The notes below the pieces were generated by a model. The model had not been told where the DNA came from. It did no database searches and saw nothing but the letters and a program-made list of their open reading frames with translations. Positions 1 through 64,000 of a stretch of DNA of 64,000 nucleotides are shown here, piece by piece (position 1 is the stretch's first letter; the number at the start of each line of letters is the position of its first letter). The position numbers were made by a program, and so were the translations under genes. The DNA is from Flavobacterium sp. 9 (GTDB lineage Bacteria; Bacteroidota; Bacteroidia; Flavobacteriales; Flavobacteriaceae), in NCBI RefSeq assembly GCF_002754195.1, contig NZ_PEEU01000001.1, positions 3,658,001-3,722,000 of the forward strand, written 5' to 3'.

Positions 1-732
1 GTAATCTTGAGAATTTTTTAAGATTTTTGGAGTTAATTTTACGTTTCCTGGTTTGTAAACACCGTGAACGTTTCCAAAAGCAGCTGCAATTGTAAATTTA
101 GGGCTTATTTTAGATAATTCTTCGTAAGCATAAGCTACTTCTTCTGGCTGAGTGTATAATTTTGAGCTATCAACATCAGAGTTGTCAACACCATCTTCTT
201 CGCCACCTGTAATACCAAGTTCGATTTCTAATGTCATTCCCATTTTGCTCATTCTAGCCAAGTATTCTTTACAGATCTCGATGTTTTCTTCTATTGGCTC
301 CTCAGATAAATCGATCATATGAGAACTGAATAATGGTTTTCCTGTTTCTGCAAAATGTTTTTCAGAAGCATCTAATAAACCATCAATCCAAGGTAATAAT
401 TTTTTTGCACAGTGGTCAGTGTGAAGAATTACAGTTGCACCGTAAGCTTCTGCCAAAGTATGAATGTGTTTTGCTCCAGCGATTCCACCAGCGATAGCTG
501 ATTTTTCACCTGCATTTGATAATCCTTTTCCAGCGTTAAATTGTGCTCCTCCGTTTGAAAATTGAATAATAACTGGCGCGTTTAGTTTTGCTGCAGTTTC
601 AAGAACTCCATTGATTGTGCTTGACCCAGTAACGTTTACTGCTGGTAAAGCAAAACCTTTTTCTTTTGCATAATTAAAAATCTCCTGAACCTGATCTCCT
701 GTAGCTACTCCTGGTTTAATATTGTGTGCCAT
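1..732 (-). CDS. fbaA: Class II fructose-bisphosphate aldolase, partial (C-terminus outside window)
   Basis: Cleaves fructose-1,6-bisphosphate to glyceraldehyde-3-phosphate and dihydroxyacetone phosphate in cytosolic glycolysis/gluconeogenesis. Translating the minus strand from the ATG at 730-732 gives 244 residues beginning MAHNIKPGVATGDQVQ and running open to the window edge. Class II zinc-enzyme motifs are visible: HTDHCAKK near residue 105 (zinc His and catalytic Asp), an ELGITGGEEDGVDN block, and FGNVHGVYKPGN near the visible end. The family is usually about 355 residues, so roughly 110 are missing. A TATTTTTG -7 type element lies on the minus strand at 771-778. Family assignment is firm; only the C-terminus is unseen. 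Confidence 0.95.
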   Translation of the reverse strand, partial: MAHNIKPGVATGDQVQEIFNYAKEKGFALPAVNVTGSSTINGVLETAAKLNAPVIIQFSNGGAQFNAGKGLSNAGEKSAIAGGIAGAKHIHTLAEAYGATVILHTDHCAKKLLPWIDGLLDASEKHFAETGKPLFSSHMIDLSEEPIEENIEICKEYLARMSKMGMTLEIELGITGGEEDGVDNSDVDSSKLYTQPEEVAYAYEELSKISPKFTIAAAFGNVHGVYKPGNVKLTPKILKNSQDY

Positions 733-792
733 TGTAATTTTTTTTATAGTTGTTTTTAGTTTTTAGGTTGCAAAAATAAGAATTAATTAGCA

Positions 793-3366
793 TTAGAATG
801 GATAATTTATCCCAAAATTTAAAACCGAGTGACCAAAATTGTATTCTTTAAACCAACGATCTCCTTTGTCATGTGCTGGATTATAGGTCTTAAAGCCTAA
901 ATCTAGACGAATAACAAAAAAGCTTAAATCGTATCGTAAACCGAATCCTGTTCCCAATGCAATTTCAGCTAAATCGTTTACGCTGTCAAATTTTGCCTTC
1001 TCATCGATCACATTATCGAGCACATTCCAGATATTTCCGGCATCTGCAAAGACAGCTCCTTTAACATCACCAAAAATTTTAAAACGAAGTTCAGCACTCA
1101 TCGCAATTTTCATATTTGCCTCGTTAAAATCATTAACGGCATTCGTGCTTCCCGGACCTAATGCATAAGGTTGCCATGCACGATTGTCATTTGAACCTCC
1201 GGAATAATAACTTCGTGAAAACGGAATATAATTTGAATTTCCAAAAGGAATAGCAATTCCAAAAAAGCTTCGTACTGCTAATACTTTTTCTTTTCCAAAA
1301 TCCCAGTGTTTGATATAATCAAATTCGGTTTTTATATATTCTGAATAAGCTAAATTGAATATTTCGTAATTGCCATTTGCATTTTTAGGTAAGTTTGCAA
1401 TACTTGAAATAGCAGATAATAAAGTTCCTGCAGATTCTATCTTTGTTTTAAATTGGTAGAAAGTATTATCAGCAAGATCTTTTTTGGTTGTTTTGGTAAA
1501 CGTATAACTTGTTGCCAGAATAAAGTCATTTTCGGTCAGACGAATTCTTCTTTCTTCAATACTTTCAACGTCTTTATATTGAGGATCTCCCGGTACTAAA
1601 GCTGTTTGGTTTGTTAGTACATCCTTAGTGAAACCAGCAGTTCCTTTTGGGATAGTCAAATCTTTATTCGCTTGCTCTGCCGGATCTTGCCCCCAGTTTA
1701 AAGGATCAATATTGTAATCTTTACCAATACTATTTAATTCATTATAAGAAGAAGTATAGACATTAAAATAATTACCCGGATTTAAGTTGCGTACAAATTG
1801 GGCATTTAGTAATTCCAGTTTTGCAGTATTATTTCTTTTTGGAGACCAATTATAAGCAATTCCGCCCGTGAAATTTTCTTTATCCAAACCAATGTTTCTT
1901 TGTTTGGAAAAACCTGCCGAAACACTTGTGGAAGGAATCATCCTTTTCGGAATAATTTTCTCAGTTCCAAAAGGCATAAGTATTCTTGGGAAATTCAGTT
2001 TTAAATCGACACCGTATTCAGAAACATTAAAAAAGTTATTATTCGGATTCGCCATATCCTTAGAAGAACCTATGTTTAAACGTGTCGAAATTTCGAGTGT
2101 TTCAGCTCTGTTAAATACATTTCGAATAGTTTCAGAAATACTCGCTCCAATACCAAAATCCTGAATGTTAGAGTGCGTTACGTCAAAAGTAGCACCAAAA
2201 CTATATTTTTTTCTTGGAGTCAAATAAACATTCGCAATTAAGGATTGTGCCGTTGAGTCGCGTTTGTCAACTTCATATTGAATAGAAGGATAATTAAAGA
2301 TCTTTAAGTTGTTTAAATATCTTGACGAAAGAGTTGTTCTCGTGTCAGAGAAAATACCTCCTTTATTGATAAAAACAGCATCTGTAATAGCACGTGGTTT
2401 GTACTTTAATTTTTTATAACTGTATAAGTTGAAATTATTATAAGTTGTGCTATCAGTGATTTTAGTTTTTGCATTTGCTGCCGAGTAATCAGTGTAAATA
2501 TTGACATCACTAATTTTATACAATTTAAACGGTTCTGTTCTGCTTGAATCCCTTTCCTGAATATTGTTGTTGTTGATAATTAAGGTTACATCTGCTTTGT
2601 TCTTTTTTCCAATGGTGTCAATATCAAAAGTAACATAAGTAGGCTGGAAATAATAAGCGCCGTGATTTCTAAAATAAGTAGTTATACGATTTTTTTCTTC
2701 TTCAAAATCAGAAGTTTTATATTGATTACCGGATTTTAAAAGAGACGCTTCAGGATTTGTTTTATATAATGAGTCTAATGCAGGAGTCATTATATTGGTT
2801 CTGATAGTATCAAGAATGTACGCTGGACCAGTAGTGATATTATAATTTATTTTGGCTTTTTTTCGTGCAACACTATCAATGGTGTAATCTGTGGCAACAT
2901 TAAAAAAACCATTGTTGAAATAGTAAAATTTCAAACGCAATAATGATTTTTTTGTCTTTGCAGTATCAATAATAACTGGAGCTTCACCGGTATTTTTCAA
3001 GAATTCATGAATACCTTTGTAGAAAAAGGATTGTCCAAGACGATCTACTTGTTTTGCAGATAAGATTTTGGCTTGGCGCTCGTAAAGTCCCGGGTTATTT
3101 TTGAATTTTGCTTTATAAGTAGAATCTGGATTTAAGTTAGCTAAATTGTATAAGTTAAGTCGTAATTTAAAACCCAGCAAAGTACCATTTGGTTTTTGAT
3201 ACATTTGATTTGCGGCAGTTTCATCATTTGTAGCCTTACCATTTACAAGAATATTATTTTTTACAAGAAGGTTTTTTCCATCGGGAACTCTTTTTACGGC
3301 ATTACAAGCGCAAATAAATATTGCTATTAGGATAAATGCTATTATTTTTGTGGAATTCTTTTTCAA
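793..3366 (-). CDS. tamL: TamL-type outer membrane assembly lipoprotein (BamA/TamA family)
   Basis: A lipid-anchored BamA/TamA relative of Bacteroidota thought to work with TamB in outer-membrane biogenesis. The 857-residue protein starts with a lipoprotein signal peptide whose lipobox ends FICAC (Cys 21), followed by POTRA-like repeats and a C-terminal Omp85-type barrel (FGIAIPFGNSNYIPFSRSYYSGG region, terminal Phe). The start codon is TTG: an in-frame TAA lies four codons upstream and no ATG fits ahead of the signal peptide. A perfect TACTTTTG -7 element is on the minus strand at 3387-3394. It is divergent from the rRNA methyltransferase at 3404, so the two genes share a 37-bp promoter region. 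A lipid-anchored barrel is what separates TamL from classic TamA. Confidence 0.88.
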   Translation of the reverse strand: MKKNSTKIIAFILIAIFICACNAVKRVPDGKNLLVKNNILVNGKATNDETAANQMYQKPNGTLLGFKLRLNLYNLANLNPDSTYKAKFKNNPGLYERQAKILSAKQVDRLGQSFFYKGIHEFLKNTGEAPVIIDTAKTKKSLLRLKFYYFNNGFFNVATDYTIDSVARKKAKINYNITTGPAYILDTIRTNIMTPALDSLYKTNPEASLLKSGNQYKTSDFEEEKNRITTYFRNHGAYYFQPTYVTFDIDTIGKKNKADVTLIINNNNIQERDSSRTEPFKLYKISDVNIYTDYSAANAKTKITDSTTYNNFNLYSYKKLKYKPRAITDAVFINKGGIFSDTRTTLSSRYLNNLKIFNYPSIQYEVDKRDSTAQSLIANVYLTPRKKYSFGATFDVTHSNIQDFGIGASISETIRNVFNRAETLEISTRLNIGSSKDMANPNNNFFNVSEYGVDLKLNFPRILMPFGTEKIIPKRMIPSTSVSAGFSKQRNIGLDKENFTGGIAYNWSPKRNNTAKLELLNAQFVRNLNPGNYFNVYTSSYNELNSIGKDYNIDPLNWGQDPAEQANKDLTIPKGTAGFTKDVLTNQTALVPGDPQYKDVESIEERRIRLTENDFILATSYTFTKTTKKDLADNTFYQFKTKIESAGTLLSAISSIANLPKNANGNYEIFNLAYSEYIKTEFDYIKHWDFGKEKVLAVRSFFGIAIPFGNSNYIPFSRSYYSGGSNDNRAWQPYALGPGSTNAVNDFNEANMKIAMSAELRFKIFGDVKGAVFADAGNIWNVLDNVIDEKAKFDSVNDLAEIALGTGFGLRYDLSFFVIRLDLGFKTYNPAHDKGDRWFKEYNFGHSVLNFGINYPF

Positions 3367-3403
3367 GTGTTCTTAAATATTTAATTCAAAAGTACATTAT
3401 TTT

Positions 3404-4132
3404 ATGGTTAGTAAAAACCAAATAAAACTTATCTCAAGTTTACATCAAAAAAAGCAACGTTTTGCAAATCAATTATTTTTCGCCGAAGGAGTAAAAGTAA
3501 TTCAAGAATTGTTGCAATCCAATTTTGAATTAGAGCATTTATACACCACTCTAAATGATTTTGAAGAAGTTCAGTCTTCAAAACGAACCCTTATAAACGA
3601 GCAGGAACTTAAAAAAATAAGCGCTCTGACAACTCCAAATTCTTGTTTGGCAGTTTTTAAAATTCCTGCCGAAAATAAAATAATTGATTCAGGTTTGATT
3701 ATAGCTTTAGATGACATTCGTGATCCCGGAAATTTAGGAACGATTTTACGTCTTTGCGATTGGTTTGGAATTAAGCAGATTGTTTGTTCGAAAGAAACAG
3801 TCGATATCTATAATCCAAAAGTTGTCCAAGCTACAATGGGTTCTATTGCCAGAGTAAACGTAAATTATGTTAATCTAGAAACTTTTATCAATCAGACAAA
3901 TTTGCCGGTTTTTGGTACATTTATGGACGGAGATAATATTTATCAATCAAATTTACCTCAAAACGGAATTATTGTCATGGGTAATGAAGCCAATGGTATT
4001 TCGGCAGAGATTGAAAAAATAGTTACAAGCCGTCTCACAATTCCCAGATTTGGCGAGCTGCAAAAAACAGAAAGTTTAAATGTAGCGACCGCAACGGCAA
4101 TTATCCTTAGTGAGTTTAAACGAAACAGTTAG
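3404..4132 (+). CDS. TrmH/SpoU-family RNA 2'-O-methyltransferase
   Basis: SAM-dependent 2'-O-ribose methyltransferase of the SPOUT (trefoil-knot) class, acting on tRNA or 23S rRNA. The three SpoU motifs are clear in 242 residues: IALDDIRDPGNLGTILR (about 106-122), IVMGNEANGIS (about 189-199) and SLNVATATAIILSEF (about 224-238). The first 90 residues fit the substrate-binding domain seen in RlmB-like members. The precise substrate nucleotide cannot be read from the sequence. It is divergent from tamL and converges on porT with a 9-bp gap and no evident terminator between them. Confidence 0.9.
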   Translation: MVSKNQIKLISSLHQKKQRFANQLFFAEGVKVIQELLQSNFELEHLYTTLNDFEEVQSSKRTLINEQELKKISALTTPNSCLAVFKIPAENKIIDSGLIIALDDIRDPGNLGTILRLCDWFGIKQIVCSKETVDIYNPKVVQATMGSIARVNVNYVNLETFINQTNLPVFGTFMDGDNIYQSNLPQNGIIVMGNEANGISAEIEKIVTSRLTIPRFGELQKTESLNVATATAIILSEFKRNS

Positions 4133-4141
4133 GTTTTTGTT

Positions 4142-4864
4142 TTAGTGAAAAGTAAAATTAATTAAAATTGCTCGAGACTTCATAGAATCAATGTTACCTG
4201 TCCAGGGACTTGCTCCATTTGCAGGATTATCACGAATTAGTTCGTCGTTTATACCAAACATTCCTCTAATAGAAGGAGAGAAAATGAAATATTCAGAGAA
4301 TAAGTCAATTCCAAAACCAACTTCATAAGCCGCAGTCCATTGTTTAACTCTGAATTTCCCTTCAAAGTTGTCGTCTTTTGATTTTGCGTTGCTCGATAAG
4401 TTTAATGTAGTAGACAATCCTCCAACTAAATAAGGACGAATGTTTCCTGTTCTTAAAGAAGAGAATTTTAATAATAAAGGAAAGTGTATATAAGTACTGT
4501 TTACTTCTCTTAAATAAAAAGATGTAGACTCCCCAGGTAGATGCGGATAATATAAATCGCGTTTTGTGTAATACAAACCTGGTTCAAATCGCAAATTAAT
4601 ATATTCCTGCAATCTTAAATCAGCAACAACTCCAACATTAAATCCCGTTGTTTTTTTTACCTGAATATCATCCGGAACCGGGGTTTTGTAGTCAAATTTA
4701 AAATCGAAACTGTTGAATCCTAAATAATATCCAAAATACAGGCGTTGCTTTTGCCAGTTTTCAAGATTAATGATAGGATCTTTGCTAAACATACTTTTAG
4801 CAAATTGCGAATATCCTTTTGAGGATAATAAGACTAATAAAATTAAGATTACAGTTTTTTTCAT
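4142..4864 (-). CDS. porT: PorT-family type IX secretion / gliding protein
   Basis: Outer-membrane barrel needed for type IX secretion in Bacteroidota. I choose the ATG at 4862-4864, which begins MKKTVILILLVLLSSKGYSQ, a textbook signal peptide; an upstream start at 4903 would put a non-signal stretch ahead of it. The mature 220 residues show alternating beta-strand patterns (YFGYYLGFNSFDFKF, PGLYYTKRDLYY, AYEVGFGIDLFSEYFIFSPSIRG) and end in FTFH. The start lies one base beyond the ubiE stop codon, so the genes are translationally adjacent; the ubiE-porT pairing is a conserved flavobacterial arrangement and supports the call. Confidence 0.87.
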   Translation of the reverse strand: MKKTVILILLVLLSSKGYSQFAKSMFSKDPIINLENWQKQRLYFGYYLGFNSFDFKFDYKTPVPDDIQVKKTTGFNVGVVADLRLQEYINLRFEPGLYYTKRDLYYPHLPGESTSFYLREVNSTYIHFPLLLKFSSLRTGNIRPYLVGGLSTTLNLSSNAKSKDDNFEGKFRVKQWTAAYEVGFGIDLFSEYFIFSPSIRGMFGINDELIRDNPANGASPWTGNIDSMKSRAILINFTFH

Positions 4865-4865
4865 A

Positions 4866-5597
4866 CTATTTTTTAGACGCAGAATAAATGGTTGCAACAC
4901 CAAAAGTTTGAGGCAAAGCTACAACATCTATAAACCCAATTTTTCTCAAAATATTGTTTAACTTTTCTCCATACGGAAAAGCCGCAGCAGATTCAGATAA
5001 ATAACCATAAGCAGAATTGTCTTTAGAAAACAATTTCCCTATAATTGGCAGTATGTTTTTAGTGTAAAAACTATATCCTTGTTTGTATGGTGTTTTGTCC
5101 GGTACAGATGTTTCTAAGATTACAAAAACACCATTTGGCTTTAAAACTCTTAATATTTCAGAAAAACCTTTTTCCAGATTTTCAAAATTTCGAACTCCAA
5201 AACCAACAGTTATAGCGTCAAAATAATTGTCTTCGAAAGGTATGTTTTCAGAATCTCCTAAAACTAAATCAATAACATTAGATAGTTTTTTTTCTTCTAC
5301 TTTCTTTTTTCCAACTTCAAGCATTCCGGCAGAAATGTCCAGTCCAATTATCTTTTCGGCATTAGTTTGTGCCATTAAAATAGCCAGGTCGCCAGTTCCT
5401 GTTGCAATATCAAGAATGATTTTTGGTTTTGTATCCGAAACAATTTTCAATACTTTTTTTCGCCATTTAACATCAATTCCAAAAGATATTACACGGTTTA
5501 AATTGTCGTAGTTCCCAGAAATGTTATCAAACATTTGGGCAACTTGCTCTTTCTTGCCTAAAGAAGAGTCTTTATATGGGGTTATTTTTTCAGACAT
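4866..5597 (-). CDS. ubiE: Demethylmenaquinone methyltransferase
   Basis: Class I SAM methyltransferase making menaquinone from demethylmenaquinone for the respiratory chain. The family signature is complete in 243 residues: [20 protein letters not shown] near the N-terminus, SAM-binding [30 protein letters not shown], and a C-terminal [19 protein letters not shown]. Length matches the family. In Bacteroidota only menaquinone is expected, so the MenG role is the likely one. It is first gene of a two-gene unit with porT; a TATATTTG -7 type element lies on the minus strand at 5612-5619. Confidence 0.95.
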
Positions 5598-6142
5598 TTT
5601 TTTTATTTAGGCAAATATAAACAATCTAGGTTAACTGTAATTGAGTTTTTTTATTTGTAAATCAAATGTTTTCAGAATGATTATTTGCGCTTAATTATAA
5701 GTGTGTTTTGGCATCACCAAAAGTGGGTATTTTGAAAAAATCACCAAAAGTGGGTATTGTGAAGCATCTATTTAATGCCCACATTTGCTAAAGTAAAAAT
5801 GATAAAGATTTAATGATTGGTAGTTATAAATGACTCAAATCAAACGGATGCTTTTTTTGCACTGGTAATTCGTTTGTTCTTGAAAGTGGTTTTGAAAGTA
5901 TTGTTCTTGGGGTCAATACTCTTTAAAAGTGCGAAATACGTTCTTAGGATTAAATTTGTTTTTGGAAATTTTAATTTCTTGCCTTTAATATCTTAGTGGT
6001 ATTTGTTATTAAAGGCTCTTTTGAGACTTGTTCTCAATTTAACATTTATGTTATTCAGTTGTTTCAGATGTCTCTATGACATTTGTGATTTTTTTTCCAA
6101 AACTATTTCTCGAAAGAGGCAGATCTAAAAATCAATCGTTTT
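5598..6142. other. Intergenic region with a tandem 18-bp direct repeat, no gene seen
   Basis: No convincing ORF on either strand in this AT-rich stretch. At 5714-5731 and 5741-5758 the sequence TCACCAAAAGTGGGTATT occurs twice with a 27-bp period. The rest has no recognisable promoter, RNA or protein remnant beyond the ubiE promoter at the left edge. Confidence 0.6.
5714..5758 (+). repeat. Two direct copies of TCACCAAAAGTGGGTATT
   Basis: Exact 18-nt repeats at 5714-5731 and 5741-5758, separated by 9 nt, giving a 27-bp period. Spacing near 2.5 helical turns is compatible with binding of a dimeric regulator, but no target gene is evident: the nearest genes are ubiE (leading away) and folA (ending here). 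Confidence 0.8.
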
Positions 6143-6174
6143 AAAAAACATCCTCCAAAAGAGGGTGTTTTTTT
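6143..6174 (-). terminator. Intrinsic terminator after folA
   Basis: Arms ACATCCTC (6148-6155) and GAGGGTGT (6161-6168) with a 5-nt loop; on the minus strand the stem is followed by a run of T (plus-strand A at 6143-6148). It sits directly beyond the folA stop codon. Confidence 0.8.
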
Positions 6175-6657
6175 TTATTTCTTAATGTAAGTTTCATAAG
6201 TATAATCATAAAGATGTTTTTCATCTTTAAAATTTTCTTCTGTTTCTACAAGTTGCCATTCACTTTCGCTAATTTTAGGAAAGAAAGTATCAGCTTCAAA
6301 AGTATGATGCACCTTTGTTATTTCAATAATATCCGCATAAGGTAATCCCAGATTGTAAATTTCGCCTCCGCCAATAATGTATGAATCTTCGTTTTCAGGA
6401 CATGCAGCAATTGCTTTTTCAATACTATCAACAACAATACAACCTTCCGGATTATAATCTGTTTGGCGTGTAATTATTACGTGAACTCGGTTAGGTAATG
6501 GTTTAGGGAAACTCTCAAAAGTTTTTCTTCCCATAATAATATGATGATTGGTTGTAAGCGATTTGAATCTTTTAAAATCATTCGGCAAGTGCCAAACCAA
6601 TTCATTATTTTTTCCAAGGGCATTATTTTCGGCAACAGCCGCTATCATTATAATCAT
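6175..6657 (-). CDS. folA: Dihydrofolate reductase
   Basis: NADPH-dependent reduction of dihydrofolate to tetrahydrofolate. The 160-residue protein has the family motifs: MIIMIAAVAENNALGKNNEL with WHLPNDFKRFK, MGRKTFESFPKPLPNR, and IIGGGEIYNLGLPYADIIEITKV. Length is typical. It pairs functionally with thyA at 7586, whose reaction makes the dihydrofolate; the two are on the same strand but separated by a 2TM protein gene and a plus-strand gene. An intrinsic terminator follows it immediately. Confidence 0.96.
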   Translation of the reverse strand: MIIMIAAVAENNALGKNNELVWHLPNDFKRFKSLTTNHHIIMGRKTFESFPKPLPNRVHVIITRQTDYNPEGCIVVDSIEKAIAACPENEDSYIIGGGEIYNLGLPYADIIEITKVHHTFEADTFFPKISESEWQLVETEENFKDEKHLYDYTYETYIKK

Positions 6658-6676
6658 GGTATTCTAAAACTAAATT

Positions 6677-7015
6677 TTATTTTTCTGTATCCTCATTTAT
6701 TCTGGATTCTAATTGAGTAATTCTTTTTTGCTGTAAAGCAACAAGTCTGTCAATTTGTTCTCTTTCCCATTTTTTATTCATAAAACGGTCTGTAATGTAA
6801 ACCTTTATAAAGTGTAAAATAAAGAGAAAGAACCATATTGTTATAGCCCAAATGCACCAATTTTGGTTGGTGGAATCACCAAAACCAAAAAATCTGTTAG
6901 CCACAAATAAAAATAATCCTCCTAGTAGAAAAAGCACAAAATGAAAATAAAGCACTTTTTTTTGCTTGAGTCTTCTCCTGGCATATTCGTATTGTTCGTG
7001 TACTTCTTTTTCCAT
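6677..7015 (-). CDS. 2TM domain-containing membrane protein
   Basis: A 112-residue protein of the Bacteroidota 2TM-domain family, function unknown. Charged N-terminus (EQYEYARRRLKQKK) leads into a first membrane helix (VLYFHFVLFLLGGLFLFVANRFF), a short loop, a second helix (WCIWAITIWFFLFILHFIKVYI), then a basic/acidic helix ending with a coiled-coil-like QQKRITQLESRINEDTEK. Both termini are probably cytoplasmic. It lies 19 bp upstream of folA and may be cotranscribed with it. Some family members are fused to LytTR regulators; this one is stand-alone. Confidence 0.82.
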   Translation of the reverse strand: MEKEVHEQYEYARRRLKQKKVLYFHFVLFLLGGLFLFVANRFFGFGDSTNQNWCIWAITIWFFLFILHFIKVYITDRFMNKKWEREQIDRLVALQQKRITQLESRINEDTEK

Positions 7016-7251
7016 GTGATGTAAATGAGATTATAAAGTTAAAATTTATTTTGAAAACACAATATTTTGAAGTCATAATATTTGTTTTAAAATGAGTTAC
7101 GAATTCAGAATGCAAAATTTATGACGCCATAAATTATTGATATGATTTAAATAATAGGACGTTTTTGATATTATCGTAAATCGATTGTGCTGATATTAAA
7201 AGTTCATTTGATTTGTGTAATTTAGTGTATGAATCTAAAAACTAAATAGTT

Positions 7252-7548
7252 ATGTCTTTGAAAAAACAATTTATCAAAACGAAGCCGGTAGTTAAAGTAA
7301 CATTTTCTATTGATGCTAAAGATGCAAATTCGGCTGCAGTTGTAGGAGATTTCAACAACTGGAATATTGAAGAAGGAACTTTAAGTAAGTTAAAAAACGG
7401 AACTTTTAAAGCTACTTATGACTTAGTAAAAGATGCAATTTACGAGTTTAAGTATATAATTGACGGAAGTTATGTTAATGATCCTGAGGCAGATTCTTAT
7501 AAATGGAATGATTTTGCGGGAAGCGAAAACAGCGTTTTAGTTGTATAA
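7252..7548 (+). CDS. Small isoamylase early-set (glycogen-binding-like) domain protein
   Basis: The 98-residue protein is a single E-set domain like the N-terminal domain of glycogen branching enzyme and the AMPK/CBM48 glycogen-binding module: KVTFSIDAKDANSAAVVGDFNNW, then GTFKATYDLVKDAIYEFKYIIDGSYVNDPEADSYKWNDFAGSENSVLVV. The FNNW and YEFKYIIDG motifs are the typical carbohydrate-binding positions. There is no signal peptide, so it is cytosolic, and no catalytic domain follows. A role in binding glycogen is inference from the fold. A strong bidirectional terminator follows the stop. Confidence 0.85.
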   Translation: MSLKKQFIKTKPVVKVTFSIDAKDANSAAVVGDFNNWNIEEGTLSKLKNGTFKATYDLVKDAIYEFKYIIDGSYVNDPEADSYKWNDFAGSENSVLVV

Positions 7549-7582
7549 AAAAATCCGCTTAATATTTAAGCGGATTTTTTTA
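7549..7582 (+). terminator. Bidirectional intrinsic terminator
   Basis: AAATCCGCTTAA (7551-7562) pairs with TTAAGCGGATTT (7566-7577) with A- and T-tracts on both sides. It serves the E-set gene on the plus strand and thyA on the minus strand. Confidence 0.9.
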
Positions 7583-7585
7583 TAT

Positions 7586-8437
7586 TTATACAGCAACACT
7601 TCCTTTAATGCCGGCGTGTGGTTCGTAATCTACAAGAGTGAAGTCATTATAATCAAAATCAAAAATGTTTTTAATCTCAGGATTCAAAATCATTTTTGGT
7701 AATGGTTTTGGCTCACGAGTCAATTGCAATTCTAATTGTTCAAAATGATTGTTATAAATGTGTGCGTCTCCAAAAGTGTGGATAAATTCTCCATATTCTA
7801 AATCGCAAACCTGAGCAATCATCATAGTCAATAAAGCGTAAGAAGCTATATTAAAAGGAACTCCTAAAAAAATATCAGCACTTCGTTGATACAATTGACA
7901 AGATAATTTTCCTTTAGTTTCTCCTTTTTCAGTATCTGGACTTGTTACATAAAACTGAAAAAACGCATGACAAGGAGGTAAAGCAGCTTTGTTATTGGCT
8001 ACGTTTTCTTCAAATGATTTTTTGGTATCCGGTAAAACAGAAGGATTCCATGCTGAAACCAACATTCTGCGGCTGTTTGGATTTGTTTTAAGCTCTGTAA
8101 TTAATTCAGAGATCTGATCAATTTCTTCGCTATTCCAATTACGCCATTGATGTCCATAAACAGGTCCTAAATCTCCATTAGAATCTGCCCATGCATCCCA
8201 GATTTTTACTCCGTTTTCCTGAAGATATTTAATATTTGTATCGCCTTTTAGGAACCAAAGTAATTCGTAAATGATCGATTTTAAGTGTAATTTTTTGGTT
8301 GTAACCATTGGGAAACCTTCACTTAAATCAAAACGCATTTGGTAACCAAAAACACTTTTTGTTCCGGTTCCGGTTCGGTCTCCTTTTTGATTGCCGTTTT
8401 CTAAAACGTGTTTTACTAAATCTAAGTATTGTTTCAT
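7586..8437 (-). CDS. thyA: Thymidylate synthase
   Basis: Methylates dUMP to dTMP using methylene-tetrahydrofolate. The 283 residues carry [18 protein letters not shown] (phosphate-binding Arg), [29 protein letters not shown], the catalytic cysteine in [34 protein letters not shown], and the HIYNNH motif. Slightly longer than the E. coli enzyme because of an insert before and after the catalytic Cys ([25 protein letters not shown]), common in Bacteroidota. Complete and apparently functional. Confidence 0.97.
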
Positions 8438-8454
8438 TTTTTGTTTATTCGGTT

Positions 8455-8510
8455 ATTCGTTTAATTGTTTAATCGATTTAACGAATAAACAAATCAACGA
8501 TTAAACAATA
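8455..8510. repeat. Inverted repeat upstream of thyA
   Basis: AATTGTTTAATCG near 8464-8476 pairs with CGATTAAACAAT near 8496-8507; the 75-bp gap between thyA and the bifunctional nuclease gene is nearly all palindromic. It could form a hairpin in RNA of either strand; no T-run follows, so it is not a clear terminator. Confidence 0.6.
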
Positions 8511-8513
8511 ATT

Positions 8514-9137
8514 TTATCTTTTCGAGATTTCGTCTCTGATTTTTGCAGCTTTTTCATAATCTTCCTGAGAAACGGCCTGATCTAAAAGCTCATTTAGTTC
8601 CTGTAGACTATGTTTTGCATAAAGATCTCCGGATTGATTTGTTTCTTCTTCATGTCCAAAAGTTTCCGGATTTGAAAGTACATCATCAATTTCCTGAGAA
8701 CCCTGATCTGTTTCGGCAGTATTTGATTTTAGATAAATCCCTGCTTTGTCCAAAATGTTTTTATAAGTGAAAATTGGAGCATTAAAACGTAATGCCAATG
8801 CAATTGCATCAGAAGTTCTCGCATCGATAATTTCTTCAATTTTATCTCTTTCGCAGATTAAACTGGAATAAAAAACGCCATCAACAAGTTTGTGAATGAT
8901 CACTTGTTTTACGACAATATCAAATCTTTCGGCGAAGTTTTTGAACAAATCGTGTGTTAACGGACGAGGAGGTTTTATTTCTTTTTCTAAAGCAATAGCG
9001 ATTGACTGTGCTTCAAAAGCACCAATAACTATAGGTAATTTTCTTTCGCCATCGACTTCATTCAAAATTAAGGCATAAGCGCCATTTTGAGTTTGACTGT
9101 ATGAAATTCCTTTTATGGATAATTTTACTAGACTCAT
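8514..9137 (-). CDS. Bifunctional nuclease family protein (DUF151) with C-terminal UVR motif
   Basis: Residues about 1-145 form a BFN/DUF151 domain: LILNEVDGERKLPIVIGAFEAQSIAIALE, RPLTHDLFKNFAERF, and EIIDARTSDAIALALRFNAPIFT. After an acidic linker (about 145-172) the C-terminus carries a UvrB/UvrC-type motif, LNELLDQAVSQEDYEKAAKIRDEI. BFN proteins have reported DNase and RNase activity in plants and are widespread in Bacteroidota; the bacterial role is not settled. The protein is soluble, without signal peptide. Confidence 0.9.
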   Translation of the reverse strand: MSLVKLSIKGISYSQTQNGAYALILNEVDGERKLPIVIGAFEAQSIAIALEKEIKPPRPLTHDLFKNFAERFDIVVKQVIIHKLVDGVFYSSLICERDKIEEIIDARTSDAIALALRFNAPIFTYKNILDKAGIYLKSNTAETDQGSQEIDDVLSNPETFGHEEETNQSGDLYAKHSLQELNELLDQAVSQEDYEKAAKIRDEISKR

Positions 9138-9228
9138 ATATGTGGGTAAAAAAGGGCAATTAATGCCTCATTTTAGTACTTTTTTTGATTGAAAAATAAA
9201 GGTGCAATTTTAATCAAAAAATATGGAA

Positions 9229-9277
9229 CAAAAAAGCCACCTAAAACAAAGATACGATTATCTTGTTTTTAGGCAGC
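9229..9277 (-). terminator. Intrinsic terminator after etfA
   Basis: Long imperfect stem between 9236 and 9276 (CTAAAACAAAGATA pairing with TATCTTGTTTTTAG) followed on the minus strand by a T-run (plus-strand A at 9230-9235). Confidence 0.85.
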
Positions 9278-9301
9278 TATATTTTTATAGAGATTTTTAA
9301 A

Positions 9302-10270
9302 TTAAGAATGTTGAGCTTTAAAAGCTTTTAATTTCTCAATTAACTTAGGTACAATTTCGAATGCATCTCCAACAACGCCATAATCAGCTACTTTAAAGAA
9401 AGGAGCTTCTGGGTCATTATTGATAACCACTTTTACTTTTGATGAGTTAATACCAGCAATATGCTGAATCGCTCCAGAAATTCCGATTGCAATATATAAG
9501 TTAGTTGCAACTGGTTTTCCTGTTTGTCCAACGTGTTCGCTGTGAGGTCTCCATCCTAAATCAGAAACTGGTTTAGAACATGCAGTTGCAGCACCAAGTA
9601 CAGCAGCTAAATCTTCTACTAATCCCCAGTTTTCAGGACCTTTCAATCCACGTCCGCCAGAAACTACAACGTCAGCATCAGCGATAGAAACTTTTCCTGT
9701 TACTTTTTCTACAGATTCTACTTTTACTCCAAAATCATTGTCTCCAATTGTTGGGTTAAAATCTTCTTCAGTTGCAGATCCTGCACTTTCGAAAATTCCG
9801 TAAGAGTTTTTAGCTAATCCAAGAACTTTTACATCTGTACTGATTTCAGTAATGTTGAAAGCTTTGTTTGAGAAAGCATTTCTTTTTACCTGAAAAGGAG
9901 AAGTGCTAATTGGTAATCCAACAACGTTAGAAGCGAAACCAGCATTTAAAGCCACTGCAACTAATGATGAAAGATAAATACTATCTGTAGTCGAAGAAAG
10001 CAAAACTACTTTTGTTCCTTCTTTTTCAGCAGTTTGTTTGATAACATCGGCGTAAGCCTTTGCTGTAAAGCCTGCTAATTTATCGTTGTTTACTTTTAAT
10101 ACTTTATCAACTCCGTATTTAGATAACTCGCTTACGTCGCTAATGTTAACTGTTAAAGCGGTTACAGTTGTTCCTAAAGTTTCTGCTACTTTTTTAGCAT
10201 AAGAAGCTAATTCAAAAGCAACTTTTTTAAATTTTCCTTCTGCAGATTCTGCATATATTAATATTGACAT
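9302..10270 (-). CDS. etfA: Electron transfer flavoprotein alpha subunit
   Basis: FAD-carrying subunit of the ETF heterodimer that takes electrons from acyl-CoA dehydrogenases to the quinone pool. The 322 residues have an N-terminal ETF alpha/beta-like fold and the C-terminal FAD domain with VSGGRGLKGPENW, VGQTGKPVATNLYIAIGISGAIQHIAGI and INNDPEAPFFKVADYGVVGD, the alpha-subunit signature. It is 146 bp downstream of etfB with the same orientation; the gap is filled by ATTTTAGATT repeats rather than a terminator, so one transcript is likely. Confidence 0.96.
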   Translation of the reverse strand: MSILIYAESAEGKFKKVAFELASYAKKVAETLGTTVTALTVNISDVSELSKYGVDKVLKVNNDKLAGFTAKAYADVIKQTAEKEGTKVVLLSSTTDSIYLSSLVAVALNAGFASNVVGLPISTSPFQVKRNAFSNKAFNITEISTDVKVLGLAKNSYGIFESAGSATEEDFNPTIGDNDFGVKVESVEKVTGKVSIADADVVVSGGRGLKGPENWGLVEDLAAVLGAATACSKPVSDLGWRPHSEHVGQTGKPVATNLYIAIGISGAIQHIAGINSSKVKVVINNDPEAPFFKVADYGVVGDAFEIVPKLIEKLKAFKAQHS

Positions 10271-10275
10271 AATAA

Positions 10276-10412
10276 TTTTAGATTTTAGATTTTAGATTTC
10301 AGATTTTAAAAATTGAAATCTAAAATGATTATTGATTTTAGATTTTGAAGTGAATCAAATGTTGAGTTTTAGATTTTGCGTTGCGATCAGCAATCTAAAA
10401 TCTAAATTCTAC
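10276..10412. repeat. Cluster of ATTTTAGATT short repeats between etfB and etfA
   Basis: The gap holds about eight copies of TTTTAGATT or its complement (for example 10279-10300, 10316-10325, 10335-10345, 10361-10372, 10391-10405), in both orientations, so long hairpins can form. The same unit reappears at 42163-42188. It looks like a slipped low-complexity flavobacterial repeat. Confidence 0.7.
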
Positions 10413-10416
10413 AATC

Positions 10417-11163
10417 TTAAATCACCTTAGCCTCGTTGTGTAATAAATTGATTAACTCATCTAAATTATCAGGAGAAACTAATTTTACTGCTGATTTTGG
10501 AGCTGGTTTTTCAAATTTTACCGCTTTTGTATTTACAGGAGCGTCAACCGGCTCAAGAATAGTAAGAGCTTTTGTTCTTGCAGTCATAATTCCTCTCATG
10601 TTTGGAATACGAAGATCTTTTTCTTCAACAAGACCTTTTTGTCCACCAATAATTAATGGTAAAGTTGTACTTACAGTTTCTTTTCCACCATCGATTTCAC
10701 GAACTGCTTTTACATTATTTCCGTCAACAGTTAATGCTGTACAAGAATTTAAAAAATTAGAACCTAAAATTCCTGCGATCATTCCAGGAACCATTCCACC
10801 ATTATAGTCAAGAGATTCTTTTCCTGCAATTACAAGATCGTAACCACCATTTTTAATTACTTCTGCAAGTTGTTTTGCAACAAAAAAACCATCAGTTGGA
10901 TTTGCGTTTACACGAATAGCTTCGTTTGCACCAATTGCCAATGCTTTACGTAAAGTTGGCTCAGTATCAGGACCTCCAACATTAACAACAGTTACAGTTG
11001 CACCTTGTTGCTCTTGAAACCAAATTGCACGTGTCAGACCAAACTCGTCATTAGGATTAATTACATATTGTACACCATTGGTATCGAATTCTGAATCACC
11101 ATTGGAGAAGTTGATTTTTGAAGTAGTATCAGGCACGTGGCTGATGCAAACTAATATTTTCAT
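10417..11163 (-). CDS. etfB: Electron transfer flavoprotein beta subunit
   Basis: AMP-binding partner of EtfA. The 248-residue sequence has MKILVCISHVPDTTSKINF, the beta-subunit core VIAGKESLDYNGGMVPGMIAG, and LPLIIGGQKGLVEEKDLRIPNMRGIMTARTKAL, the conserved C-terminal loop that embraces the partner. It is the first gene of the etfB-etfA unit and divergent from pdhB across a 490-bp region. A consensus TAAATTTG -7 element lies on the minus strand at 11197-11204, 33 bp before the start codon. Confidence 0.96.
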   Translation of the reverse strand: MKILVCISHVPDTTSKINFSNGDSEFDTNGVQYVINPNDEFGLTRAIWFQEQQGATVTVVNVGGPDTEPTLRKALAIGANEAIRVNANPTDGFFVAKQLAEVIKNGGYDLVIAGKESLDYNGGMVPGMIAGILGSNFLNSCTALTVDGNNVKAVREIDGGKETVSTTLPLIIGGQKGLVEEKDLRIPNMRGIMTARTKALTILEPVDAPVNTKAVKFEKPAPKSAVKLVSPDNLDELINLLHNEAKVI

Positions 11164-11656
11164 AAGTATATATTTTATATTTATAATATTCTTTTACAAA
11201 TTTAGAAATTAAAATCGGAATAATATACTATGCACGCATAATATTTTTTGAAAACTATTACGATTTCGCAGATTCTGAAATTTTGAAGCTATTTCATAGT
11301 AATCCAAAAGAGATAATGCAGTCATTTCTATTGATTCTTAGGAATTTTGTAATGCTGTAAGTATGAACAACTGTTAAACTTTGGTTAGAAATATACTACA
11401 ATTTCAATTGTTACGTTTTAAAGGAAGAATTTTGTAAAAATAAGAATCCAACAAAAAAAGTAGAGTTTGTCTGAAAACTGTTTTAGGAATGAAAGAGATG
11501 CTTTTACATCGATTTCGTAACTATCACAATAAATTTTAAAAAGTTAAAAAGCGGAAGGCGAGAGGAAGTTCGTGTGATTTTAAATCTAATTTATGCTTTT
11601 AAGTTATTTAAAATATTTATTTTTGCTCTTCAGAAAATTCAACATACAATATAAAT
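11164..11656. other. Divergent promoter region between etfB and pdhB
   Basis: No gene seen. The only clear element is the etfB -7 box (11197-11204, minus). The pdhB side lacks an obvious TAnnTTTG box; the segment 11530-11580 (AAAAAGCGGAAGGCGAGAGG) is locally GC-richer than its surroundings but I see no structure I can name. Confidence 0.5.
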
Positions 11657-12634
11657 ATGAGAACAATACAATTTAGAGAGGCCATTTGTGAAGCGATGAG
11701 CGAAGAAATGCGTCACGATGAATCCATATATTTAATGGGCGAAGAAGTTGCAGAATATAATGGAGCTTACAAAGCTTCAAAAGGAATGCTTGCTGAGTTT
11801 GGCGAAAAAAGAGTAATCGATACTCCAATTGCTGAGCTTGGTTTTACAGGAATTGCAGTAGGATCAGCTATGAACGGCTGTCGTCCTATTGTTGAGTATA
11901 TGACATTCAACTTCTGTTTAGTAGGTATTGATCAAATTATAAATAACGCTGCTAAAATGCGTCAAATGACAGGAGGACAATTTAATGTGCCTATCGTTTT
12001 TCGTGGACCAACTGCTTCTGCAGGACAATTAGGAGCTACTCACTCACAAGCTTTAGAGAACTGGTTTGCTAATACTCCGGGACTTAAAGTTGTTGTGCCT
12101 TCAACTCCTTATGATGCAAAAGGACTTTTAAAATCTGCAATTCGTGATAATGATCCTGTGATTTTCATGGAATCTGAGCAAATGTATGGTGATAAAGGTG
12201 AAGTGCCAGACGGAGAATATACAATTCCATTAGGGGTTGCTGATATTAAACGTGAAGGAAAAGACGTTACAATTGTTTCTTTCGGAAAAATCATTAAAGA
12301 AGCTTTTATTGCTGCTGATGAATTAGCAAAAGAAGGAATTTCATGTGAAATTATCGATTTAAGAACAGTTCGTCCAATGGATAAAGATACTATTCTTACA
12401 TCTGTTAAAAAGACAAACCGTTTAGTGATATTAGAAGAGGCTTGGCCATTTGCAAGTGTTTCATCTGAAATTACATATATCGTTCAGGAACAAGCTTTTG
12501 ATTTCCTTGACGCGCCAATTCAACGTATTACTACTGCTGATACGCCAGCACCTTACTCTCCTGTTTTACTAAAAGATTGGTTGCCAAACGCAGCTGATGT
12601 AGTAAAAGCAGTAAAGAAAGTAATGTACAAATAG
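11657..12634 (+). CDS. pdhB: Pyruvate dehydrogenase E1 component, beta subunit
   Basis: Transketolase-like C-terminal half of the thiamine-pyrophosphate E1 enzyme, feeding acetyl-CoA into the TCA cycle. The 325 residues show MGEEVAEYNGAYKASKGM, the YMTFNFCLVGIDQIINNAAK cofactor/subunit contact, FRGPTASAGQLGATHSQ, and DTPAPYSPVLLKDWLPN at the end. Alpha, E2 and E3 genes are not adjacent, the usual flavobacterial arrangement. Pyruvate rather than branched-chain specificity is inferred from close fit to PdhB-type sequences. A very strong terminator follows. Confidence 0.92.
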   Translation: MRTIQFREAICEAMSEEMRHDESIYLMGEEVAEYNGAYKASKGMLAEFGEKRVIDTPIAELGFTGIAVGSAMNGCRPIVEYMTFNFCLVGIDQIINNAAKMRQMTGGQFNVPIVFRGPTASAGQLGATHSQALENWFANTPGLKVVVPSTPYDAKGLLKSAIRDNDPVIFMESEQMYGDKGEVPDGEYTIPLGVADIKREGKDVTIVSFGKIIKEAFIAADELAKEGISCEIIDLRTVRPMDKDTILTSVKKTNRLVILEEAWPFASVSSEITYIVQEQAFDFLDAPIQRITTADTPAPYSPVLLKDWLPNAADVVKAVKKVMYK

Positions 12635-12654
12635 TAAATTAAACAATACTCTTA

Positions 12655-12693
12655 AAACTTCATCAGTCATATTAATTGATGAAGTTTTTTTTT
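12655..12693 (+). terminator. Strong intrinsic terminator abutting the next start codon
   Basis: AACTTCATCA pairs with TGATGAAGTT, followed by nine T. The T-run ends only 5 nt before the ATG of the DUF5686 gene at 12699. Confidence 0.9.
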
Positions 12694-12698
12694 GCCAG

Positions 12699-15203
12699 AT
12701 GATAAAGAAAATAATTTTACTCAGCCTATTTTTTGTATTCGCTATTGTGAATATTGCTACTGCACAAACTAAAGTGAGTGGAATTGTTTTGGATAAAACT
12801 AATCAGCCTGTTCCATTTGCTAATGTTGTTTTTAAAGGTTCAAATATCGGAATAGTTTCTAATGAAGATGGTCGTTTTTATTTGGAATCACCAAATACAT
12901 ATACCGCTTTATTAATTACATCAGCAGGATTTTCAGATCGCGAAGTTCCTTTGGAAAAAGCTGTAAATTATGATTTTAAAATTGTTTTGAGCGAAGCCGA
13001 AGCATTGAATGAAGTTGTAATTTTTACAGGAAAAACATCCAAAAAGAATAATCCGGCGCTAGATATATTGAGAAAAATTTGGGAACGAAAACGTAAAAAC
13101 GGTTTGTACCAATTCAATCAATATCAAATGCAAAAGTACGAGAAAGTTGAGTTCGACATGAACACAATTGACAGTGCTTTTATGAAGAACAAACTCTTCA
13201 AAGGAATGGAGTTTGTCTTTAATCACGTTGATACATCTGAAGTTACCGGAAAAACATACTTGCCTATTTTTATCAACGAATCAGTATATGATGTTTACGG
13301 AGATAATAAATTAAAGAAAACAAAAGAAAATATTACAGGAAGTAAAACCTCTGGATTTAACGGAAATCAACAAATTCTGGCATTTGTAAAAGACCTTTAT
13401 TCAGATTACAATATCTACGACAATCACCTTAAATTTTTTGATAAAAGTTTTACAAGTCCGCTTTCAAGAACGGGAATTGATGTGTATAACTATGTCTTAA
13501 AAGACAGTGCTTATATTGACAAAAAATGGTGTTATAATATCGTTTTTTATCCGAGACGAAAAAATGAATTGACTTTTAAAGGAGATTTCTGGGTAAATGA
13601 TACGACTTTTGCGATTAAAAAAATTAATATGGGCGTTACCAAAAGCGCCAATATTAACTGGGTAAAAGATATTTATATCGAACAAGAGTTTGAAGTAGAA
13701 AACGATTCTGTTTTTCTATTAACTCGTGATTATATGATGTCGGATTTTGCTTTGAATAAAAAAGAAAAATCAAAAGGCGTTTACGGAAAGCGAACGACTT
13801 TATTTAGAAATCATAAATTCAATATTCCTAAACCAGAGAAGTTTTATAAAGAAGAAGTCAATTATATAGACAATGCTGTTTATGATCGACCGCCCGAATT
13901 TTGGGATGAGAATCGTTTCGAAAAATTAAATAAAGACGAAGCAGGAATCTACAAAATGTTAGATACTTTGCAAACCGTCAAGCGATTCAAGCAACTTTAT
14001 AGTTTAGTTTCTATTTTAGGAAGTGGTTATGTCGAGTTTAAAAACTTCGATTACGGACCCATTTTCTCTACATTTGGTTACAACGAAGTGGAAGGTTTAC
14101 GATTAAGAGTAGGAGGAAGAACGTACTTTGGACCAAACGATCCTTGGCGTTTGCAAGCTTACACCGCTTACGGTTTTGACGACAATAAATTCAAATACGG
14201 AGTTTCTGGTAAATGGATGGTTGATAAACAAAAACGTGTTATAATTTCTGGGGGAAACAGGCGTGATATTGAACAAATTGGAGCCAGTTTAACTACTACA
14301 AATGATATTTTAGGACGAAGTTTTGCTTCATCTGCCTTGTTTACAACAGGAAGTAACGGGAAATTAACCAATATTAATTTGAGCAATGTTTCTGTAGAAA
14401 TGGAGCCAATTAAAAACTTTGTTGTTTCGGCTGGTGTATCTTATAGAACATTAGAATCAGCATCACCAACCTTTAGTTTAGATTATTACACCACTTTACC
14501 AACGCCCGTAAATCCTGCAGGAGTTGTACAAAGTGCAGTAAAACAGTTTGAAGCGAATGTTCAGTTCGAATTGATGCCAAAACGTAAAACGATTGGTTTT
14601 GGAGTAGAACGTGATCTTGTTGATAGTCCGTTCACCCATTTCTTTGTGAATTTTAGTTATGGACTAAAAGGAGTGATGCAAAGTGATTTCGCTTACGAAA
14701 AGATACAATTATATTACAAACAGCCTATTATTATAGGACCATTAGGAAGATCAAATATTATCCTTGAAACCGGAAAAACATTTGGTACAATTCCGTTAGG
14801 ATTAATGAGTGTAATTCCCGGAAACCAGACTTATTTTACTATAGAAAATACGTTTAGTAATTTAAATTTCTACGAATTCATAACAGATCAGTACACAACT
14901 TTGCAATGGAATCATGATTTTGGAGGAAGATTATTCGCAAGAATTCCATTTATGAGAAAATTAAACTGGAGAGAATTTGTTGGAGTAAAAGGAGTTTACG
15001 GAACAATTTCAAACGCTAATAGAGCTATAAATGCTTCAGACCAACCTTATAATGCACCAGAAAATGTGTATTGGGAATATAACGCAGGAATCGGAAATAT
15101 CTTTAAAGTTTTCCGAATTGATTTCTCTTGGAGAGGAAGTTATTTAAATACACCTGATGCTAATAAATTTGCAGTAAAAGGATCTTTCGGATTCTATTTC
15201 TAA
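12699..15203 (+). CDS. DUF5686 outer-membrane protein with carboxypeptidase-like regulatory domain
   Basis: An 834-residue Bacteroidota envelope protein without established function. Signal peptide MIKKIILLSLFFVFAIVNIATAQ; residues about 25-105 form a CarboxypepD-reg-like beta-sandwich (KVSGIVLDKTNQPVPFANVVFKG...NEDGRFYLES) of the kind that precedes TonB-dependent receptors; the rest is the DUF5686 region, strand-rich and ending AVKGSFGFYF, consistent with an outer-membrane barrel. No TonB plug is present. The start is fixed by the signal peptide, yet the upstream terminator leaves almost no 5' leader, so expression may rely on read-through or a promoter inside the end of pdhB. Confidence 0.88.
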   Translation: MIKKIILLSLFFVFAIVNIATAQTKVSGIVLDKTNQPVPFANVVFKGSNIGIVSNEDGRFYLESPNTYTALLITSAGFSDREVPLEKAVNYDFKIVLSEAEALNEVVIFTGKTSKKNNPALDILRKIWERKRKNGLYQFNQYQMQKYEKVEFDMNTIDSAFMKNKLFKGMEFVFNHVDTSEVTGKTYLPIFINESVYDVYGDNKLKKTKENITGSKTSGFNGNQQILAFVKDLYSDYNIYDNHLKFFDKSFTSPLSRTGIDVYNYVLKDSAYIDKKWCYNIVFYPRRKNELTFKGDFWVNDTTFAIKKINMGVTKSANINWVKDIYIEQEFEVENDSVFLLTRDYMMSDFALNKKEKSKGVYGKRTTLFRNHKFNIPKPEKFYKEEVNYIDNAVYDRPPEFWDENRFEKLNKDEAGIYKMLDTLQTVKRFKQLYSLVSILGSGYVEFKNFDYGPIFSTFGYNEVEGLRLRVGGRTYFGPNDPWRLQAYTAYGFDDNKFKYGVSGKWMVDKQKRVIISGGNRRDIEQIGASLTTTNDILGRSFASSALFTTGSNGKLTNINLSNVSVEMEPIKNFVVSAGVSYRTLESASPTFSLDYYTTLPTPVNPAGVVQSAVKQFEANVQFELMPKRKTIGFGVERDLVDSPFTHFFVNFSYGLKGVMQSDFAYEKIQLYYKQPIIIGPLGRSNIILETGKTFGTIPLGLMSVIPGNQTYFTIENTFSNLNFYEFITDQYTTLQWNHDFGGRLFARIPFMRKLNWREFVGVKGVYGTISNANRAINASDQPYNAPENVYWEYNAGIGNIFKVFRIDFSWRGSYLNTPDANKFAVKGSFGFYF

Positions 15204-15231
15204 TTAGAAAGGTGCAAAGGATCAAAGTTAC

Positions 15232-15268
15232 AAAGTCGCAAAGGTTTAGGTCTTTGCGACTTTTTTTA
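15232..15268 (+). terminator. Intrinsic terminator after the DUF5686 gene
   Basis: AAAGTCGCAAAG (15232-15243) pairs with CTTTGCGACTTT, then a T-run to 15267. Confidence 0.85.
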
Positions 15269-15406
15269 TGCTTATTTTTTTTCATACAAACTCTAATAAT
15301 TTATTTTAAAGATGAAAATTTTAGAATTTGTATCTGTAGAATCTGTGTGTAAACAAAACTTCGCGACTCTGTGACTTTGAGAGATTTTTTTTAATTAATT
15401 TTAGAA

Positions 15407-15530
15407 GCTATTCCCGCTATCCGCTTGTATCTTTTCCTGGCTAAAGAAGCCAGAAAAAGGATACCGCTTCAAACGAAGTTCACTGAACTCCGATTAAAAT
15501 GAAAGTTAAGTGAAGTAATCGGGGCTAAAA
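15407..15530. repeat. Dispersed flavobacterial intergenic repeat (copy 1)
   Basis: Core words TTCCCGCT, TATCT, AGGATA-CCG-CTTCAA and ATCGGGGCTA occur in the same order as in 57499-57557. This copy has an internal hairpin (TGGCT...AGCCA around 15438-15452) and about 47 extra bases before the closing ATCGGGGCTA. No coding potential. Confidence 0.75.
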
Positions 15531-15541
15531 AAAAATCAAGT

Positions 15542-16141
15542 ATGCAAGAAGCCATAGATTTTCTATCAACCAAAAATCGAATATTTCAGGAAATTATCGA
15601 CAAATATGGATTGCCTCCAATTCCAAAGCGTCCGCAAGGTTTTGAAACATTGGTTTTGTTAATTCTCGAACAACAGGTTTCTGTAGATTCGGCGAAAGCC
15701 ACATTTTTAAAAATCAAAGCTTACACAACTTGCAATCCGGAAACGATGTCGGTTTTGTCAGACGAAGAATTTAGAAACCTTGGCGTAAGTCGGCAAAAAA
15801 CAAAGTATATCAAAATTTTGGCAGAAGCTGTTTTAAACAAAGAATTAGATATAGAAAGTCTCGCCACAAAATCTGCAGAACAAGTACGGGAAGAACTCAT
15901 TAAACTAAAAGGAATCGGAAATTGGACTATTGATATTTACCTGATGTTTTGTTTACAGGAACCCGATTTAATTCCGTTGGGAGATATTGCAGTCATAAAT
16001 ACCATCAAGGAATTGCTTGATATTCAAGACAAACAAGAAATGGAAATTCATGCAAAACAATGGAGTCCGTATCGTTCTTATGCGACATATTTGCTGTGGC
16101 ATTATTACTTAAATAAGCGAAACAGGAAAATTACTTATTAA
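15542..16141 (+). CDS. DNA-3-methyladenine glycosylase-like HhH-GPD protein
   Basis: Base-excision repair glycosylase of the AlkA/MAG class that removes alkylated purines. The 199 residues contain TLVLLILEQQVSVDSAKATFLKI (conserved QQ(V/I)S region), RNLGVSRQKTKYIKILAEAV, the helix-hairpin-helix LIKLKGIGNWTIDIYLMFCLQEPDLIPLGD with the catalytic Asp at its end, and KQWSPYRSYATYLLWHYY. It lacks the N-terminal domain of E. coli AlkA, like the compact MAG1 type. Stand-alone gene. Confidence 0.9.
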   Translation: MQEAIDFLSTKNRIFQEIIDKYGLPPIPKRPQGFETLVLLILEQQVSVDSAKATFLKIKAYTTCNPETMSVLSDEEFRNLGVSRQKTKYIKILAEAVLNKELDIESLATKSAEQVREELIKLKGIGNWTIDIYLMFCLQEPDLIPLGDIAVINTIKELLDIQDKQEMEIHAKQWSPYRSYATYLLWHYYLNKRNRKITY

Positions 16142-16210
16142 CTGTCTGTTATATAAATGGAAAAGTACATTAATTAATGAATAAATACATAGATTAATGT
16201 ACTTTTTTCA

Positions 16211-16240
16211 TTGTAAAAAAGGATTCTTTAGTTACTTTTG
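16211..16240 (+). promoter_or_regulatory. Consensus Bacteroidota promoter for ppa
   Basis: TTG at 16211-16213 and TACTTTTG at 16233-16240, spacer 19 bp, matching the Bacteroidota -33/-7 consensus TTG/TAnnTTTG. The ppa start codon is 33 bp beyond. Confidence 0.8.
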
Positions 16241-16273
16241 CAATCGAAATTATAGAAAAAATAAAAAACGAAA

Positions 16274-16804
16274 ATGACCGCAGACAAACTAACGACTTTC
16301 GATGTATTAATCGAAATACCACGTGGAAGCAGAAATAAATACGAGTATGATTTTGAAATCAAAAGAATGCGTTTCGACAGAATGTTATTCTCTTCAATGA
16401 TGTACCCGGCTGATTACGGATTTATTCCAGAAACTTTAGCACTTGACGGAGACCCTCTTGATGTATTAGTTTTAATAAACGAGCCAACTTTCCCTGGTTG
16501 TGTTATTGAAGTAAAACCAATTGGTGTTTTCCATATGGCAGATGATAAAGGACCAGACGAAAAAATCATTTGTGTACCAGTTTCAGATCCAATCTGGAAT
16601 TCATTAAATGACCTTTCAGATATTAATGGACACTTGTTGAAAGAAATCGAGCATTTCTTCCAGGTTTACAAAGATCTTGAAAACAAACAAGTAGATGTAG
16701 AAGGTTGGGGAGACGTAAACGAAGCATTTGCAATCATTGCTGAGTGTACTAAGCGTTTTGATGACATTGAAAATAAACCAGAGGGATTATTTAGTATTAA
16801 ATAA
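16274..16804 (+). CDS. ppa: Inorganic pyrophosphatase (soluble, family I)
   Basis: Hydrolyses cytosolic pyrophosphate to phosphate. In 176 residues: IEIPRGSRNKYEYD, YPADYGFIPETLALDGDPLDVLVL with the DGDPLD metal-binding Asp cluster, and DDKGPDEKIICVPV. Length and motifs are typical of family I. It is followed 114 bp later by the membrane pyrophosphatase hppA, so both pyrophosphate-consuming enzymes sit side by side, but a strong terminator separates them. Confidence 0.96.
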   Translation: MTADKLTTFDVLIEIPRGSRNKYEYDFEIKRMRFDRMLFSSMMYPADYGFIPETLALDGDPLDVLVLINEPTFPGCVIEVKPIGVFHMADDKGPDEKIICVPVSDPIWNSLNDLSDINGHLLKEIEHFFQVYKDLENKQVDVEGWGDVNEAFAIIAECTKRFDDIENKPEGLFSIK

Positions 16805-16824
16805 TTTTTACCTTATTCTATTAT

Positions 16825-16863
16825 AAAAAAAGCAATACTACCGTTAGGAGTATTGCTTTTTTG
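16825..16863 (+). terminator. Intrinsic terminator after ppa
   Basis: AGCAATACT pairs with AGTATTGCT, flanked by A- and T-runs. Confidence 0.88.
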
Positions 16864-16918
16864 TTTAAATTCGTTTTAGTTAGTTTATTGACTATTAACC
16901 AAAAACCATTACTATATT

Positions 16919-19474
16919 ATGAATGCATTTATGATTTACTTGCCAATTGTCATGGCGATTTTAGGATTACTTTTCATGGGAATAAAAAGGACTTGGGTTT
17001 TAAAACAAGATGCTGGAGATGGTAAAATGAAAGAAATTTCAGATTACATCTACGAAGGAGCACTGGCCTTCCTAAAAGCAGAATATAAACTATTAACCAT
17101 CTTTGTAATTATTGCAAGTATAGCTTTAGCAGGAATTACTTTTATTCCGGGTGTAAAAACGCATTTATTAATTGTAGTAGCATTCATCTTTGGAGCGCTT
17201 TTTTCGGCTTATGCAGGTAATATAGGTATGAAAATAGCAACTAAAACAAACGTAAGAACAACTCAGGCCGCACGTACAAGTTTGCCACAAGCACTAAAAG
17301 TTTCTTTTGGCGGAGGAACCGTAATGGGTTTAGGCGTTGCAGGATTAGCCGTTTTAGGCTTAACAGCTTTCTTTATAATTTTCTTTAATTTATTTTCTGG
17401 CGGAGTTTGGAAAGATACAGAAACAATGACCGTTGTTTTGGAGACATTAGCTGGTTTTTCACTTGGTGCAGAATCAATTGCTTTGTTTGCCAGAGTTGGT
17501 GGTGGAATCTATACTAAAGCTGCCGATGTTGGTGCAGATTTAGTTGGTAAAGTTGAAGCTGGAATTCCAGAAGATGATCCGCGTAATCCTGCTACAATTG
17601 CAGATAACGTTGGAGATAATGTTGGAGACGTTGCCGGAATGGGAGCAGATTTATTTGGTTCATATGTAGCAACTGTTTTAGCAGCAATGGTACTTGGAAA
17701 CTATGTTATAAAAGATATGGGCGGAAGTATTCAGGATGCTTTTGGCGGAATTGGACCAATCTTATTGCCAATGTCAATTGCCGGTTTCGGAATTATATTT
17801 TCTATTATAGGAACATTATTAGTAAAAATTACTGACGATAATGCTAAAGAAGCACAAGTACAAAAAGCATTAAATATAGGAAACTGGGTTTCAATTGCTT
17901 TAACTGCAGTTGCCTGTTTCTTTTTAGTACAGCACATGTTACCGGAAACAATGCAAATGACATTTTTTGGCGAAGGATCAAAAGCAATTTCATCAATGCG
18001 TGTTTTCTATGCGACTTTAGTTGGATTAGTAGTTGGTGGAGCTATTTCATCGGTGACAGAATATTATACAGGATTAGGTACAAAACCCGTTATGGCAATT
18101 GTACAAAAATCATCAACAGGAGCAGGAACAAACGTAATTGCAGGTTTGGCAACAGGAATGATTTCTACGTTTCCAACGGTATTATTGTTTGCAGCAGCAA
18201 TCTGGATTTCATATGCATTAGCAGGTTTTTACGGAGTAGCTTTAGCGGCATCTGCAATGATGGCAACAACAGCTATGCAGCTTGCAATTGATGCTTTTGG
18301 ACCAATATCTGACAACGCTGGAGGAATTGCCGAAATGAGCGAATTACCAAAAGAAGTTCGTACAAGAACAGATATTTTAGATTCAGTTGGAAATACAACT
18401 GCAGCAACAGGAAAAGGTTTTGCGATTGCATCTGCAGCGTTAACGTCATTAGCATTATTTGCTGCCTATGTAACTTTTACAGGAATTGATGGAATCAATA
18501 TTTTTAAAGCACCAGTTTTAGCCATGTTATTCGTTGGTGGAATGATTCCGGTAGTTTTCTCGGCTTTAGCCATGAATTCTGTTGGAAAAGCTGCAATGGA
18601 TATGGTTTACGAAGTGCGTCGTCAGTTTAAAGAAATTCCTGGAATTATGGAAGGAACCGGAAAACCTGAATACGGAAAATGTGTTGAAATTTCGACAAAA
18701 GCTGCTTTGCGCGAAATGATGTTGCCAGGAATCCTAACAATTGGTTTTCCAATTGCAATAGTATTATTAGGTAAATTAGTTTACGCAGATAACAACCAGT
18801 TAATAGCTGAAATGTTAGGAGGATATATGGCTGGAGTTACCGTATCTGGAGTTCTTTGGGCAGTTTTCCAAAACAATGCCGGAGGAGCTTGGGATAATGC
18901 TAAAAAATCTTTTGAAGCAGGAGTTATGATCAATGGCGAAATGACGTATAAAGGTTCTGATGCGCACAAAGCTGCAGTAACTGGAGATACAGTTGGAGAT
19001 CCATTTAAAGATACATCTGGACCATCAATGAACATTCTTATTAAATTAACTTGTTTGATTGGTTTAGTAGTTGCGCCTATTTTAGGTGATGGACATTCTG
19101 CTTCAGCTATGGTAGAAAAAGGTTCATGTTGTGCAAAAACTGAAATGCATGCAGGCGGAGTTTCTAAATGCGGAGACTTGTCAGGTATGACTAAAGAAGA
19201 ATGTATCAAAGCTTGTAAAGAAAAAGGTTGCACTGCCGAAGAAACAGCAAAATGCTTGGCGCATTATGATGCAAACGGAAAATATGTAAACAACCAGAGA
19301 ACAGATTGTTTTGATACTACTAAATATAGTAAAAACAGACTTGAGGTTAATTTATCTACGGTTAATGGAGTAACAGTTGGAACCGTTACTAAAACAGTAA
19401 ATGACAAGACAACTACAGAAGTTTATGAAGGCACAGAAGCTGAAGTAAAAGCAAAAATCGAAGCAGCTAAATAA
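16919..19474 (+). CDS. hppA: K+-dependent membrane pyrophosphatase (Na+ or H+ pump) with Cys-rich C-terminal tail
   Basis: Couples pyrophosphate hydrolysis to ion export across the inner membrane. The family core spans about residues 1-725: EGALAFLKAEY, the acidic DNVGDNVGDVAGMGADLFGS loop, GPISDNAGGIAEMS, and GDTVGDPFKDTSGPSMNILIKL. At 491-499 the sequence GNTTAATGK has Ala and Gly at the two positions that mark K+-dependent enzymes (Lys/Thr in K+-independent ones); Na+ pumping is usual for this class but is inference. Residues about 730-851 form an extra hydrophilic tail after the last helix, with a CC pair near 735 and six further Cys, probably facing the periplasm. The family normally ends near the last helix. 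Confidence 0.93.
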   Translation: MNAFMIYLPIVMAILGLLFMGIKRTWVLKQDAGDGKMKEISDYIYEGALAFLKAEYKLLTIFVIIASIALAGITFIPGVKTHLLIVVAFIFGALFSAYAGNIGMKIATKTNVRTTQAARTSLPQALKVSFGGGTVMGLGVAGLAVLGLTAFFIIFFNLFSGGVWKDTETMTVVLETLAGFSLGAESIALFARVGGGIYTKAADVGADLVGKVEAGIPEDDPRNPATIADNVGDNVGDVAGMGADLFGSYVATVLAAMVLGNYVIKDMGGSIQDAFGGIGPILLPMSIAGFGIIFSIIGTLLVKITDDNAKEAQVQKALNIGNWVSIALTAVACFFLVQHMLPETMQMTFFGEGSKAISSMRVFYATLVGLVVGGAISSVTEYYTGLGTKPVMAIVQKSSTGAGTNVIAGLATGMISTFPTVLLFAAAIWISYALAGFYGVALAASAMMATTAMQLAIDAFGPISDNAGGIAEMSELPKEVRTRTDILDSVGNTTAATGKGFAIASAALTSLALFAAYVTFTGIDGINIFKAPVLAMLFVGGMIPVVFSALAMNSVGKAAMDMVYEVRRQFKEIPGIMEGTGKPEYGKCVEISTKAALREMMLPGILTIGFPIAIVLLGKLVYADNNQLIAEMLGGYMAGVTVSGVLWAVFQNNAGGAWDNAKKSFEAGVMINGEMTYKGSDAHKAAVTGDTVGDPFKDTSGPSMNILIKLTCLIGLVVAPILGDGHSASAMVEKGSCCAKTEMHAGGVSKCGDLSGMTKEECIKACKEKGCTAEETAKCLAHYDANGKYVNNQRTDCFDTTKYSKNRLEVNLSTVNGVTVGTVTKTVNDKTTTEVYEGTEAEVKAKIEAAK

Positions 19475-19487
19475 AGAATAACTTGAT

Positions 19488-19523
19488 AGCTTTGTCAAAG
19501 TTTTAAACTTTGACAAAGCTTTA
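19488..19523 (+). terminator. First hairpin after hppA
   Basis: AGCTTTGTCAAAGTTT pairs with AAACTTTGACAAAGCT as a near-perfect palindrome. Confidence 0.7.
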
Positions 19524-19528
19524 AAAAT

Positions 19529-19563
19529 AAAAAATGCCTCTAAAACTTAGAGGCATTTTTTTA
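19529..19563. terminator. Bidirectional terminator, copy 1 of a duplicated hairpin
   Basis: AAAAAATGCCTCTAA pairs with TTAGAGGCATTTTTT. It ends hppA on the plus strand and the small antitoxin-like ORF on the minus strand. A near-identical copy with similar flanks lies at 19842-19877. Confidence 0.88.
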
Positions 19564-19564
19564 T

Positions 19565-19750
19565 TTAGAGAGTTTCGATTGGATCAGGTTCTGGAATAGG
19601 ATAATGTATTTGCTCATATTTTTCAATAAGTGTTACTAAAATATCTAATTCGTAAGCTTCAACTGTATTAGGCTCGGCGTCAAAAAGAACATTTACTCTT
19701 TCTAAAGCCAAGTCATAATCTTTTTCTGTTTTTATAGGCTTTATTTCCAT
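19565..19750 (-). CDS. Antitoxin-like HigA N-terminal fragment protein without HTH domain
   Basis: The 61-residue product (MEIKPIKTEKDYDLALERV ... YPIPEPDPIETL) matches, by my reading, the N-terminal region of HigA-type antitoxins, where MxIKPIKTExDYxxAL and HxPIxxPDPIEAI occur just before the helix-turn-helix. Here translation stops right after DPIETL, so the DNA-binding half is absent. No HigB-like toxin is next to it. A perfect 14-bp inverted repeat lies 11 bp upstream of the start, and duplicated terminators flank the gene. It may be a truncated remnant or a domesticated short form; the frame is intact and the stop is directly followed by a terminator. Confidence 0.7.
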   Translation of the reverse strand: MEIKPIKTEKDYDLALERVNVLFDAEPNTVEAYELDILVTLIEKYEQIHYPIPEPDPIETL

Positions 19751-19760
19751 ATTGTAACCT

Positions 19761-19794
19761 TTTACTAAATCTATATATGAATAGATTTAGTAAA
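19761..19794. promoter_or_regulatory. Perfect palindrome upstream of the antitoxin-like gene (operator candidate)
   Basis: TTTACTAAATCTAT (19761-19774) is the exact complement of ATAGATTTAGTAAA (19781-19794) around a 6-bp centre. Its position just upstream of the start on the minus strand fits an autoregulatory operator; no T-run follows in the minus direction. Confidence 0.65.
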
Positions 19795-19841
19795 TATAGG
19801 AAATAATCTACAAGAATAAGATTTAGCAAAGCTTTAGAAAT

Positions 19842-19877
19842 AAAAAAATGCCTCTAAATTTTTAGAGGCATTTTTTT
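19842..19877. terminator. Bidirectional terminator, copy 2 of the duplicated hairpin
   Basis: AAAAAATGCCTCTAAA pairs with TTTAGAGGCATTTTTT. The preceding GCAAAGCTTTAGAAATAAA matches ACAAAGCTTTAAAAATAAA before copy 1, so about 55 bp are duplicated, not just the hairpin. Confidence 0.85.
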
Positions 19878-19906
19878 ATTTATGTAAATCAGTGCAATTC
19901 GTGTTT

Positions 19907-20521
19907 CTAAAATAACCCGTTCAATTCAGCATCAATTCTATTAATGATGTTTCCTAAATCTTCAGGATTATCAACGAAATTTATATTATCAACATCGATA
20001 ATCAATAATTTTCCTTTAGTATAAGTTTGTACCCAAGCTTCATATCTTTCGTTCAAACGGCTTAAATAATCAATCGAAATAGAGTTTTCGTAATCACGTC
20101 CGCGTTTGTGAATTTGACCTACTAAGTTAGGAATAGAGCTTCTTAAGTAAATTAATAAATCAGGCGCTTTTACCAACGATTCCATTAATTCAAACAAAGA
20201 AGTGTAATTTTCAAAATCACGACTTGTCATTAAGCCCATCGAATATAAGTTGGGAGCAAAAATATAAGCATCTTCATAAATCGTTCTGTCCTGAATGATT
20301 TTCTTTCCGCTTTCGCGAATTTGCAACACCTGACGGAATCGACTATTCAAGAAGTAAATCTGCAAATTAAACGACCAACGCTCCATTTGGTGGTAGAAAT
20401 CGTCTAAGTAAGGATTATCAACTACATCTTCATAATGAGGTTCCCATTTGAAGTGTTTCGCCAATAATTTGGTTAAAGTTGTTTTTCCTGCGCCTATATT
20501 TCCTGCTATTGCTATGTGCAT
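19907..20521 (-). CDS. Deoxynucleoside kinase
   Basis: Phosphorylates deoxynucleosides for nucleotide salvage. The 204-residue protein starts MHIAIAGNIGAGKTTLTKLL (Walker A P-loop GNIGAGKT), with YLDDFYHQMERWSFNLQIYFLNSRF, the DRTIYEDAYIFAPNLY motif corresponding to the catalytic ERS/DRS region, and a lid-like HKRGRDYENSISIDYL. These are deoxyadenosine/deoxyguanosine kinase family traits; base preference cannot be read off. Its ATG overlaps the stop of the upstream hypothetical gene (TAATG), so the two are translationally coupled. Confidence 0.9.
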   Translation of the reverse strand: MHIAIAGNIGAGKTTLTKLLAKHFKWEPHYEDVVDNPYLDDFYHQMERWSFNLQIYFLNSRFRQVLQIRESGKKIIQDRTIYEDAYIFAPNLYSMGLMTSRDFENYTSLFELMESLVKAPDLLIYLRSSIPNLVGQIHKRGRDYENSISIDYLSRLNERYEAWVQTYTKGKLLIIDVDNINFVDNPEDLGNIINRIDAELNGLF

Positions 20522-21336
20522 TACGGTGTTACGATTTTATAATTTGTGATTTCTTTAGATGTAAAAATAGATAAAATTTGGTCTTTGTAACAGAATTTAT
20601 CAAACGATTTTTCTAAAATTTCAATTTCATAAATCGTATTTAAATTTGACTTGCTAATATCTTTAAAATACAACAAATTAGCTTTGCTGAAAATATATTG
20701 TTTAGAAGAAATGACTTCAAGTTTATCAAAATCAGGGACTTTTCCTAATGCACTAACTTTCCCGAAAATATCGCAGGAAAAAAAGTTGTTTTTTTTATCA
20801 ATCCAGTAAAAAGTATTAAAATCGGTTTGGTAATATTTTATAGTCTCGGTAAATGGAGTAGAAACTGTTTTGTAATCATTATTTAGATAATCAAAAAGTC
20901 CAATTTGTTGGTTTAAGACATTGTAAATCCACAACTGATTTTGAGTAGACATTCCAATCGCGTTTACAACAATTGGAGTATTGTTTAATGTGAAATTAAT
21001 TTCAGTCATTTTATTCAGTTGATTGTCTAATAAAACGACAGTATTGAAATCTTCGTAAAACAGCACTATTTTTAAGGGATTTTGCAAATCAACTTTTGTG
21101 ATTTCTCCCAAGGAAACATTCTTGTATTCAAAAATCTCTTTTCCTTTGATTTTACTAAACACATTGTTTTTTATCTGATAATAATATCCAAAAGAATCAT
21201 AACCTAAAAAGGCATCAGAATTATTGCTGAAATTTGAAATTAATGTCGCTTTTATAGTTTGATTTTGTGCAGAAACAGCAGAATAAAAACAGGCAGCAAA
21301 AAGAAGAAATAAAAATTTGAGTGCCGTTTTATTCAT
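20521..21336 (-). CDS. Secreted/periplasmic protein of unknown function
   Basis: I do not recognise a named family. The 271 residues begin with a clear signal peptide (MNKTALKFLFLLFAACFYSAVSAQ). The remainder has repeated short strands with aromatic and Asp/Asn-rich turns (YDSFGYYYQIKNNVFSKI, QNQLWIYNVLNQQIGLFDY, FNTFYWIDKKNNFFSCDIFG), suggesting a beta-propeller-like exported protein. It is coupled by a one-base overlap to the deoxynucleoside kinase, although one is extracytoplasmic and the other cytosolic, so the link may be only transcriptional. Confidence 0.75.
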   Translation of the reverse strand: MNKTALKFLFLLFAACFYSAVSAQNQTIKATLISNFSNNSDAFLGYDSFGYYYQIKNNVFSKIKGKEIFEYKNVSLGEITKVDLQNPLKIVLFYEDFNTVVLLDNQLNKMTEINFTLNNTPIVVNAIGMSTQNQLWIYNVLNQQIGLFDYLNNDYKTVSTPFTETIKYYQTDFNTFYWIDKKNNFFSCDIFGKVSALGKVPDFDKLEVISSKQYIFSKANLLYFKDISKSNLNTIYEIEILEKSFDKFCYKDQILSIFTSKEITNYKIVTP

Positions 21337-21561
21337 GAGAATTTGATTTATGAAGAGCCAAATTACAAAAAACTAAAGTAGGAATTGCTTAAATGAAGTA
21401 GATTTATATGTGAAACCTCTTTTAATTGTAATGGTCTAAAGAATAAGCAGTTTTGTCTATATACTAAAAGGATTGATATATTTAATTTTCAGTATTTTAA
21501 AATTAATAATACATTTGAAATGTAAGCTTTATCTGGTTTGCAAAATTTAAAATCAAATACA

Positions 21562-22470
21562 ATGAAAAACATAATTTTATATATGTCTTTGATACTTGTT
21601 TTCACACAAGTTCAGGCGCAGAAAGATTTTCAGGGAATGGCCGTTTATGAGTCAAAAACGCAAGCTCCTAAGTTTGAAGGCATGCGCGGAAATCGCGACA
21701 TTACGCCCGAAATGCAAAAGAATATTGAGGAGCGAATGAAGAAAATGCTTGAAAAGACTTTTATTTTAAACTTTGATAAGTCGACTTCTATTTATAAAGA
21801 AGAAGAAAAACTGGAATCTCCGGGACAACAAGGAGGTTTTCGTGTTATGGCAGGACTTATGGGCGGCGGCGGAACTTTTTATAAAGATGTAAAAAGTAAA
21901 TCATATACAGTTGATAAAGAATTTATGGGTAAAGAATTTTTAGTGGTAGATTCTTTGCCAAAATTAAACTGGAAATTAGAACAGGAAACTAAGCAAATTG
22001 GTGGATATACCTGTTATAAAGCGACAGCAGTAAAAGAAGCGAGTAAAAGTGATTTTAGAAATTTCAGACCAAAAAATAACGACGATAAAAAGCCTGAAGA
22101 AAAGAAAGACGCTGTAAAGAAAACTTCAGGAGAAACCAAAACCAATTTTGAAGATAATTTTGAAATGCCAAAAGAAATTACCGTAACTGCTTGGTATTCG
22201 CCAGAAATTCCGATAAATCAAGGACCTGAAAATTATTGGGGTTTGCCAGGTTTGATTTTAGAAATCAATGATGGAAAAACTACTATTTTGTGTTCGAAAA
22301 TTGTTTTGAATGCCAAAGAAAAAGTTACAATAAAACCACCTACAAAAGGCAAAGTAATCTCTCAAAAAGATTATGATGATACCGTAATTAAAAAAATGGA
22401 AGAATTTAGAGAAATGAATCGTGGACGCGATGGTGGTCCCGGAGCTGGTCCTACCATGATTAGAAGATAA
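21562..22470 (+). CDS. GLPGLI family protein
   Basis: Bacteroidota exported family named for its motif, seen here as YWGLPGLILEIND near residues 226-238. I choose the ATG at 21562, which begins the signal peptide MKNIILYMSLILVFTQVQAQ, rather than the upstream TTG. The body has a KKPEEKKDAVKK charged segment and a Gly/Arg-rich end. It lies 36 bp upstream of a large outer-membrane protein gene; GLPGLI proteins commonly pair with such receptors, suggesting a shared envelope function that remains unknown. A TACATTTG -7 type box is at 21510-21517. Confidence 0.9.
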   Translation: MKNIILYMSLILVFTQVQAQKDFQGMAVYESKTQAPKFEGMRGNRDITPEMQKNIEERMKKMLEKTFILNFDKSTSIYKEEEKLESPGQQGGFRVMAGLMGGGGTFYKDVKSKSYTVDKEFMGKEFLVVDSLPKLNWKLEQETKQIGGYTCYKATAVKEASKSDFRNFRPKNNDDKKPEEKKDAVKKTSGETKTNFEDNFEMPKEITVTAWYSPEIPINQGPENYWGLPGLILEINDGKTTILCSKIVLNAKEKVTIKPPTKGKVISQKDYDDTVIKKMEEFREMNRGRDGGPGAGPTMIRR

Positions 22471-22506
22471 ACTTTAAGTTACCTATCATCTTTAGATTTT
22501 TTTCCA

Positions 22507-25194
22507 ATGAAAAATATACTCCTTTTTGTCATTTTTTTAATGACCACTATTTCTTTTGCGCAAAGTGTTCGCTTTGATGGCTTTATTCAGGATGAGCAAA
22601 AGAATCCGTTAGAAATGGCCAATATCATGGCTGTAAATACTGCTACAAAAGCAATGGATTCTTATGGAATTACAAATGATAAAGGAAAGTTTCAATTGAC
22701 TTTGAAGCCAAATACCTCTTATACAGTTAAGGTGAGTTACCTTGGAATGAAATCAAAAGAAATTGCTATTTCGACCAAGACTGAAAATATCATTCAAAAC
22801 ATTGTTATGGATGATACTGGAATTGAGCTTGAAGGCGTTGAAATCGTTCGCGAAATGCCTGTTTCGATAAGCGGCGATACAATTGTTTACAACGCAGATT
22901 CGTTTAAATCCGGAACGGAGAAAAAACTGGAAGACGTCTTGAAAAAACTTCCCGGTGTTGAAGTAAATGCTGACGGAGAAATCGAAGTCGAAGGAAAAAA
23001 AGTCAGCAAATTAATGGTTGAAGGCAAAGATTTTTTTGATGGAGATACCAAGTTGGGCGTTAAAAATATTCCGGCAGATGCGATTGATAAAATTCAGGTT
23101 TTAAGAAATTATAATGAAATTGGCGCTTTAAAAGGTTTAGAAAATGATCAGGATAATGTCGCAATGAATATTAAACTGAAAGAAGGAAAAAAGAATTTTT
23201 GGTTTGGAGATGTAACCGCAGGAATTGGCGTTGCAGAATTGGATAGTCGTTATATTATTAATCCGAAGTTGTTTTATTACAGTCCAAAATACAGCATTAA
23301 TTTAATTACTAATTTTAATAATATTGGTGAATTGCCCTTAACGGCACAGGATTATTTTAAGTTTACGGGCGGATTTAAAAATATGATGAAAAAGGGCGGA
23401 AGCAATTTTAATGTTTCTTCTAATGATTTAGGAATTTCGGTATTGAGAAATAATCGCGCAAAAGAAATCGAGACTAAATTTGGTGCTACAAACTTCTCCT
23501 ATTCGCCGACGAAAGCTTGGAATATTAGCGGTTTTGGAATTCTGTCAACTTCAAAAACAGATCTTGAAACCAAATCACAAACTACAATTTTAGATTCTGG
23601 AGATCAGCAAAAACGAGATGAATTAACGCATCAAAAAAATAATCTGGGACTTTTTAAATTAAGTTCAACTTATAAACCCAACGATAAATTTCAGTTTGAT
23701 TATGATATCTTAACAAAATTATCGAAACAAGATGAAGACACAGATTTGTTGCGTGAATCTATTGTAAATAGCGCTTCGACTTTGGAAACTATTTTGACGA
23801 ATAAAAAACAAGATCCAACTTCTATAAATCAAAATCTGAGTTTGTATTATACACAAAGTGACAAGAATATTTTTGCTTTTGAAATGCAGCATTTATATCA
23901 GGATGAAAATCCGTTTTATAATGCCAATTTAAGAACTCAGCCTTTTAATTTATCCGGATATGTGCCAGGACAAAATAGAAATGATCTGAATCAGGATCGA
24001 TTTGTCAAAACCAATAAATTGGATGCTAAACTGGATTACTATTATATGGTAACACCAAAAAGTAACATCAATATCACTTTAGGAAATACATATTCTTATC
24101 AGGGTTTTAATTCCCATATTTTCCAAATGTTGGATAATGGAGATAAAAATGATCTGAATGATCCGCAAAATAACAATCAGGTTAAATATGATTTTGATGA
24201 TGTTTTTCTGGGATTTCATTATAAGATACTGACCGGAAAATTTACGTTGACGCCTGGAGTAAGTGTACATTCATACGGAATGAAAAACACACAATTAGGG
24301 ACTGATTATTCTCAGAATTTTGTAAAAGTCCTGCCTGATCTCTTCGCTTTATATCAAATTAAAAAATCAGAAACTTTGACGTATAATTTTTCCTTAACGA
24401 ATGATTTTACAGATATTAATCAATTGGCTTCCGGTTATGTTTTGTCTGATTATAGTAGTTTGTTCCGTGGGAATCGTACTTTAGAAAATGCAACGTCACA
24501 GGTACATTCGCTGCGTTATTTTAAATACAATATGTTCAATTTTGAAAACATTTTTGCGAACGCAACTTACACTAAAAAAGTAGACGCTATAAAAACTGCA
24601 GCAGATTTTACAGGAATAAACCAGTCATCAGTGCCTTATAATTCTAATTTGGCTGATGAAACCTTTTCAGGAATGGGAAATTATGGACGTTCTTTCCTTA
24701 AGAATTACAAAGCTTCTGTTAATGCAACTTTAAACTGGTCGAAATTTAATAATATTCAGAATAATGTTTTGGCAACGACAGAGAGTTTTAGTCAAAGTTA
24801 TACCGTAAAAGCTTCAACAAACTATAAAAACCTTCCTAATATTGAGTTTGGATACAACGCTTTGATCAATAAATACAGCGGTTCGACGTATTATACAGAC
24901 AAACCTTTTGCAAGATTAGATTACTATTTTCTGGATAGTTTTTCGTTTGTTTCTGAATACGAGTTTTACCATTATTACAATGGAAATAAAACGGTTGATA
25001 ATGAATATGACTTCTTAAATGCAAGTTTGGTATATCAAAAAAAGGACAGTAAATGGGAGTATAAAGTTGCAGCAACTAATTTGCTAAATACAAAATATCT
25101 CAATGATGACAGCTTCTCGCAGTTTTCAACCAGAGTTTCGCAATATACAGTTCAGCCGCGCTACATCATTTTTTCGATGAAATATAATTTATAG
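22507..25194 (+). CDS. TonB-dependent-receptor-like outer membrane beta-barrel protein
   Basis: The 895-residue protein has signal peptide MKNILLFVIFLMTTISFAQ, a carboxypeptidase-like regulatory domain at about 22-105 (FDGFIQDEQKNPLEMANIMAV...NDKGKFQLTLKPNTSYTVKVSYLG), a plug-like segment (KKLEDVLKKLPGVEVNADGEIEVEGKKVSKLMVEGKDFFDGD) and a long barrel ending IFSMKYNL. This is the type annotated as outer membrane beta-barrel family protein, often next to GLPGLI genes as here. The ligand is unknown. Same operon as the GLPGLI gene. Confidence 0.87.
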   Translation: MKNILLFVIFLMTTISFAQSVRFDGFIQDEQKNPLEMANIMAVNTATKAMDSYGITNDKGKFQLTLKPNTSYTVKVSYLGMKSKEIAISTKTENIIQNIVMDDTGIELEGVEIVREMPVSISGDTIVYNADSFKSGTEKKLEDVLKKLPGVEVNADGEIEVEGKKVSKLMVEGKDFFDGDTKLGVKNIPADAIDKIQVLRNYNEIGALKGLENDQDNVAMNIKLKEGKKNFWFGDVTAGIGVAELDSRYIINPKLFYYSPKYSINLITNFNNIGELPLTAQDYFKFTGGFKNMMKKGGSNFNVSSNDLGISVLRNNRAKEIETKFGATNFSYSPTKAWNISGFGILSTSKTDLETKSQTTILDSGDQQKRDELTHQKNNLGLFKLSSTYKPNDKFQFDYDILTKLSKQDEDTDLLRESIVNSASTLETILTNKKQDPTSINQNLSLYYTQSDKNIFAFEMQHLYQDENPFYNANLRTQPFNLSGYVPGQNRNDLNQDRFVKTNKLDAKLDYYYMVTPKSNINITLGNTYSYQGFNSHIFQMLDNGDKNDLNDPQNNNQVKYDFDDVFLGFHYKILTGKFTLTPGVSVHSYGMKNTQLGTDYSQNFVKVLPDLFALYQIKKSETLTYNFSLTNDFTDINQLASGYVLSDYSSLFRGNRTLENATSQVHSLRYFKYNMFNFENIFANATYTKKVDAIKTAADFTGINQSSVPYNSNLADETFSGMGNYGRSFLKNYKASVNATLNWSKFNNIQNNVLATTESFSQSYTVKASTNYKNLPNIEFGYNALINKYSGSTYYTDKPFARLDYYFLDSFSFVSEYEFYHYYNGNKTVDNEYDFLNASLVYQKKDSKWEYKVAATNLLNTKYLNDDSFSQFSTRVSQYTVQPRYIIFSMKYNL

Positions 25195-25224
25195 TATTTT
25201 CGTACAAAGTTTACGCTTTAATGA

Positions 25225-25253
25225 TTGTTTTAGTAAAGAAAGAAATATCTTTG
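25225..25253 (+). promoter_or_regulatory. Consensus promoter
   Basis: TTG at 25225-25227 and TATCTTTG at 25246-25253, spacer 18 bp, 30 bp ahead of the start codon at 25283. Confidence 0.7.
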
Positions 25254-25282
25254 TTTTACTATTAACAAACAAAATCCTAAGC

Positions 25283-27502
25283 ATGCGTAATTTTTTATGG
25301 AGTTTCCTGATGTTCTTTTGTTTAATATCTGTTTCTTTTTCTCAAACAAAAGGCATTGAAAAAGGATCTTATCTATCTACAAACAAAGGTCAAAAAATCA
25401 GATTAAATCTATTAGACGATAATAAATATGAATTAGTTTTTTATTCAGGCGATTATAAAATCAAAGGAGATTCATTGGTATTTACTCAAACTGCAAAATC
25501 CGGAGCTGCATTTGATGTTGCTTTTAAGAATGATAAAAATGCAAAAAAGGTTAAAATCACATTTTTAGAACCTTCTTATTATACCTTTTATATTGGTACA
25601 CAAAACGGAACTGAACCAGTTCAATATCAAAAAATAACAGACATTAGAAGTAAAGTAGATCCTGATTGGGTAAAAACTGATTTAGAGTTTGAAATCGATC
25701 ATGTTGATTATTTGTATTTGGTTTATGAAGATTATCAAGGCGAAAGTAAAATCTCAAAATATGCTTTGCCAAAAGATGCTTCAGAAGCTACAATTAAGTA
25801 CGAATTGGATGCTTTGGGAGATTTAAATATTTCGGGTTATTTTGATAAAAAGACAAATGAATTGATGATTTCTGAACAAAGCGGAAAAAATCCAATCGCG
25901 TTTGTAAATGCTAAAGATGCTCAACCTGATAACGTTTCAAAAGTAATTCCTCTCGAAAATAAAACGGTTTCTAGTTTTACATATCCGGGAAAAGATGCGC
26001 TTGCAGATAATGGTTTTAGTACAGAAGTTTCGGTTGATAGCGCTTATGTTGATGAAGCTGCAACTCCTAAAATTGATTTTAAATTTAAAGTAGAAAATGA
26101 TTTAAAGAAAGCTATTGCGGCAACTTTGGCATCTAAAAGTAAATTTCTGGTAGTTGCTGTTGATGGTAAAAATCTTTCGGCGAAAGCTGACTTTGATACT
26201 TTTATAAAAGATCAGGAAACACAAGTTGGATACAATATGTATGAAGTTTATGATCCGCAATATGATTTGTTCAATTATTATTTGGCTACAGCCAATGATA
26301 AAAAATGGCTTAAGACGAACAAAATTCAGGATAATCCAAGTCTTGCTGTATTAAATGGTGATGGAGTAATTTTGGCAACTTCAAAATCTAAATTGACAGA
26401 CAAACAATATCAGTTTAATTACTACGACGGTTTCAGTAAAAAACTAAAAAGAGTAAATGCATTTTATGATTTCAATAAAGTACTTAATAATAAAAAAGCA
26501 ACAGATGCTAATTTGATTTTGGCACTTAATAAGATTGCAAGTCTGGAAATCCCTTATGAGTACGAAACAACTGAAAATGATACTCTCGATTTTAAGTTAA
26601 CAAAAGTTGTTATAGATCAAAAAACAGTTGATCAAACCTGGAAAAAGTTAATTGAAGGACATCAAAAAGATACAAAACCAAATATGTATTTGGTAGAAAC
26701 AATTTTGAAAGAAATTAAAAATCAAGGGTTTTCAAAACAGTTTCTTAGCGAGGACAGAGTTTTGAATGATACAGATTTTCTGGCTATAGATTATTTGATA
26801 AAACAATATGATGCTATTGAAGCAGAGCGATTAACATTTAATAGTATAGAAGGAGAAGTTCATGCGATTGGTAGTTTGAACACCGAAATAACAACTGCTT
26901 TACAACAAAATAAATACGTTGCTGAAGAGAAAGGTTCAGCCGATGGAAATCAAAGTAAGATAATTTCAGTTTATAAAAAGCTAATTGCTGCGAATAAAGC
27001 AAATTATGATTGTTACCAAAATTACTTTACGTATTTAAGTGAAGCAGAGGATAAAGACGGTTCGAATACTACTTATTTAAAAGAGTTTAGTTCTTATTTT
27101 AATACTCATTTGACATCAGGAAAAGGAAGTGCAATCGAGCAATTAGATGCTATGTATTCTGCTTTAGATAATAGTTCAGATTATCAATATGATGGTTGGA
27201 GAACTTTTAAAGAATACCATTCAAATTTGGCTAATTCTACGGCTTGGACAGTAGTTTTGAAACCACAGAATTCGAATTTTTTAAAATCTGCAATTAGCTG
27301 GTCAGAGTATAGTTTGATTGTTTCTAAAAATAATCCTTACTATTTAGATACTTTGGCGCAGTTATATTACAAAGATGATCAGAAGCAAAAAGCGATTGAA
27401 ACGCAAGCTTTGGCTGTAAAATATCTAAACGATACTGTAGAAGAAGAAACAGCAACAGAGATTAAAGAAACGTTGACTAAAATGCAAAACGGAACGTATT
27501 AA
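25283..27502 (+). CDS. Exported protein of unknown function
   Basis: A 739-residue protein with signal peptide MRNFLWSFLMFFCLISVSFSQ. Residues about 25-130 look like a small beta domain; about 265-390 (KKAIAATLASKSKFLVVAVDGKNL ... NPSLAVLNGDGVILATSKS) resembles a thioredoxin-like fold without a CxxC motif; the C-terminal 250 residues are helical and TPR-like, ending with SLIVSKNNPYYLDTLAQLYYKDDQKQKAIETQALAVKYL. I assign no function. It has its own promoter and ends in a bidirectional terminator, so it is monocistronic. Confidence 0.78.
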   Translation: MRNFLWSFLMFFCLISVSFSQTKGIEKGSYLSTNKGQKIRLNLLDDNKYELVFYSGDYKIKGDSLVFTQTAKSGAAFDVAFKNDKNAKKVKITFLEPSYYTFYIGTQNGTEPVQYQKITDIRSKVDPDWVKTDLEFEIDHVDYLYLVYEDYQGESKISKYALPKDASEATIKYELDALGDLNISGYFDKKTNELMISEQSGKNPIAFVNAKDAQPDNVSKVIPLENKTVSSFTYPGKDALADNGFSTEVSVDSAYVDEAATPKIDFKFKVENDLKKAIAATLASKSKFLVVAVDGKNLSAKADFDTFIKDQETQVGYNMYEVYDPQYDLFNYYLATANDKKWLKTNKIQDNPSLAVLNGDGVILATSKSKLTDKQYQFNYYDGFSKKLKRVNAFYDFNKVLNNKKATDANLILALNKIASLEIPYEYETTENDTLDFKLTKVVIDQKTVDQTWKKLIEGHQKDTKPNMYLVETILKEIKNQGFSKQFLSEDRVLNDTDFLAIDYLIKQYDAIEAERLTFNSIEGEVHAIGSLNTEITTALQQNKYVAEEKGSADGNQSKIISVYKKLIAANKANYDCYQNYFTYLSEAEDKDGSNTTYLKEFSSYFNTHLTSGKGSAIEQLDAMYSALDNSSDYQYDGWRTFKEYHSNLANSTAWTVVLKPQNSNFLKSAISWSEYSLIVSKNNPYYLDTLAQLYYKDDQKQKAIETQALAVKYLNDTVEEETATEIKETLTKMQNGTY

Positions 27503-27518
27503 ATATTATAATTTATCA

Positions 27519-27563
27519 AAAAAATAACCCGATAAGATTCAAATTCTTATCGGGTTATTTTTT
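27519..27563. terminator. Bidirectional intrinsic terminator
   Basis: AATAACCCGATAAGA pairs with TCTTATCGGGTTATT with A/T runs on both sides, between convergent genes. Confidence 0.9.
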
Positions 27564-29337
27564 ATTTTTTTATTCCTACCATCACTTTTATTCGATAATT
27601 GGTTGGAGTTTTTTTATTGTTTTCAATTGAACCATTGGCGCTTAAATAGGTCAGTAAGATGCTGTATTTTGAATTCTCAATTTTTTGCTCGATTTCTTTA
27701 TCTGAATTGTAATTGTCATTAAAATCAGAATTTGAATTGATGAAATCGTCTATTTTAAGAGGAATAATGTCTTTGTTAATTTGTAAATCCTGACCATAAT
27801 CTGTTGATTTTGTGTTTATAGAATATGCTTTGTTTTCTATAGTGATACAGTTGTTACATTCAAAAGAATCGGATTGGCCTATAGTGAATATAAAATCATA
27901 GTCGTGAATGTTTTTCACTTCATTATCGTTATTTTCAGAGAAATAATAATAAAAAGAATCATTTGCATCGTCTTTTCGGTCATATTCAGAGCGATATTTA
28001 AAGCCTAAACTTTCTACAATTTCACGTGCGATTGGATCTTTATCTTTTTTGTATAATGCATCTAATTTTTTATCAGCATACGGAAGCATAACTTCGAGCC
28101 CATAATTTTTCTCTAAAAAAGTAACAATACTACTGAAATCCTGTTCTTGTTCGAAAGTTAGTTTCTTATTATCTGTTTTTTGCATATAAGATTCAAATCG
28201 CGATAATTGACTGCTTTTTGAAACGAAATTTGCGCTTTGAGGACCAACGAGAGAAAATAATCCGGCGAGACACATACTTATAGGAATGAATTTTATTTTG
28301 GGATTCTTTTGAATTAAAAAATACGCCACAACGATAGAAAGCCAAACCGATAATAGTAAAACATAATAACGTTCATGCGTAAATCCGTAAAGATTGATTC
28401 GGTATAAAATCGCCCAAAAAAGCAATCCAAGTAACGGAATTAGCAGGAAATAAAACCAACGATTGAAAGTTCACATCCATAGATTTCCAGTTTCTGTCGC
28501 GATTGGATGTACCAGTAAAAAAGACAGAATTCCGAAGATAGCAAATACTAAAACAAGATAAGAAACCCAGCCTACAGGCAAAGAAAGTGTGACTAATATT
28601 TTGGCTTCATAACATATTAAAATCACCAAATAAAGACTTATTAAAGGTAATAATACAAATTGAGTGAAGTTTTTAAGTCCTTTTGGATAATTTAAAACCA
28701 GAGGAACTTTGTCATTATTGGTTTCCGGAACTCCGTTTAGAAAGAATAATGTATTGAAGATTCCTCCAATAATATAAAAGATATGCTGGTAAATATTATT
28801 GTAAAAATCTACGTTGAACAATTTGTCAACTGCAAGTATTGCCAATGCCAAACCACTATATAATACAATACTGTACAAAATGGCTGTTAAAATTCGGAGG
28901 AAAAGTCGTTTATTGAATTCCCAAAATTCATTCTGATTGTAAGCTTTTGGTAAAAAACCGGCGAATGAAACCAGTAAATGTAAAGCAATATTAAGTACTA
29001 AAAATTGTTGTACTTCTACCTGAGTAATATTTTTATGAAAGTTAAAAACGAAGAGTGCAATTAAACTACCAAGTACTAAACTCGCTATAAAGCGAATAAG
29101 ATTATTCCTTTTTGAAGCTATGAAAAATAAGCTAACAGATAGAAATAAAACCAAACATAAAGAACAACTCATAAAGGCTTTTTGATAGAGTTCTTTATTA
29201 GGATTATTGTGTTTTATTTCACTTAGAATAATGGCTAAAATAGTTCCGGAAATAGCGGTTATAATTTCTAACGGAAATCTAAGAATTGTTTTTAGTGTTG
29301 CATTTAGAACGTTTTGAAACGAAGGAAGTCTACTCAT
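27562..29337 (-). pseudogene. DUF4153 membrane protein gene interrupted by one in-frame TGA
   Basis: Two ORFs, 29337-28471 (288 residues) and the rest to 27562, are in the same frame and separated only by a TGA codon (plus-strand TCA at 28471-28473). Read through, they give a 591-residue DUF4153-type protein: an N-terminal multi-helix region ending FLLVHPIATETGNLWM, then after the stop TFNRWFYFLLIPLLGLLFW, which continues the membrane segment without any shift, then a soluble C-terminal domain. No frameshift or deletion is visible. A nonsense mutation, a sequencing error or read-through are all possible. Function of the family is unknown. Confidence 0.8.
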
Positions 29338-29436
29338 TTTGGTCAGTTATTTTGTATAAAGTAAAGTGAATTGTAAGAGATATCCAAATAAAAATAATAG
29401 TGATAAAATTCTGCTAAACTGTAGTGGTATAAAATA

Positions 29437-29475
29437 AAAGAGGCTGTCTAATTTATTTAGACAGCCTCTTTATGT
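29437..29475 (-). terminator. Intrinsic terminator after metK
   Basis: AAAGAGGCTGTCTAA pairs with TTAGACAGCCTCTTT; on the minus strand it is followed by TTTATTTTAT. Confidence 0.9.
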
Positions 29476-29496
29476 ATGTAAATGTTTCAGATTGAA

Positions 29497-30747
29497 TTAC
29501 AATCCAAATTCAGCTTTTACTTTGTCTACGAAATCAAGTTTTTCCCAAGTAAATAACTCAACAGTAACAGTTTTTACATGTCCTCCCGGAGCAGAAAAAG
29601 TTTTAGTTACAACTTCTGGTTTACGTCCCATGTGTCCGTAAGCAGCAGTTTCGCTGTAGATTGGGTTTCTTAATTTCAAACGTTGCTCGATAAAGTAAGG
29701 ACGCATATCAAAGATAGCTTCTACTTTTTTAGCGATTTCACCGTTAGTTAAGTTTACTTTAGAAGTTCCGTAAGTTTCAATGAAGATTCCCATTGGCTCA
29801 GCAACTCCAATTGCGTAAGAAACCTGTACTAAGATTTCGTCAGCAACACCTGCAGCAACTAAGTTTTTAGCGATATGACGTGTAGCATAAGCAGCACTTC
29901 TATCTACTTTACTTGGATCTTTTCCAGAGAATGCACCACCACCGTGAGCACCTTTTCCACCGTAAGTATCAACAATGATTTTTCTTCCTGTTAAACCAGT
30001 ATCTCCGTGAGGTCCTCCAATAACGAATTTTCCTGTTGGATTAATGTGATAGTTGATTTTATCATTGAATAAATGCGCGTGCTCTGGGTTTTTAGCAATG
30101 ATTCTTGGAATCAAGATTTCGATAATATCTTTTTTGATTTTAGCCAACATTGTAGCTTCTTCATCAAAATCATCGTGTTGAGTCGAGATTACAATCGCAT
30201 CAATACGAGTTGGTTTGTTATCATCGCTATATTCTAAAGTTACCTGCGATTTTGCATCAGGACGTAAATAAGTGATTTCACTATTCTCACGTCTTAAAAT
30301 TGCAAGTTCTTGTAATAATTTATGAGATAAATCAAGTGCCAATGGCATGTAGTTTTCAGTTTCGTTAGTTGCGTAACCAAACATCATTCCTTGGTCTCCA
30401 GCACCTTGCTCTTCTGGCTTAGCTCTGTCAACACCTTGATTAATATCAGCAGATTGTTCGTGAATTGCCGAAAGAATTCCACAAGAATTTGCCTCAAACA
30501 TATATTCGCTTTTAGTATATCCAATTTTACGGATTACTTCGCGAGCAATTTGCTGCACATCAAGATAGGTATTCGATTTTACTTCACCTGCTAAAATTAC
30601 CTGACCTGTAGTAACCAGAGTCTCACAAGCTACTTTTGAATCAGCGTCAAATGCCAAAAAGTTATCAATTAATGCATCCGAAATTTGATCTGCAACTTTG
30701 TCTGGATGCCCTTCACTAACAGATTCTGACGTAAATAAATAAGCCAT
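29497..30747 (-). CDS. metK: S-adenosylmethionine synthetase
   Basis: Makes SAM from methionine and ATP, the end product of the sulfur block in this window. All signature motifs are present in 416 residues: [57 protein letters not shown] and [19 protein letters not shown]. Slightly longer than E. coli MetK, as usual in Bacteroidota. It has a clear promoter at 30924-30952 and a roughly 170-nt leader that holds a 24-codon ORF and a hairpin with a short T-run, suggesting attenuation. It is divergent from the TonB receptor unit. Confidence 0.97.
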
Positions 30748-30800
30748 AATAATTTATTAAATTAAAATTAAGTGTGAGGAAAAAAAATTGCTTAAAAAGG

Positions 30801-30825
30801 GCTAAAGGAGAATTTCTGCTTTAGC
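30801..30825 (-). promoter_or_regulatory. Attenuator-like hairpin in the metK leader
   Basis: On the minus strand GCTAAAG and CTTTAGC pair around an 11-nt loop, followed by CCTTTTTAAG. The 3' arm overlaps the stop codon of the leader ORF (30802-30804). A second hairpin, TACTGAAA with TTTCAGTA, lies just upstream at about 30835-30856. The T-run is short, so terminator strength is uncertain. Confidence 0.5.
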
Positions 30826-30876
30826 ATTTTTTACTACTGAAATCAATCTTTCAGTATTCATAACGAACCGTTTCAT
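30802..30876 (-). CDS. Candidate leader peptide of metK, 24 residues
   Basis: ATG at 30876-30874, TAG at 30804-30802. The peptide begins MKRFVMNTERLISVV and ends AKAEILL. It sits between the metK promoter and metK, and its last codons form part of the attenuator-like hairpin. It has Met only at positions 1 and 6, so a Met-sensing role is not obvious from composition. No ribosome-binding evidence beyond position. Confidence 0.4.
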   Translation of the reverse strand: MKRFVMNTERLISVVKNAKAEILL

Positions 30877-30923
30877 TATGAAGAGGTTGCAATCAGTTCA
30901 AATTTTTCCTCTGTATTCGGGTG

Positions 30924-30952
30924 CAAAGGTATAAAACCATTTTGATTTGCAA
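30924..30952 (-). promoter_or_regulatory. Consensus promoter of metK
   Basis: Reading the minus strand: TTG (30952-30950), 18-bp spacer, TACCTTTG (30931-30924). It predicts a start near 30917 and a 5' leader of about 170 nt. Confidence 0.75.
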
Positions 30953-31003
30953 ATTAAACTTCTGTTTTTTTTGTTTTTATAAGCAGAAATTTAACATAAC
31001 ATA

Positions 31004-31023
31004 CTATTTTGATAGGGTAATAG
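31004..31023. promoter_or_regulatory. Candidate operator CTATTTTGATAGGGTAATAG
   Basis: Interrupted inverted repeat (CTATT...AATAG) between the divergent metK and TonB-receptor promoters. Its right part, GATAGGGTAATAGA (31011-31024), is identical over 14 nt to 46341-46354 upstream of the TauE/SafE-cysH unit. Confidence 0.5.
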
Positions 31024-31042
31024 AAATTATTTCTGTTTTTGT

Positions 31043-31086
31043 TTGGTCGATTAAAAAATAGTTTGCAAATTTGCCCCATCAAATTA
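31043..31086 (+). promoter_or_regulatory. Promoter of the TonB-receptor leader, shared design with metY leader
   Basis: TTG at 31043-31045, 20-bp spacer, CAAATTTG at 31066-31073, then ATCAAATTA at 31078-31086. The block aligns without gaps to 34393-34436: TTTGGT, AAAAATAGTTT, ATTT and ATCAAATTA all at identical offsets. Confidence 0.65.
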
Positions 31087-31095
31087 ATCCAACAA

Positions 31096-31161
31096 ATGAA
31101 ATTAACAATGTGCAATTTGTCTTGTAAGATGCCGGAGCCTTCCGCAGAGACACTGTTGTAG
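31096..31161 (+). CDS. Cys/Met-containing leader peptide ahead of the TonB receptor, 21 residues
   Basis: ATG at 31096, TAG at 31159-31161. The peptide starts [15 protein letters not shown]: Met at 1, 5 and 12 and Cys at 6 and 10 lie in its first twelve positions. It begins about 15-20 nt after the predicted transcription start. The last codons contain GCAGAG (31144-31149), complementary to CTCTGC in the 5' arm of the following terminator, so ribosome position can decide which hairpin forms. Confidence 0.65.
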
Positions 31162-31187
31162 TTTTTTTTCAAAAAAATATACATAAG

Positions 31188-31215
31188 ACCTCTGCTAAAC
31201 AGCAGGGGTTTTTTT
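31188..31215 (+). terminator. Attenuator terminator between leader peptide and TonB receptor
   Basis: ACCTCTGCT (31188-31196) pairs with AGCAGGGGT (31201-31209), then seven T. CTCTGC (31190-31195) can pair instead with GCAGAG (31144-31149) inside the leader ORF as antiterminator. Confidence 0.8.
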
Positions 31216-31283
31216 ATTTCAAAAAAGAACCAAATTGTAAATCATTTTTAACCCAAAGTAATAATAAATACCAAAAAGAAGTA

Positions 31284-34130
31284 ATGAAAAAAAATCTAGT
31301 AATAGCTTTAGGTCTTTTGACATTTTCAGGCATTTATGCACAGGAAAATAAAAAAGAACAAGACAGCTTAAAGAATAATGAATTGTCTGAAGTGACAATA
31401 GTTGGGTCAAGAAGTAAAAATAGAGTAAAAACAGATGTGCCGGTTCCGGTTGATGTTTTTAATATTTCTGAAATCACCAAAGGCTCGCCACAAACCAGTG
31501 TGACTCAGATTTTAAATTATGTTGCGCCATCGTTTACCAGTAATGCAACTTCTACCGCAGACGCAACAGATCACGTAGATCCGGCGCAATTAAGAGGTTT
31601 GGGGCCAGATCAGGTTTTGATTTTGGTAAATGGTAAACGCAGACATACAAGTGCGTTAGTAAATATTAATGGTTCTCCGGGAAGAGGTTCTGTTGGAACA
31701 GATTTAAATGCAATCCCATCATTTGCGATCGAAAGAATCGAAGTTTTGCGTGATGGAGCAGCTGCACAATACGGTTCAGATGCAATTGCGGGAGTTATTA
31801 ATATTGTATTGAAAAAGAATGCCAATTTTATTTCGGGAGGTATTCAATATGGAACTAATTTATCTTCGGGATCTAATAATTTTAAAGGTGGAGCCGATGG
31901 TCAAACGCTTCAGGCAGATTTGAATTACGGAACTTCTTTGGGTAAAGCAGGAAGTTTCCTGAATGTTACTGCCAGTGCCGTGACCAGACAAGCCACAAGC
32001 AGAGCAGGAATTAGAAGTAATCCAATTTTTAATGGTTACAATGCTGTCGAAAACAGAGCCGCTCAGGATGGAGTTCAAATAAATTCTTTGTTCAGTAATA
32101 TTAATAACACAGCAAATTCGGCACAAATTCTTAGTTCGTTAAAGCAATATGCGCCACAAGTAAGTTATTTTACACCGGCACAACAAACTGCAATTTCTTC
32201 GGCTACGACTATTGCTCAAATGCAGACAGCTTTGAATTTTGATGCAACCAATAATGAATTAGCGTACAGAGGTCAGCAAAGAAGTGATTATAATATGAGT
32301 GTTGGTCAGTCAGAATTGGCTTCGGGACAAGCTTATTATAATGCAAAATATCCGCTAAGTGATATTACATCTTTATATTCTTTTGGTGGAGTATCTTATA
32401 GAAACGGAAAATCATATGCCTTTAACAGATTGCCAAATGGTTCCGGAACTTTCACGCAAGTGTATTCAAATGGTTTTTTACCGGAAATAGAATCTGATAT
32501 CCTGGATGCTTCTGCAGCAGTTGGAGTTACAACTCAGTTATTTGGTTTTGATACGGATTTAAGTACAAACTTAGGAACGAACTCTTTTAAATATGATGTA
32601 AACAATACTATTAATGCAACTTTAGGAACGAATTCGCCAACAAGTTTTGATGCTGGTAAAGTTTCGTTTCTACAAAGTACAACCAATTTAGACTTCAGTA
32701 AAAAGTATGATGTTTTAGAAGGATTGAACGTTGCATTTGGTGGAGAATTCAGATATGAAAACTATCAAATTAAAGCTGGAGAAGAAGCTTCTTATGGATT
32801 GTATGATATAAACGGAAATTTAGTTTCGGGAATTTTGCCAAGTAATTCACCATTAATTGTTACAGACTTTTTTGGAAACAAACGTGGAGCAGGAGCGCAG
32901 GGATTCTCAGGATTTCAACCATCTGATGCTAAAGAAAAAGATAGAAAAAGTGGTGCAGCTTATATTGATTTAGAATTAAATGCTACAGAAAAATGGCTTT
33001 TAAACGGAGCTGCACGTTATGAGAATTATTCTGATTTTGGAAGTACAGTTACCTTTAAATTAGCTTCACTTTTGAAAATAACGGATAATATCAATTGGAG
33101 AATTTCAGGACAAACAGGTTTTAGAGCGCCATCATTACAACAAAAATATTTTGAAAGTAGTTCTACACAATTCATAAACGGTTCTCCATATCAAGTAGGA
33201 TATTTTACAAATGATTCACAAGCCGCAAAAAGTATTGGAGTTGAAAATCTGAAACCTGAAAAATCTAAAAGTATCAGTACAGGATTTACATTCAAAATTC
33301 CTGAAGCAAACATTACAATTGCAACAGATGCTTATTTTACAAGAATCGACGACAGAGTTGTATTAACAGGACAATATGCAAGACCAACAACTGCGCAGAT
33401 AGATGCAGCAACGTCGCCGGCACAAAAAGAAGCTTTAACATTGTTTCAACAGGCATTTGACTTAAAAGGTGTAGAAAGAGCTTCGTTCTGGACAAACGGA
33501 ATCAACTCTGAAACTAAAGGTATTGATATTGTGATTTCTCAGAAATATGATGTTATTCCTGATTTCGTTATTCGAAATGATCTTGCTTTAAGTTATAACG
33601 AAACAAAAAGAGTAGGAGATTTAAATGTTCCTCAATCTATTATTGATGCAGGAGGAGAACCTTATAAATATTCATTTTTTCCGGAATCAAGCAGAATTTA
33701 TTTAGAAGAAGCAATTCCAAAATTGAAAGCAAATTTAATGACGACTTTCAGTATTAAAAAACTGGACATCTATTTAAGAAACAGTTATTTTGGAAAAGTT
33801 ACCGATCCTGGAGCAACAGATGTAAACTTAGACGGATCATCATCAGTTTACGAACATCCTGTTTATAGCGCAAAAATTGTAACAGATTTATCATTAGGAT
33901 ATCAAATCAATGAAAAATTCAGATTTACAGTTGGGTTTAATAATATAGGAGACGTTTATCCAGATAGAAATAATCCTGCAACTCCAGCATTTACGAATAC
34001 AACTCCAACATTATCGCCTGCACCAAGTACAGATTTAAGCAACGCAAATCAGTTTGCTTATTCAAGAGCGGTATCACAATTTGGATTAAACGGAAGATTT
34101 GGTTTTGCAAGATTAAGTTTCAAGTTCTAA
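31284..34130 (+). CDS. TonB-dependent receptor, probably for a sulfur compound
   Basis: A 948-residue outer-membrane receptor: signal peptide [20 protein letters not shown], TonB-box-like [12 protein letters not shown], plug domain ([16 protein letters not shown] ... [26 protein letters not shown] ... [26 protein letters not shown]), and a barrel ending [10 protein letters not shown]. There is no carboxypeptidase-like N-terminal domain and no SusD partner, so a small-molecule rather than polysaccharide ligand is likely. The transcript begins with a Cys/Met leader peptide and attenuator and shares its promoter block with the metY unit, which suggests regulation by sulfur amino-acid status; the ligand itself is inference. 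Divergent from metK. Confidence 0.88.
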
Positions 34131-34135
34131 AAATA

Positions 34136-34330
34136 TAAGATTGGCCACGGATTAAACGGATCGAACGGATTAACGCTGATTTTATAATCATTTTAATCCT
34201 TTTATCTGTGGCTAAATTTTTCAAAGAGATTTAAAAGATTTTAGAGCAATTTAATGTTAAGCTAAACAAGAAAAATAAAAAACCTGTGTAAATCAGTTTA
34301 ATCCGCCAAACCCGTGGGCAAAAAAAATTA
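34136..34330. repeat. Dispersed intergenic repeat of the GCCACGGATTAAACGGAT type
   Basis: GGCCACGGATTAAACGGAT at 34142-34160 is partly complementary to AATCCTTTTATCTGTGGC at 34195-34212, followed by further AATCAGTTTAATCCGCC text near 34286-34307. It reads like the abundant flavobacterial intergenic repeats; no gene is present between 34131 and 34470. Confidence 0.6.
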
Positions 34331-34392
34331 AAGAAGAATGCCAGTCTTTATAAGGTTTCTGAAAATTTTAATGTTAAATATCAATTTTTGAT

Positions 34393-34436
34393 TTGGTAGT
34401 TCTAAAAATAGTTTCTATATTTACTCTATCAAATTA
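34393..34436 (+). promoter_or_regulatory. Promoter of the metY leader
   Basis: TTG at 34393-34395, 20-bp spacer, TATATTTA at 34416-34423, then ATCAAATTA at 34428-34436 inside CTCTATCAAATTAGTCGAG, an imperfect palindrome. It aligns without gaps to 31043-31086. Confidence 0.65.
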
Positions 34437-34470
34437 GTCGAGTTTAAAAAAGAGAATTAATTTAAATAAA

Positions 34471-34557
34471 ATGAAAATGAAAACAATAGCGAATAATATG
34501 ATTATATGTTGTGAGATGATGCAAATGTGCATCCAAAATCGCTGTTGCCAAAAGTGA
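34471..34557 (+). CDS. Cys/Met-rich leader peptide ahead of metY, 28 residues
   Basis: ATG at 34471, TGA at 34555-34557. The middle reads NNMIICCEMMQMC and the end NRCCQK: six Met and five Cys in 28 codons, far above chance. The last two sense codons contain CCAAAAG (34548-34554), exactly complementary to CTTTTGG (34594-34600) in the 5' arm of the following terminator. Stalling in the CC/MM cluster (codons 13-20) would leave this segment free; finishing translation would cover it. Confidence 0.75.
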   Translation: MKMKTIANNMIICCEMMQMCIQNRCCQK

Positions 34558-34588
34558 AAGAGTAAATCTTTGTTATAGTTAGAACTAT

Positions 34589-34628
34589 AAGCCCTTTTGG
34601 TAGCCATCCGAAAGGGCTTTTTTTTTTT
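34589..34628 (+). terminator. Attenuator terminator of the metY unit
   Basis: AAGCCCTTTTGG (34589-34600) pairs with CCGAAAGGGCTT (34608-34619), 7-nt loop, then a run of T. It lies 24 bp before the next small gene. Confidence 0.88.
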
Positions 34629-34651
34629 CAACACTTTTAAAATTTCAAATT

Positions 34652-34843
34652 ATGAGAACATTAAATTCAATTGCAGTAGAATATTTATTGAGAAACGATT
34701 CTCAAAACAACAATAATAAATCTGAAGATGTATCAAGAGAAGTTACAAGACTAAATGTAGAACAAGACATAAAAAGTCAAAAATCATTATTGCTTCTGAT
34801 GTATAGTCTTGAAGAAGAAGGAGAAGATTTTTTTATACAATAA
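34652..34843 (+). CDS. Small protein (63 residues) of an SLLxLMYS family, copy A
   Basis: Begins MRTLNSIAVEYLL and ends SLLLLMYSLEEEGEDFFIQ. It shares length (63), the start M(R/S)T(L/I)N and the C-terminal SLLxLMYSxExE...FI with the protein at 38165-38356, while the centre is low-complexity and divergent (Asn-rich here). Both genes sit just after an attenuator terminator in a sulfur amino-acid unit. No Cys, no signal peptide; too short for a membrane protein except for the hydrophobic SLLLLM stretch. I know no named family. Conservation at both ends argues for a real gene. Confidence 0.75.
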   Translation: MRTLNSIAVEYLLRNDSQNNNNKSEDVSREVTRLNVEQDIKSQKSLLLLMYSLEEEGEDFFIQ

Positions 34844-34912
34844 GTCAATTTCAAAGAAACAATTTCAATAACAATATATAATAGTATTAACAATACCTAA
34901 AAAACTAAGATC

Positions 34913-36217
34913 ATGAGCACACAAAAATTTGCAACAAACGCACTACACGCAGGACACGATGTTACTAAAAATGCAGGAACAAGAGCAGTGCCTATTTATC
35001 AAACATCATCATATGTATTTAATAATTCAGATCACGCTGCCAATTTATTTGGTCTTGCCGAAGCCGGATTTATCTACACTCGATTAAATAATCCAACAAA
35101 CGATGTTTTAGAACAACGATTAGCAGCGCTTGAGGGCGGAATTGGAGCTGTAGTTACAGCATCTGGAGCATCGGCAATTTCGACAGCATTTTTGACCTTG
35201 CTAAAAGCGGGAGATCATATCGTGGCTTCAAATAGTTTGTATGGCGGAACTTATAATTTGCTGAATGTAACTTTACCACGATTAGGAATTACAACCACTT
35301 TTGTAGATCCGTCTAAACCGGAAAACTTCACAAAAGCGGCTAAAGAAAATACAAGAGCATTCTTTGTAGAATCTTTGGGAAATCCAAAATTAGATGTATT
35401 AGATCTGAAAGGAATTTCGGCGGAAGCCAAAAACTTCAAAGTTCCTTTTATTGTAGATAATACTGTTGCGACACCATATTTATTAAACCCAATTGAATAT
35501 GGAGCAAATATCGTGATTCATTCTTTAACTAAATATATTTCAGGAAACGGAACTTCACTAGGAGGTGCTATTATTGACGCCGGAACTTTTGATTGGTCAA
35601 ACGGAAAATTTCCTGAATTCACAGAGCCGTCTGCAGGATATCACGGATTAGTTTATCACGAAGCTTTAGGAAATGCAGCTTTTATAGCAAAAGCAAGAAT
35701 CGAAGGATTGCGCGATTTTGGTGCAGCTTTAAGTCCGTTTAATGCTTTTCAAATTATTCAGGGATTAGAAACTTTACCAATCCGAATTAAGAAACATAGC
35801 GAAAATGCTTTGGCTTTAGCCTCTTGGTTAGAGAAACAAGATGAGGTAGTTTGGGTAAATTATCCAGGTTTAAAAAACAATAAATATTATGATCTGGCGC
35901 AGCAATATTTGCCAAAAGGACAAAGTGGAGTAATTACTTTTGGACTTAAAGGTGGTTTTGAAGCTGCAAAAAAAGTAGTTGATGAAACAAAATTGTTCTC
36001 GCTTTTGGCCAATATTGGTGATACAAAATCATTAATCATTCATCCGGCAAGTACAACACATCAACAATTGTCTGACGCTGATCAATTAGAGACAGGAGTT
36101 TCAAAAGATTTAATCCGACTTTCTGTTGGAATTGAAGATATCGAGGATTTAATAGCTGATTTGCAAACCGTTTTCGCAAGCGTGACACAATCGCAATACA
36201 GCATTAATAAAAATTAG
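34913..36217 (+). CDS. metY: O-acetylhomoserine sulfhydrylase / aminocarboxypropyltransferase
   Basis: PLP enzyme that makes homocysteine from O-acetylhomoserine and sulfide. The 434 residues follow the MetY pattern: FATNALHAGHD, RAVPIYQTSSYVFN, GFIYTRLNNPTNDVLEQRLAALEGG, FVESLGNPKLDVLDL, and the PLP lysine in IHSLTKYISGNGTSLGG. The N-terminal ATNALHAG and longer C-terminal half distinguish it from MetB/MetZ (a MetZ homologue is at 42787). It is the enzyme gene of the attenuator-controlled unit with the small SLLxLMYS protein 70 bp upstream, so sulfide assimilation is tied to Cys/Met supply. Confidence 0.95.
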   Translation: MSTQKFATNALHAGHDVTKNAGTRAVPIYQTSSYVFNNSDHAANLFGLAEAGFIYTRLNNPTNDVLEQRLAALEGGIGAVVTASGASAISTAFLTLLKAGDHIVASNSLYGGTYNLLNVTLPRLGITTTFVDPSKPENFTKAAKENTRAFFVESLGNPKLDVLDLKGISAEAKNFKVPFIVDNTVATPYLLNPIEYGANIVIHSLTKYISGNGTSLGGAIIDAGTFDWSNGKFPEFTEPSAGYHGLVYHEALGNAAFIAKARIEGLRDFGAALSPFNAFQIIQGLETLPIRIKKHSENALALASWLEKQDEVVWVNYPGLKNNKYYDLAQQYLPKGQSGVITFGLKGGFEAAKKVVDETKLFSLLANIGDTKSLIIHPASTTHQQLSDADQLETGVSKDLIRLSVGIEDIEDLIADLQTVFASVTQSQYSINKN

Positions 36218-36240
36218 GTTTTTTTGTTTTTTGTTTGAAA

Positions 36241-36284
36241 AATTGCCTTTAGTAGTGTGAGTTCTACTAGAGGTGATTTTTTAT
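36241..36284 (+). terminator. Intrinsic terminator after metY
   Basis: TTAGTAG and CTACTAG-type arms with an outer CCT/AGG extension, then ATTTTTTAT. Confidence 0.7.
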
Positions 36285-36313
36285 AAAAAACAAATCAATA
36301 TAAAAGTTTATTC

Positions 36314-36435
36314 ACCATATAAGTGATTTAAGTTCATTTTGTAGAGACGCACAGCAGTGCGTCTAGTTCAAAAACATGTGGCTCCTAAATCATAAACGTT
36401 GATAATATTAAATGAACTAAAATCACTTATATGGT
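36314..36435. repeat. Long inverted repeat ACCATATAAGTGATTT with nested hairpin
   Basis: Outer arms 36314-36337 and 36411-36435 are complementary over about 24 bp with a single indel-type mismatch. Nested at 36345-36364 is AGACGCAC-agca-GTGCGTCT. A related outer arm pair is at 45208-45273. This is a dispersed flavobacterial repeat, MITE- or REP-like, between metY and the homoserine-dehydrogenase-like gene. Confidence 0.75.
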
Positions 36436-36462
36436 TTAATTAACCCCAATAAATTAAAAATT

Positions 36463-37551
36463 ATGTCAAAGCTTAAAATAAATATCATCCTTTTTGGAAT
36501 TGGAAATATCGGAAGTACTTTGATTAATCAAATTATAGAAAGTCAGGAGTTTTTTCTCGAAAGTAGAAATGTAGACTTTCATTTTCCGATTATCACAAAT
36601 TCAACAGTAGCTTTTTTTGAGAAAGAAGGCGTTGGATATGCATGGGAAACCAATTTTCTGGAATTGGCCGTTCCTTTTAAAGTGCAGGATATTATTGCAT
36701 TTGCCAAAGAAAATGAATTTGAGAATCTAATTGCGGTTGATGCAACTGCAAGTGACGAACTTATTCATCATTATAACACATTGATCGAAAACGGATTTAA
36801 TATTGTGGCGGTAAATAAAAAGGCCAATACATTGCCAATCGACTTATATAAAGAGATTCGATCAAATCTTAAAAAGTATGACAAAGAGTTTTTGTATGAA
36901 ACATCGGTTGATACCGGTTTTCCTGTTTTACAGACCTTAAGAGATTTGTATTATTCGGGAGAGAAAATTACAAAGATTCGCGGTGTTTTTTCAGATAATC
37001 TGAGTTATGTCTTTAACCGATTTGCTACAGAAGAAGCTACTTTTTCTTCGCTTTTAAAAGATGCCAGTTTACTGGGATTAATGCGATCGACTTTTAAAGA
37101 AGATTTATCCGGAAATGATACAGCAAGAAAACTACTGATTTTGACGAGAGAAATTGGGAAGGATTTTGATCTGTCAGATATAAAAATCGATTCTTTGCTT
37201 AGAGAAGAACATTTAGAAAAAAATGGCATTCTTAATAAAGACGCAGTCGATAAATCGTTCAAAATTGCAAAAATCACACAAGCAGATAATCATGTATTAA
37301 GATATGTAGGGGAATTCGATGTAGAGAAAAATACATTAGAAGTCAAATTGGTTTCAGAACCTGTTACGTCAGCAATTGGTCAATTGAAAGGATCTGATAC
37401 CATTTTTGAAATTTATACCCAATCTTATGCAGATGTTCCCATTGTAATTCAAAGTGCATCGGCATGCAAACAAGCTATTTCAAGAGGAGTAATTACTGAC
37501 ATTTTGAAAGTGGCTGAAAAAATTAAAAATAAAGAAGCAGTTTGGTTGTAA
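36463..37551 (+). CDS. Homoserine dehydrogenase-like paralogue with altered active site
   Basis: The 362 residues align over their whole length with the dehydrogenase half of the ThrA fusion at 39718: NAD(P) site FGIGNIGSTL, IVAVNKKANT, YETSVDTGFP, GNDTARKLLIL, LKGSDTIFEIYT and the final PIVIQSASA. Two key blocks differ: GVFSGTLSY became GVFSDNLSY, and EPDPREDL became RSTFKEDL, so the acidic residue that binds homoserine is Arg 208, while Asp 219 and Lys 223 remain. It probably keeps the fold and cofactor site but may have lost or changed substrate. It sits between metY and the metX-thrA unit. Confidence 0.85.
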   Translation: MSKLKINIILFGIGNIGSTLINQIIESQEFFLESRNVDFHFPIITNSTVAFFEKEGVGYAWETNFLELAVPFKVQDIIAFAKENEFENLIAVDATASDELIHHYNTLIENGFNIVAVNKKANTLPIDLYKEIRSNLKKYDKEFLYETSVDTGFPVLQTLRDLYYSGEKITKIRGVFSDNLSYVFNRFATEEATFSSLLKDASLLGLMRSTFKEDLSGNDTARKLLILTREIGKDFDLSDIKIDSLLREEHLEKNGILNKDAVDKSFKIAKITQADNHVLRYVGEFDVEKNTLEVKLVSEPVTSAIGQLKGSDTIFEIYTQSYADVPIVIQSASACKQAISRGVITDILKVAEKIKNKEAVWL

Positions 37552-37723
37552 GTGGCTTTTAATAGTAGTTAGTTGTTCTTTGATATTTTGAAACAGGAAA
37601 ATTTGTAACGTATTTTTTGTAGGTTTTAACGCTCATTTTTGCAAAAGCCAATTTTGTAAGATGTTTTTTAACGTTAAAATGATGTTTTTTAACGTTTTTT
37701 AAGATTAATTTGTTGATCCTCAC

Positions 37724-37754
37724 TTGCGTAATTGAAAAAATATTCGCACATTTG
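37724..37754 (+). promoter_or_regulatory. Candidate promoter of the third leader unit
   Basis: TTG at 37724-37726, 20-bp spacer, CACATTTG at 37747-37754, with AAAAAATATT just upstream as in the other two leader promoters (AAAAATAGTTT). The ATCAAATTA block is not conserved here. The leader ORF begins about 150 nt downstream. Confidence 0.45.
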
Positions 37755-37913
37755 TAATACCTCAAAAACACCAAGAAGATAAATTTAGTTTTCTAAATAA
37801 TAGTTATGTTGATCGGATAAAACCGTTGATGAATTTTATATCTTATTGATTTTGAAGAGAAAAAATAAGTAAAAATAATTCGGCAGTTTCGAGAAGCTTT
37901 TAAAGACAAACAA

Positions 37914-38015
37914 ATGCAAGATTTTTTTAAAATAGCAAGTAAATCAAAGATGAATAAATCCCTACAGATGAACAAGATGTTTAACGTCGCACGTATTTGT
38001 GTATGCGTCTGTTGA
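37914..38015 (+). CDS. Cys-rich leader peptide of the third unit, 33 or 21 residues
   Basis: In-frame ATGs at 37914 and 37950; TGA at 38013-38015. The C-terminus reads NVARICVCVC followed by stop, with Met also at several upstream positions. Cys codons start at 37998, 38004 and 38010. Three bases after the stop, CTAAAAG (38018-38024) can pair with CTTTTGG (38053-38059) in the terminator. A ribosome paused on the first Cys codon would leave this segment open, one at the stop codon would cover it. Confidence 0.7.
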   Translation: MQDFFKIASKSKMNKSLQMNKMFNVARICVCVC

Positions 38016-38047
38016 TACTAAAAGTATATATAAGTTGTAAAAAACTT

Positions 38048-38086
38048 AAACCCTTTTGGTATTAAAAACCCAAAAGGGTTTTTTTA
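38048..38086 (+). terminator. Attenuator terminator of the third leader unit
   Basis: AAACCCTTTTGG (38048-38059) pairs perfectly with CCAAAAGGGTTT (38070-38081), then a T-run. Its 5' arm shares CCCTTTTGG with the metY attenuator. A small AAGTT/AACTT hairpin precedes it at 38032-38046. Confidence 0.9.
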
Positions 38087-38164
38087 TTCCATTTGGTTAC
38101 CATAACAAAGAATTAAAGAAATAGTAAAGATTAAAATACGCAAACTAACTTAAACTTAAATATC

Positions 38165-38356
38165 ATGAGCACAATAAACTACTTAAGAAAAAAACTTTTC
38201 AGAAGCAAAATCGAAAGAAATAATCCACCGCCAGTAAACGAGTTAATCCACCCAAGTTTCGGAATAACTGAAACAGATAAAAAAGCGGAGACAAAAGCAC
38301 CAAATTCATTATTGTTTTTGATGTATTCAAAAGAAAATGAAACTCTTTTCATCTAA
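38165..38356 (+). CDS. Small protein (63 residues) of an SLLxLMYS family, copy B
   Basis: Begins MSTINYLRKKLFRSKIE and ends NSLLFLMYSKENETLFI. It shares the MxT(L/I)N start, the SLLxLMYSxExE end and the exact length with the protein at 34652. The N-terminal third is strongly basic and the middle Pro-rich, unlike copy A. It follows an attenuator terminator by about 80 bp and precedes the SAM-I riboswitch of metX-thrA. Function unknown; no Cys residues. Confidence 0.75.
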   Translation: MSTINYLRKKLFRSKIERNNPPPVNELIHPSFGITETDKKAETKAPNSLLFLMYSKENETLFI

Positions 38357-38487
38357 CTTGAAAAGCACTCATAAATTAGGGTAATACCTGCTTAATTTTA
38401 CTGGGCAAATTGTTCGGTAATTTTTTGCGTATAATAGTTTTTGGTTGAATTATCTTTAAGAAATTGCAGAATCAGTTTCGATAAAAT

Positions 38488-38518
38488 TTGTTAGTTTAAG
38501 AAATAAGTAGTTAATTTG
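38488..38518 (+). promoter_or_regulatory. Promoter ahead of the metX SAM-I riboswitch
   Basis: TTG at 38488-38490, 20-bp spacer, TTAATTTG at 38511-38518 followed by CACC. The matching promoter of the metH riboswitch (57222-57252) has the same spacer and TTACTTTGCAC. Confidence 0.55.
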
Positions 38519-38546
38519 CACCTTTAAGTTCAAAAACGTATTGAAA

Positions 38547-38653
38547 TGTTATAAAGAAAGGACGAGGGATTAGACCCGATGAATCCTTAGCAACCCTTCG
38601 TTAAATCGAAGAAGGTGCTGCATTCTACCACGCCCAAACGTGGAAAGATAACA
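38547..38653 (+). ncRNA. SAM-I (S-box) riboswitch aptamer upstream of metX-thrA
   Basis: S-box core words are in order: AAAGGACGAGGGATTAGACC, CGATGAATCCTTAGCAACCC, a TTCG...CGAA stem, AGGTGCTGCATTC, and GGAAAGATAAC. The outer P1 helix is TGTTAT (38547-38552) with ATAACA (38648-38653). Beyond the aptamer, CTTTCTTT (38682-38689) is complementary to AAAGAAAG (38553-38560), a possible alternative pairing; no terminator hairpin with T-run follows, so control may act on translation of the TTG-started metX. Confidence 0.92.
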
Positions 38654-38726
38654 ACAAGAATTTTCTAGTTTCACTCTAGTACTTTCTTTCTAATATTTCC
38701 ACATACAAATCAATTAATAAAAAGAT

Positions 38727-39716
38727 TTGAAATTGGAAAATATACCAAGTCCCATTATAATTCAAGATTTCATCACCGAAAGTGGTGCAACATATCTTTC
38801 ATTACCGTTAAGTTTTACGCTTTCTGGTTTGCCATTGCATAGCGCACCTATAGTTTTGGTTAATCATGCTTTGACAGGAAACGCTGAGGTAACTGGAGAG
38901 AATGGTTGGTGGAATGATTTAATTGGCGAAGAAAAAACAATCGATACCCAAAAATATACTATTCTGGCATTTGATGTTCCGGGAAATGGAAACGATTCGT
39001 TTATAATTGAAAATTATCTGGATTTTACTACCAGAGATATCGCCAGAATTTTTATAAAAGGTTTAGAAGCTTTAAATATTAGCCAAGTACATACCATTAT
39101 TGGAGGTTCTGTTGGTGGAGGAATCGCCTGGGAAATTCTTGCATTAGAACCTAATATTACGCAAAACCTAATTCCCATTGCGACAGACTGGAAATCTACA
39201 GACTGGATGATTGCTAATTGCTATTTGCAAGAGCAGATTCTGAATAATTCTTCAAGACCAATCGAAGATGCCAGAATTCACGCAATGTTGTGTTACAGAT
39301 CTCCTGAATCATTCAAAGAAAAATTTCAGCGTACAATCAATGCCAATCTTTCTGTTTTTAATATAGAAAGCTGGTTGGCACATCACGGTGAAAAACTACA
39401 AAAGAGATACCAATTGGCATCGTATAAATTGATGAACCAATTGCTTAAAACCATAGATATTACTAGAAATAGTGACGATTTTGAAACTTTAATGTCCAGA
39501 ACAAATGCAGCGATTCATATTATCGGAATCAATTCGGATTTGTTTTTTACACCAAAAGAAAATCGGGAAACTTTTCAGGACTTAAAAAAGTTCAAAGACA
39601 ATGTTTTTTATAGCGAAATAGATTCAGTTCACGGACATGACGCTTTTTTAATCGAGTACAAACAATTAGATCATTTACTTGCCGATATTTTTAAGGCAGA
39701 AACAATAGAAAAATAA
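38727..39716 (+). CDS. metX: Homoserine O-acetyltransferase family protein
   Basis: Alpha/beta-hydrolase-fold acyltransferase activating homoserine for sulfide incorporation. In 329 residues: HALTGNAEVTGENGWWNDLIG (oxyanion and substrate loop), nucleophile Ser 128 in IIGGSVGGGIAWE, catalytic Asp 271 in GINSDLFFTP, and His 304 in VHGHDAFLIEY. Acetyl rather than succinyl donor is presumed from the MetX fold and the adjacent MetY. The start is TTG; no ATG exists in frame near the N-terminus. It follows a SAM-I riboswitch, and thrA starts one base after its stop, so the pair is a tight operon supplying activated homoserine. Confidence 0.9.
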   Translation: MKLENIPSPIIIQDFITESGATYLSLPLSFTLSGLPLHSAPIVLVNHALTGNAEVTGENGWWNDLIGEEKTIDTQKYTILAFDVPGNGNDSFIIENYLDFTTRDIARIFIKGLEALNISQVHTIIGGSVGGGIAWEILALEPNITQNLIPIATDWKSTDWMIANCYLQEQILNNSSRPIEDARIHAMLCYRSPESFKEKFQRTINANLSVFNIESWLAHHGEKLQKRYQLASYKLMNQLLKTIDITRNSDDFETLMSRTNAAIHIIGINSDLFFTPKENRETFQDLKKFKDNVFYSEIDSVHGHDAFLIEYKQLDHLLADIFKAETIEK

Positions 39717-39717
39717 A

Positions 39718-42132
39718 ATGAAAATATTAAAATTTGGAGGCAAATCGTTATCAAACGGAGAAGGACTTAGTAAGGTAGTTTCAATCATTTTAGATAAAGT
39801 AAATCAAGGCGAAAAAATTGCCGTAGTGGTTTCTGCCCGCGGAAATGCAACTGATGAATTAGAAGATATTTTAAGAATAGCTGCTAAAAACGGAAATTAC
39901 AAACCTTTATTAGAAAGCTTTAAAGCATATCAAACTTCAGATTATCCGCAAGTTGATTTATCAGAAGAGTTTAATATTTTAGATAAACTTTTTGAAGGAG
40001 TAAGTCTTATCGGAGATTACAGCAATAAAATCAAAGATCAGATTTTGTCTAAAGGTGAATTGCTTTCAGCTAAATTATTGACTTCAATTTTGGTTGAAAA
40101 AGGAATTCCTGCAAATTTTGTTGATACAAGAGAATTACTAAAAACCGATTCTAAATTTGGTGATGCACAGCCTTTAGAACAACTTTCGAAGAAAAATGTA
40201 ATCAACTATTTCAAATTACATAACGGAGAAACAGTTAATATCGTTACAGGCTTCATTGGTTCTAACAACAACAACGACACAACAACATTAGGAAGAAACG
40301 GAAGTAATTATACCGCTTCGTTAATTGCTAATTATTTAGATGCCGAAGAACTTCAAAACTTTACGCACGTTGACGGAATTTATACTGCAAATCCTGATTT
40401 GGTTGCCGATGCTAAAAAAATTGAATACTTATCATTCAATGAAGCGAATGAATTAGCCAATTTTGGAGCAACAATTCTGCACGCTAAAACGATAATTCCG
40501 TTATTAGAAAAAAATATTCCGCTTCGTATTTTAAATACTTTTAATCACGAAAATCGCGGAACTTTAATTACTTCAGATTCTGCTAAAGAAGGAATTAAAA
40601 CACTTTCTGTGTTAGAAAATGTTTCTTTGGTAAATCTTGAGGGTCGTGGATTACTTGGAAAATCAGGAGTTGACGCTCGTATTTTTAAAGTTATGGGCGA
40701 TCATAATATCAGTGTGAGTATCATTTCTCAAGGTTCTTCAGAAAGAGGAATTGGATTGGTCGTTGCCAAAGATAAAGCGACTCTTGCAATGGTAGAATTA
40801 GAGAAAGAGTTTGAAAACGACTTTTATTCTAAAGATGTAAACCAAATTACAGTAACAGATAATGTTTCGGTAATTTCGATCATTGGTCAGGATTTAAGTA
40901 CTTTCCACAAGCCTTACACAGCATTAATTAAAAACAAAATAGTTCCAATATTATTCAACAATACGGTTACGGGTAAAAATGTGAGTTTGGTTGTTAAAAA
41001 AGAAGAACTGAACAAAGCTTTAAACGTAATTCACGGAGAAATCTTTGGAGTTTCTAAAAAAATCAACATTGCTATTTTCGGTCATGGATTAGTTGGAGGA
41101 ACTTTGATTAATCAAATTTTAGAATCGGCTGCAGCGATTGAAAAACGTAAAGATGTAAAACTGAATGTTTTTGCAATTGCAAATTCTAAGAAGTTACTTT
41201 TGAATAGAAATGGCGTAACTTCAAACTGGAAAAATGATATTGCAAGCAAAGGAGAAGCTTATACGATCAAAGATATTATCGCTTATGCAAATGAATATCA
41301 TTTAGAGAACTTAATTGCGATTGATAATACAGCAAGTGCAAGTTTTGTTGAGAATTATATTCCGCTTATCGAAAGCAGTTTCGATTTAATTTCATCTAAT
41401 AAAGTAGCCAATACATTAAGCTATGGTTTTTATAAAGAATTGAGAAAATCATTAACAGATAATCAGAAAAATTATTTATACGAAACTAATGTTGGTGCAG
41501 GATTACCGCTAATTGATACGATAAAATTATTGCATCTTTCTGGTGAAAACATCACGAAAATAAAAGGAGTTTTCTCAGGAACATTAAGCTATTTATTTAA
41601 TAATTTCTCTGCGAAAGATGCTCCGTTTAGCGAAATTTTGCAAGAAGCAATTGACAACGGATATACAGAACCAGATCCGCGTGAGGATTTATGCGGAAAT
41701 GATGTGGGAAGAAAATTATTGATTTTGGCAAGAGAATTAGATTTGCAAAATGAGTTTGAAGAAATTTCAATTCAAAACCTAATTCCGGAACATTTACGTG
41801 AAGGAAATGTTTCTGATTTCTTGACAAAACTAAAAGAATTTGATCCAATCTATGAGAAAATAAAAGCCGATCAAAAGCCAAATCACGTATTAAGATACAT
41901 TGGTGAATTGTCTGGAGATTTGCAAAACGATAAAGGAATCCTGGAAGTAAAATTAGTTTCAGTTCCATCAGATACAGCTTTGGGCGGATTAAAAGGTTCA
42001 GATTCTTTCTTCGAAATTTATACTGAATCTTATGGAGATCGTCCAATCGTTATTCAAGGAGCCGGTGCAGGTTCTGCGGTAACAGCGAGAGGTGTATTTG
42101 GAGATATTTTGAGATTATCTGATAAAGGGTAA
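39718..42132 (+). CDS. thrA: Bifunctional aspartokinase / homoserine dehydrogenase
   Basis: Fusion of 804 residues catalysing the first and third steps from aspartate to homoserine. N-terminal aspartokinase: KFGGKSLSNGEGL, VVSARGNATDELEDIL, TTLGRNGSNYTASLIA, FTHVDGIYTANPDLV. About 300-445 are ACT-type regulatory repeats (GKSGVDARIFKVMGDHNISVSIISQGSSERGIGLVV). From about 447 the dehydrogenase: IFGHGLVGGTLINQI, ISSNKVANTL, GVFSGTLSYLFN, GYTEPDPREDLCGNDVGRKLLIL, all catalytic residues intact, in contrast to the paralogue at 36463. Translationally adjacent to metX, under the SAM-I riboswitch. Confidence 0.96.
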   Translation: MKILKFGGKSLSNGEGLSKVVSIILDKVNQGEKIAVVVSARGNATDELEDILRIAAKNGNYKPLLESFKAYQTSDYPQVDLSEEFNILDKLFEGVSLIGDYSNKIKDQILSKGELLSAKLLTSILVEKGIPANFVDTRELLKTDSKFGDAQPLEQLSKKNVINYFKLHNGETVNIVTGFIGSNNNNDTTTLGRNGSNYTASLIANYLDAEELQNFTHVDGIYTANPDLVADAKKIEYLSFNEANELANFGATILHAKTIIPLLEKNIPLRILNTFNHENRGTLITSDSAKEGIKTLSVLENVSLVNLEGRGLLGKSGVDARIFKVMGDHNISVSIISQGSSERGIGLVVAKDKATLAMVELEKEFENDFYSKDVNQITVTDNVSVISIIGQDLSTFHKPYTALIKNKIVPILFNNTVTGKNVSLVVKKEELNKALNVIHGEIFGVSKKINIAIFGHGLVGGTLINQILESAAAIEKRKDVKLNVFAIANSKKLLLNRNGVTSNWKNDIASKGEAYTIKDIIAYANEYHLENLIAIDNTASASFVENYIPLIESSFDLISSNKVANTLSYGFYKELRKSLTDNQKNYLYETNVGAGLPLIDTIKLLHLSGENITKIKGVFSGTLSYLFNNFSAKDAPFSEILQEAIDNGYTEPDPREDLCGNDVGRKLLILARELDLQNEFEEISIQNLIPEHLREGNVSDFLTKLKEFDPIYEKIKADQKPNHVLRYIGELSGDLQNDKGILEVKLVSVPSDTALGGLKGSDSFFEIYTESYGDRPIVIQGAGAGSAVTARGVFGDILRLSDKG

Positions 42133-42139
42133 TTGATTT

Positions 42140-42190
42140 TAGTCCCGAGGCTTCGGGAGCAGATTTTAGAGTTTAGATTTTAGATTTGAG
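42140..42190. repeat. CCCGAGGCTTCGGGA hairpin plus TTTAGATT repeats
   Basis: CCCGA-GGCT-TCGGG hairpin near 42144-42158 followed by two TTTAGATTT units, the same elements seen at 57630-57642 and 10276-10412. No T-run, so not a clear terminator. Confidence 0.65.
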
Positions 42191-42222
42191 CTCAAACGAA
42201 AACAAAAAAAAATAACAACACA

Positions 42223-42648
42223 ATGAAAGTAACTTTAAACAGAGTAAACGACGCGTTTCATTTTAAACTAAAAAATGAAAGAGGTCATGTAGTTGACGTT
42301 GACAGCAGAGCTGAATTTGGCGGAAGCGATTTAGGTGCAAGCCCAATGGAACTTGTATTAATGGGAGTTGCAGGATGCAGCGCTATTGATATGATTTCGA
42401 TTTTGAAGAAACAACGCCAGGAAATAACTTCATTCAACGCTGAAGTTGAAGGAGAACGTGTAAAAGTTGGAGAAGCAACACCTTTTAAAGAAATCAACGT
42501 AGTTTTTTACTTAGAAGGAGATATTAATCCTGAAAAAGCACAAAAAGCAGCACAACTTTCTTTCGAGAAATACTGTTCAGTTTCTAAAACAATTGAACCA
42601 ACAGCTACAATAAACTACAAAGTTGTATTAAACAACGAAGCACTATAA
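42223..42648 (+). CDS. OsmC family protein
   Basis: Thiol-dependent peroxidase-fold protein. The 141 residues have the OsmC core with two Cys: Cys 52 in LMGVAGCSAIDMISIL and Cys 118 in SFEKYCSVSKTIEP, the redox pair that reduces organic hydroperoxides in Ohr/OsmC proteins. It is of the short YhfA-like type (RGHVVDVDSRAEFGGSDLGASPMEL). Location between thrA and metZ suggests a link to thiol or sulfur metabolism, but substrate is unknown. Confidence 0.9.
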   Translation: MKVTLNRVNDAFHFKLKNERGHVVDVDSRAEFGGSDLGASPMELVLMGVAGCSAIDMISILKKQRQEITSFNAEVEGERVKVGEATPFKEINVVFYLEGDINPEKAQKAAQLSFEKYCSVSKTIEPTATINYKVVLNNEAL

Positions 42649-42786
42649 ATTAGAAAATTAGTCAATTTGAGAATTAGATAATTTTTTGGTTGACTTAAAA
42701 CTCACTATAGTTTTAGTTTTAAATTCCGGTTTTTATTTATAGAAAAAACTTGGAATTTGAAACTTGAAACTAGAAAAACTAAAAAA

Positions 42787-43959
42787 ATGAACGAAGAAGA
42801 ATTAGGTTTTGAAACCTTAGCCATACGCACACATTTAGAAAAATCACAATTTCAGGAACATTCAACTCCTTTATATTTATCATCAAGTTTTGTATTTGAA
42901 GACGCAGAGGATATGAGAGCTTCTTTTACAGAAGAAAAAGTACGCAATATTTATTCCCGTTTTAGCAATCCAAATACAACTGAGTTTGTAGATAAAGTTT
43001 GTGCTATGGAAGGTGCTGAAGCGGGTTATGCTTTTGCAACTGGAATGGCTGCCATATATTCAACTTTTGCTGCATTGTTGGATTCAGGAGATCATATCGT
43101 TTCTGCGGGAAGTGTTTTTGGATCGACTCACGCGTTGTTCATGACTTATTTTCCAAAATGGAATATTGAAACAACTTATTTTGATATCAATAAACCGGAA
43201 ACAATCGAAAGTTTTATTAAACCAAATACTAAAATTTTATACGCTGAAACACCTACAAATCCTGGTGTAGACGTGGTTGATTTGGAATTGTTGGGGCAAA
43301 TTGCGAAAAAACACAATTTGATTTTAATAATTGATAACTGTTTTGCGACGCCATACATTCAGCAGCCTATAAAATACGGAGCGCATTTGGTTGTTCATTC
43401 TGCTACAAAATTGATTGACGGACAAGGACGTGTTTTAGGTGGAGTTGCAGTTGGAGATGCTGAGTTGATCCGTAAAATATACTTGTTTTCAAGAAATACA
43501 GGACCGGCAATGTCGCCATTTAATGCTTGGGTTTTGTCAAAAAGTTTAGAGACTTTGGCGGTGCGCGTTGACAAACATTGCGAAAATGCATTGAAAGTAG
43601 CCGAGTTTTTAGAAGGTCACCCAAATGTAAATAGTGTGAAATATCCGTTTCTAAAATCACATCCAAAGTATGAAATTGCTAAAAAACAAATGCTTTTAGG
43701 TGGTAATATAATTGCAATTGAAATTAAAGGCGGACTTGAAGCAGGAAGAAAATTCTTGGATAAGATTAAATTATGCTCACTTTCTGCAAATATTGGAGAT
43801 GTAAAAACTATTGTAACACATCCGGCATCAACAACACATAGTAAATTATCTGTTGAAGAAAAATTATCGGTTGGAATTACAGAAGGTTTAGTACGTGTTT
43901 CTGTAGGTTTGGAAAGTGTAAAAGATATTATTGCCGATTTAGATCAGGCACTTTCTTAA
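42787..43959 (+). CDS. metZ: O-succinylhomoserine/O-acetylhomoserine sulfhydrylase-like PLP enzyme
   Basis: Second Cys/Met-metabolism PLP enzyme in the window. I start at the ATG at 42787 (MNEEELGFETLAIRTHLE) rather than the TTG ten codons upstream. The 390 residues show STPLYLSSSFVFEDAEDM, NIYSRFSNPNTTEFVDKVCAMEGAE, LYAETPTNPGVDVVDL, and the PLP lysine in VVHSATKLIDGQGRVLGG. It is shorter than MetY and closest in layout to MetZ; cystathionine gamma-synthase activity cannot be excluded. Together with metY the cell has two routes to homocysteine. Confidence 0.88.
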   Translation: MNEEELGFETLAIRTHLEKSQFQEHSTPLYLSSSFVFEDAEDMRASFTEEKVRNIYSRFSNPNTTEFVDKVCAMEGAEAGYAFATGMAAIYSTFAALLDSGDHIVSAGSVFGSTHALFMTYFPKWNIETTYFDINKPETIESFIKPNTKILYAETPTNPGVDVVDLELLGQIAKKHNLILIIDNCFATPYIQQPIKYGAHLVVHSATKLIDGQGRVLGGVAVGDAELIRKIYLFSRNTGPAMSPFNAWVLSKSLETLAVRVDKHCENALKVAEFLEGHPNVNSVKYPFLKSHPKYEIAKKQMLLGGNIIAIEIKGGLEAGRKFLDKIKLCSLSANIGDVKTIVTHPASTTHSKLSVEEKLSVGITEGLVRVSVGLESVKDIIADLDQALS

Positions 43960-43978
43960 AAAATTTATTTAATATAGT

Positions 43979-44045
43979 TGTCAGACTGAACGAATTCGAA
44001 GTTAAAGATTTAGCTTCATTCTCGTGCAGTCTGACATTTTTATTT
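43979..44045 (+). terminator. Terminator-like dispersed inverted repeat after metZ
   Basis: GTCAGACTG (about 43981) pairs with CAGTCTGAC (about 44028-44036) with an inner TTCGAAG/CTTCATT arm, then ATTTTTATTT. The TGTCAGACTG...CAGTCTGACA pattern is a recurrent flavobacterial intergenic hairpin. Confidence 0.75.
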
Positions 44046-44053
44046 AAGGCTCT

Positions 44054-44581
44054 ATGAAACCAAGATTACTTATTTTATCAGATTTATTTGGAGGAGATAA
44101 TCCGGAATGGATTCAGCAATATATAGATTTACTGAAGTTTAAATTTGAGATTCAGTATTATGATATGCTTAAACTTGTAAGTATTGATTCGGTTAATCTT
44201 TCAGAAAGCGATATTCATGCTCAGTTTCTTAACGGAGGAATTGATAAAGCAGTTGAAGCCTTACTCAACTTAGAAAAAGAAAAAGTATCAGTTTTAGGAT
44301 TTAGTATTGGCGGAACAATAGCGTGGAAAGCCGCTTTGAAAGGTCTTAATGTTTTAAATTTATTTGCTGTTTCGTCGACTCGATTGCGATATGAAACGGA
44401 ATCTCCAAATTGTGAACTGAAATTATATTTTGGAGAAAAAGATCCGAACAAACCTGACTCACAATGGTATTTGGATTTGAATTTAGAACACGAAATTTTC
44501 AAAGGCAATAATCATCAATTATATTTGTTGGAAAACAATGTGTCTTTAATTTGTAATGATATTTTGAAATCGTTGTTATAA
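44054..44581 (+). CDS. Small alpha/beta hydrolase
   Basis: A 175-residue compact hydrolase. It has the nucleophile elbow GFSIGGTIAWKAAL (about 82-95), a candidate acid in LYFGEKDPNKPDSQW and a His in GNNHQLYLLEN near the C-terminus. No signal peptide, so cytosolic. The family is broad and the substrate unknown; it lies between metZ and the Rrf2 regulator on the same strand, after a terminator-like repeat, so membership in the sulfur regulon is uncertain. Confidence 0.78.
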   Translation: MKPRLLILSDLFGGDNPEWIQQYIDLLKFKFEIQYYDMLKLVSIDSVNLSESDIHAQFLNGGIDKAVEALLNLEKEKVSVLGFSIGGTIAWKAALKGLNVLNLFAVSSTRLRYETESPNCELKLYFGEKDPNKPDSQWYLDLNLEHEIFKGNNHQLYLLENNVSLICNDILKSLL

Positions 44582-44645
44582 AAATGATTTTCTGCTAAAT
44601 GATATAAAGTCAAAGGTTGTTTTTCATTTATATTTCTTTAAACTA

Positions 44646-44658
44646 TACTAATTTAGTA
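44646..44658. promoter_or_regulatory. Palindrome TACTAATTTAGTA upstream of the Rrf2 gene
   Basis: Perfect 6+1+6 palindrome inside CTATACTAATTTAGTAGA, about 130 bp ahead of the regulator start. It resembles the ATCAAATTAG words at 34428 and 31078 in composition. A candidate autoregulatory site. Confidence 0.4.
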
Positions 44659-44790
44659 GAATATAGATTGAATCTGTTATATTCTCATTTAAAAAGATTA
44701 TTTTTGTTGAAGAAAATATGCGTATTGTTTGTTTTGGTTCTTTTGATAACCTTAGAACTAGAATTTATAATTACGATCTAAAATATAAAA

Positions 44791-45201
44791 ATGCTTTCAA
44801 AGAAAACAAAATACGGAATTAAAGCCTTAACATATTTAGCCAGACGAGAAAATAATGATCCTGTACAAATTGCAGAAATTGCAAAAAGCGAACATATTTC
44901 AATTAAGTTCTTAGAAAGTATTTTATTACTACTTAGAAATTCAGGTTTTCTAGGAGCAAAAAAAGGAAAAGGTGGAGGTTATTATCTGATAAAAGATCCA
45001 AAAGATATCAGTATGGCCAAAGTATATCGTATTCTCGAAGGTCCAATTGCATTGCTTCCGTGTGCAAGTCATAATTTTTATGAAAAATGTGACGATTGTG
45101 ATGATGAAACTACCTGCGCAGCCAGACGTTTAATGACTGAAGTGAGAGATAATACACTTAAAATTCTTGAAAGTAATTCATTAGCAGATATTGCATTTTA
45201 A
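44791..45201 (+). CDS. Rrf2-family transcriptional regulator
   Basis: A 136-residue winged-helix regulator: KYGIKALTYLARR, IAEIAKSEHISIKFLESILLLLRNSGFLGAKKGKGGGYYL (recognition and wing region). After the dimerisation helix it carries four Cys, at 91, 100, 103 and 109 (C-x8-C-x2-C-x5-C); IscR-type members have three. A Fe-S or other thiol-based sensor is plausible. Family members include CymR, the cysteine-metabolism repressor of Firmicutes. Its placement amid the sulfate assimilation genes makes it the best candidate for their regulator; that is inference. Confidence 0.88.
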   Translation: MLSKKTKYGIKALTYLARRENNDPVQIAEIAKSEHISIKFLESILLLLRNSGFLGAKKGKGGGYYLIKDPKDISMAKVYRILEGPIALLPCASHNFYEKCDDCDDETTCAARRLMTEVRDNTLKILESNSLADIAF

Positions 45202-45207
45202 TTTGAA

Positions 45208-45273
45208 CCATATAAGTTTATTTTAGATTTTGCGACATAGCTTAATTAAATGGACTTATATAACTTATATAGT
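45208..45273. repeat. Dispersed inverted repeat ACCATATAAGTT
   Basis: ACCATATAAGTT at 45208-45219 pairs with AACTTATATAGT at 45262-45273 (one mismatch), with AGATTTTGCGACATAGCTTAA between. It belongs to the same family as the outer arms at 36314-36435 and is located between convergent genes. Confidence 0.7.
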
Positions 45274-45286
45274 GAAAAAATCTGTT

Positions 45287-46069
45287 TTAAAAAATCAACT
45301 TATATCCGGCTAAGAAAAGCATTACTGCAATAGCATTTCTCAGAAATAAGTCAGGAATTTTTCCGCTTAACATACTTCCAATAAAGATTCCCGGAAGCGA
45401 TCCCATTAATAACTGACCTAGTAAAAGCAAATCTAAATTCCCCATAGAGGCGTGTCCTATTCCGGCAACAAGCGTTAAAGGAACGGCGTGCGCAATCTCT
45501 GTTCCTACCAAACGAGGCGTTGGTAAAAGCGGATAAAGAAAGAATAAAGTAACTGTTCCCAAAGCTCCCGCTCCAATCGACGTTAGTGTTACAGTTGCTC
45601 CAAGTAATACACCTATTCCAATAGTTAGCATGTTTTGAGTGTGACTTTCGCTATGAAATTTATCTCCCGCATGTTTTTGAGAATACTTTAATAATCTCTT
45701 TTTAAATAAAATTGCGATTGAAGTAAAAAGCAAAGCCCAGCCTAAACTGTATTTAATAACAGCATTAATAGTCGAAATGTCGGTTTTGATACTATTTAAG
45801 ATCCATAAAGTCAATAATGCTGCAGGAACACTTCCTAAAGTTAGCCAGCCCGTGATTTTCCAATTGATGTTTCCTTTTTTGTGGTGTACAAATACGCCTC
45901 CCATTTTGGTAAAAGCAGCATATAATAAATCAGTGCCAACAGCTGTAGTTGGTGGAATTCCGAAGTATAATAAGATGGGAGTCATTAAGGAACCGCCTCC
46001 AACGCCCGTTAATCCTACTACAAAACCTACTACCAAACCAGCAATTACAAGACCTATTTGAAAATCCAT
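45287..46069 (-). CDS. Sulfite exporter TauE/SafE family permease (1)
   Basis: A 260-residue inner-membrane permease with about eight helices. It has the two-repeat TauE/SafE signature: VGLTGVGGGSLMTPILLYFGIPPTTAVGTDLLYAAFTK and LTSIGAGALGTVTLFFLYPLLPTPRLVGTEIAHAVPLTL. Members move sulfite, sulfate or organosulfonates. It diverges from a second TauE/SafE gene at 46384 with a promoter region of about 310 bp between them. Substrate and direction cannot be read from the sequence; sulfate/sulfite is suggested by the cysH-cysD-cysN neighbours. Confidence 0.9.
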   Translation of the reverse strand: MDFQIGLVIAGLVVGFVVGLTGVGGGSLMTPILLYFGIPPTTAVGTDLLYAAFTKMGGVFVHHKKGNINWKITGWLTLGSVPAALLTLWILNSIKTDISTINAVIKYSLGWALLFTSIAILFKKRLLKYSQKHAGDKFHSESHTQNMLTIGIGVLLGATVTLTSIGAGALGTVTLFFLYPLLPTPRLVGTEIAHAVPLTLVAGIGHASMGNLDLLLLGQLLMGSLPGIFIGSMLSGKIPDLFLRNAIAVMLFLAGYKLIF

Positions 46070-46292
46070 GAATAAATATTTGCAGTAAAAATAATAACAA
46101 TTTTATAATTATCCTATGGATATGGTAGACTTTAAAATGTTATATTTGCAAATAGATATCATTTATAGTTTATTTGGTTGTATTACAGCTTGATATGATT
46201 TTTAACTTAAGAAGCTAATTTGTTATATTCTTGAAAGTTACGATTTAGTTGATCTAAAGAAAATTAGAGTTGTAAAAAAATTAAATAATACT

Positions 46293-46353
46293 TTGATATT
46301 TAGAAATAAGTATTAATTTTGCATAGTAATCTATTAACCCGATAGGGTAATAG
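46293..46353 (+). promoter_or_regulatory. Promoter and palindromic operator candidate of the TauE-cysH unit
   Basis: TTG at 46293-46295, 18-bp spacer, TAATTTTG at 46314-46321. Ten bases downstream is an inverted repeat at 46331-46353 with arms CTATTAACCC and GGGTAATAG. Its position over the expected transcription start suits repression. GATAGGGTAATAGA here is identical to 31011-31024. Confidence 0.6.
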
Positions 46354-46383
46354 ATTTTGCAAGCCAAAAGCAACCATGAGAAT

Positions 46384-47286
46384 ATGGAAAAAGAATTAAA
46401 AATAAATAGTTATGATGTTAGAACAGATGCATCGATAAAAGAAAAGTTATGGGTAATAGTACCTGTTGTTTTATTAGTAGGTTTATTGTCTACATTAATT
46501 TTTAATCACTACGCTGAGTTTTCATGGAGTGGGTTTGTTGGAGGTTTCAATCAGGAGTTCTTAGTATTTTTTGGAATTGGTGTTTTTGCACAATTGGTTG
46601 ATGGAACATTAGGAATGGGTTACGGAGCAACTTCAACGTCATTTTTGTTGGCTTATGGAGTTCCGCCGGTTGTTAGCAGTACTGCGGTTCACGTTTCAGA
46701 AATGTTTACAACAGGAGCTTCGGCACTTTCTCATCATAAGTTTGGGAATATTAATAAAAAATTGACAAAACACTTATTAATTCCAGGAGTTTTGGGTTCA
46801 ATTACAGGAGCTTATTTATTATCTGATGTAATTAACGGAGATATTATTAAGCCATTTATTGCGGTTTACATGATTATTTTGGCAGCTGTTATTATCAAAA
46901 AAGCATTGTCTAAAACAGTTGTAAAAAAGAAAACCACAAAATTAGGATATTTAGCCACTTTTGGTGGTTTTATGGATTCGGTTGGCGGCGGTGGCTGGGG
47001 ACCAATTGTAACTTCTACATTATTAGGAAGAGGCAGAAATCCAAGATATACAATAGGTTCTGTAAATGCAGCAGAATTTGCAATTTCATTTGCAAGCGGA
47101 ATCACGTTCATGCTTTTTGGAGGAATTCATGGCTGGCAGGTTATTTTTGGGTTGATTTTAGGAGGCGTAATTTCGGCACCTTTAGCGGCTTATTTGGTTA
47201 ATAAAATCAAAAGAAAACCAATGATGGTTGCGGTTGGAATTTTAATTATATTATTGAGTTTAAAAACATTATCTAAATTATTGTAA
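46384..47286 (+). CDS. Sulfite exporter TauE/SafE family permease (2)
   Basis: A 300-residue permease. I use the ATG at 46384 (MEKELKINSYDVRTD) instead of an upstream TTG. A hydrophilic N-terminus of about 22 residues precedes the first helix; the repeats are ADVGTLGMGYGATSTS-like (QLVDGTLGMGYGATSTSFLLAYGVPPVVSSTAVHVSEMFTT) and GFMDSVGGGGWGPIVTSTLLGRG. It is only about 29 bp upstream of cysH and shares its orientation, so it is likely the sulfate-uptake permease of the assimilation operon. It is not a close copy of the divergent permease at 45287. Confidence 0.9.
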   Translation: MEKELKINSYDVRTDASIKEKLWVIVPVVLLVGLLSTLIFNHYAEFSWSGFVGGFNQEFLVFFGIGVFAQLVDGTLGMGYGATSTSFLLAYGVPPVVSSTAVHVSEMFTTGASALSHHKFGNINKKLTKHLLIPGVLGSITGAYLLSDVINGDIIKPFIAVYMIILAAVIIKKALSKTVVKKKTTKLGYLATFGGFMDSVGGGGWGPIVTSTLLGRGRNPRYTIGSVNAAEFAISFASGITFMLFGGIHGWQVIFGLILGGVISAPLAAYLVNKIKRKPMMVAVGILIILLSLKTLSKLL

Positions 47287-47314
47287 CATTTTTTAGAAGG
47301 GAAAGAAAGAGATT

Positions 47315-48025
47315 ATGAGTGCTACGATTATACAATCATTATTAGATAAAACAAAAGATTTTTCACTGGAGGAAACATTGGCTTTTTTAGCAAATGAATA
47401 TCCTGGAAAAGTAATTTTTTCGACTTCTTTTGGTCAGGAAGATCAGGTGATTACAGATTTTATTGCAAAAAGTAATCAGGATATCACCATTTTTACATTA
47501 GACACCGGAAGATTATTTCAGGAAACTTACGATGTTTTTCATAAAACATTAAAAAAGTATAAAAAACCAATCGAGGTTTATTTTCCCGAAGCTACAGCAG
47601 TCGAAAATTTACTGAAACACAAAGGCCCAAACAGCTTTTATGATTCGGTAGAAAATAGAAAAGAATGTTGTTTTATTCGAAAGGTAGTTCCGTTGAGAAA
47701 AGCTTTGGCAGGAAATTCAGTCTGGATTACAGGTTTAAGAGCTGAACAATCTGAGAATAGAAACGATTTACAATTGTTTGAATACGATGGAGGTTTCGAA
47801 ATTATAAAGTTCAATCCGTTATTAAAATGGACTTTAGAAGAAGTTGAAACTTATTTATCGGAAAATAATGTTCCTCAAAATGCTTTACATAAACAAGGTT
47901 TCGTAAGTATAGGTTGTGCGCCATGTACCAGAGCAATTTTCCCAGGGGAAGATATCAGAGCCGGAAGATGGTGGTGGGAATCAAGCCATAAAGAGTGTGG
48001 TTTGCATAGCGCTAAAAAAGACTAG
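47315..48025 (+). CDS. cysH: Assimilatory adenylyl-sulfate (APS) reductase
   Basis: Reduces activated sulfate to sulfite. The 236 residues have the CysH fold (FSTSFGQEDQVITDF, LDTGRLFQETY, ITGLRAEQSENR) and the catalytic ECGLH near the end (Cys 228). Cys 118-119 in KECCFIRKVVPL and Cys 201/204 in IGCAPCTR form the CC...CxxC pattern that binds a 4Fe-4S cluster and marks APS rather than PAPS reductases. This agrees with the lack of an APS kinase (cysC) in or fused to the neighbouring cysN. Many databases would call it phosphoadenylyl-sulfate reductase. Confidence 0.93.
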   Translation: MSATIIQSLLDKTKDFSLEETLAFLANEYPGKVIFSTSFGQEDQVITDFIAKSNQDITIFTLDTGRLFQETYDVFHKTLKKYKKPIEVYFPEATAVENLLKHKGPNSFYDSVENRKECCFIRKVVPLRKALAGNSVWITGLRAEQSENRNDLQLFEYDGGFEIIKFNPLLKWTLEEVETYLSENNVPQNALHKQGFVSIGCAPCTRAIFPGEDIRAGRWWWESSHKECGLHSAKKD

Positions 48026-48084
48026 AAGAAGCAAGAGGCAAGATATAAGAGAATAGAATAAAGAATATAGATTCAAGACAATAG

Positions 48085-48195
48085 ATTAAAGTTCCGGAGG
48101 AACGATTTATATTGTAGCGCCGGATTTTAATCCGGGGGAAATGAAGATTCGTATTGTAGCGTCTCGAAACAACGAATTGAAATCCGTTGAAAAAA
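48085..48195. repeat. Dispersed GTTCC-GGAAC / TATTGTAGCG repeat
   Basis: GTTCCGGAGGAACG, ATTGTAGCGCCGG-ATTTTAA-TCCGGG and a second TATTGTAGCG word between cysH and cysD. The same family is at 53571-53645, 54271-54317 and 59160-59460. Confidence 0.7.
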
Positions 48196-48295
48196 CAAAA
48201 ACAAAAAACACAGAATAACGATAGTTTATAGGTTTTAGATTAAACTCACAAGAATCTTAAATTGAAAAACTATCAAGCATTAAACAAAATATCAA

Positions 48296-49201
48296 ATGAG
48301 TTCAAGTTCAGTATTAAAAACAAACGCTTTAGAGAGTGAAGCGATATACATTTTCAGAGAAGTAATTTCACAATTTGACAAACCTGTTTTACTTTTTTCT
48401 GGAGGAAAAGATTCTATAACATTAGTGCGTTTGGCACAGAAAGCATTTTTTCCTGCAAAGATTCCGTTTCCTCTATTGCACGTTGATACAGGACACAATT
48501 TCCCTGAAACAATTGCTTTCAGAGATAAATTGGTAGAAGAATTAGGCTTGGAATTAATCGTTCGTAATGTTCAGGACGCTATTGATGAAGGAAAAGTAGT
48601 TGAAGAAACTGGAAAATATTCTAGTAGAAACAGCTTACAGACAATCACACTTTTAGACGCAATCGAAGAATTTAAGTTTGATGCTTGTATTGGTGGAGCA
48701 CGTCGTGATGAAGAAAAAGCAAGAGCCAAGGAACGTATTTTTTCAGTTCGTGATGATTTCGGTCAATGGGATGAAAAAAATCAAAGACCTGAGTTATTTG
48801 ATATTTTGAACGGAAAAATAGAAAATGGACAAAACGTTCGTGTTTTTCCAATTTCAAACTGGACAGAATTAGATGTTTGGAGTTATATCGAAAAAGAACA
48901 CATCGAAATTCCATCAATCTATTTTTCACATAAAAGAAAAGTTTTTTTGAGAGACGGTTTAATCTGGTCGCATTCTCCTTTTGTGTATCAGGAAGAAGAC
49001 GAACAAATCGAAGAAAGAATTGTTCGTTTTAGAACCGTTGGAGATATGAGTTGTACAGCCGCTGTTGAATCTTATGCAGCAACAATCCAGGAAGTAGTTG
49101 GAGAAATTAGAGAATCTACTATTTCTGAAAGAGGAGCCAGAATCGACGATAAACGTTCTGAAGCTGCAATGGAAAAGAGAAAACAACAAGGGTACTTTTA
49201 A
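48296..49201 (+). CDS. cysD: Sulfate adenylyltransferase subunit 2
   Basis: Catalytic ATP-sulfurylase subunit that adenylates sulfate. The 301 residues show the PP-loop LFSGGKDSITLVRLA, PLLHVDTGHNFPETIAFRD, GGARRDEEKARAKERIFS, PISNWTELDVWSYIEKEHIEIPSIYFSH, and RFRTVGDMSCTAAVES. Length and motifs are those of CysD. It is followed by cysN after 158 bp of repeat-rich sequence; the two proteins work as a GTP-driven heterodimer. Confidence 0.97.
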   Translation: MSSSSVLKTNALESEAIYIFREVISQFDKPVLLFSGGKDSITLVRLAQKAFFPAKIPFPLLHVDTGHNFPETIAFRDKLVEELGLELIVRNVQDAIDEGKVVEETGKYSSRNSLQTITLLDAIEEFKFDACIGGARRDEEKARAKERIFSVRDDFGQWDEKNQRPELFDILNGKIENGQNVRVFPISNWTELDVWSYIEKEHIEIPSIYFSHKRKVFLRDGLIWSHSPFVYQEEDEQIEERIVRFRTVGDMSCTAAVESYAATIQEVVGEIRESTISERGARIDDKRSEAAMEKRKQQGYF

Positions 49202-49359
49202 TAATTATGAATTGTGAATTATAAATTATAAATGCAATTCAGAATTAATTAAAAGTTAGAATCAAAAAAACAAAAACATACAGATTTAAATTTTAGTTCA
49301 AAGGCAAGCAACGTGAAACCTGAAACAAAAAAATTAAACCTGAAACAAAATATTACAGA

Positions 49360-50604
49360 ATGGAAGTTTTAAAAATAGCAACAGCAGGAAGTGTAGATGA
49401 CGGAAAAAGTACCTTGATCGGGAGATTATTGTACGACACAAAATCATTGACTACGGATAAAATTGAGGCAATCGAAAAAAGCAGTAAGCAAAAAGGATAT
49501 GATTATCTGGATTTCTCATTGGCAACAGATGGTTTAGTTGCCGAAAGAGAACAAGGAATTACGATTGATGTTGCGCACATTTATTTTTCGACTGCAAAGA
49601 AAAGTTACATTATTGCGGATACTCCGGGTCACGTAGAATATACTAGAAACATGGTTACAGGAGCTTCGACTTCTCAGGTTTCTATTATTTTAATTGATGC
49701 CAGAAAAGGTGTAATCGAGCAAACATACCGTCACTTTTTTATCAATAATTTATTGAGAGTAAAAGAGGTGATTGTTGCGATTAATAAAATGGACTTAGTA
49801 GATTATTCTGAAGAAGTTTTTAATAAAATCAAAGCCGATTTTCAGGCATTAAACGCTAAAAGCACATTCAAGGAACAAAACGTAAGTTACATTCCGTTAA
49901 GTGCAATCAATGGCGGAAATGTGGTAGATCAATCAAAAGATATGCCTTGGTATACAGGTCAAACTGTTTTGGAGCATTTAGAAGGATTACATTCTCATGA
50001 TGTTTTTGAAACAGGAAAAGCTCGTTTTCCGGTTCAAACCGTAATTCGTCCAAAGACAGAAGAATACCATGATTTTAGAGGATACGCAGGAAAATTATAC
50101 GGAAACTCTATTAAAGTTGGAGATGCCGTTACGGTTCTTCCTTCTTTGACCGAATCAAAAGTATCAAAAATTCACTTTTTCGATAAACAATATGATGAAG
50201 CCGTTGCAGGATCTTCGATTACAATCGAATTAGAAAATGATATCAATGTTACAAGAGGAGATATGATTGTAAAATCGTCAGAACTTCCAAAAATTGAAAA
50301 AGAAATAAATACAACAGTTTGTTGGATGGACAGTAAAAAGCTGGTTCCTGGAACAAAATACATCGTTCAGCACAATACAAATTCAGTTTTAGCAAAAGTA
50401 GAAAGTATCAAAAATACAATCTCAACTGACTATTCGGGAACAAAAGAAGCGTCACAATTAGCGATAAACGAAATTGGAGAAGTAAGCATTAAATTAAGTA
50501 AACCATTATATTTTGATGCCTACAACGATAATAAATCAAACGGTGCTTTTATCTTAATTGATACAGCAACAAATACAACAGCAGGAGTAGGATTCATTCG
50601 ATAA
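49360..50604 (+). CDS. cysN: Sulfate adenylyltransferase subunit 1 (GTPase)
   Basis: EF-Tu-like GTPase subunit that drives sulfate adenylation. In 414 residues: G1 TAGSVDDGKSTLIGRLL, G2 region EREQGITIDVAHIYF, G3 IADTPGHVEYTRNM, G4 AINKMDLV, followed by two beta-barrel domains ending AGVGFIR. No C-terminal APS kinase is fused, so APS is the expected product, in line with the APS-reductase features of CysH. Confidence 0.96.
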   Translation: MEVLKIATAGSVDDGKSTLIGRLLYDTKSLTTDKIEAIEKSSKQKGYDYLDFSLATDGLVAEREQGITIDVAHIYFSTAKKSYIIADTPGHVEYTRNMVTGASTSQVSIILIDARKGVIEQTYRHFFINNLLRVKEVIVAINKMDLVDYSEEVFNKIKADFQALNAKSTFKEQNVSYIPLSAINGGNVVDQSKDMPWYTGQTVLEHLEGLHSHDVFETGKARFPVQTVIRPKTEEYHDFRGYAGKLYGNSIKVGDAVTVLPSLTESKVSKIHFFDKQYDEAVAGSSITIELENDINVTRGDMIVKSSELPKIEKEINTTVCWMDSKKLVPGTKYIVQHNTNSVLAKVESIKNTISTDYSGTKEASQLAINEIGEVSIKLSKPLYFDAYNDNKSNGAFILIDTATNTTAGVGFIR

Positions 50605-50699
50605 ATGCATTAGGCTTTAAGCAATAAGCCTTAAGCAAAAAAACATAAAGTTAAAAAAGCCTAGAGCGTAAAGCTTAAAGCCTAAAGCCAGAAAAACAA
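50605..50699. repeat. Low-complexity TTAAGCCTAAAGC-type repeats between cysN and sulfite reductase
   Basis: Tandem words such as TAAGCAATAAGCCTTAAGC and TTAAAGCCTAAAGCC fill the spacer; they can fold but there is no T-run, so the operon may continue through. Confidence 0.6.
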
Positions 50700-52790
50700 A
50701 TGGAAAGTTTTAGAACAGAAATAGAAAATCCGATTGTTCAGAAAGAGATCATCGATTTAGAAAAAAAGATTCATTTATTCCGTGGAGGAAAAATTGATGA
50801 TGAGCGTTTTCGTAGTCTTCGTTTAGCGCGTGGAATTTACGGACAACGTCAGGAAGGTGTTCAAATGATTCGTATCAAATTGCCTTACGGTAAAGTTACA
50901 AGCGAACAATTAGTACGTATTACCAAAGTTTCTGATGAATATTCTACAGGACGTTTGCACATTACAACACGTCAGGATATCCAGATTCACTACGTAAGTT
51001 TAGACAGAACTCCGGAACTTTGGGCAAATTTGGCTAAAGACGATATTACATTGCGTGAAGCTTGCGGAAATACTGTTAGAAATATTACCGGAAGTGAATT
51101 GGCTGGTGTCGATGTAAACGAACCTTTTGATGTTTCGCCTTATGCACACGGACTTTTTCAATATTTGTTAAGAAACCCAATTTGTCAGGAAATGGGACGT
51201 AAATTCAAAATTTCGTTCTCTTCTTCAGACGAAGATACAGCTTTGAGTTATCTACACGATTTAGGATTTATTCCGAAAATTAAAGACGGACAAAAAGGTT
51301 TCAAAATCATGTTTGGTGGAGGTTTAGGATCTCAGCCGGCGCATGCAGAATTGCTTTCGGAATTTGTTCCGGTTAACGAAATCATTCCAACAGCAGAAGG
51401 AATCATCCGTATTTTTGACAGATATGGTGAACGTGCAAAAAGAATGAAAGCGCGTATGAAATTCTTAATCAAAGAAATGGGAAGAGATGTTTTTCTTGAT
51501 TTGGTTGAAAAAGAGAAAAAAGCAATCGCTTTCGAAACATACGAAATTGACACAACTGCTTTTGATGGCCCAATTCCGGAACCATTATTAGAAGTGCCAC
51601 AAGTTACAATCGAAGATACAAAAGCTTATGAAGCGTGGAAAAAATCGAATGTAATTGCACAAAAACAAGAAGGTTATTATGCTATTGGAATCAAAGTTTT
51701 ATTAGGAGATTTTTATACTGATAAAGCTAGATTACTAGCCGATTTAATTAAAAATTACGCAGCAAACGAATTACGTTTTTCATTGCGTCAAAATATTGTA
51801 ATACGTCACGTAAAAGAAGCTAATTTGCCTTTCTTTTATCAGGAATTGGCCAAACTGAACTTTGTTGATTTAGGTTATAATTCTACTGCAGATATTACAG
51901 CATGTCCGGGTACTGATACTTGTAATTTGGGGATTGCAAGTAGTACCGGAATTGCAGAAGAACTTGAAAAAGTGCTGAATGCAGAATATCCTCAATACTT
52001 AAACAATCAGGAAATTGAGATCAAAATTTCGGGTTGTATGAATGCTTGCGGACAACACAATATGTCGGCAATTGGATTTCAGGGAATGTCGATCAATTCA
52101 GGAAAATTAGTAGCTCCGGCTTTACAAGTTTTATTAGGCGGAGGAAGATTAGGAAACGGATCAGGACGTTTTGCAGATAAAGTAATTAAAATTCCAAGCC
52201 GTAGAGGACCAGATGCTTTGCGTACAATCTTAAATGATTTTAATGCGAATGCAAACGGAGAAAAATTCCTTAACTATTACGATTTGAAAGGAGAGAAATA
52301 TTTCTATGAAATTTTAAAACCTTTCGCAGATGTAACCAATTTAACCGAAGCTGATTTTGTAGACTGGGGTAACGCAGATAACTACGTAAAAGCTGTTGGA
52401 GTTGGAGAATGTGCCGGAGTTGTGATCGATTTAGTTGCTACTTTATTATTAGAAGCAAAAGATAAATTGACTTTTGCTCAGGAATCATTCGACGAAGGAA
52501 AATGGTCAGATGCAATTTATCATGCTTATGCTGGATTTGTAAATGGAGCAAAAGCATTATTGCTTGCAGAAAATGAAAAAACTAATAATCACGCTGGAAT
52601 TGTAGACTTATTTGATACTGTTTTTGTAACAACTTCTAAAATAGAATTGGCAACAACATTTAGAGAATTAGTATATCAAATCAATCAAAATGAACCATCA
52701 GAAGCATTTGCAAAAGCATATATTCAACAAGGAATTTCATTTTTTGATACAATAGAAAAATACAGAGCTCAAGAATTAGCAAATGCTTAA
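50700..52790 (+). CDS. Nitrite/sulfite reductase fused to a HEPN-like domain
   Basis: Siroheme/4Fe-4S enzyme reducing sulfite to sulfide. Residues about 1-545 form the two-repeat reductase core (GIYGQRQEGVQMIRIKLPYG, STGRLHITTRQDIQIHYV, CGNTVRNITGSELAGVD). Cluster ligands are Cys 402 and 408 in ACPGTDTCNLG and Cys 446 and 450 in SGCMNACGQH. From about 570 the sequence is a helical HEPN-like region (EAKDKLTFAQESFDEGKWSDAIYHAYAGFVNGAKALLL) not present in classical CysI. Sulfite rather than nitrite is inferred from its place after cysN and before siroheme genes. The next gene, cobA, overlaps its end by 8 bp. Confidence 0.92.
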   Translation: MESFRTEIENPIVQKEIIDLEKKIHLFRGGKIDDERFRSLRLARGIYGQRQEGVQMIRIKLPYGKVTSEQLVRITKVSDEYSTGRLHITTRQDIQIHYVSLDRTPELWANLAKDDITLREACGNTVRNITGSELAGVDVNEPFDVSPYAHGLFQYLLRNPICQEMGRKFKISFSSSDEDTALSYLHDLGFIPKIKDGQKGFKIMFGGGLGSQPAHAELLSEFVPVNEIIPTAEGIIRIFDRYGERAKRMKARMKFLIKEMGRDVFLDLVEKEKKAIAFETYEIDTTAFDGPIPEPLLEVPQVTIEDTKAYEAWKKSNVIAQKQEGYYAIGIKVLLGDFYTDKARLLADLIKNYAANELRFSLRQNIVIRHVKEANLPFFYQELAKLNFVDLGYNSTADITACPGTDTCNLGIASSTGIAEELEKVLNAEYPQYLNNQEIEIKISGCMNACGQHNMSAIGFQGMSINSGKLVAPALQVLLGGGRLGNGSGRFADKVIKIPSRRGPDALRTILNDFNANANGEKFLNYYDLKGEKYFYEILKPFADVTNLTEADFVDWGNADNYVKAVGVGECAGVVIDLVATLLLEAKDKLTFAQESFDEGKWSDAIYHAYAGFVNGAKALLLAENEKTNNHAGIVDLFDTVFVTTSKIELATTFRELVYQINQNEPSEAFAKAYIQQGISFFDTIEKYRAQELANA

Positions 52791-53556
52791 TATTAAACCA
52801 AAAGTAACTTTAGTTGGCGCTGGTCCAGGCGATCCGGATTTGCTTACGCTCAAAGGTGTAAAAGCACTAGCTGAAGCAAATGTGGTTTTGTATGATGCAT
52901 TGGCGAATGACGAAATACTAGCACACGCTCCTAAAAACGCCATCAAAATTTTTGTTGGAAAAAAGATAGGAAATCACGCTTACACGCAAGATCAAATCAA
53001 TCAGTTAATTGTAGATAATGCATTAACGTACGGAAATGTAGTGCGTTTAAAAGGTGGAGATCCTTTTATTTTTGGACGCGGAAGCGAAGAAATCGAGTTT
53101 GTAGAAAGCTTCGGAATCGAGACAATTGTGGTTCCGGGAATCTCTTCGGTAGTTGCTGTTCCTGCAAGTCAGGGAATTTCGATTACTAAAAGAGGCGTTT
53201 CAGAAAGCTTTTGGGCAATTACGGGAACAACTTCTGATAGAAAATTATCTTCAGATGTAGCTTTGGCAGCACAATCATCTGCAACAGTTGTTATTTTGAT
53301 GGGAATGCACAAATTGCCTCAGATTATCGATTTGTTTCAAAAAGAAGACAAAGGAAATCTACCCGTTGCGATCATTCAAAACGGAACAACTTCTGATGAA
53401 AAAGTAGGCGTTGGAACAGTAGATTCGATTTTAGAAATTGTAAAAGAGCAACAATTAAGTTCACCGGCAATTATTGTTCTGGGAAACGTTGTTCGCGAAA
53501 GCAATAAACTAAAAGGATTTTACGAAGAATTTCTATCAAAAGAAATCACAAGATAA
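52783..53556 (+). CDS. cobA: Uroporphyrinogen-III C-methyltransferase
   Basis: SAM-dependent enzyme that makes precorrin-2, the first step from uroporphyrinogen III to siroheme. The 257 residues have VTLVGAGPGDPDLLTLKGVKAL, VRLKGGDPFIFGRGSEEIEF, VVPGISSVVAVPASQGISITKRG and TVVILMGMHKL, all canonical SUMT motifs. It overlaps the sulfite reductase gene by 8 bp, so translation is coupled; this ties cofactor supply to the apo-enzyme. Confidence 0.96.
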   Translation: MLNIKPKVTLVGAGPGDPDLLTLKGVKALAEANVVLYDALANDEILAHAPKNAIKIFVGKKIGNHAYTQDQINQLIVDNALTYGNVVRLKGGDPFIFGRGSEEIEFVESFGIETIVVPGISSVVAVPASQGISITKRGVSESFWAITGTTSDRKLSSDVALAAQSSATVVILMGMHKLPQIIDLFQKEDKGNLPVAIIQNGTTSDEKVGVGTVDSILEIVKEQQLSSPAIIVLGNVVRESNKLKGFYEEFLSKEITR

Positions 53557-53567
53557 CAAACAAAAAT

Positions 53568-53648
53568 GTTCCGTCAGGAACAATTCATTGGTAGACAAAA
53601 AATGTTGTTCCCAATAAATAATGTTCCATTTGGAACATCTGAATGGTA
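53568..53648. repeat. GTTCC...GGAAC dispersed hairpin pair
   Basis: GTTCCGTCAGGAAC (53571-53584 region) and GTTCCATTTGGAAC (53622-53638 region), with ATTCATTGGTAGACAAAAAATG between. Same family as the other GTTCC-GGAAC elements. Confidence 0.7.
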
Positions 53649-53684
53649 AATCATCTAATTTTGTTTGGATGAAATTAAAATAAA

Positions 53685-54266
53685 ATGGAACAGAATGAAT
53701 TATATCCAATATTCTTAAAACTTCATAATCTGAATGTTTTGATTGTTGGTGGAGGAAATGTAGGATTAGAAAAATTGTCTTTTTTATTAAAGTCAAGTCC
53801 TAATGCAAATGTTGAGGTTGTAGCGCCAAATTTCCATTTAGAAATAAAGGTTTTGGCAGAAAAGCATCCTTCGATTACATTAACAAAATCGAAGTTTAAA
53901 AAGAAAATGCTCAAAAAACGTCATATGGTAATCGCTTGTACCGATGATTTAAAAGTCAATAAAAAGGTATATGATTTATCCCGAAAGCGTTATTTGATTT
54001 GCAATATTGCCGATACGCCAGATTTATGTGATTACTATTTAGGCGGAATTGTAACAAAAGGAAATGTGAAAATCGCGATTTCAACTAACGGAAAATCACC
54101 AACAACAGCCAAAAGATTACGTGAGTTTTTCGAAGAAGTAATTCCGGAAGATATCAATCAAATGGTTGAGAATCTCAATGAATATCGAAAGACATTGAAA
54201 GGTAATTTTGAAGACAAGGTTAAAAAAATGAATGAGATTACGGCTTCATTGAAAAATAAAGAATAG
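53685..54266 (+). CDS. Precorrin-2 dehydrogenase / sirohydrochlorin ferrochelatase (CysG N-terminal type)
   Basis: Oxidises precorrin-2 and may insert iron to finish siroheme, as in Met8p/SirC. The 193 residues have an N-terminal NAD-binding fold (YPIFLKLHNLNVLIVGGGNVGLEKLSFLL), VVAPNFH, MVIACTDDLKVNKKVYDLSRK, and CNIADTPDLCDYYLGGIVTKGNVKIAISTNGKSPTTAKRLREFFEE, the CysG-N signature. With cobA it completes siroheme synthesis for the adjacent sulfite reductase. The last 62 bp of the gene are repeated downstream at 54319-54380. Confidence 0.92.
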   Translation: MEQNELYPIFLKLHNLNVLIVGGGNVGLEKLSFLLKSSPNANVEVVAPNFHLEIKVLAEKHPSITLTKSKFKKKMLKKRHMVIACTDDLKVNKKVYDLSRKRYLICNIADTPDLCDYYLGGIVTKGNVKIAISTNGKSPTTAKRLREFFEEVIPEDINQMVENLNEYRKTLKGNFEDKVKKMNEITASLKNKE

Positions 54267-54380
54267 CAAGAGTTCCGAAGGAACGGTTCATATTGTAGCG
54301 TCGGGTTTTAACCCGATGATTTTGAAGACAAGGTTAAAAAAATGAACGAGATTACTGCTTCATTAAAAAATAAAGAGTAA
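54205..54380 (+). repeat. Tandem copy of the 3' end of the precorrin-2 dehydrogenase gene around a GTTCC repeat
   Basis: 54205-54266 (real gene end) and 54319-54380 (copy) are both 62 bp and align without gaps. Inside the shared frame they differ at five sites only: AAT/AAC, ACG/ACT, TTG/TTA, GAA/GAG and TAG/TAA, all synonymous. Between them is a 52-bp GTTCCGAAGGAAC / TATTGTAGCG-type repeat element. Confidence 0.9.
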
Positions 54381-54476
54381 AAAATTTCGCAAAGAAATCA
54401 ATGACAAAAATCATTGGCAGTAGAATAATTTATTCGTTTCTTTGTATTATTAAGAATGATTATAAACAACAACATA

Positions 54477-55529
54477 ATGATTAAAACAGATATACTTATA
54501 ATTGGAGCAGGACCAACGGGTTTATTTGCCGTTTTTGAGGCAGGATTATTAAAATTAAAATGTCATATATTAGATGCTTTACCACAAGCAGGAGGACAAC
54601 TTTCGGAATTGTATCCAAAAAAACCTATTTATGATATTCCTGGTTTCCCTGAAGTTTTAGCTGGAGATTTAATTGATAACCTACAAGAGCAAATTAAGCA
54701 GTTTGAGCCAGGTTACACATTAGGAGAACGTGCTGAAACAATCGAAAAACAAGAAGACGGAAGTTTTATCGTAACCTCAAATAAAGGAACTAAATTTCAC
54801 GCACCAGTTATTGCTATCGCTGGAGGTTTGGGAAGTTTTGAGCCTCGTAAACCACTTATTGAAGATATCGAGTTTTATGAAGATAAAGGAGTAAAATACT
54901 TCATTAAAAATCCGGAGAAATTCAGAGATAAAAGAGTTGTAATTGCCGGAGGAGGAGATTCAGCATTAGACTGGAGTATCTTCTTAGCAAATGTAGCTTC
55001 AGAAGTAACTTTGATTCACCGTAGAAATGAATTTAGAGGAGCTCTTGATTCAGTTGAAAAAGTACAGGAATTAAAAACTTCTGGAAAAATTAAATTAATT
55101 ACACCTGCAGAAGTAATTGGAATCAATGGTGCTGAGCATGTTGAATCGTTAGATATCGAAGAAAACGGCGCACACCGTAAAATCGAAACAGATTATTTTA
55201 TTCCGCTTTTCGGATTAACACCAAAATTAGGTCCAATTGCAGACTGGGGATTAGACATCGAGAAAAATGCTATTAAAGTAAACAACGCATTAGATTACCA
55301 AACTAACATTCCGGGAATCTTCGCTATTGGTGACGTTAATACATATCCTGGAAAATTAAAATTGATCCTTTGCGGATTCCACGAAGCAACTTTAATGTGT
55401 CAGGCGGCTTACCAAATCATCAATCCGGGTAAAAAATACGTATTGAAATATACAACAGTTTCTGGTGTAGATGGTTTCGATGGAACTCGTAAAGAAGCTC
55501 CAAAAGCAGTTGTTAAGGCGATAGTTTAG
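54477..55529 (+). CDS. Ferredoxin--NADP+ reductase-like FAD/NAD(P) oxidoreductase
   Basis: Thioredoxin-reductase-like flavoprotein of the YumC/FNR2 type. I start at the second ATG (MIKTDILIIGAGPTGLFAV), which places the FAD-binding GAGPTG at the usual distance; an ATG seven codons earlier is possible. The 350 residues show GGQLSELYPKKPIYDIPGFPEV, the NAD(P) site VVIAGGGDSALDW, and IFAIGDVNTYPGKLKLILCGFHEA. There is no redox CxxC, unlike true thioredoxin reductase. Its location at the end of the sulfite-reductase/siroheme cluster makes it a good candidate for the electron supply (via ferredoxin) to sulfite reductase. Confidence 0.9.
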   Translation: MIKTDILIIGAGPTGLFAVFEAGLLKLKCHILDALPQAGGQLSELYPKKPIYDIPGFPEVLAGDLIDNLQEQIKQFEPGYTLGERAETIEKQEDGSFIVTSNKGTKFHAPVIAIAGGLGSFEPRKPLIEDIEFYEDKGVKYFIKNPEKFRDKRVVIAGGGDSALDWSIFLANVASEVTLIHRRNEFRGALDSVEKVQELKTSGKIKLITPAEVIGINGAEHVESLDIEENGAHRKIETDYFIPLFGLTPKLGPIADWGLDIEKNAIKVNNALDYQTNIPGIFAIGDVNTYPGKLKLILCGFHEATLMCQAAYQIINPGKKYVLKYTTVSGVDGFDGTRKEAPKAVVKAIV

Positions 55530-55580
55530 TCTGAGGTTCTGAGATGCTAAGATTCTAAGGAACTAAGATTTTTATACATA

Positions 55581-55612
55581 AAGCTCAAACTTTTAGTTTG
55601 GGCTTTTTTAGT
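55581..55612 (+). terminator. Intrinsic terminator after the ferredoxin reductase-like gene
   Basis: AAGCTCAAAC pairs with GTTTGGGCTT (one G-T pair), then TTTTT. Confidence 0.85.
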
Positions 55613-55618
55613 TTTAAG

Positions 55619-55790
55619 ACAATCCCAGAGGGATGTAATATTTATAGAATTAACGATATTTGTTAGAGAGAAATCCCATCGGGATGACATATAAATAATT
55701 ACGATATCGCTCCGCTGGAGCTTTATTATGATGCTATTTTTTTGGCTATAAATATGATGCTCCGCTGGAGCTTTAATACAAACAAAATAA
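55619..55790. repeat. Cluster of AATCCC-GGGATG and GCTCCGCTGGAGC repeats
   Basis: AATCCCAGAGGGATG near 55621 and AATCCCATCGGGATG near 55671, then GCTCCGCTGGAGCTTTA near 55710 and again near 55760. Each is a short hairpin. These are dispersed Bacteroidota intergenic repeats; the 305-bp gap holds no gene. Confidence 0.7.
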
Positions 55791-55834
55791 ACTTAGTACC
55801 TTAGTAACTCAGAACCTCAGAACCTTTAAAAAAA

Positions 55835-56194
55835 ATGGCTTTCGACGAAAATAACGCACAAAGAATCCGAACATTTTTCCAATATAAAGACGCTGATTTT
55901 TTCGAGAAGAAAATGTTTGGCGGTATTGTATTTATGGTAGATAATAAATTGTGTTGTGGAACTCGTATTGACAAACAAATTGGAGAAAATCTTTTGTTAT
56001 GCCGAATTGATGATAAAGCGTATGCAAAAGCAATAGAAAGAGACGATGTTTTACCAATGCCAAATGCAGAAAGACCAATGAAAAACTACATTTTTGTTAC
56101 AGAAAACGGCTGGCAAAAAAGTCAGGATTTAGCATTTTGGTTACAACTTTGTTTAGATTTTAACCCTCTCGCAAAAGCAAGTAAGAAAAAATAA
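55835..56194 (+). CDS. TfoX/Sxy N-terminal domain protein
   Basis: A 119-residue protein consisting of only the N-terminal TfoX/Sxy domain: NAQRIRTFFQYKDADFFEKKMFGGIVFMVDNKLCCGTRIDKQIGENLLLCRI, ending in a basic KASKKK. In gamma-proteobacteria full TfoX promotes competence; single-domain forms are common elsewhere and their role is unknown. No link to the sulfur genes is apparent. Confidence 0.85.
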   Translation: MAFDENNAQRIRTFFQYKDADFFEKKMFGGIVFMVDNKLCCGTRIDKQIGENLLLCRIDDKAYAKAIERDDVLPMPNAERPMKNYIFVTENGWQKSQDLAFWLQLCLDFNPLAKASKKK

Positions 56195-56219
56195 TTGTTT
56201 AAGATCAAAAGAAAATTAA

Positions 56220-57032
56220 ATGAGAGAATTCAGCGTTATTTTATTGGGTTTGTTTGTTTTTCTCGTTGGTTGTGATAAACCTAAAAGTGAAACAATTATC
56301 AAAAAAAATATAGAAGTTACTACCAATAAATGTCTGCCTCACTTAAGTGATAATCCAAAACTTGAAAATGAAAAGGTACTTATTTATAGCGAAGAAGGGA
56401 ATGATTCATTAATAATTTCTAAAAATGAATTGAATAAAATTGAAATACTATTTCCAGTATTCAAAGCAGAATTTCCTTCAAATCCCAATGAATCATATGC
56501 AAGTAAAACATGGGAGAATTATATCAATCAAGACGGAAAAGAAAAATCCATTACCTTTAGTAGTGAAGCCGGCAGAGATAATTTTTGTTTAATATATGCG
56601 TATTATCTCAAGCAAAAAAATGGAGAAGAAAAATTCAAATCAGAAAGAGAAAAGCTAATTCAATTGTATCGTGCAGTAAACGGACTTTACGAAGGTCTAA
56701 ATTATAGCGGAACTTATTACGGACATCAACATAAAAGGTTATATGCTTCTGCAGAATATTCTATTTATCAATTAACAAAAGGAAAAGAATATTTTGAAAA
56801 GAAGTATAATTTCCAAAAGCAAAAAGATTTATATATCAAAACGTTGATTCAATATGTTTCGGATGAAGAAAGTCAAAATGTAGATTATCAAGAAGATCGC
56901 AGATATAATAAAAAAAGAGCAACCGAAAGAGCCGAAAAGCTTCAGGAGAAAATTAATATTTTAGAAAAATTAATTACAAATTATTTCTACTTAAATCAGG
57001 TTCAGAATTTTGAATTAACGTATTACAAATAA
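56220..57032 (+). CDS. Predicted lipoprotein of unknown function
   Basis: I do not recognise a family. The 270 residues begin MREFSVILLGLFVFLVGCDK with a lipobox LVGC (Cys 18). The remainder is hydrophilic and mostly helical, rich in Lys, Glu and Tyr (GLNYSGTYYGHQHKRLYASAEYSIYQL; NKKRATERAEKLQEKINILEKL, a coiled-coil-like stretch). Probably anchored to the outer membrane facing the periplasm. It follows the TfoX gene by 25 bp and may share its transcript. Confidence 0.75.
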   Translation: MREFSVILLGLFVFLVGCDKPKSETIIKKNIEVTTNKCLPHLSDNPKLENEKVLIYSEEGNDSLIISKNELNKIEILFPVFKAEFPSNPNESYASKTWENYINQDGKEKSITFSSEAGRDNFCLIYAYYLKQKNGEEKFKSEREKLIQLYRAVNGLYEGLNYSGTYYGHQHKRLYASAEYSIYQLTKGKEYFEKKYNFQKQKDLYIKTLIQYVSDEESQNVDYQEDRRYNKKRATERAEKLQEKINILEKLITNYFYLNQVQNFELTYYK

Positions 57033-57221
57033 AAGAGTGTGGAAGATTGGTTTAAAAATTTATTATATAAGAAAACAAAATTGGATCTAAATAAACTGAG
57101 AATAACGAATTTATAGATCACCAAGAAGCAATGAAATTCTTCAAAAAACATTAGCAAAACACAGATAAAATTTTAAACTTAGAATCTCAGAATCTTAGCA
57201 ACTCAGAAACTTAAAAAAAAC

Positions 57222-57252
57222 TTGCAATTGTTAAGGTTATGTCTTTACTTTG
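57222..57252 (+). promoter_or_regulatory. Promoter ahead of the metH SAM-I riboswitch
   Basis: TTG at 57222-57224, 20-bp spacer, TTACTTTG at 57245-57252 followed by CAC, the same layout as the metX riboswitch promoter at 38488-38518. Confidence 0.55.
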
Positions 57253-57275
57253 CACTGTTCTTAAAATTACTGAAA

Positions 57276-57385
57276 GTTATCACGAAAGGCGGAGGGAAAG
57301 ACCCAATGAAACCTTAGCAACCCTTTATCATAAAGAAGGTGCTACATTCTACTTTGTACTAATCATAGTATCTAAGATAGATAAC
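57276..57385 (+). ncRNA. SAM-I (S-box) riboswitch aptamer upstream of metH
   Basis: S-box words in order: GAAAGGCGGAGGGAAAGACC, CAATGAAACCTTAGCAACCC, a TTTAT...ATAAA stem, AGGTGCTACATTC, and AAGATAGATAAC. P1 is GTTATC (57276-57281) with GATAAC (57380-57385). The metH start is 335 bp downstream, with a 133-bp inverted-repeat element between; no standard terminator hairpin is seen right after the aptamer. Confidence 0.92.
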
Positions 57386-57445
57386 ACAAATACATAAAAG
57401 TATTTCTCAAAACACTTCCTGACAACTTACAATATAATTTTACCG

Positions 57446-57578
57446 AATTCACTTTGGTATCATGAGCGAATCATTGACGCATTTTTGCCGTCAATCGTTC
57501 CCGCTTTCGCCTATATCTCTCCATTTCATTACGAGGATAACGGCTCAATCGGGGCTAATGAGCTAACAAAAGTGAATT
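57446..57578. repeat. 133-bp element with terminal inverted repeats AATTCACTTT in the metH leader
   Basis: Perfect 10-bp terminal inverted repeats AATTCACTTT (57446-57455) and AAAGTGAATT (57569-57578) enclose a hairpin (ATTGACG...CGTCAAT) and a core related to 15407-15530. MITE-like in structure; no ORF. Confidence 0.75.
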
Positions 57579-57608
57579 TTTGGAATTAATGTGAATCAAA
57601 ATGACGTA

Positions 57609-57650
57609 TCCTAACAGGTTTTTAATCCCGAGGCTTCGGGAATGTTAGGT
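57609..57650. repeat. Nested hairpin CCTAACA / CCCGA-TCGGG
   Basis: CCTAACA and TGTTAGG form an outer stem around CCCGAGGCTTCGGG, which also occurs at 42144-42158. Confidence 0.65.
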
Positions 57651-57719
57651 ATATATTCAAGATAATAATAAAATTAAAAAAAGCTTGACATTTAATGTCT
57701 TAGCAAGAAAGGGAAAACC

Positions 57720-58724
57720 ATGTCGATAACAATTCAGGAAGCAATAAAAAAAAATATCCTAATCCTTGATGGAGCAATGGGAACAATGTTGCAGCGCTAT
57801 AATTTCTCCGAAGAAGATTTCCGTGGAGAGCGTTTCAAAGATTTCCCACATCCATTAAAAGGAAACAACGATTTACTATCCATAACACAACCACAAGCAA
57901 TTCGCGATGTCCACGCCGCTTATTATGAAGCGGGTGCAGACATCGTAGAAACCAACACATTTTCAGGAACCACAATTGGTATGGCCGATTATTTTCTGGA
58001 AGATTTGGTTTACGAATTAAACTACGAATCGGCTAAAATCGCAAGAGAAGTAGCCGATGAGTATACAGCCAAAAATCCGGACAAACCACGTTTTGTTGCT
58101 GGTTCAATTGGTCCAACAAACCGTACTGCAAGTATGTCGCCAGATGTAAATGATCCGGGTTATAGAGCCGTAACATTTGACGATTTACGAATTGCGTACA
58201 AACAACAAGTAGAAGCCTTAATGGATGGAGGTTGCGATTTACTTTTGGTAGAAACCATCTTTGATACTCTAAACGCAAAAGCAGCACTTTTTGCAATCGA
58301 AGAAGTAAAAGACGAGCGTAATCTTGATATTCCAATTATGGTTTCAGGAACGATTACAGATGCATCAGGAAGAACACTTTCCGGACAAACGGTTGAAGCG
58401 TTTTTGATTTCAGTGTCGCATATTCCGTTATTGAGTGTAGGATTCAATTGCGCTCTTGGAGCCGATTTATTGAAACCGTATTTGAAAACATTAGCACAGC
58501 ATACAAGTTTTAATGTTTCGGCGCATCCAAATGCAGGTTTACCAAATGCTTTCGGACAATACGATGAAACTCCGGAACAAACTCAGGCTTTCATCAAAGA
58601 ATATTTAGACGATAATTTAATCAATATAATTGGCGGTTGTTGCGGAACAACTCCAGATCACATCAGATTAATTGCTGAAGTTGCGAAGGATTATAAGCCA
58701 CGAGTTGCGCCGGTATTAGTATAA
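57720..58724 (+). CDS. metH: Homocysteine-binding (N-terminal) part of split cobalamin-dependent methionine synthase
   Basis: The 334 residues match the homocysteine S-methyltransferase domain: [43 protein letters not shown], and zinc ligands in [12 protein letters not shown] and [12 protein letters not shown]. In E. coli this is the first third of one MetH polypeptide; here it ends cleanly after the domain and the remaining domains are encoded separately at 59477. The SAM-I riboswitch at 57276 lies upstream, so methionine synthesis should fall when SAM is abundant. The split appears native, not a frameshift: a different gene lies between. Confidence 0.93.
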
Positions 58725-58729
58725 AGGAA

Positions 58730-59158
58730 ATGAAAGGAAATAACATTAATACAGATTTGATAGGGCCAATTCTTTTCTGTGGAATAATGTTTTTGCTGTT
58801 TTTTCTTTCGCATAAAGATGCGGATGAATATAATAAATACGAAAAGACGTTTAAAGGTGAAACGATTGGACTTGCAACCAGATTTGAACGTAAAGGAAAA
58901 ATAGATTATTTAAGATATTATTTTTATGCAAATAAAAAAATCTTGTCTGAGATTTATAGCAATGATGATAATCTTGTAAATAAGTTTTTTAGAGTAAAAT
59001 ATGACTTAAATAATCCCGAAAAAGGAAACTATATTGTTTTAGAAGAATTAAAACCTGATTCAATCACACTAGTTAAAGCAGGTTTTACTAAAACCAAATA
59101 TTACATATATGATGGCGGTGTGACTTGTAAATATATAGAAAAATCAAAATGGAAATAA
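58730..59158 (+). CDS. Small membrane-anchored protein of unknown function between the metH parts
   Basis: The 142 residues start MKGNNINTDLIGPILFCGIMFLLFFLSHKDADEY, a single N-terminal membrane helix, followed by a small beta-rich soluble domain (KGETIGLATRFERKGKIDYLRYYFYANKKIL ... FFRVKYDLNNPEKGNYIVLEELKPDSI). Only 5 bp separate it from the metH N-terminal gene. I know no family for it; position inside the metH locus may be incidental. Confidence 0.7.
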   Translation: MKGNNINTDLIGPILFCGIMFLLFFLSHKDADEYNKYEKTFKGETIGLATRFERKGKIDYLRYYFYANKKILSEIYSNDDNLVNKFFRVKYDLNNPEKGNYIVLEELKPDSITLVKAGFTKTKYYIYDGGVTCKYIEKSKWK

Positions 59159-59470
59159 ATGTTCCGTAGGAACAACAGTAAAAGGGAAATTGTTTCAAAA
59201 ACGATAATTGAAATCGTGAAGAATAAAAAGTGGTTTTGAGATCAAATTTGCGTGAGGGATAGAAGTGGTTAGCCCACAGCCTGACGAAGGAAGTGCGAGG
59301 ACTATGAACGGATAGCCCGATTCGCCGCGGCGAACACGCCCAAAGTAAGATTGAAAATAGTAAAGTGAGATTGCTTCGTTCCTCGCAAGGACAAGCAAGA
59401 CGTTGAATAAAAGTTCGAGAGGAACGAAACATATTGTAGCAATGGAATTTATTCCGTTGAAAATTGAAAA
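59159..59470. repeat. Composite of dispersed flavobacterial repeats between the metH parts
   Basis: In order: GTTCCGTAGGAAC at about 59161; a GTGAGGGATAGAAGTGG... GCCCGATTCGCCGCGGCGAAC block (about 59252-59340), far more GC-rich than its surroundings; GAGATTGCTTCGTTCCTCGCA (about 59369-59390), also present at 63198-63275; and GTTCGAGAGGAACG with TATTGTAGCA (about 59414-59445). No gene in these 318 bp. Confidence 0.75.
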
Positions 59471-59476
59471 AAAGAA

Positions 59477-62152
59477 ATGGCAGAAAATAGAAGAGACCTT
59501 GTATTAGCAGGATTAGAACCGTTGATTATTACGCCAACTAGTGTTTTTGTAAACATTGGTGAACGTACGAATGTTACGGGTTCAAGAAAATTCCTTCGCT
59601 TAATCAAGGAAGAGAAGTATGACGAGGCACTTGATATTGCAAGACAACAGGTAGAAGGAGGAGCGCAAATCATCGATATTAATATGGATGAGGGAATGCT
59701 TGATGGGGTTCAGGCAATGACTAAATTTTTGAATTTAATTGCATCTGAACCGGATATTTCGAGAGTACCGATTATGATCGACAGTTCGAAATGGGAAATC
59801 ATTGAAGCAGGTCTAAAAGTAGTACAAGGAAAAAGCGTTGTAAACTCGATTTCGTTGAAAGAAGGCGAAGAAGCTTTTATTCACCATGCTAAATTAATCA
59901 AACGTTACGGAGCTGCGGCTATTATTATGGCTTTTGACGAAGTTGGTCAGGCAGATAATTTTGACCGAAGAGTTGAAATCTGTCAGCGTTCGTATGATAT
60001 TTTGGTTAACAAAGTTGGTTTTCCTCCACAGGATATTATTTTCGATTTGAATATTTTCCCAGTTGCAACCGGAATGGAAGAACATCGCTTAAATGCTTTG
60101 GACTTTTTTAGAGGTACAAAATGGGTTCGTGATAACTTGCCTCACGCACATATTAGCGGTGGTGTGAGTAACGTTTCGTTCTCTTTTAGAGGAAACGATA
60201 CGGTTCGTGAAGCGATGCACTCGGTATTTTTATATCACGCGATTAAGAACGGAATGACAATGGGAATTGTAAATCCGGAGATGCTTTCGATTTATGATGA
60301 TATTCCAAAAGATTTATTAGAACACGTTGAAGATGTAATTCTTGACAGACGCGATGATGCGACTGAAAGACTTTTGGACTTTGCTGAGAACGTAAAAGGC
60401 GAAGTAAAAAGTGATGAAAAAGCGATTCAGGAATGGCGTTTAGGAACGGTTCAGGAACGTATTACGCATTCATTGGTAAAAGGAGTTGATGCTTTTATTG
60501 AAGAAGATGTTGAAGAAGCTCGTCTTGCCGCTGTAAAACCTATTGAAGTTATCGAAATCAATTTGATGACGGGAATGAATGTCGTTGGAGATTTATTCGG
60601 AAGTGGAAAAATGTTCTTGCCTCAGGTAGTAAAATCGGCGCGTGTAATGAAAAAAGCCGTTGCGTATTTATTACCATATATTGAAGCAAGTAAACAAGCG
60701 GGAGACAAACAAGGAAACGGAAAAATATTGATGGCAACCGTAAAAGGTGACGTTCATGATATTGGTAAAAATATTGTTTCGGTAGTTTTGGCTTGTAACA
60801 ACTACGAGATTGTGGATCTTGGTGTTATGGTACCTCCGGAAAAAATTATTGCTGCGGCGATTGAACATAATGTCGACATTATTGGTTTAAGCGGATTGAT
60901 TACACCTTCGCTTGACGAGATGGTGTATTTGGCCAAAGAATTAGACAAACAAGGAATTAAAATTCCGATTATGATTGGTGGAGCAACAACTTCGCGCGCA
61001 CATACGGCTGTGAAAATCGCTCCACAATATAGAGAAACTGTAATTCACGTAAACGACGCTTCGAGAGCCGTTACTGTTGCAGGAAATCTGTTAGATCATA
61101 ACCGAAAAATATATGCGGCGGATATTCGTGCAGAATACGATTCTTTTAGAGAAACGTTTTTAAATCGTTCAAGAGATAAAAACTTCCTGACGATTGAAGA
61201 TGCCCGAAGAAATAAATTTCCATTAGATTGGTCCGAATATACACCAACAAAACCAAAAGTAATTGGTAAACAAACTATCGAAATAGAATTGGATGTTTTG
61301 GTTCCGTATATTGACTGGACGCCATTTTTTCAGACTTGGGAATTGTACGGAAAATATCCTGCAATTTTAACGGATGAGGTTGTGGGTAAAGAAGCGACTT
61401 CGGTTTTTGCAGATGCTCAGGCAATGCTGAAAGTGATTTTGGCAGAGAAAAAGCTAAAAGCAAAAGGTATTTATGGAATTTTCCCAGCGAATCAGGTGGA
61501 TGATGACGATATTGAATTGCGTGATGAAAACGGAAAAGTTTTAGAGAAATTCTTAACACTTCGTCAGCAGTCGCAAAAAACAAAAGGTGCTCCAAACATT
61601 GCTTTAGCCGATTTTATTTTGCCAAAAGAAAGCGGAATAGAAGATTATATGGGAGCTTTTTGTGTAACCACAGGTTTTGGTGTAGACGAATGGGCGGCTG
61701 AATTTGAAAAAGATCTTGACGATTATAATTCGATTATGGTTAAAGCACTTGCAGATCGTTTTGCTGAGGCTTTCGCCGAATATCTTCACGAAAGAGTTCG
61801 TAAAGAATTCTGGGGTTATGATATCGAAGAATCTTTAACAAATGAAGAATTGATTAAAGAAAATTATAAAGGAATTCGTCCTGCGCCAGGATATCCAGCT
61901 TGTCCGGATCACTTGGAGAAACCAACAATCTGGAAACTTTTAAATGTAGCAGAAGAAATTGGAGTAACCTTGACGGAAAGCATGGCGATGTGGCCAGCTT
62001 CATCGGTTTCTGGATATTATTTCGGAAATCCAAAAAGCAGGTATTTCGGACTCGGAAAAATTAAAGAAGATCAGGTTGTAGATTACGCCAAACGACGCAA
62101 TGTACCAACGGATTACGCAATGAAATGGTTAAACCCTAATATAGCAGATTAA
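59477..62152 (+). CDS. metH: Cobalamin-dependent methionine synthase, pterin/B12/activation domains
   Basis: Transfers methyl from methyltetrahydrofolate through cobalamin to homocysteine. Domains in 891 residues: pterin-binding (about 10-290; [39 protein letters not shown]), cap (about 300-400), B12-binding with [10 protein letters not shown] (about 425-435) and [13 protein letters not shown], and the SAM-binding reactivation domain (about 560-891; [32 protein letters not shown]). The homocysteine domain is missing and supplied by the gene at 57720. Complete otherwise. metF follows at 62235, making its methyl-folate substrate. Confidence 0.96.
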
Positions 62153-62234
62153 AAAGAAAAGGTTTCAAGTTTCAGGTTTCAAGTTATGTACGCTTGAAAC
62201 CTGAAACTGAAAAAACTTGAAACAAAAAATAAGA

Positions 62235-63191
62235 ATGAAAGTAACAGAACATATAGAAAACGCCAAAGGAAATACATTATTCTCATTTGAACTTATTCCG
62301 CCTCAAAAAGGGAAAAGTATTCAGGAATTATACGATAATATTGATCCGTTGATGGAGTTTAAACCGCCATTTATTGATGTAACTACTTCGCGCGAAGAGT
62401 ATATCTATATTGATAAAGGCAACGGACTTTTAGACAAAAAATTAACTCGTATGCGTCCGGGAACGCTTGGAATTTGCGCTTCTATAAAACATAAATACAA
62501 TGTTGATACCGTACCACATTTGCTTTGTGGAGGTTTCACACAAGAAGAAACAGAATACATGCTTGTAGATTGTCAGTATTTGGGAATCAATAATTTAATG
62601 GCACTTCGTGGTGATGCAATGAAAGACGAACAATCTTTTGTGCCAAAAGTTGGCGGTAACAAGTTTGCTATTGATTTGGTTCGACAAATCAACGATTTGA
62701 ATTGTGGTAAATATCTGCATGAAGTGATGGATGCCGATAATAAAGCTGATTTTTGTATTGGCGTTGCAGGTTATCCCGAGAAACATTTAGAATCTCCATC
62801 TTTACAATCTGATTTAAAAAGACTGAAAGAAAAAGTAGATGCCGGAGCAGATTATGTTGTTACACAAATGTTTTTTGACAATGCTAAATACTTTAAATTT
62901 GTAGAAAAAGCAAGAGAAATTGGAATCACAATTCCGATTATTCCGGGAATTAAACCAATTGCAGTTCAAAGACATTTACAAATTTTACCACAAATCTTCA
63001 GAATTGATTTACCGGAAGATTTAATCGATGCAGTAGATAAATGCAAGAATAATGCAGAAATCAAACAAGTCGGAATCGAATGGGCAATTCAGCAATCATT
63101 AGAATTAAAAGCCGCAGGAGTTCCGGTTTTACATTATTATTCAATGGGGAAATCTGAGAATATTCGCCAAATCGCAAGTCAGATTTTTTAA
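62235..63191 (+). CDS. metF: Methylenetetrahydrofolate reductase
   Basis: Flavoenzyme reducing methylene- to methyl-tetrahydrofolate, the methyl donor of MetH. I use the ATG at 62235 (MKVTEHIENAKGNTLFSFEL) rather than an upstream TTG. In 318 residues: FSFELIPPQKGKS, FIDVTTSREE, MALRGDAMKDE, FCIGVAGYPEKHLESPS, GADYVVTQMFFDNAKYFKFV and IPIIPGIKPI. The methionine pathway order metH-metF is direct, with an 82-bp spacer holding a GTTTCAAGTTTCAGGTTTC-type repeat. Confidence 0.95.
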   Translation: MKVTEHIENAKGNTLFSFELIPPQKGKSIQELYDNIDPLMEFKPPFIDVTTSREEYIYIDKGNGLLDKKLTRMRPGTLGICASIKHKYNVDTVPHLLCGGFTQEETEYMLVDCQYLGINNLMALRGDAMKDEQSFVPKVGGNKFAIDLVRQINDLNCGKYLHEVMDADNKADFCIGVAGYPEKHLESPSLQSDLKRLKEKVDAGADYVVTQMFFDNAKYFKFVEKAREIGITIPIIPGIKPIAVQRHLQILPQIFRIDLPEDLIDAVDKCKNNAEIKQVGIEWAIQQSLELKAAGVPVLHYYSMGKSENIRQIASQIF

Positions 63192-63194
63192 TGT

Positions 63195-63282
63195 CTTTGC
63201 GAGGAACGAAGCAATCTCATGCCGCATATCTTTAGTGATTATAAAAGTGTGGTTGCTTCGTTCCTCGCAATTACAAAGCAGC
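63195..63282. repeat. Inverted repeat of the TTGCGAGGAACGAAGCAATC type
   Basis: TTTGCGAGGAACGAAGCAA near 63196-63214 is complementary to TTGCTTCGTTCCTCGCAA near 63253-63270. Single arms also occur at about 59369-59390. A dispersed flavobacterial repeat without T-run. Confidence 0.8.
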
Positions 63283-63304
63283 TTGAAATTTAAACTTAAC
63301 GATT

Positions 63305-63958
63305 ATGAAACAAGAAGAGTTACAAGCAATAGCTTCACAATTAAAGCATCCAACTGGAGAAAAAGGAATAGAAATGGCAAATATGATGCATGAAACAAAC
63401 ATCAATATGACGCGCCATTCGATTCAGAATCTACATATAACAGCAGGAAATACAATTCTGGAATTAGGTCACGGAAATGCAGGTCATGTCGAATTTATAT
63501 TCGAACAAGCTGATAATCTAAAGTATTACGGACTTGAAATGTCTGAATTGATGTTTCAGGAAGCACGCCAGATCAACAGGAATTTTGTCTCTCAAAAACA
63601 AGCTTTTTTTTCACTTTACGATGGAAATATAATTCCGTTTTCAGACCATTCCTTCGATAAAATATTTACTGTAAATACAATTTATTTTTGGCAGGAACCT
63701 GAAAAATTGCTTTCAGAAATTTATAGAGTTTTACAACCAAAAGGGATTTTCTGCATCACTTTTGCCGAAGAAAGTTTTATGAAGCAACTTCCTTTTACTC
63801 AATTTGAATTTGAACTTTACAGCACTGAAAAAGCTAAAAAACTGATTGAGAATACGACTTTCAAAATCATAAATACGGAAACTTTAACCGAAAAAGTAAA
63901 AAGTAAAACAGGAGAATTGGTCGACAGAGCTTTTACTACTTTGGTTTTAGAAAAATAA
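63305..63958 (+). CDS. Class I SAM-dependent methyltransferase, substrate unknown
   Basis: The 217 residues carry a Rossmann-type methyltransferase fold: motif I ILELGHGNAGHVEFIF (about 57-72), YYGLEMSELMFQEA, motif around SLYDGNIIPFSDHSFDKIFTVNTIYFW, and ILYRVLQPKGIFCITFAEESF-like RVLQPKGIFCITF. This resembles the UbiE/Methyltransf_11 group acting on small molecules. Nothing in the sequence fixes the acceptor. Its TAA overlaps the ATG of the next, cut-off ORF. Confidence 0.82.
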   Translation: MKQEELQAIASQLKHPTGEKGIEMANMMHETNINMTRHSIQNLHITAGNTILELGHGNAGHVEFIFEQADNLKYYGLEMSELMFQEARQINRNFVSQKQAFFSLYDGNIIPFSDHSFDKIFTVNTIYFWQEPEKLLSEIYRVLQPKGIFCITFAEESFMKQLPFTQFEFELYSTEKAKKLIENTTFKIINTETLTEKVKSKTGELVDRAFTTLVLEK

Positions 63959-64000
63959 TGGTTAACGAATTCATGACGCAAACTCTTTATTTTGTACCGT
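63958..64000 (+). CDS. Start of a downstream ORF cut by the window edge
   Basis: ATG at 63958-63960 overlaps the preceding stop (TAATG), giving MVNEFMTQTLYFVP before the edge. The second in-frame ATG at 63973 is an alternative start. Too short to identify; the overlap suggests a coupled gene. Confidence 0.35.
   Translation, partial: MVNEFMTQTLYFVP

Follow-up and report, generated by a model that had tools for sequence, protein, structure and literature searches.

A probable leader-peptide attenuator for methionine and cysteine supply upstream of metY in Flavobacterium sp. 9, one unit of an apparently multi-gene and often tandem system

Methionine genes are read by SAM riboswitches, T-boxes and repressors. 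At the stretch 34471–34628 in Flavobacterium sp. 9, which lies 5′ of metY, no Rfam family matched at gathering thresholds, the SAM-I riboswitch (RF00162) included. The window, i.e. the whole 64,000-nucleotide stretch of DNA that was analysed, is a sulphur-amino-acid cluster with metK and a SAM-II riboswitch, homoserine dehydrogenase, a metX-like gene after a SAM-I riboswitch, sulphate-reduction genes, metH and metF. Three units of one design were identified in it, A (31096–31212), B (34471–34628) and C (37914–38081), and their parts, the ORFs and the riboswitch between them and the genes after them are on the plus strand. A match to the Flavo-1 RNA was additionally seen at 15406–15484 on the minus strand.

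The ORF of leader B (34471–34557) translates to MKMKTIANNMIICCEMMQMCIQNRCCQK followed by a stop, and its 28 codons include five Cys and, with the start counted, six Met, as the first-pass annotation had read it. Ten of the 27 codons after the start specify Met or Cys, an enrichment of the kind that marks attenuators, and the Met+Cys fraction was the highest among the 373 ORFs of 15–45 codons on both strands of the window (binomial P of ca. 5e-7 for one random ORF of matching composition). The ORF is followed by an intrinsic terminator (34589–34628), in which a stem at 34589–34619 with 12 pairs and −18.0 kcal/mol runs into a T tract reaching 34628; the strong terminator claimed earlier was thereby recovered. 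The segment CCAAAAG (34548–34554) is exactly complementary to CTTTTGG (34594–34600), also as previously claimed, and with G-U pairs the complementarity extends to 11 bp and −12.7 kcal/mol between the antiterminator 5′ strand (34544–34554) and the antiterminator 3′ strand (34594–34604), the latter comprising 5′ arm and loop sequence of the terminator. The fraction of shuffled sequences giving as good a duplex was 0.02, and the fold of RNA 34440–34630 was better than those of 200 of 200 shuffles, with a z-score of −5.1. A leader hairpin GATGCA/TGCATC (34518–34533, −5.8 kcal/mol) possibly takes the role of region 1:2. The ORF, the terminator and the alternative pairing of leader B are far from chance.

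Upstream of the ORF, a putative promoter was located with TTTG at 34392–34395 and TATATTTA at 34416–34423, separated by a 20-nt spacer. The promoter of the first-pass annotation is predicted from the likeness of these two elements to what we take to be the Bacteroidota promoter consensus; in a −10/−35 scan, which does not cover Bacteroidota promoters, promoter-like sites were no commoner than in shuffled sequences. The presumed regulated gene, metY (34913–36217), encoding O-acetylhomoserine sulfhydrylase, was assigned by TIGR01326 (644 bits, cutoff 495). It lies 3′ of the leader as had been stated, but the first ORF past the terminator is a 63-amino-acid ORF (34652–34843) without a family match. 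A second 63-amino-acid ORF (38165–38356), which resembles the first by eye, follows leader C, and the two have similar C-terminal ends (LLLLMYS and LLFLMYS). Neither returned a Pfam or NCBIfam match, nor did the leader peptide return an NCBIfam match, and tblastn matches to both 63-amino-acid ORFs recur among relatives.

On these features and the comparisons given below, we read leader B as a ribosome-mediated transcription attenuator responding to the supply of methionyl- and cysteinyl-tRNA, with a probability of roughly 0.86. The reading draws, from sequence and comparison, on the ORF, its codon content, the terminator, the alternative pairing, the covariation of leader A, conservation and gene context, and we infer stalling, termination and the direction of the response as follows. 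With Met and Cys plentiful, the leading ribosome would pass the Met/Cys block, reach the stop and cover the antiterminator strand, upon which the terminator would form and transcription would end before metY. With Met-tRNA or Cys-tRNA short, the ribosome would stall in the block, 9–19 codons before the stop, and the free antiterminator strand would capture the 5′ arm of the terminator, allowing the polymerase to read through.

In relatives, metY was present in 37 of the 61 genomes of the genus and in 99 of the 149 family genomes, a set with a single genome for almost every genus. The first-pass annotation had made its proposal dependent on conservation of the leader as an ORF, a condition that the leader withstood: an A- and/or B-type element was found upstream of metY in 69 of 80 named loci, which were the best 80 of 579 matches and mostly from near relatives (A in 41, B in 62 and the two together in 34), with an ORF called in 40 of the 41 A elements and 61 of the 62 B elements. 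Units A and B were at most 60 nt apart, often 15–60 nt, in 23 of the 34 named loci carrying both, and 20 of the 80 had a further pair, A2 and then C at a distance of 41–77 nt, within 2.5 kb downstream of metY. Model R1 (type A) matched 49 and model R2 (type B) 37 of the 61 genus genomes, the own genome included, and in the family R1 matched 17 and R2 nine of 149 genomes, a few of these matches being chance-like (L171, L344). In the order, R1 matched 23 of 196 genomes, five of them outside the family. By eye, loci L171, L172, L344 and L346 resemble chance matches and were dismissed as leaders. Among 25 R1 matches outside the training genomes, 21 had an ATG-started ORF of 12–40 codons; these 21 ORFs, several from hosts closely related to the training genomes, all had internal Met, and 17 had Cys. 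Weak R1 and R2 matches in the own genome were mostly gene ends with terminators, and five were other leaders. An earlier scan of upstream regions for short ORFs with at least two Cys codons before a terminator (36 of 118 loci, some with chance ORFs) was abandoned as too strict, since it missed Met-only leaders and loci later matched by R1 or R2. Leader B of F. johnsoniae CI04 (L282) reads MKTIARKNMMCCSMMQMCIQSCCCQK, and a leader C is also present there. In F. psychrophilum DSM 3660 (L271), leader B starts with GTG, and leader A has lost its stop before the terminator, which makes it a counterexample to the attenuator design in A.

Leader B appears to belong to a system of several such units, often in tandem, that serves more than one gene. 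The leader A ORF (31096–31161; 92.6 bits with R1, a model that includes this sequence) has an antiterminator strand GCAGAG (31144–31149) with its partner CTCTGC at 31190–31195, a duplex that was not significant at this locus alone (0.105 of shuffles as good), and a terminator of −16.3 kcal/mol (31185–31212). It precedes a TonB-dependent receptor gene (31284–34130; PF00593 and PF07715). In some relatives such a receptor gene follows unit A, with unit B ca. 3 kb further on, and other relatives have A next to B; the receptor gene seems either to have entered an A-B tandem or to have dropped out of one. Leader C, MQDFFKIASKSKMNKSLQMNKMFNVARICVCVC (37914–38015, alternative start 37950), scored 50.3 bits and ranked second in the 6.3-Mb genome (E 1.4e-4) by the R2 covariance model, which was built from 23 B leaders with no C-type sequence included. 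Its antiterminator strand (38013–38024) pairs with 38053–38064 over 12 bp at −12.0 kcal/mol, and a terminator of −15.3 kcal/mol follows (38048–38081). Between leader C and the metX-like homoserine O-acetyltransferase gene (38727–39716; TIGR01392 at 180.7 bits, below the cutoff of 500) lies a SAM-I riboswitch (38546–38654; RF00162, 76.4 bits). The sequence 5′ of leader C (37751–37904) may be what is left, after decay, of another A-type unit, A2: local alignment was better than all 200 shuffles for four of six relatives, but no persuasive R1 match was obtained (9.7 bits, E 0.19 over 609 bases) and no terminator remains. Tentatively, A2 may have been lost from the window.

A fourth Met/Cys leader, leader D, MKNNNQNRMYYSCSMMMCCDVAMRMF, was found elsewhere in the genome before genes for a permease and for an ABC ATPase carrying a NIL domain, which we read as metNI-like. 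Such loci numbered 11 in the 61 genus genomes, the own genome included, and nine of them had this leader with a terminator-like hairpin, as judged by eye; the two without it (L239, L240) were the most divergent. The own TauE/sulphate-reduction cluster (from 46357 on) had no such leader upstream by eye. A motif like CTATTnnnnTGATAGGGTAATAG was observed at 31002–31024, upstream of leader A, and at ca. 46333–46353, upstream of the TauE/cysH cluster, and by eye a similar motif stood 5′ of the leader in those metNI loci that possess one; it is possibly a transcription-factor site, and an Rrf2-family gene is located at 44791–45201. The logic set out for leader B would apply alike to A (before the TonB receptor gene here, before metY in relatives), to C (upstream of metX) and to D (before the metNI-like genes). 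In the same genome, hisG, ilvA, ilvN and ilvD are preceded by leader ORFs of His, Ile or Ile/Val type (L151, L129, L139, L128) together with terminators, for which reason leader-peptide attenuation seems to be a general habit of this genome.

The alternative pairing was examined by folding with a ribosome mask in 27 A and 24 B leaders. With the A site at or upstream of codon −11, the mean number of antiterminator pairs was 7.7–9.4, and by the stop it had dropped to 0.1 in A and 1.3 in B, from 8.5 and 9.4 respectively at codon −11, i.e. in this model stalling freed the antiterminator and completion masked it. Antiterminator duplexes had a mean of −12.3 kcal/mol with the cognate terminators versus −7.1 kcal/mol with those of other subtypes, and 36 of 57 were better than shuffles at the 5% level (24 of 27 in A, 10 of 24 in B, two of six in C); the antiterminator excludes the terminator, strongly so in A and with weaker statistics in B and C. 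Covariation was counted for leader A only. Against shuffle controls that ignore kinship, the terminator helix of 53 A sequences had 41 two-sided changes and paired bases in 99.3% of cells, and the antiterminator had 13 and 90.3%, values reached by none of 500 shuffles. Double changes affected only two of the seven antiterminator pairs, 26 of the 53 rows were unpaired at the last position, and the antiterminator slid by +2 was nearly as good in covariation score (0.117 vs 0.141). Columns 68, 129 and 146 changed together as A-T-A in 30, C-G-C in seven and G-C-G in four of the 53 rows, the other triples being A-T-G (eight), G-T-A (three) and C-T-A (one). For the A leader hairpin (1:2), covariation was no better than with partners slid by −1, and hairpins were seen in single sequences. 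The claim of ribosome-mediated attenuation made in the first-pass annotation is, on the comparative side, supported by this covariation and alternative pairing together with conservation and codon content.

At metY, the leader and the SAM-I riboswitch excluded each other. Among 80 non-Flavobacterium metY loci, one per genus, SAM-I was found upstream on the same strand in 65, an R1 leader in nine, both in none and neither in six (L101, L105, L112, L116, L117 and L121, with SAM-II adjoining metY in L105); the chance of zero overlap was 2e-8 when kinship is ignored. None of 20 leader-bearing Flavobacterium metY loci had SAM-I upstream, and eight of the 14 with downstream sequence had it downstream of metY. 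A further set of named loci was picked according to leader status, and here SAM-I was upstream in all 11 loci without a leader and in none of nine with one; in this set L306 has only 167 bases upstream, and L303 is apparently the same genome as L067 of the 20-locus set. On the basis of this mutual exclusion across the locus sets, leader and SAM-I appear to replace each other at metY. As SAM-I still precedes metX, methionine status would also be read elsewhere.

The composition of the leaders bears on what would be sensed. In distinct peptides, with percentages that the choice of ORF biases upward, Cys and Met made up 10.8% and 16.8% in A (n=34), 17.4% and 20.4% in B (n=58), 5.5% and 5.9% in A2 (n=11), and 7.0% and 10.2% in C (n=36). 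The 19 window proteins had 0.54% Cys and 1.57% Met, and the enrichment of the two residues in A and B leaders of relatives was ca. 11- to 32-fold. With the switch point set where the ribosome begins to cover the antiterminator (codon −10 for A, −7 for B), Met and Cys together made up 47.2% of the codons before it in A (34 peptides) and 41.5% in B (58 peptides); after it, Met fell to 3.5% in A and 2.5% in B, and Cys stood at 2.4% in A and 24.1% in B. The late Cys positions of B were Cys in 30, 31 and 41 of 58 rows, with TGC:TGT ratios of 29:1, 0:31 and 41:0, and in relatives they swap to Arg, Ser or Tyr, the Cys codons there keeping one third base. One inserted base downstream of the sensor block in L251 and L270 changes the end of the reading frame to LLLPK, with CCAAAAG, CTTTTGG and the Met/Cys block before them retained. 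The terminal Cys codons of the leader, considered as a candidate sensor, were rejected on the mask model, the residue swaps and this frame shift: a ribosome there would cover the antiterminator, the residue varies, and the shifted frame keeps the pairing. From alignment and folding, the late cysteines of B probably act as antiterminator RNA, and the likely sensor is the upstream block MxxCCxMMxMC, in the window probably codons 10–20, MIICCEMMQMC (34498–34530), delimited by the folding model and by conserved Met/Cys columns. A clean rule of codon versus RNA is contradicted by the CC pair of columns 27–28, which is nearly all TGT (48:2 and 46:1).

The leaders of metY and metX are Met-rich, and some A leaders are without Cys. 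Before PAPS-reductase-family genes, an R2 unit in genome G038 (L223) reads NCCCAKCC, and an R1 unit from another family of the order, in genome G231 (L336), reads MCCMCMC. The composition of the leader thus appears to follow the downstream gene. MetY makes homocysteine, a precursor of methionine and perhaps also of cysteine. Leader B would read both Met and Cys, and Met at least as strongly.

A variant of the attenuator in which methionine alone is the signal and the Cys codons are incidental is rather unlikely, with these points in its favour: metY, metX and metNI serve methionine; the MM pair before the switch is present at both columns in 39 of 40 A leaders of the named loci, where the Cys columns reach 22, 27 and 31 of 40, one of the 40 rows (L271) being read in the wrong frame; and A leaders of other genera (G202, G168, G081, G067, and likewise G160 from a TTG start) have no Cys and five internal Met. 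One Cys column of B, the sensor Cys at column 41, is nevertheless invariant in 61 of 61 rows with both codons in use (TGT 17, TGC 44), and Cys abounds in the leaders that precede PAPS-reductase-family cys genes (MSKRIINKMSNCCCAKCC... in G038, ...MCCMCMC... in G231). It is very unlikely that the peptide itself is the sensor, for example by binding copper or some other soft metal as a nascent chain or small protein rich in Cys and Met, with arrest of the nascent chain governing termination. Composition alone would fit it, as CC and MM motifs look like soft-metal ligands, but the residues vary widely while Met/Cys density before the switch persists, some leaders lack Cys, the genes identified downstream belong to Met/Cys biosynthesis and uptake, together with a TonB receptor gene, and the His and Ile/Val leaders of the genome share the design.

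Two further explanations dispense with the leader ribosome, and to both we give hardly any credence. Intrinsic terminators are common between genes, and one of fixed strength might simply follow a spurious or unrelated short ORF without any regulation; against this, the ORF, its composition and the alternative pairing are kept across genera, and the element trades this position with a known regulator. The position, where SAM-I sits in other genera, and the good conservation of some nucleotides would likewise suit an uncharacterised metabolite-binding riboswitch that happens to hold an ORF. Such a riboswitch is opposed by the lack of an Rfam match at gathering thresholds, by RNAalifold, which gave no conserved fold besides the terminator and a weak 4-pair hairpin, and by conservation that tracks codons upstream and pairing downstream.

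As an attenuator of tRNA supply, leader B resembles the classical trp, his, ilv and thr attenuators of Proteobacteria, which consist of a leader ORF rich in the regulated amino acid, an intrinsic terminator and an antiterminator exclusive of it. The likeness lies in the leader ORF, the terminator, the antiterminator and the place before a biosynthetic gene, whereas leader B differs in its Met/Cys codons, in an antiterminator made of the last codons and the stop, in units that are often serial, and in its occurrence in Flavobacteriaceae. SAM-I (RF00162) occupies the same position before metY in most other genera examined and serves the same pathway; it reads SAM by an aptamer without an ORF, unlike leader B with its ORF. 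The Salmonella mgtCBR leader reportedly contains tandem attenuators with two short ORFs, proposed to act on transcription, and is comparable to the tandem units in its two ORFs, with unrelated genes and sequences.

Cys-reading leaders have been described in other groups. The uORFC-8-2 motif before cysS in Rhodobacterales, a uORF whose two Cys codons stand in tandem, combined with an intrinsic terminator, was proposed as a Cys-tRNA sensor (PMC8632094); it belongs to another phylum, controls cysteinyl-tRNA synthetase and, in the part of that paper available, comes without mention of Met codons, whereas leader B precedes metY and not cysS. In Mycobacterium and P. acnes, Cys leader peptides precede cys operons with the Cys run near the stop, and according to the accessible text no terminator hairpin was found and Rho was suggested (PMC1262725); leader B, with its strong intrinsic terminator, falls outside that class. 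Within the genus, structured 5′ regions before amino-acid operons of F. psychrophilum show clues of leader-peptide attenuation (PMC9723704); the accessible portion names no Met/Cys leader, the word methionine is absent from the main text, and the metY leader may overlap with the leaders reported there. The 5′ UTRs of B. thetaiotaomicron include short ORFs reminiscent of leader peptides, as far as the available part tells (PMC7366714), and the main text of Naville and Gautheret, as available, does not mention Bacteroidota (PMC2965389). Among the matches listed from a mostly open-access literature, neither a Cys/Met leader from Bacteroidota nor a leader peptide reading methionine was described. 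The suggestion of the first-pass annotation that such a leader was undescribed in Bacteroidota is tempered by the F. psychrophilum clues (PMC9723704) and by the Cys uORF with terminator in Rhodobacterales (PMC8632094). The class of mechanism is already known, and the new part would be the Met/Cys specificity, the tandem use and the exchange with a riboswitch.

If A, C and D work alike, they would form with leader B a sulphur-amino-acid attenuator regulon standing in place of SAM-I at metY. We put forward, at somewhat less than even odds, a Flavobacteriaceae regulon in which the codon mix of the leader would set the Met/Cys sensitivity of each gene, serial attenuators on one transcript would form a two-stage, two-amino-acid gate that needs stalls on both, and the replacement of SAM-I at metY would have changed the sensed quantity from SAM to charged tRNA. 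The tandem units offer a natural series of one-gate and two-gate arrangements for a given leader and gene in close relatives within Flavobacterium, to which the laboratory species F. johnsoniae belongs, and the leaders offer a way to assign genes such as the TonB receptor at 31284 to sulphur-amino-acid supply. With one family using two solutions before metY, a riboswitch or a leader peptide, the exchange between them would be mappable on the tree and testable.
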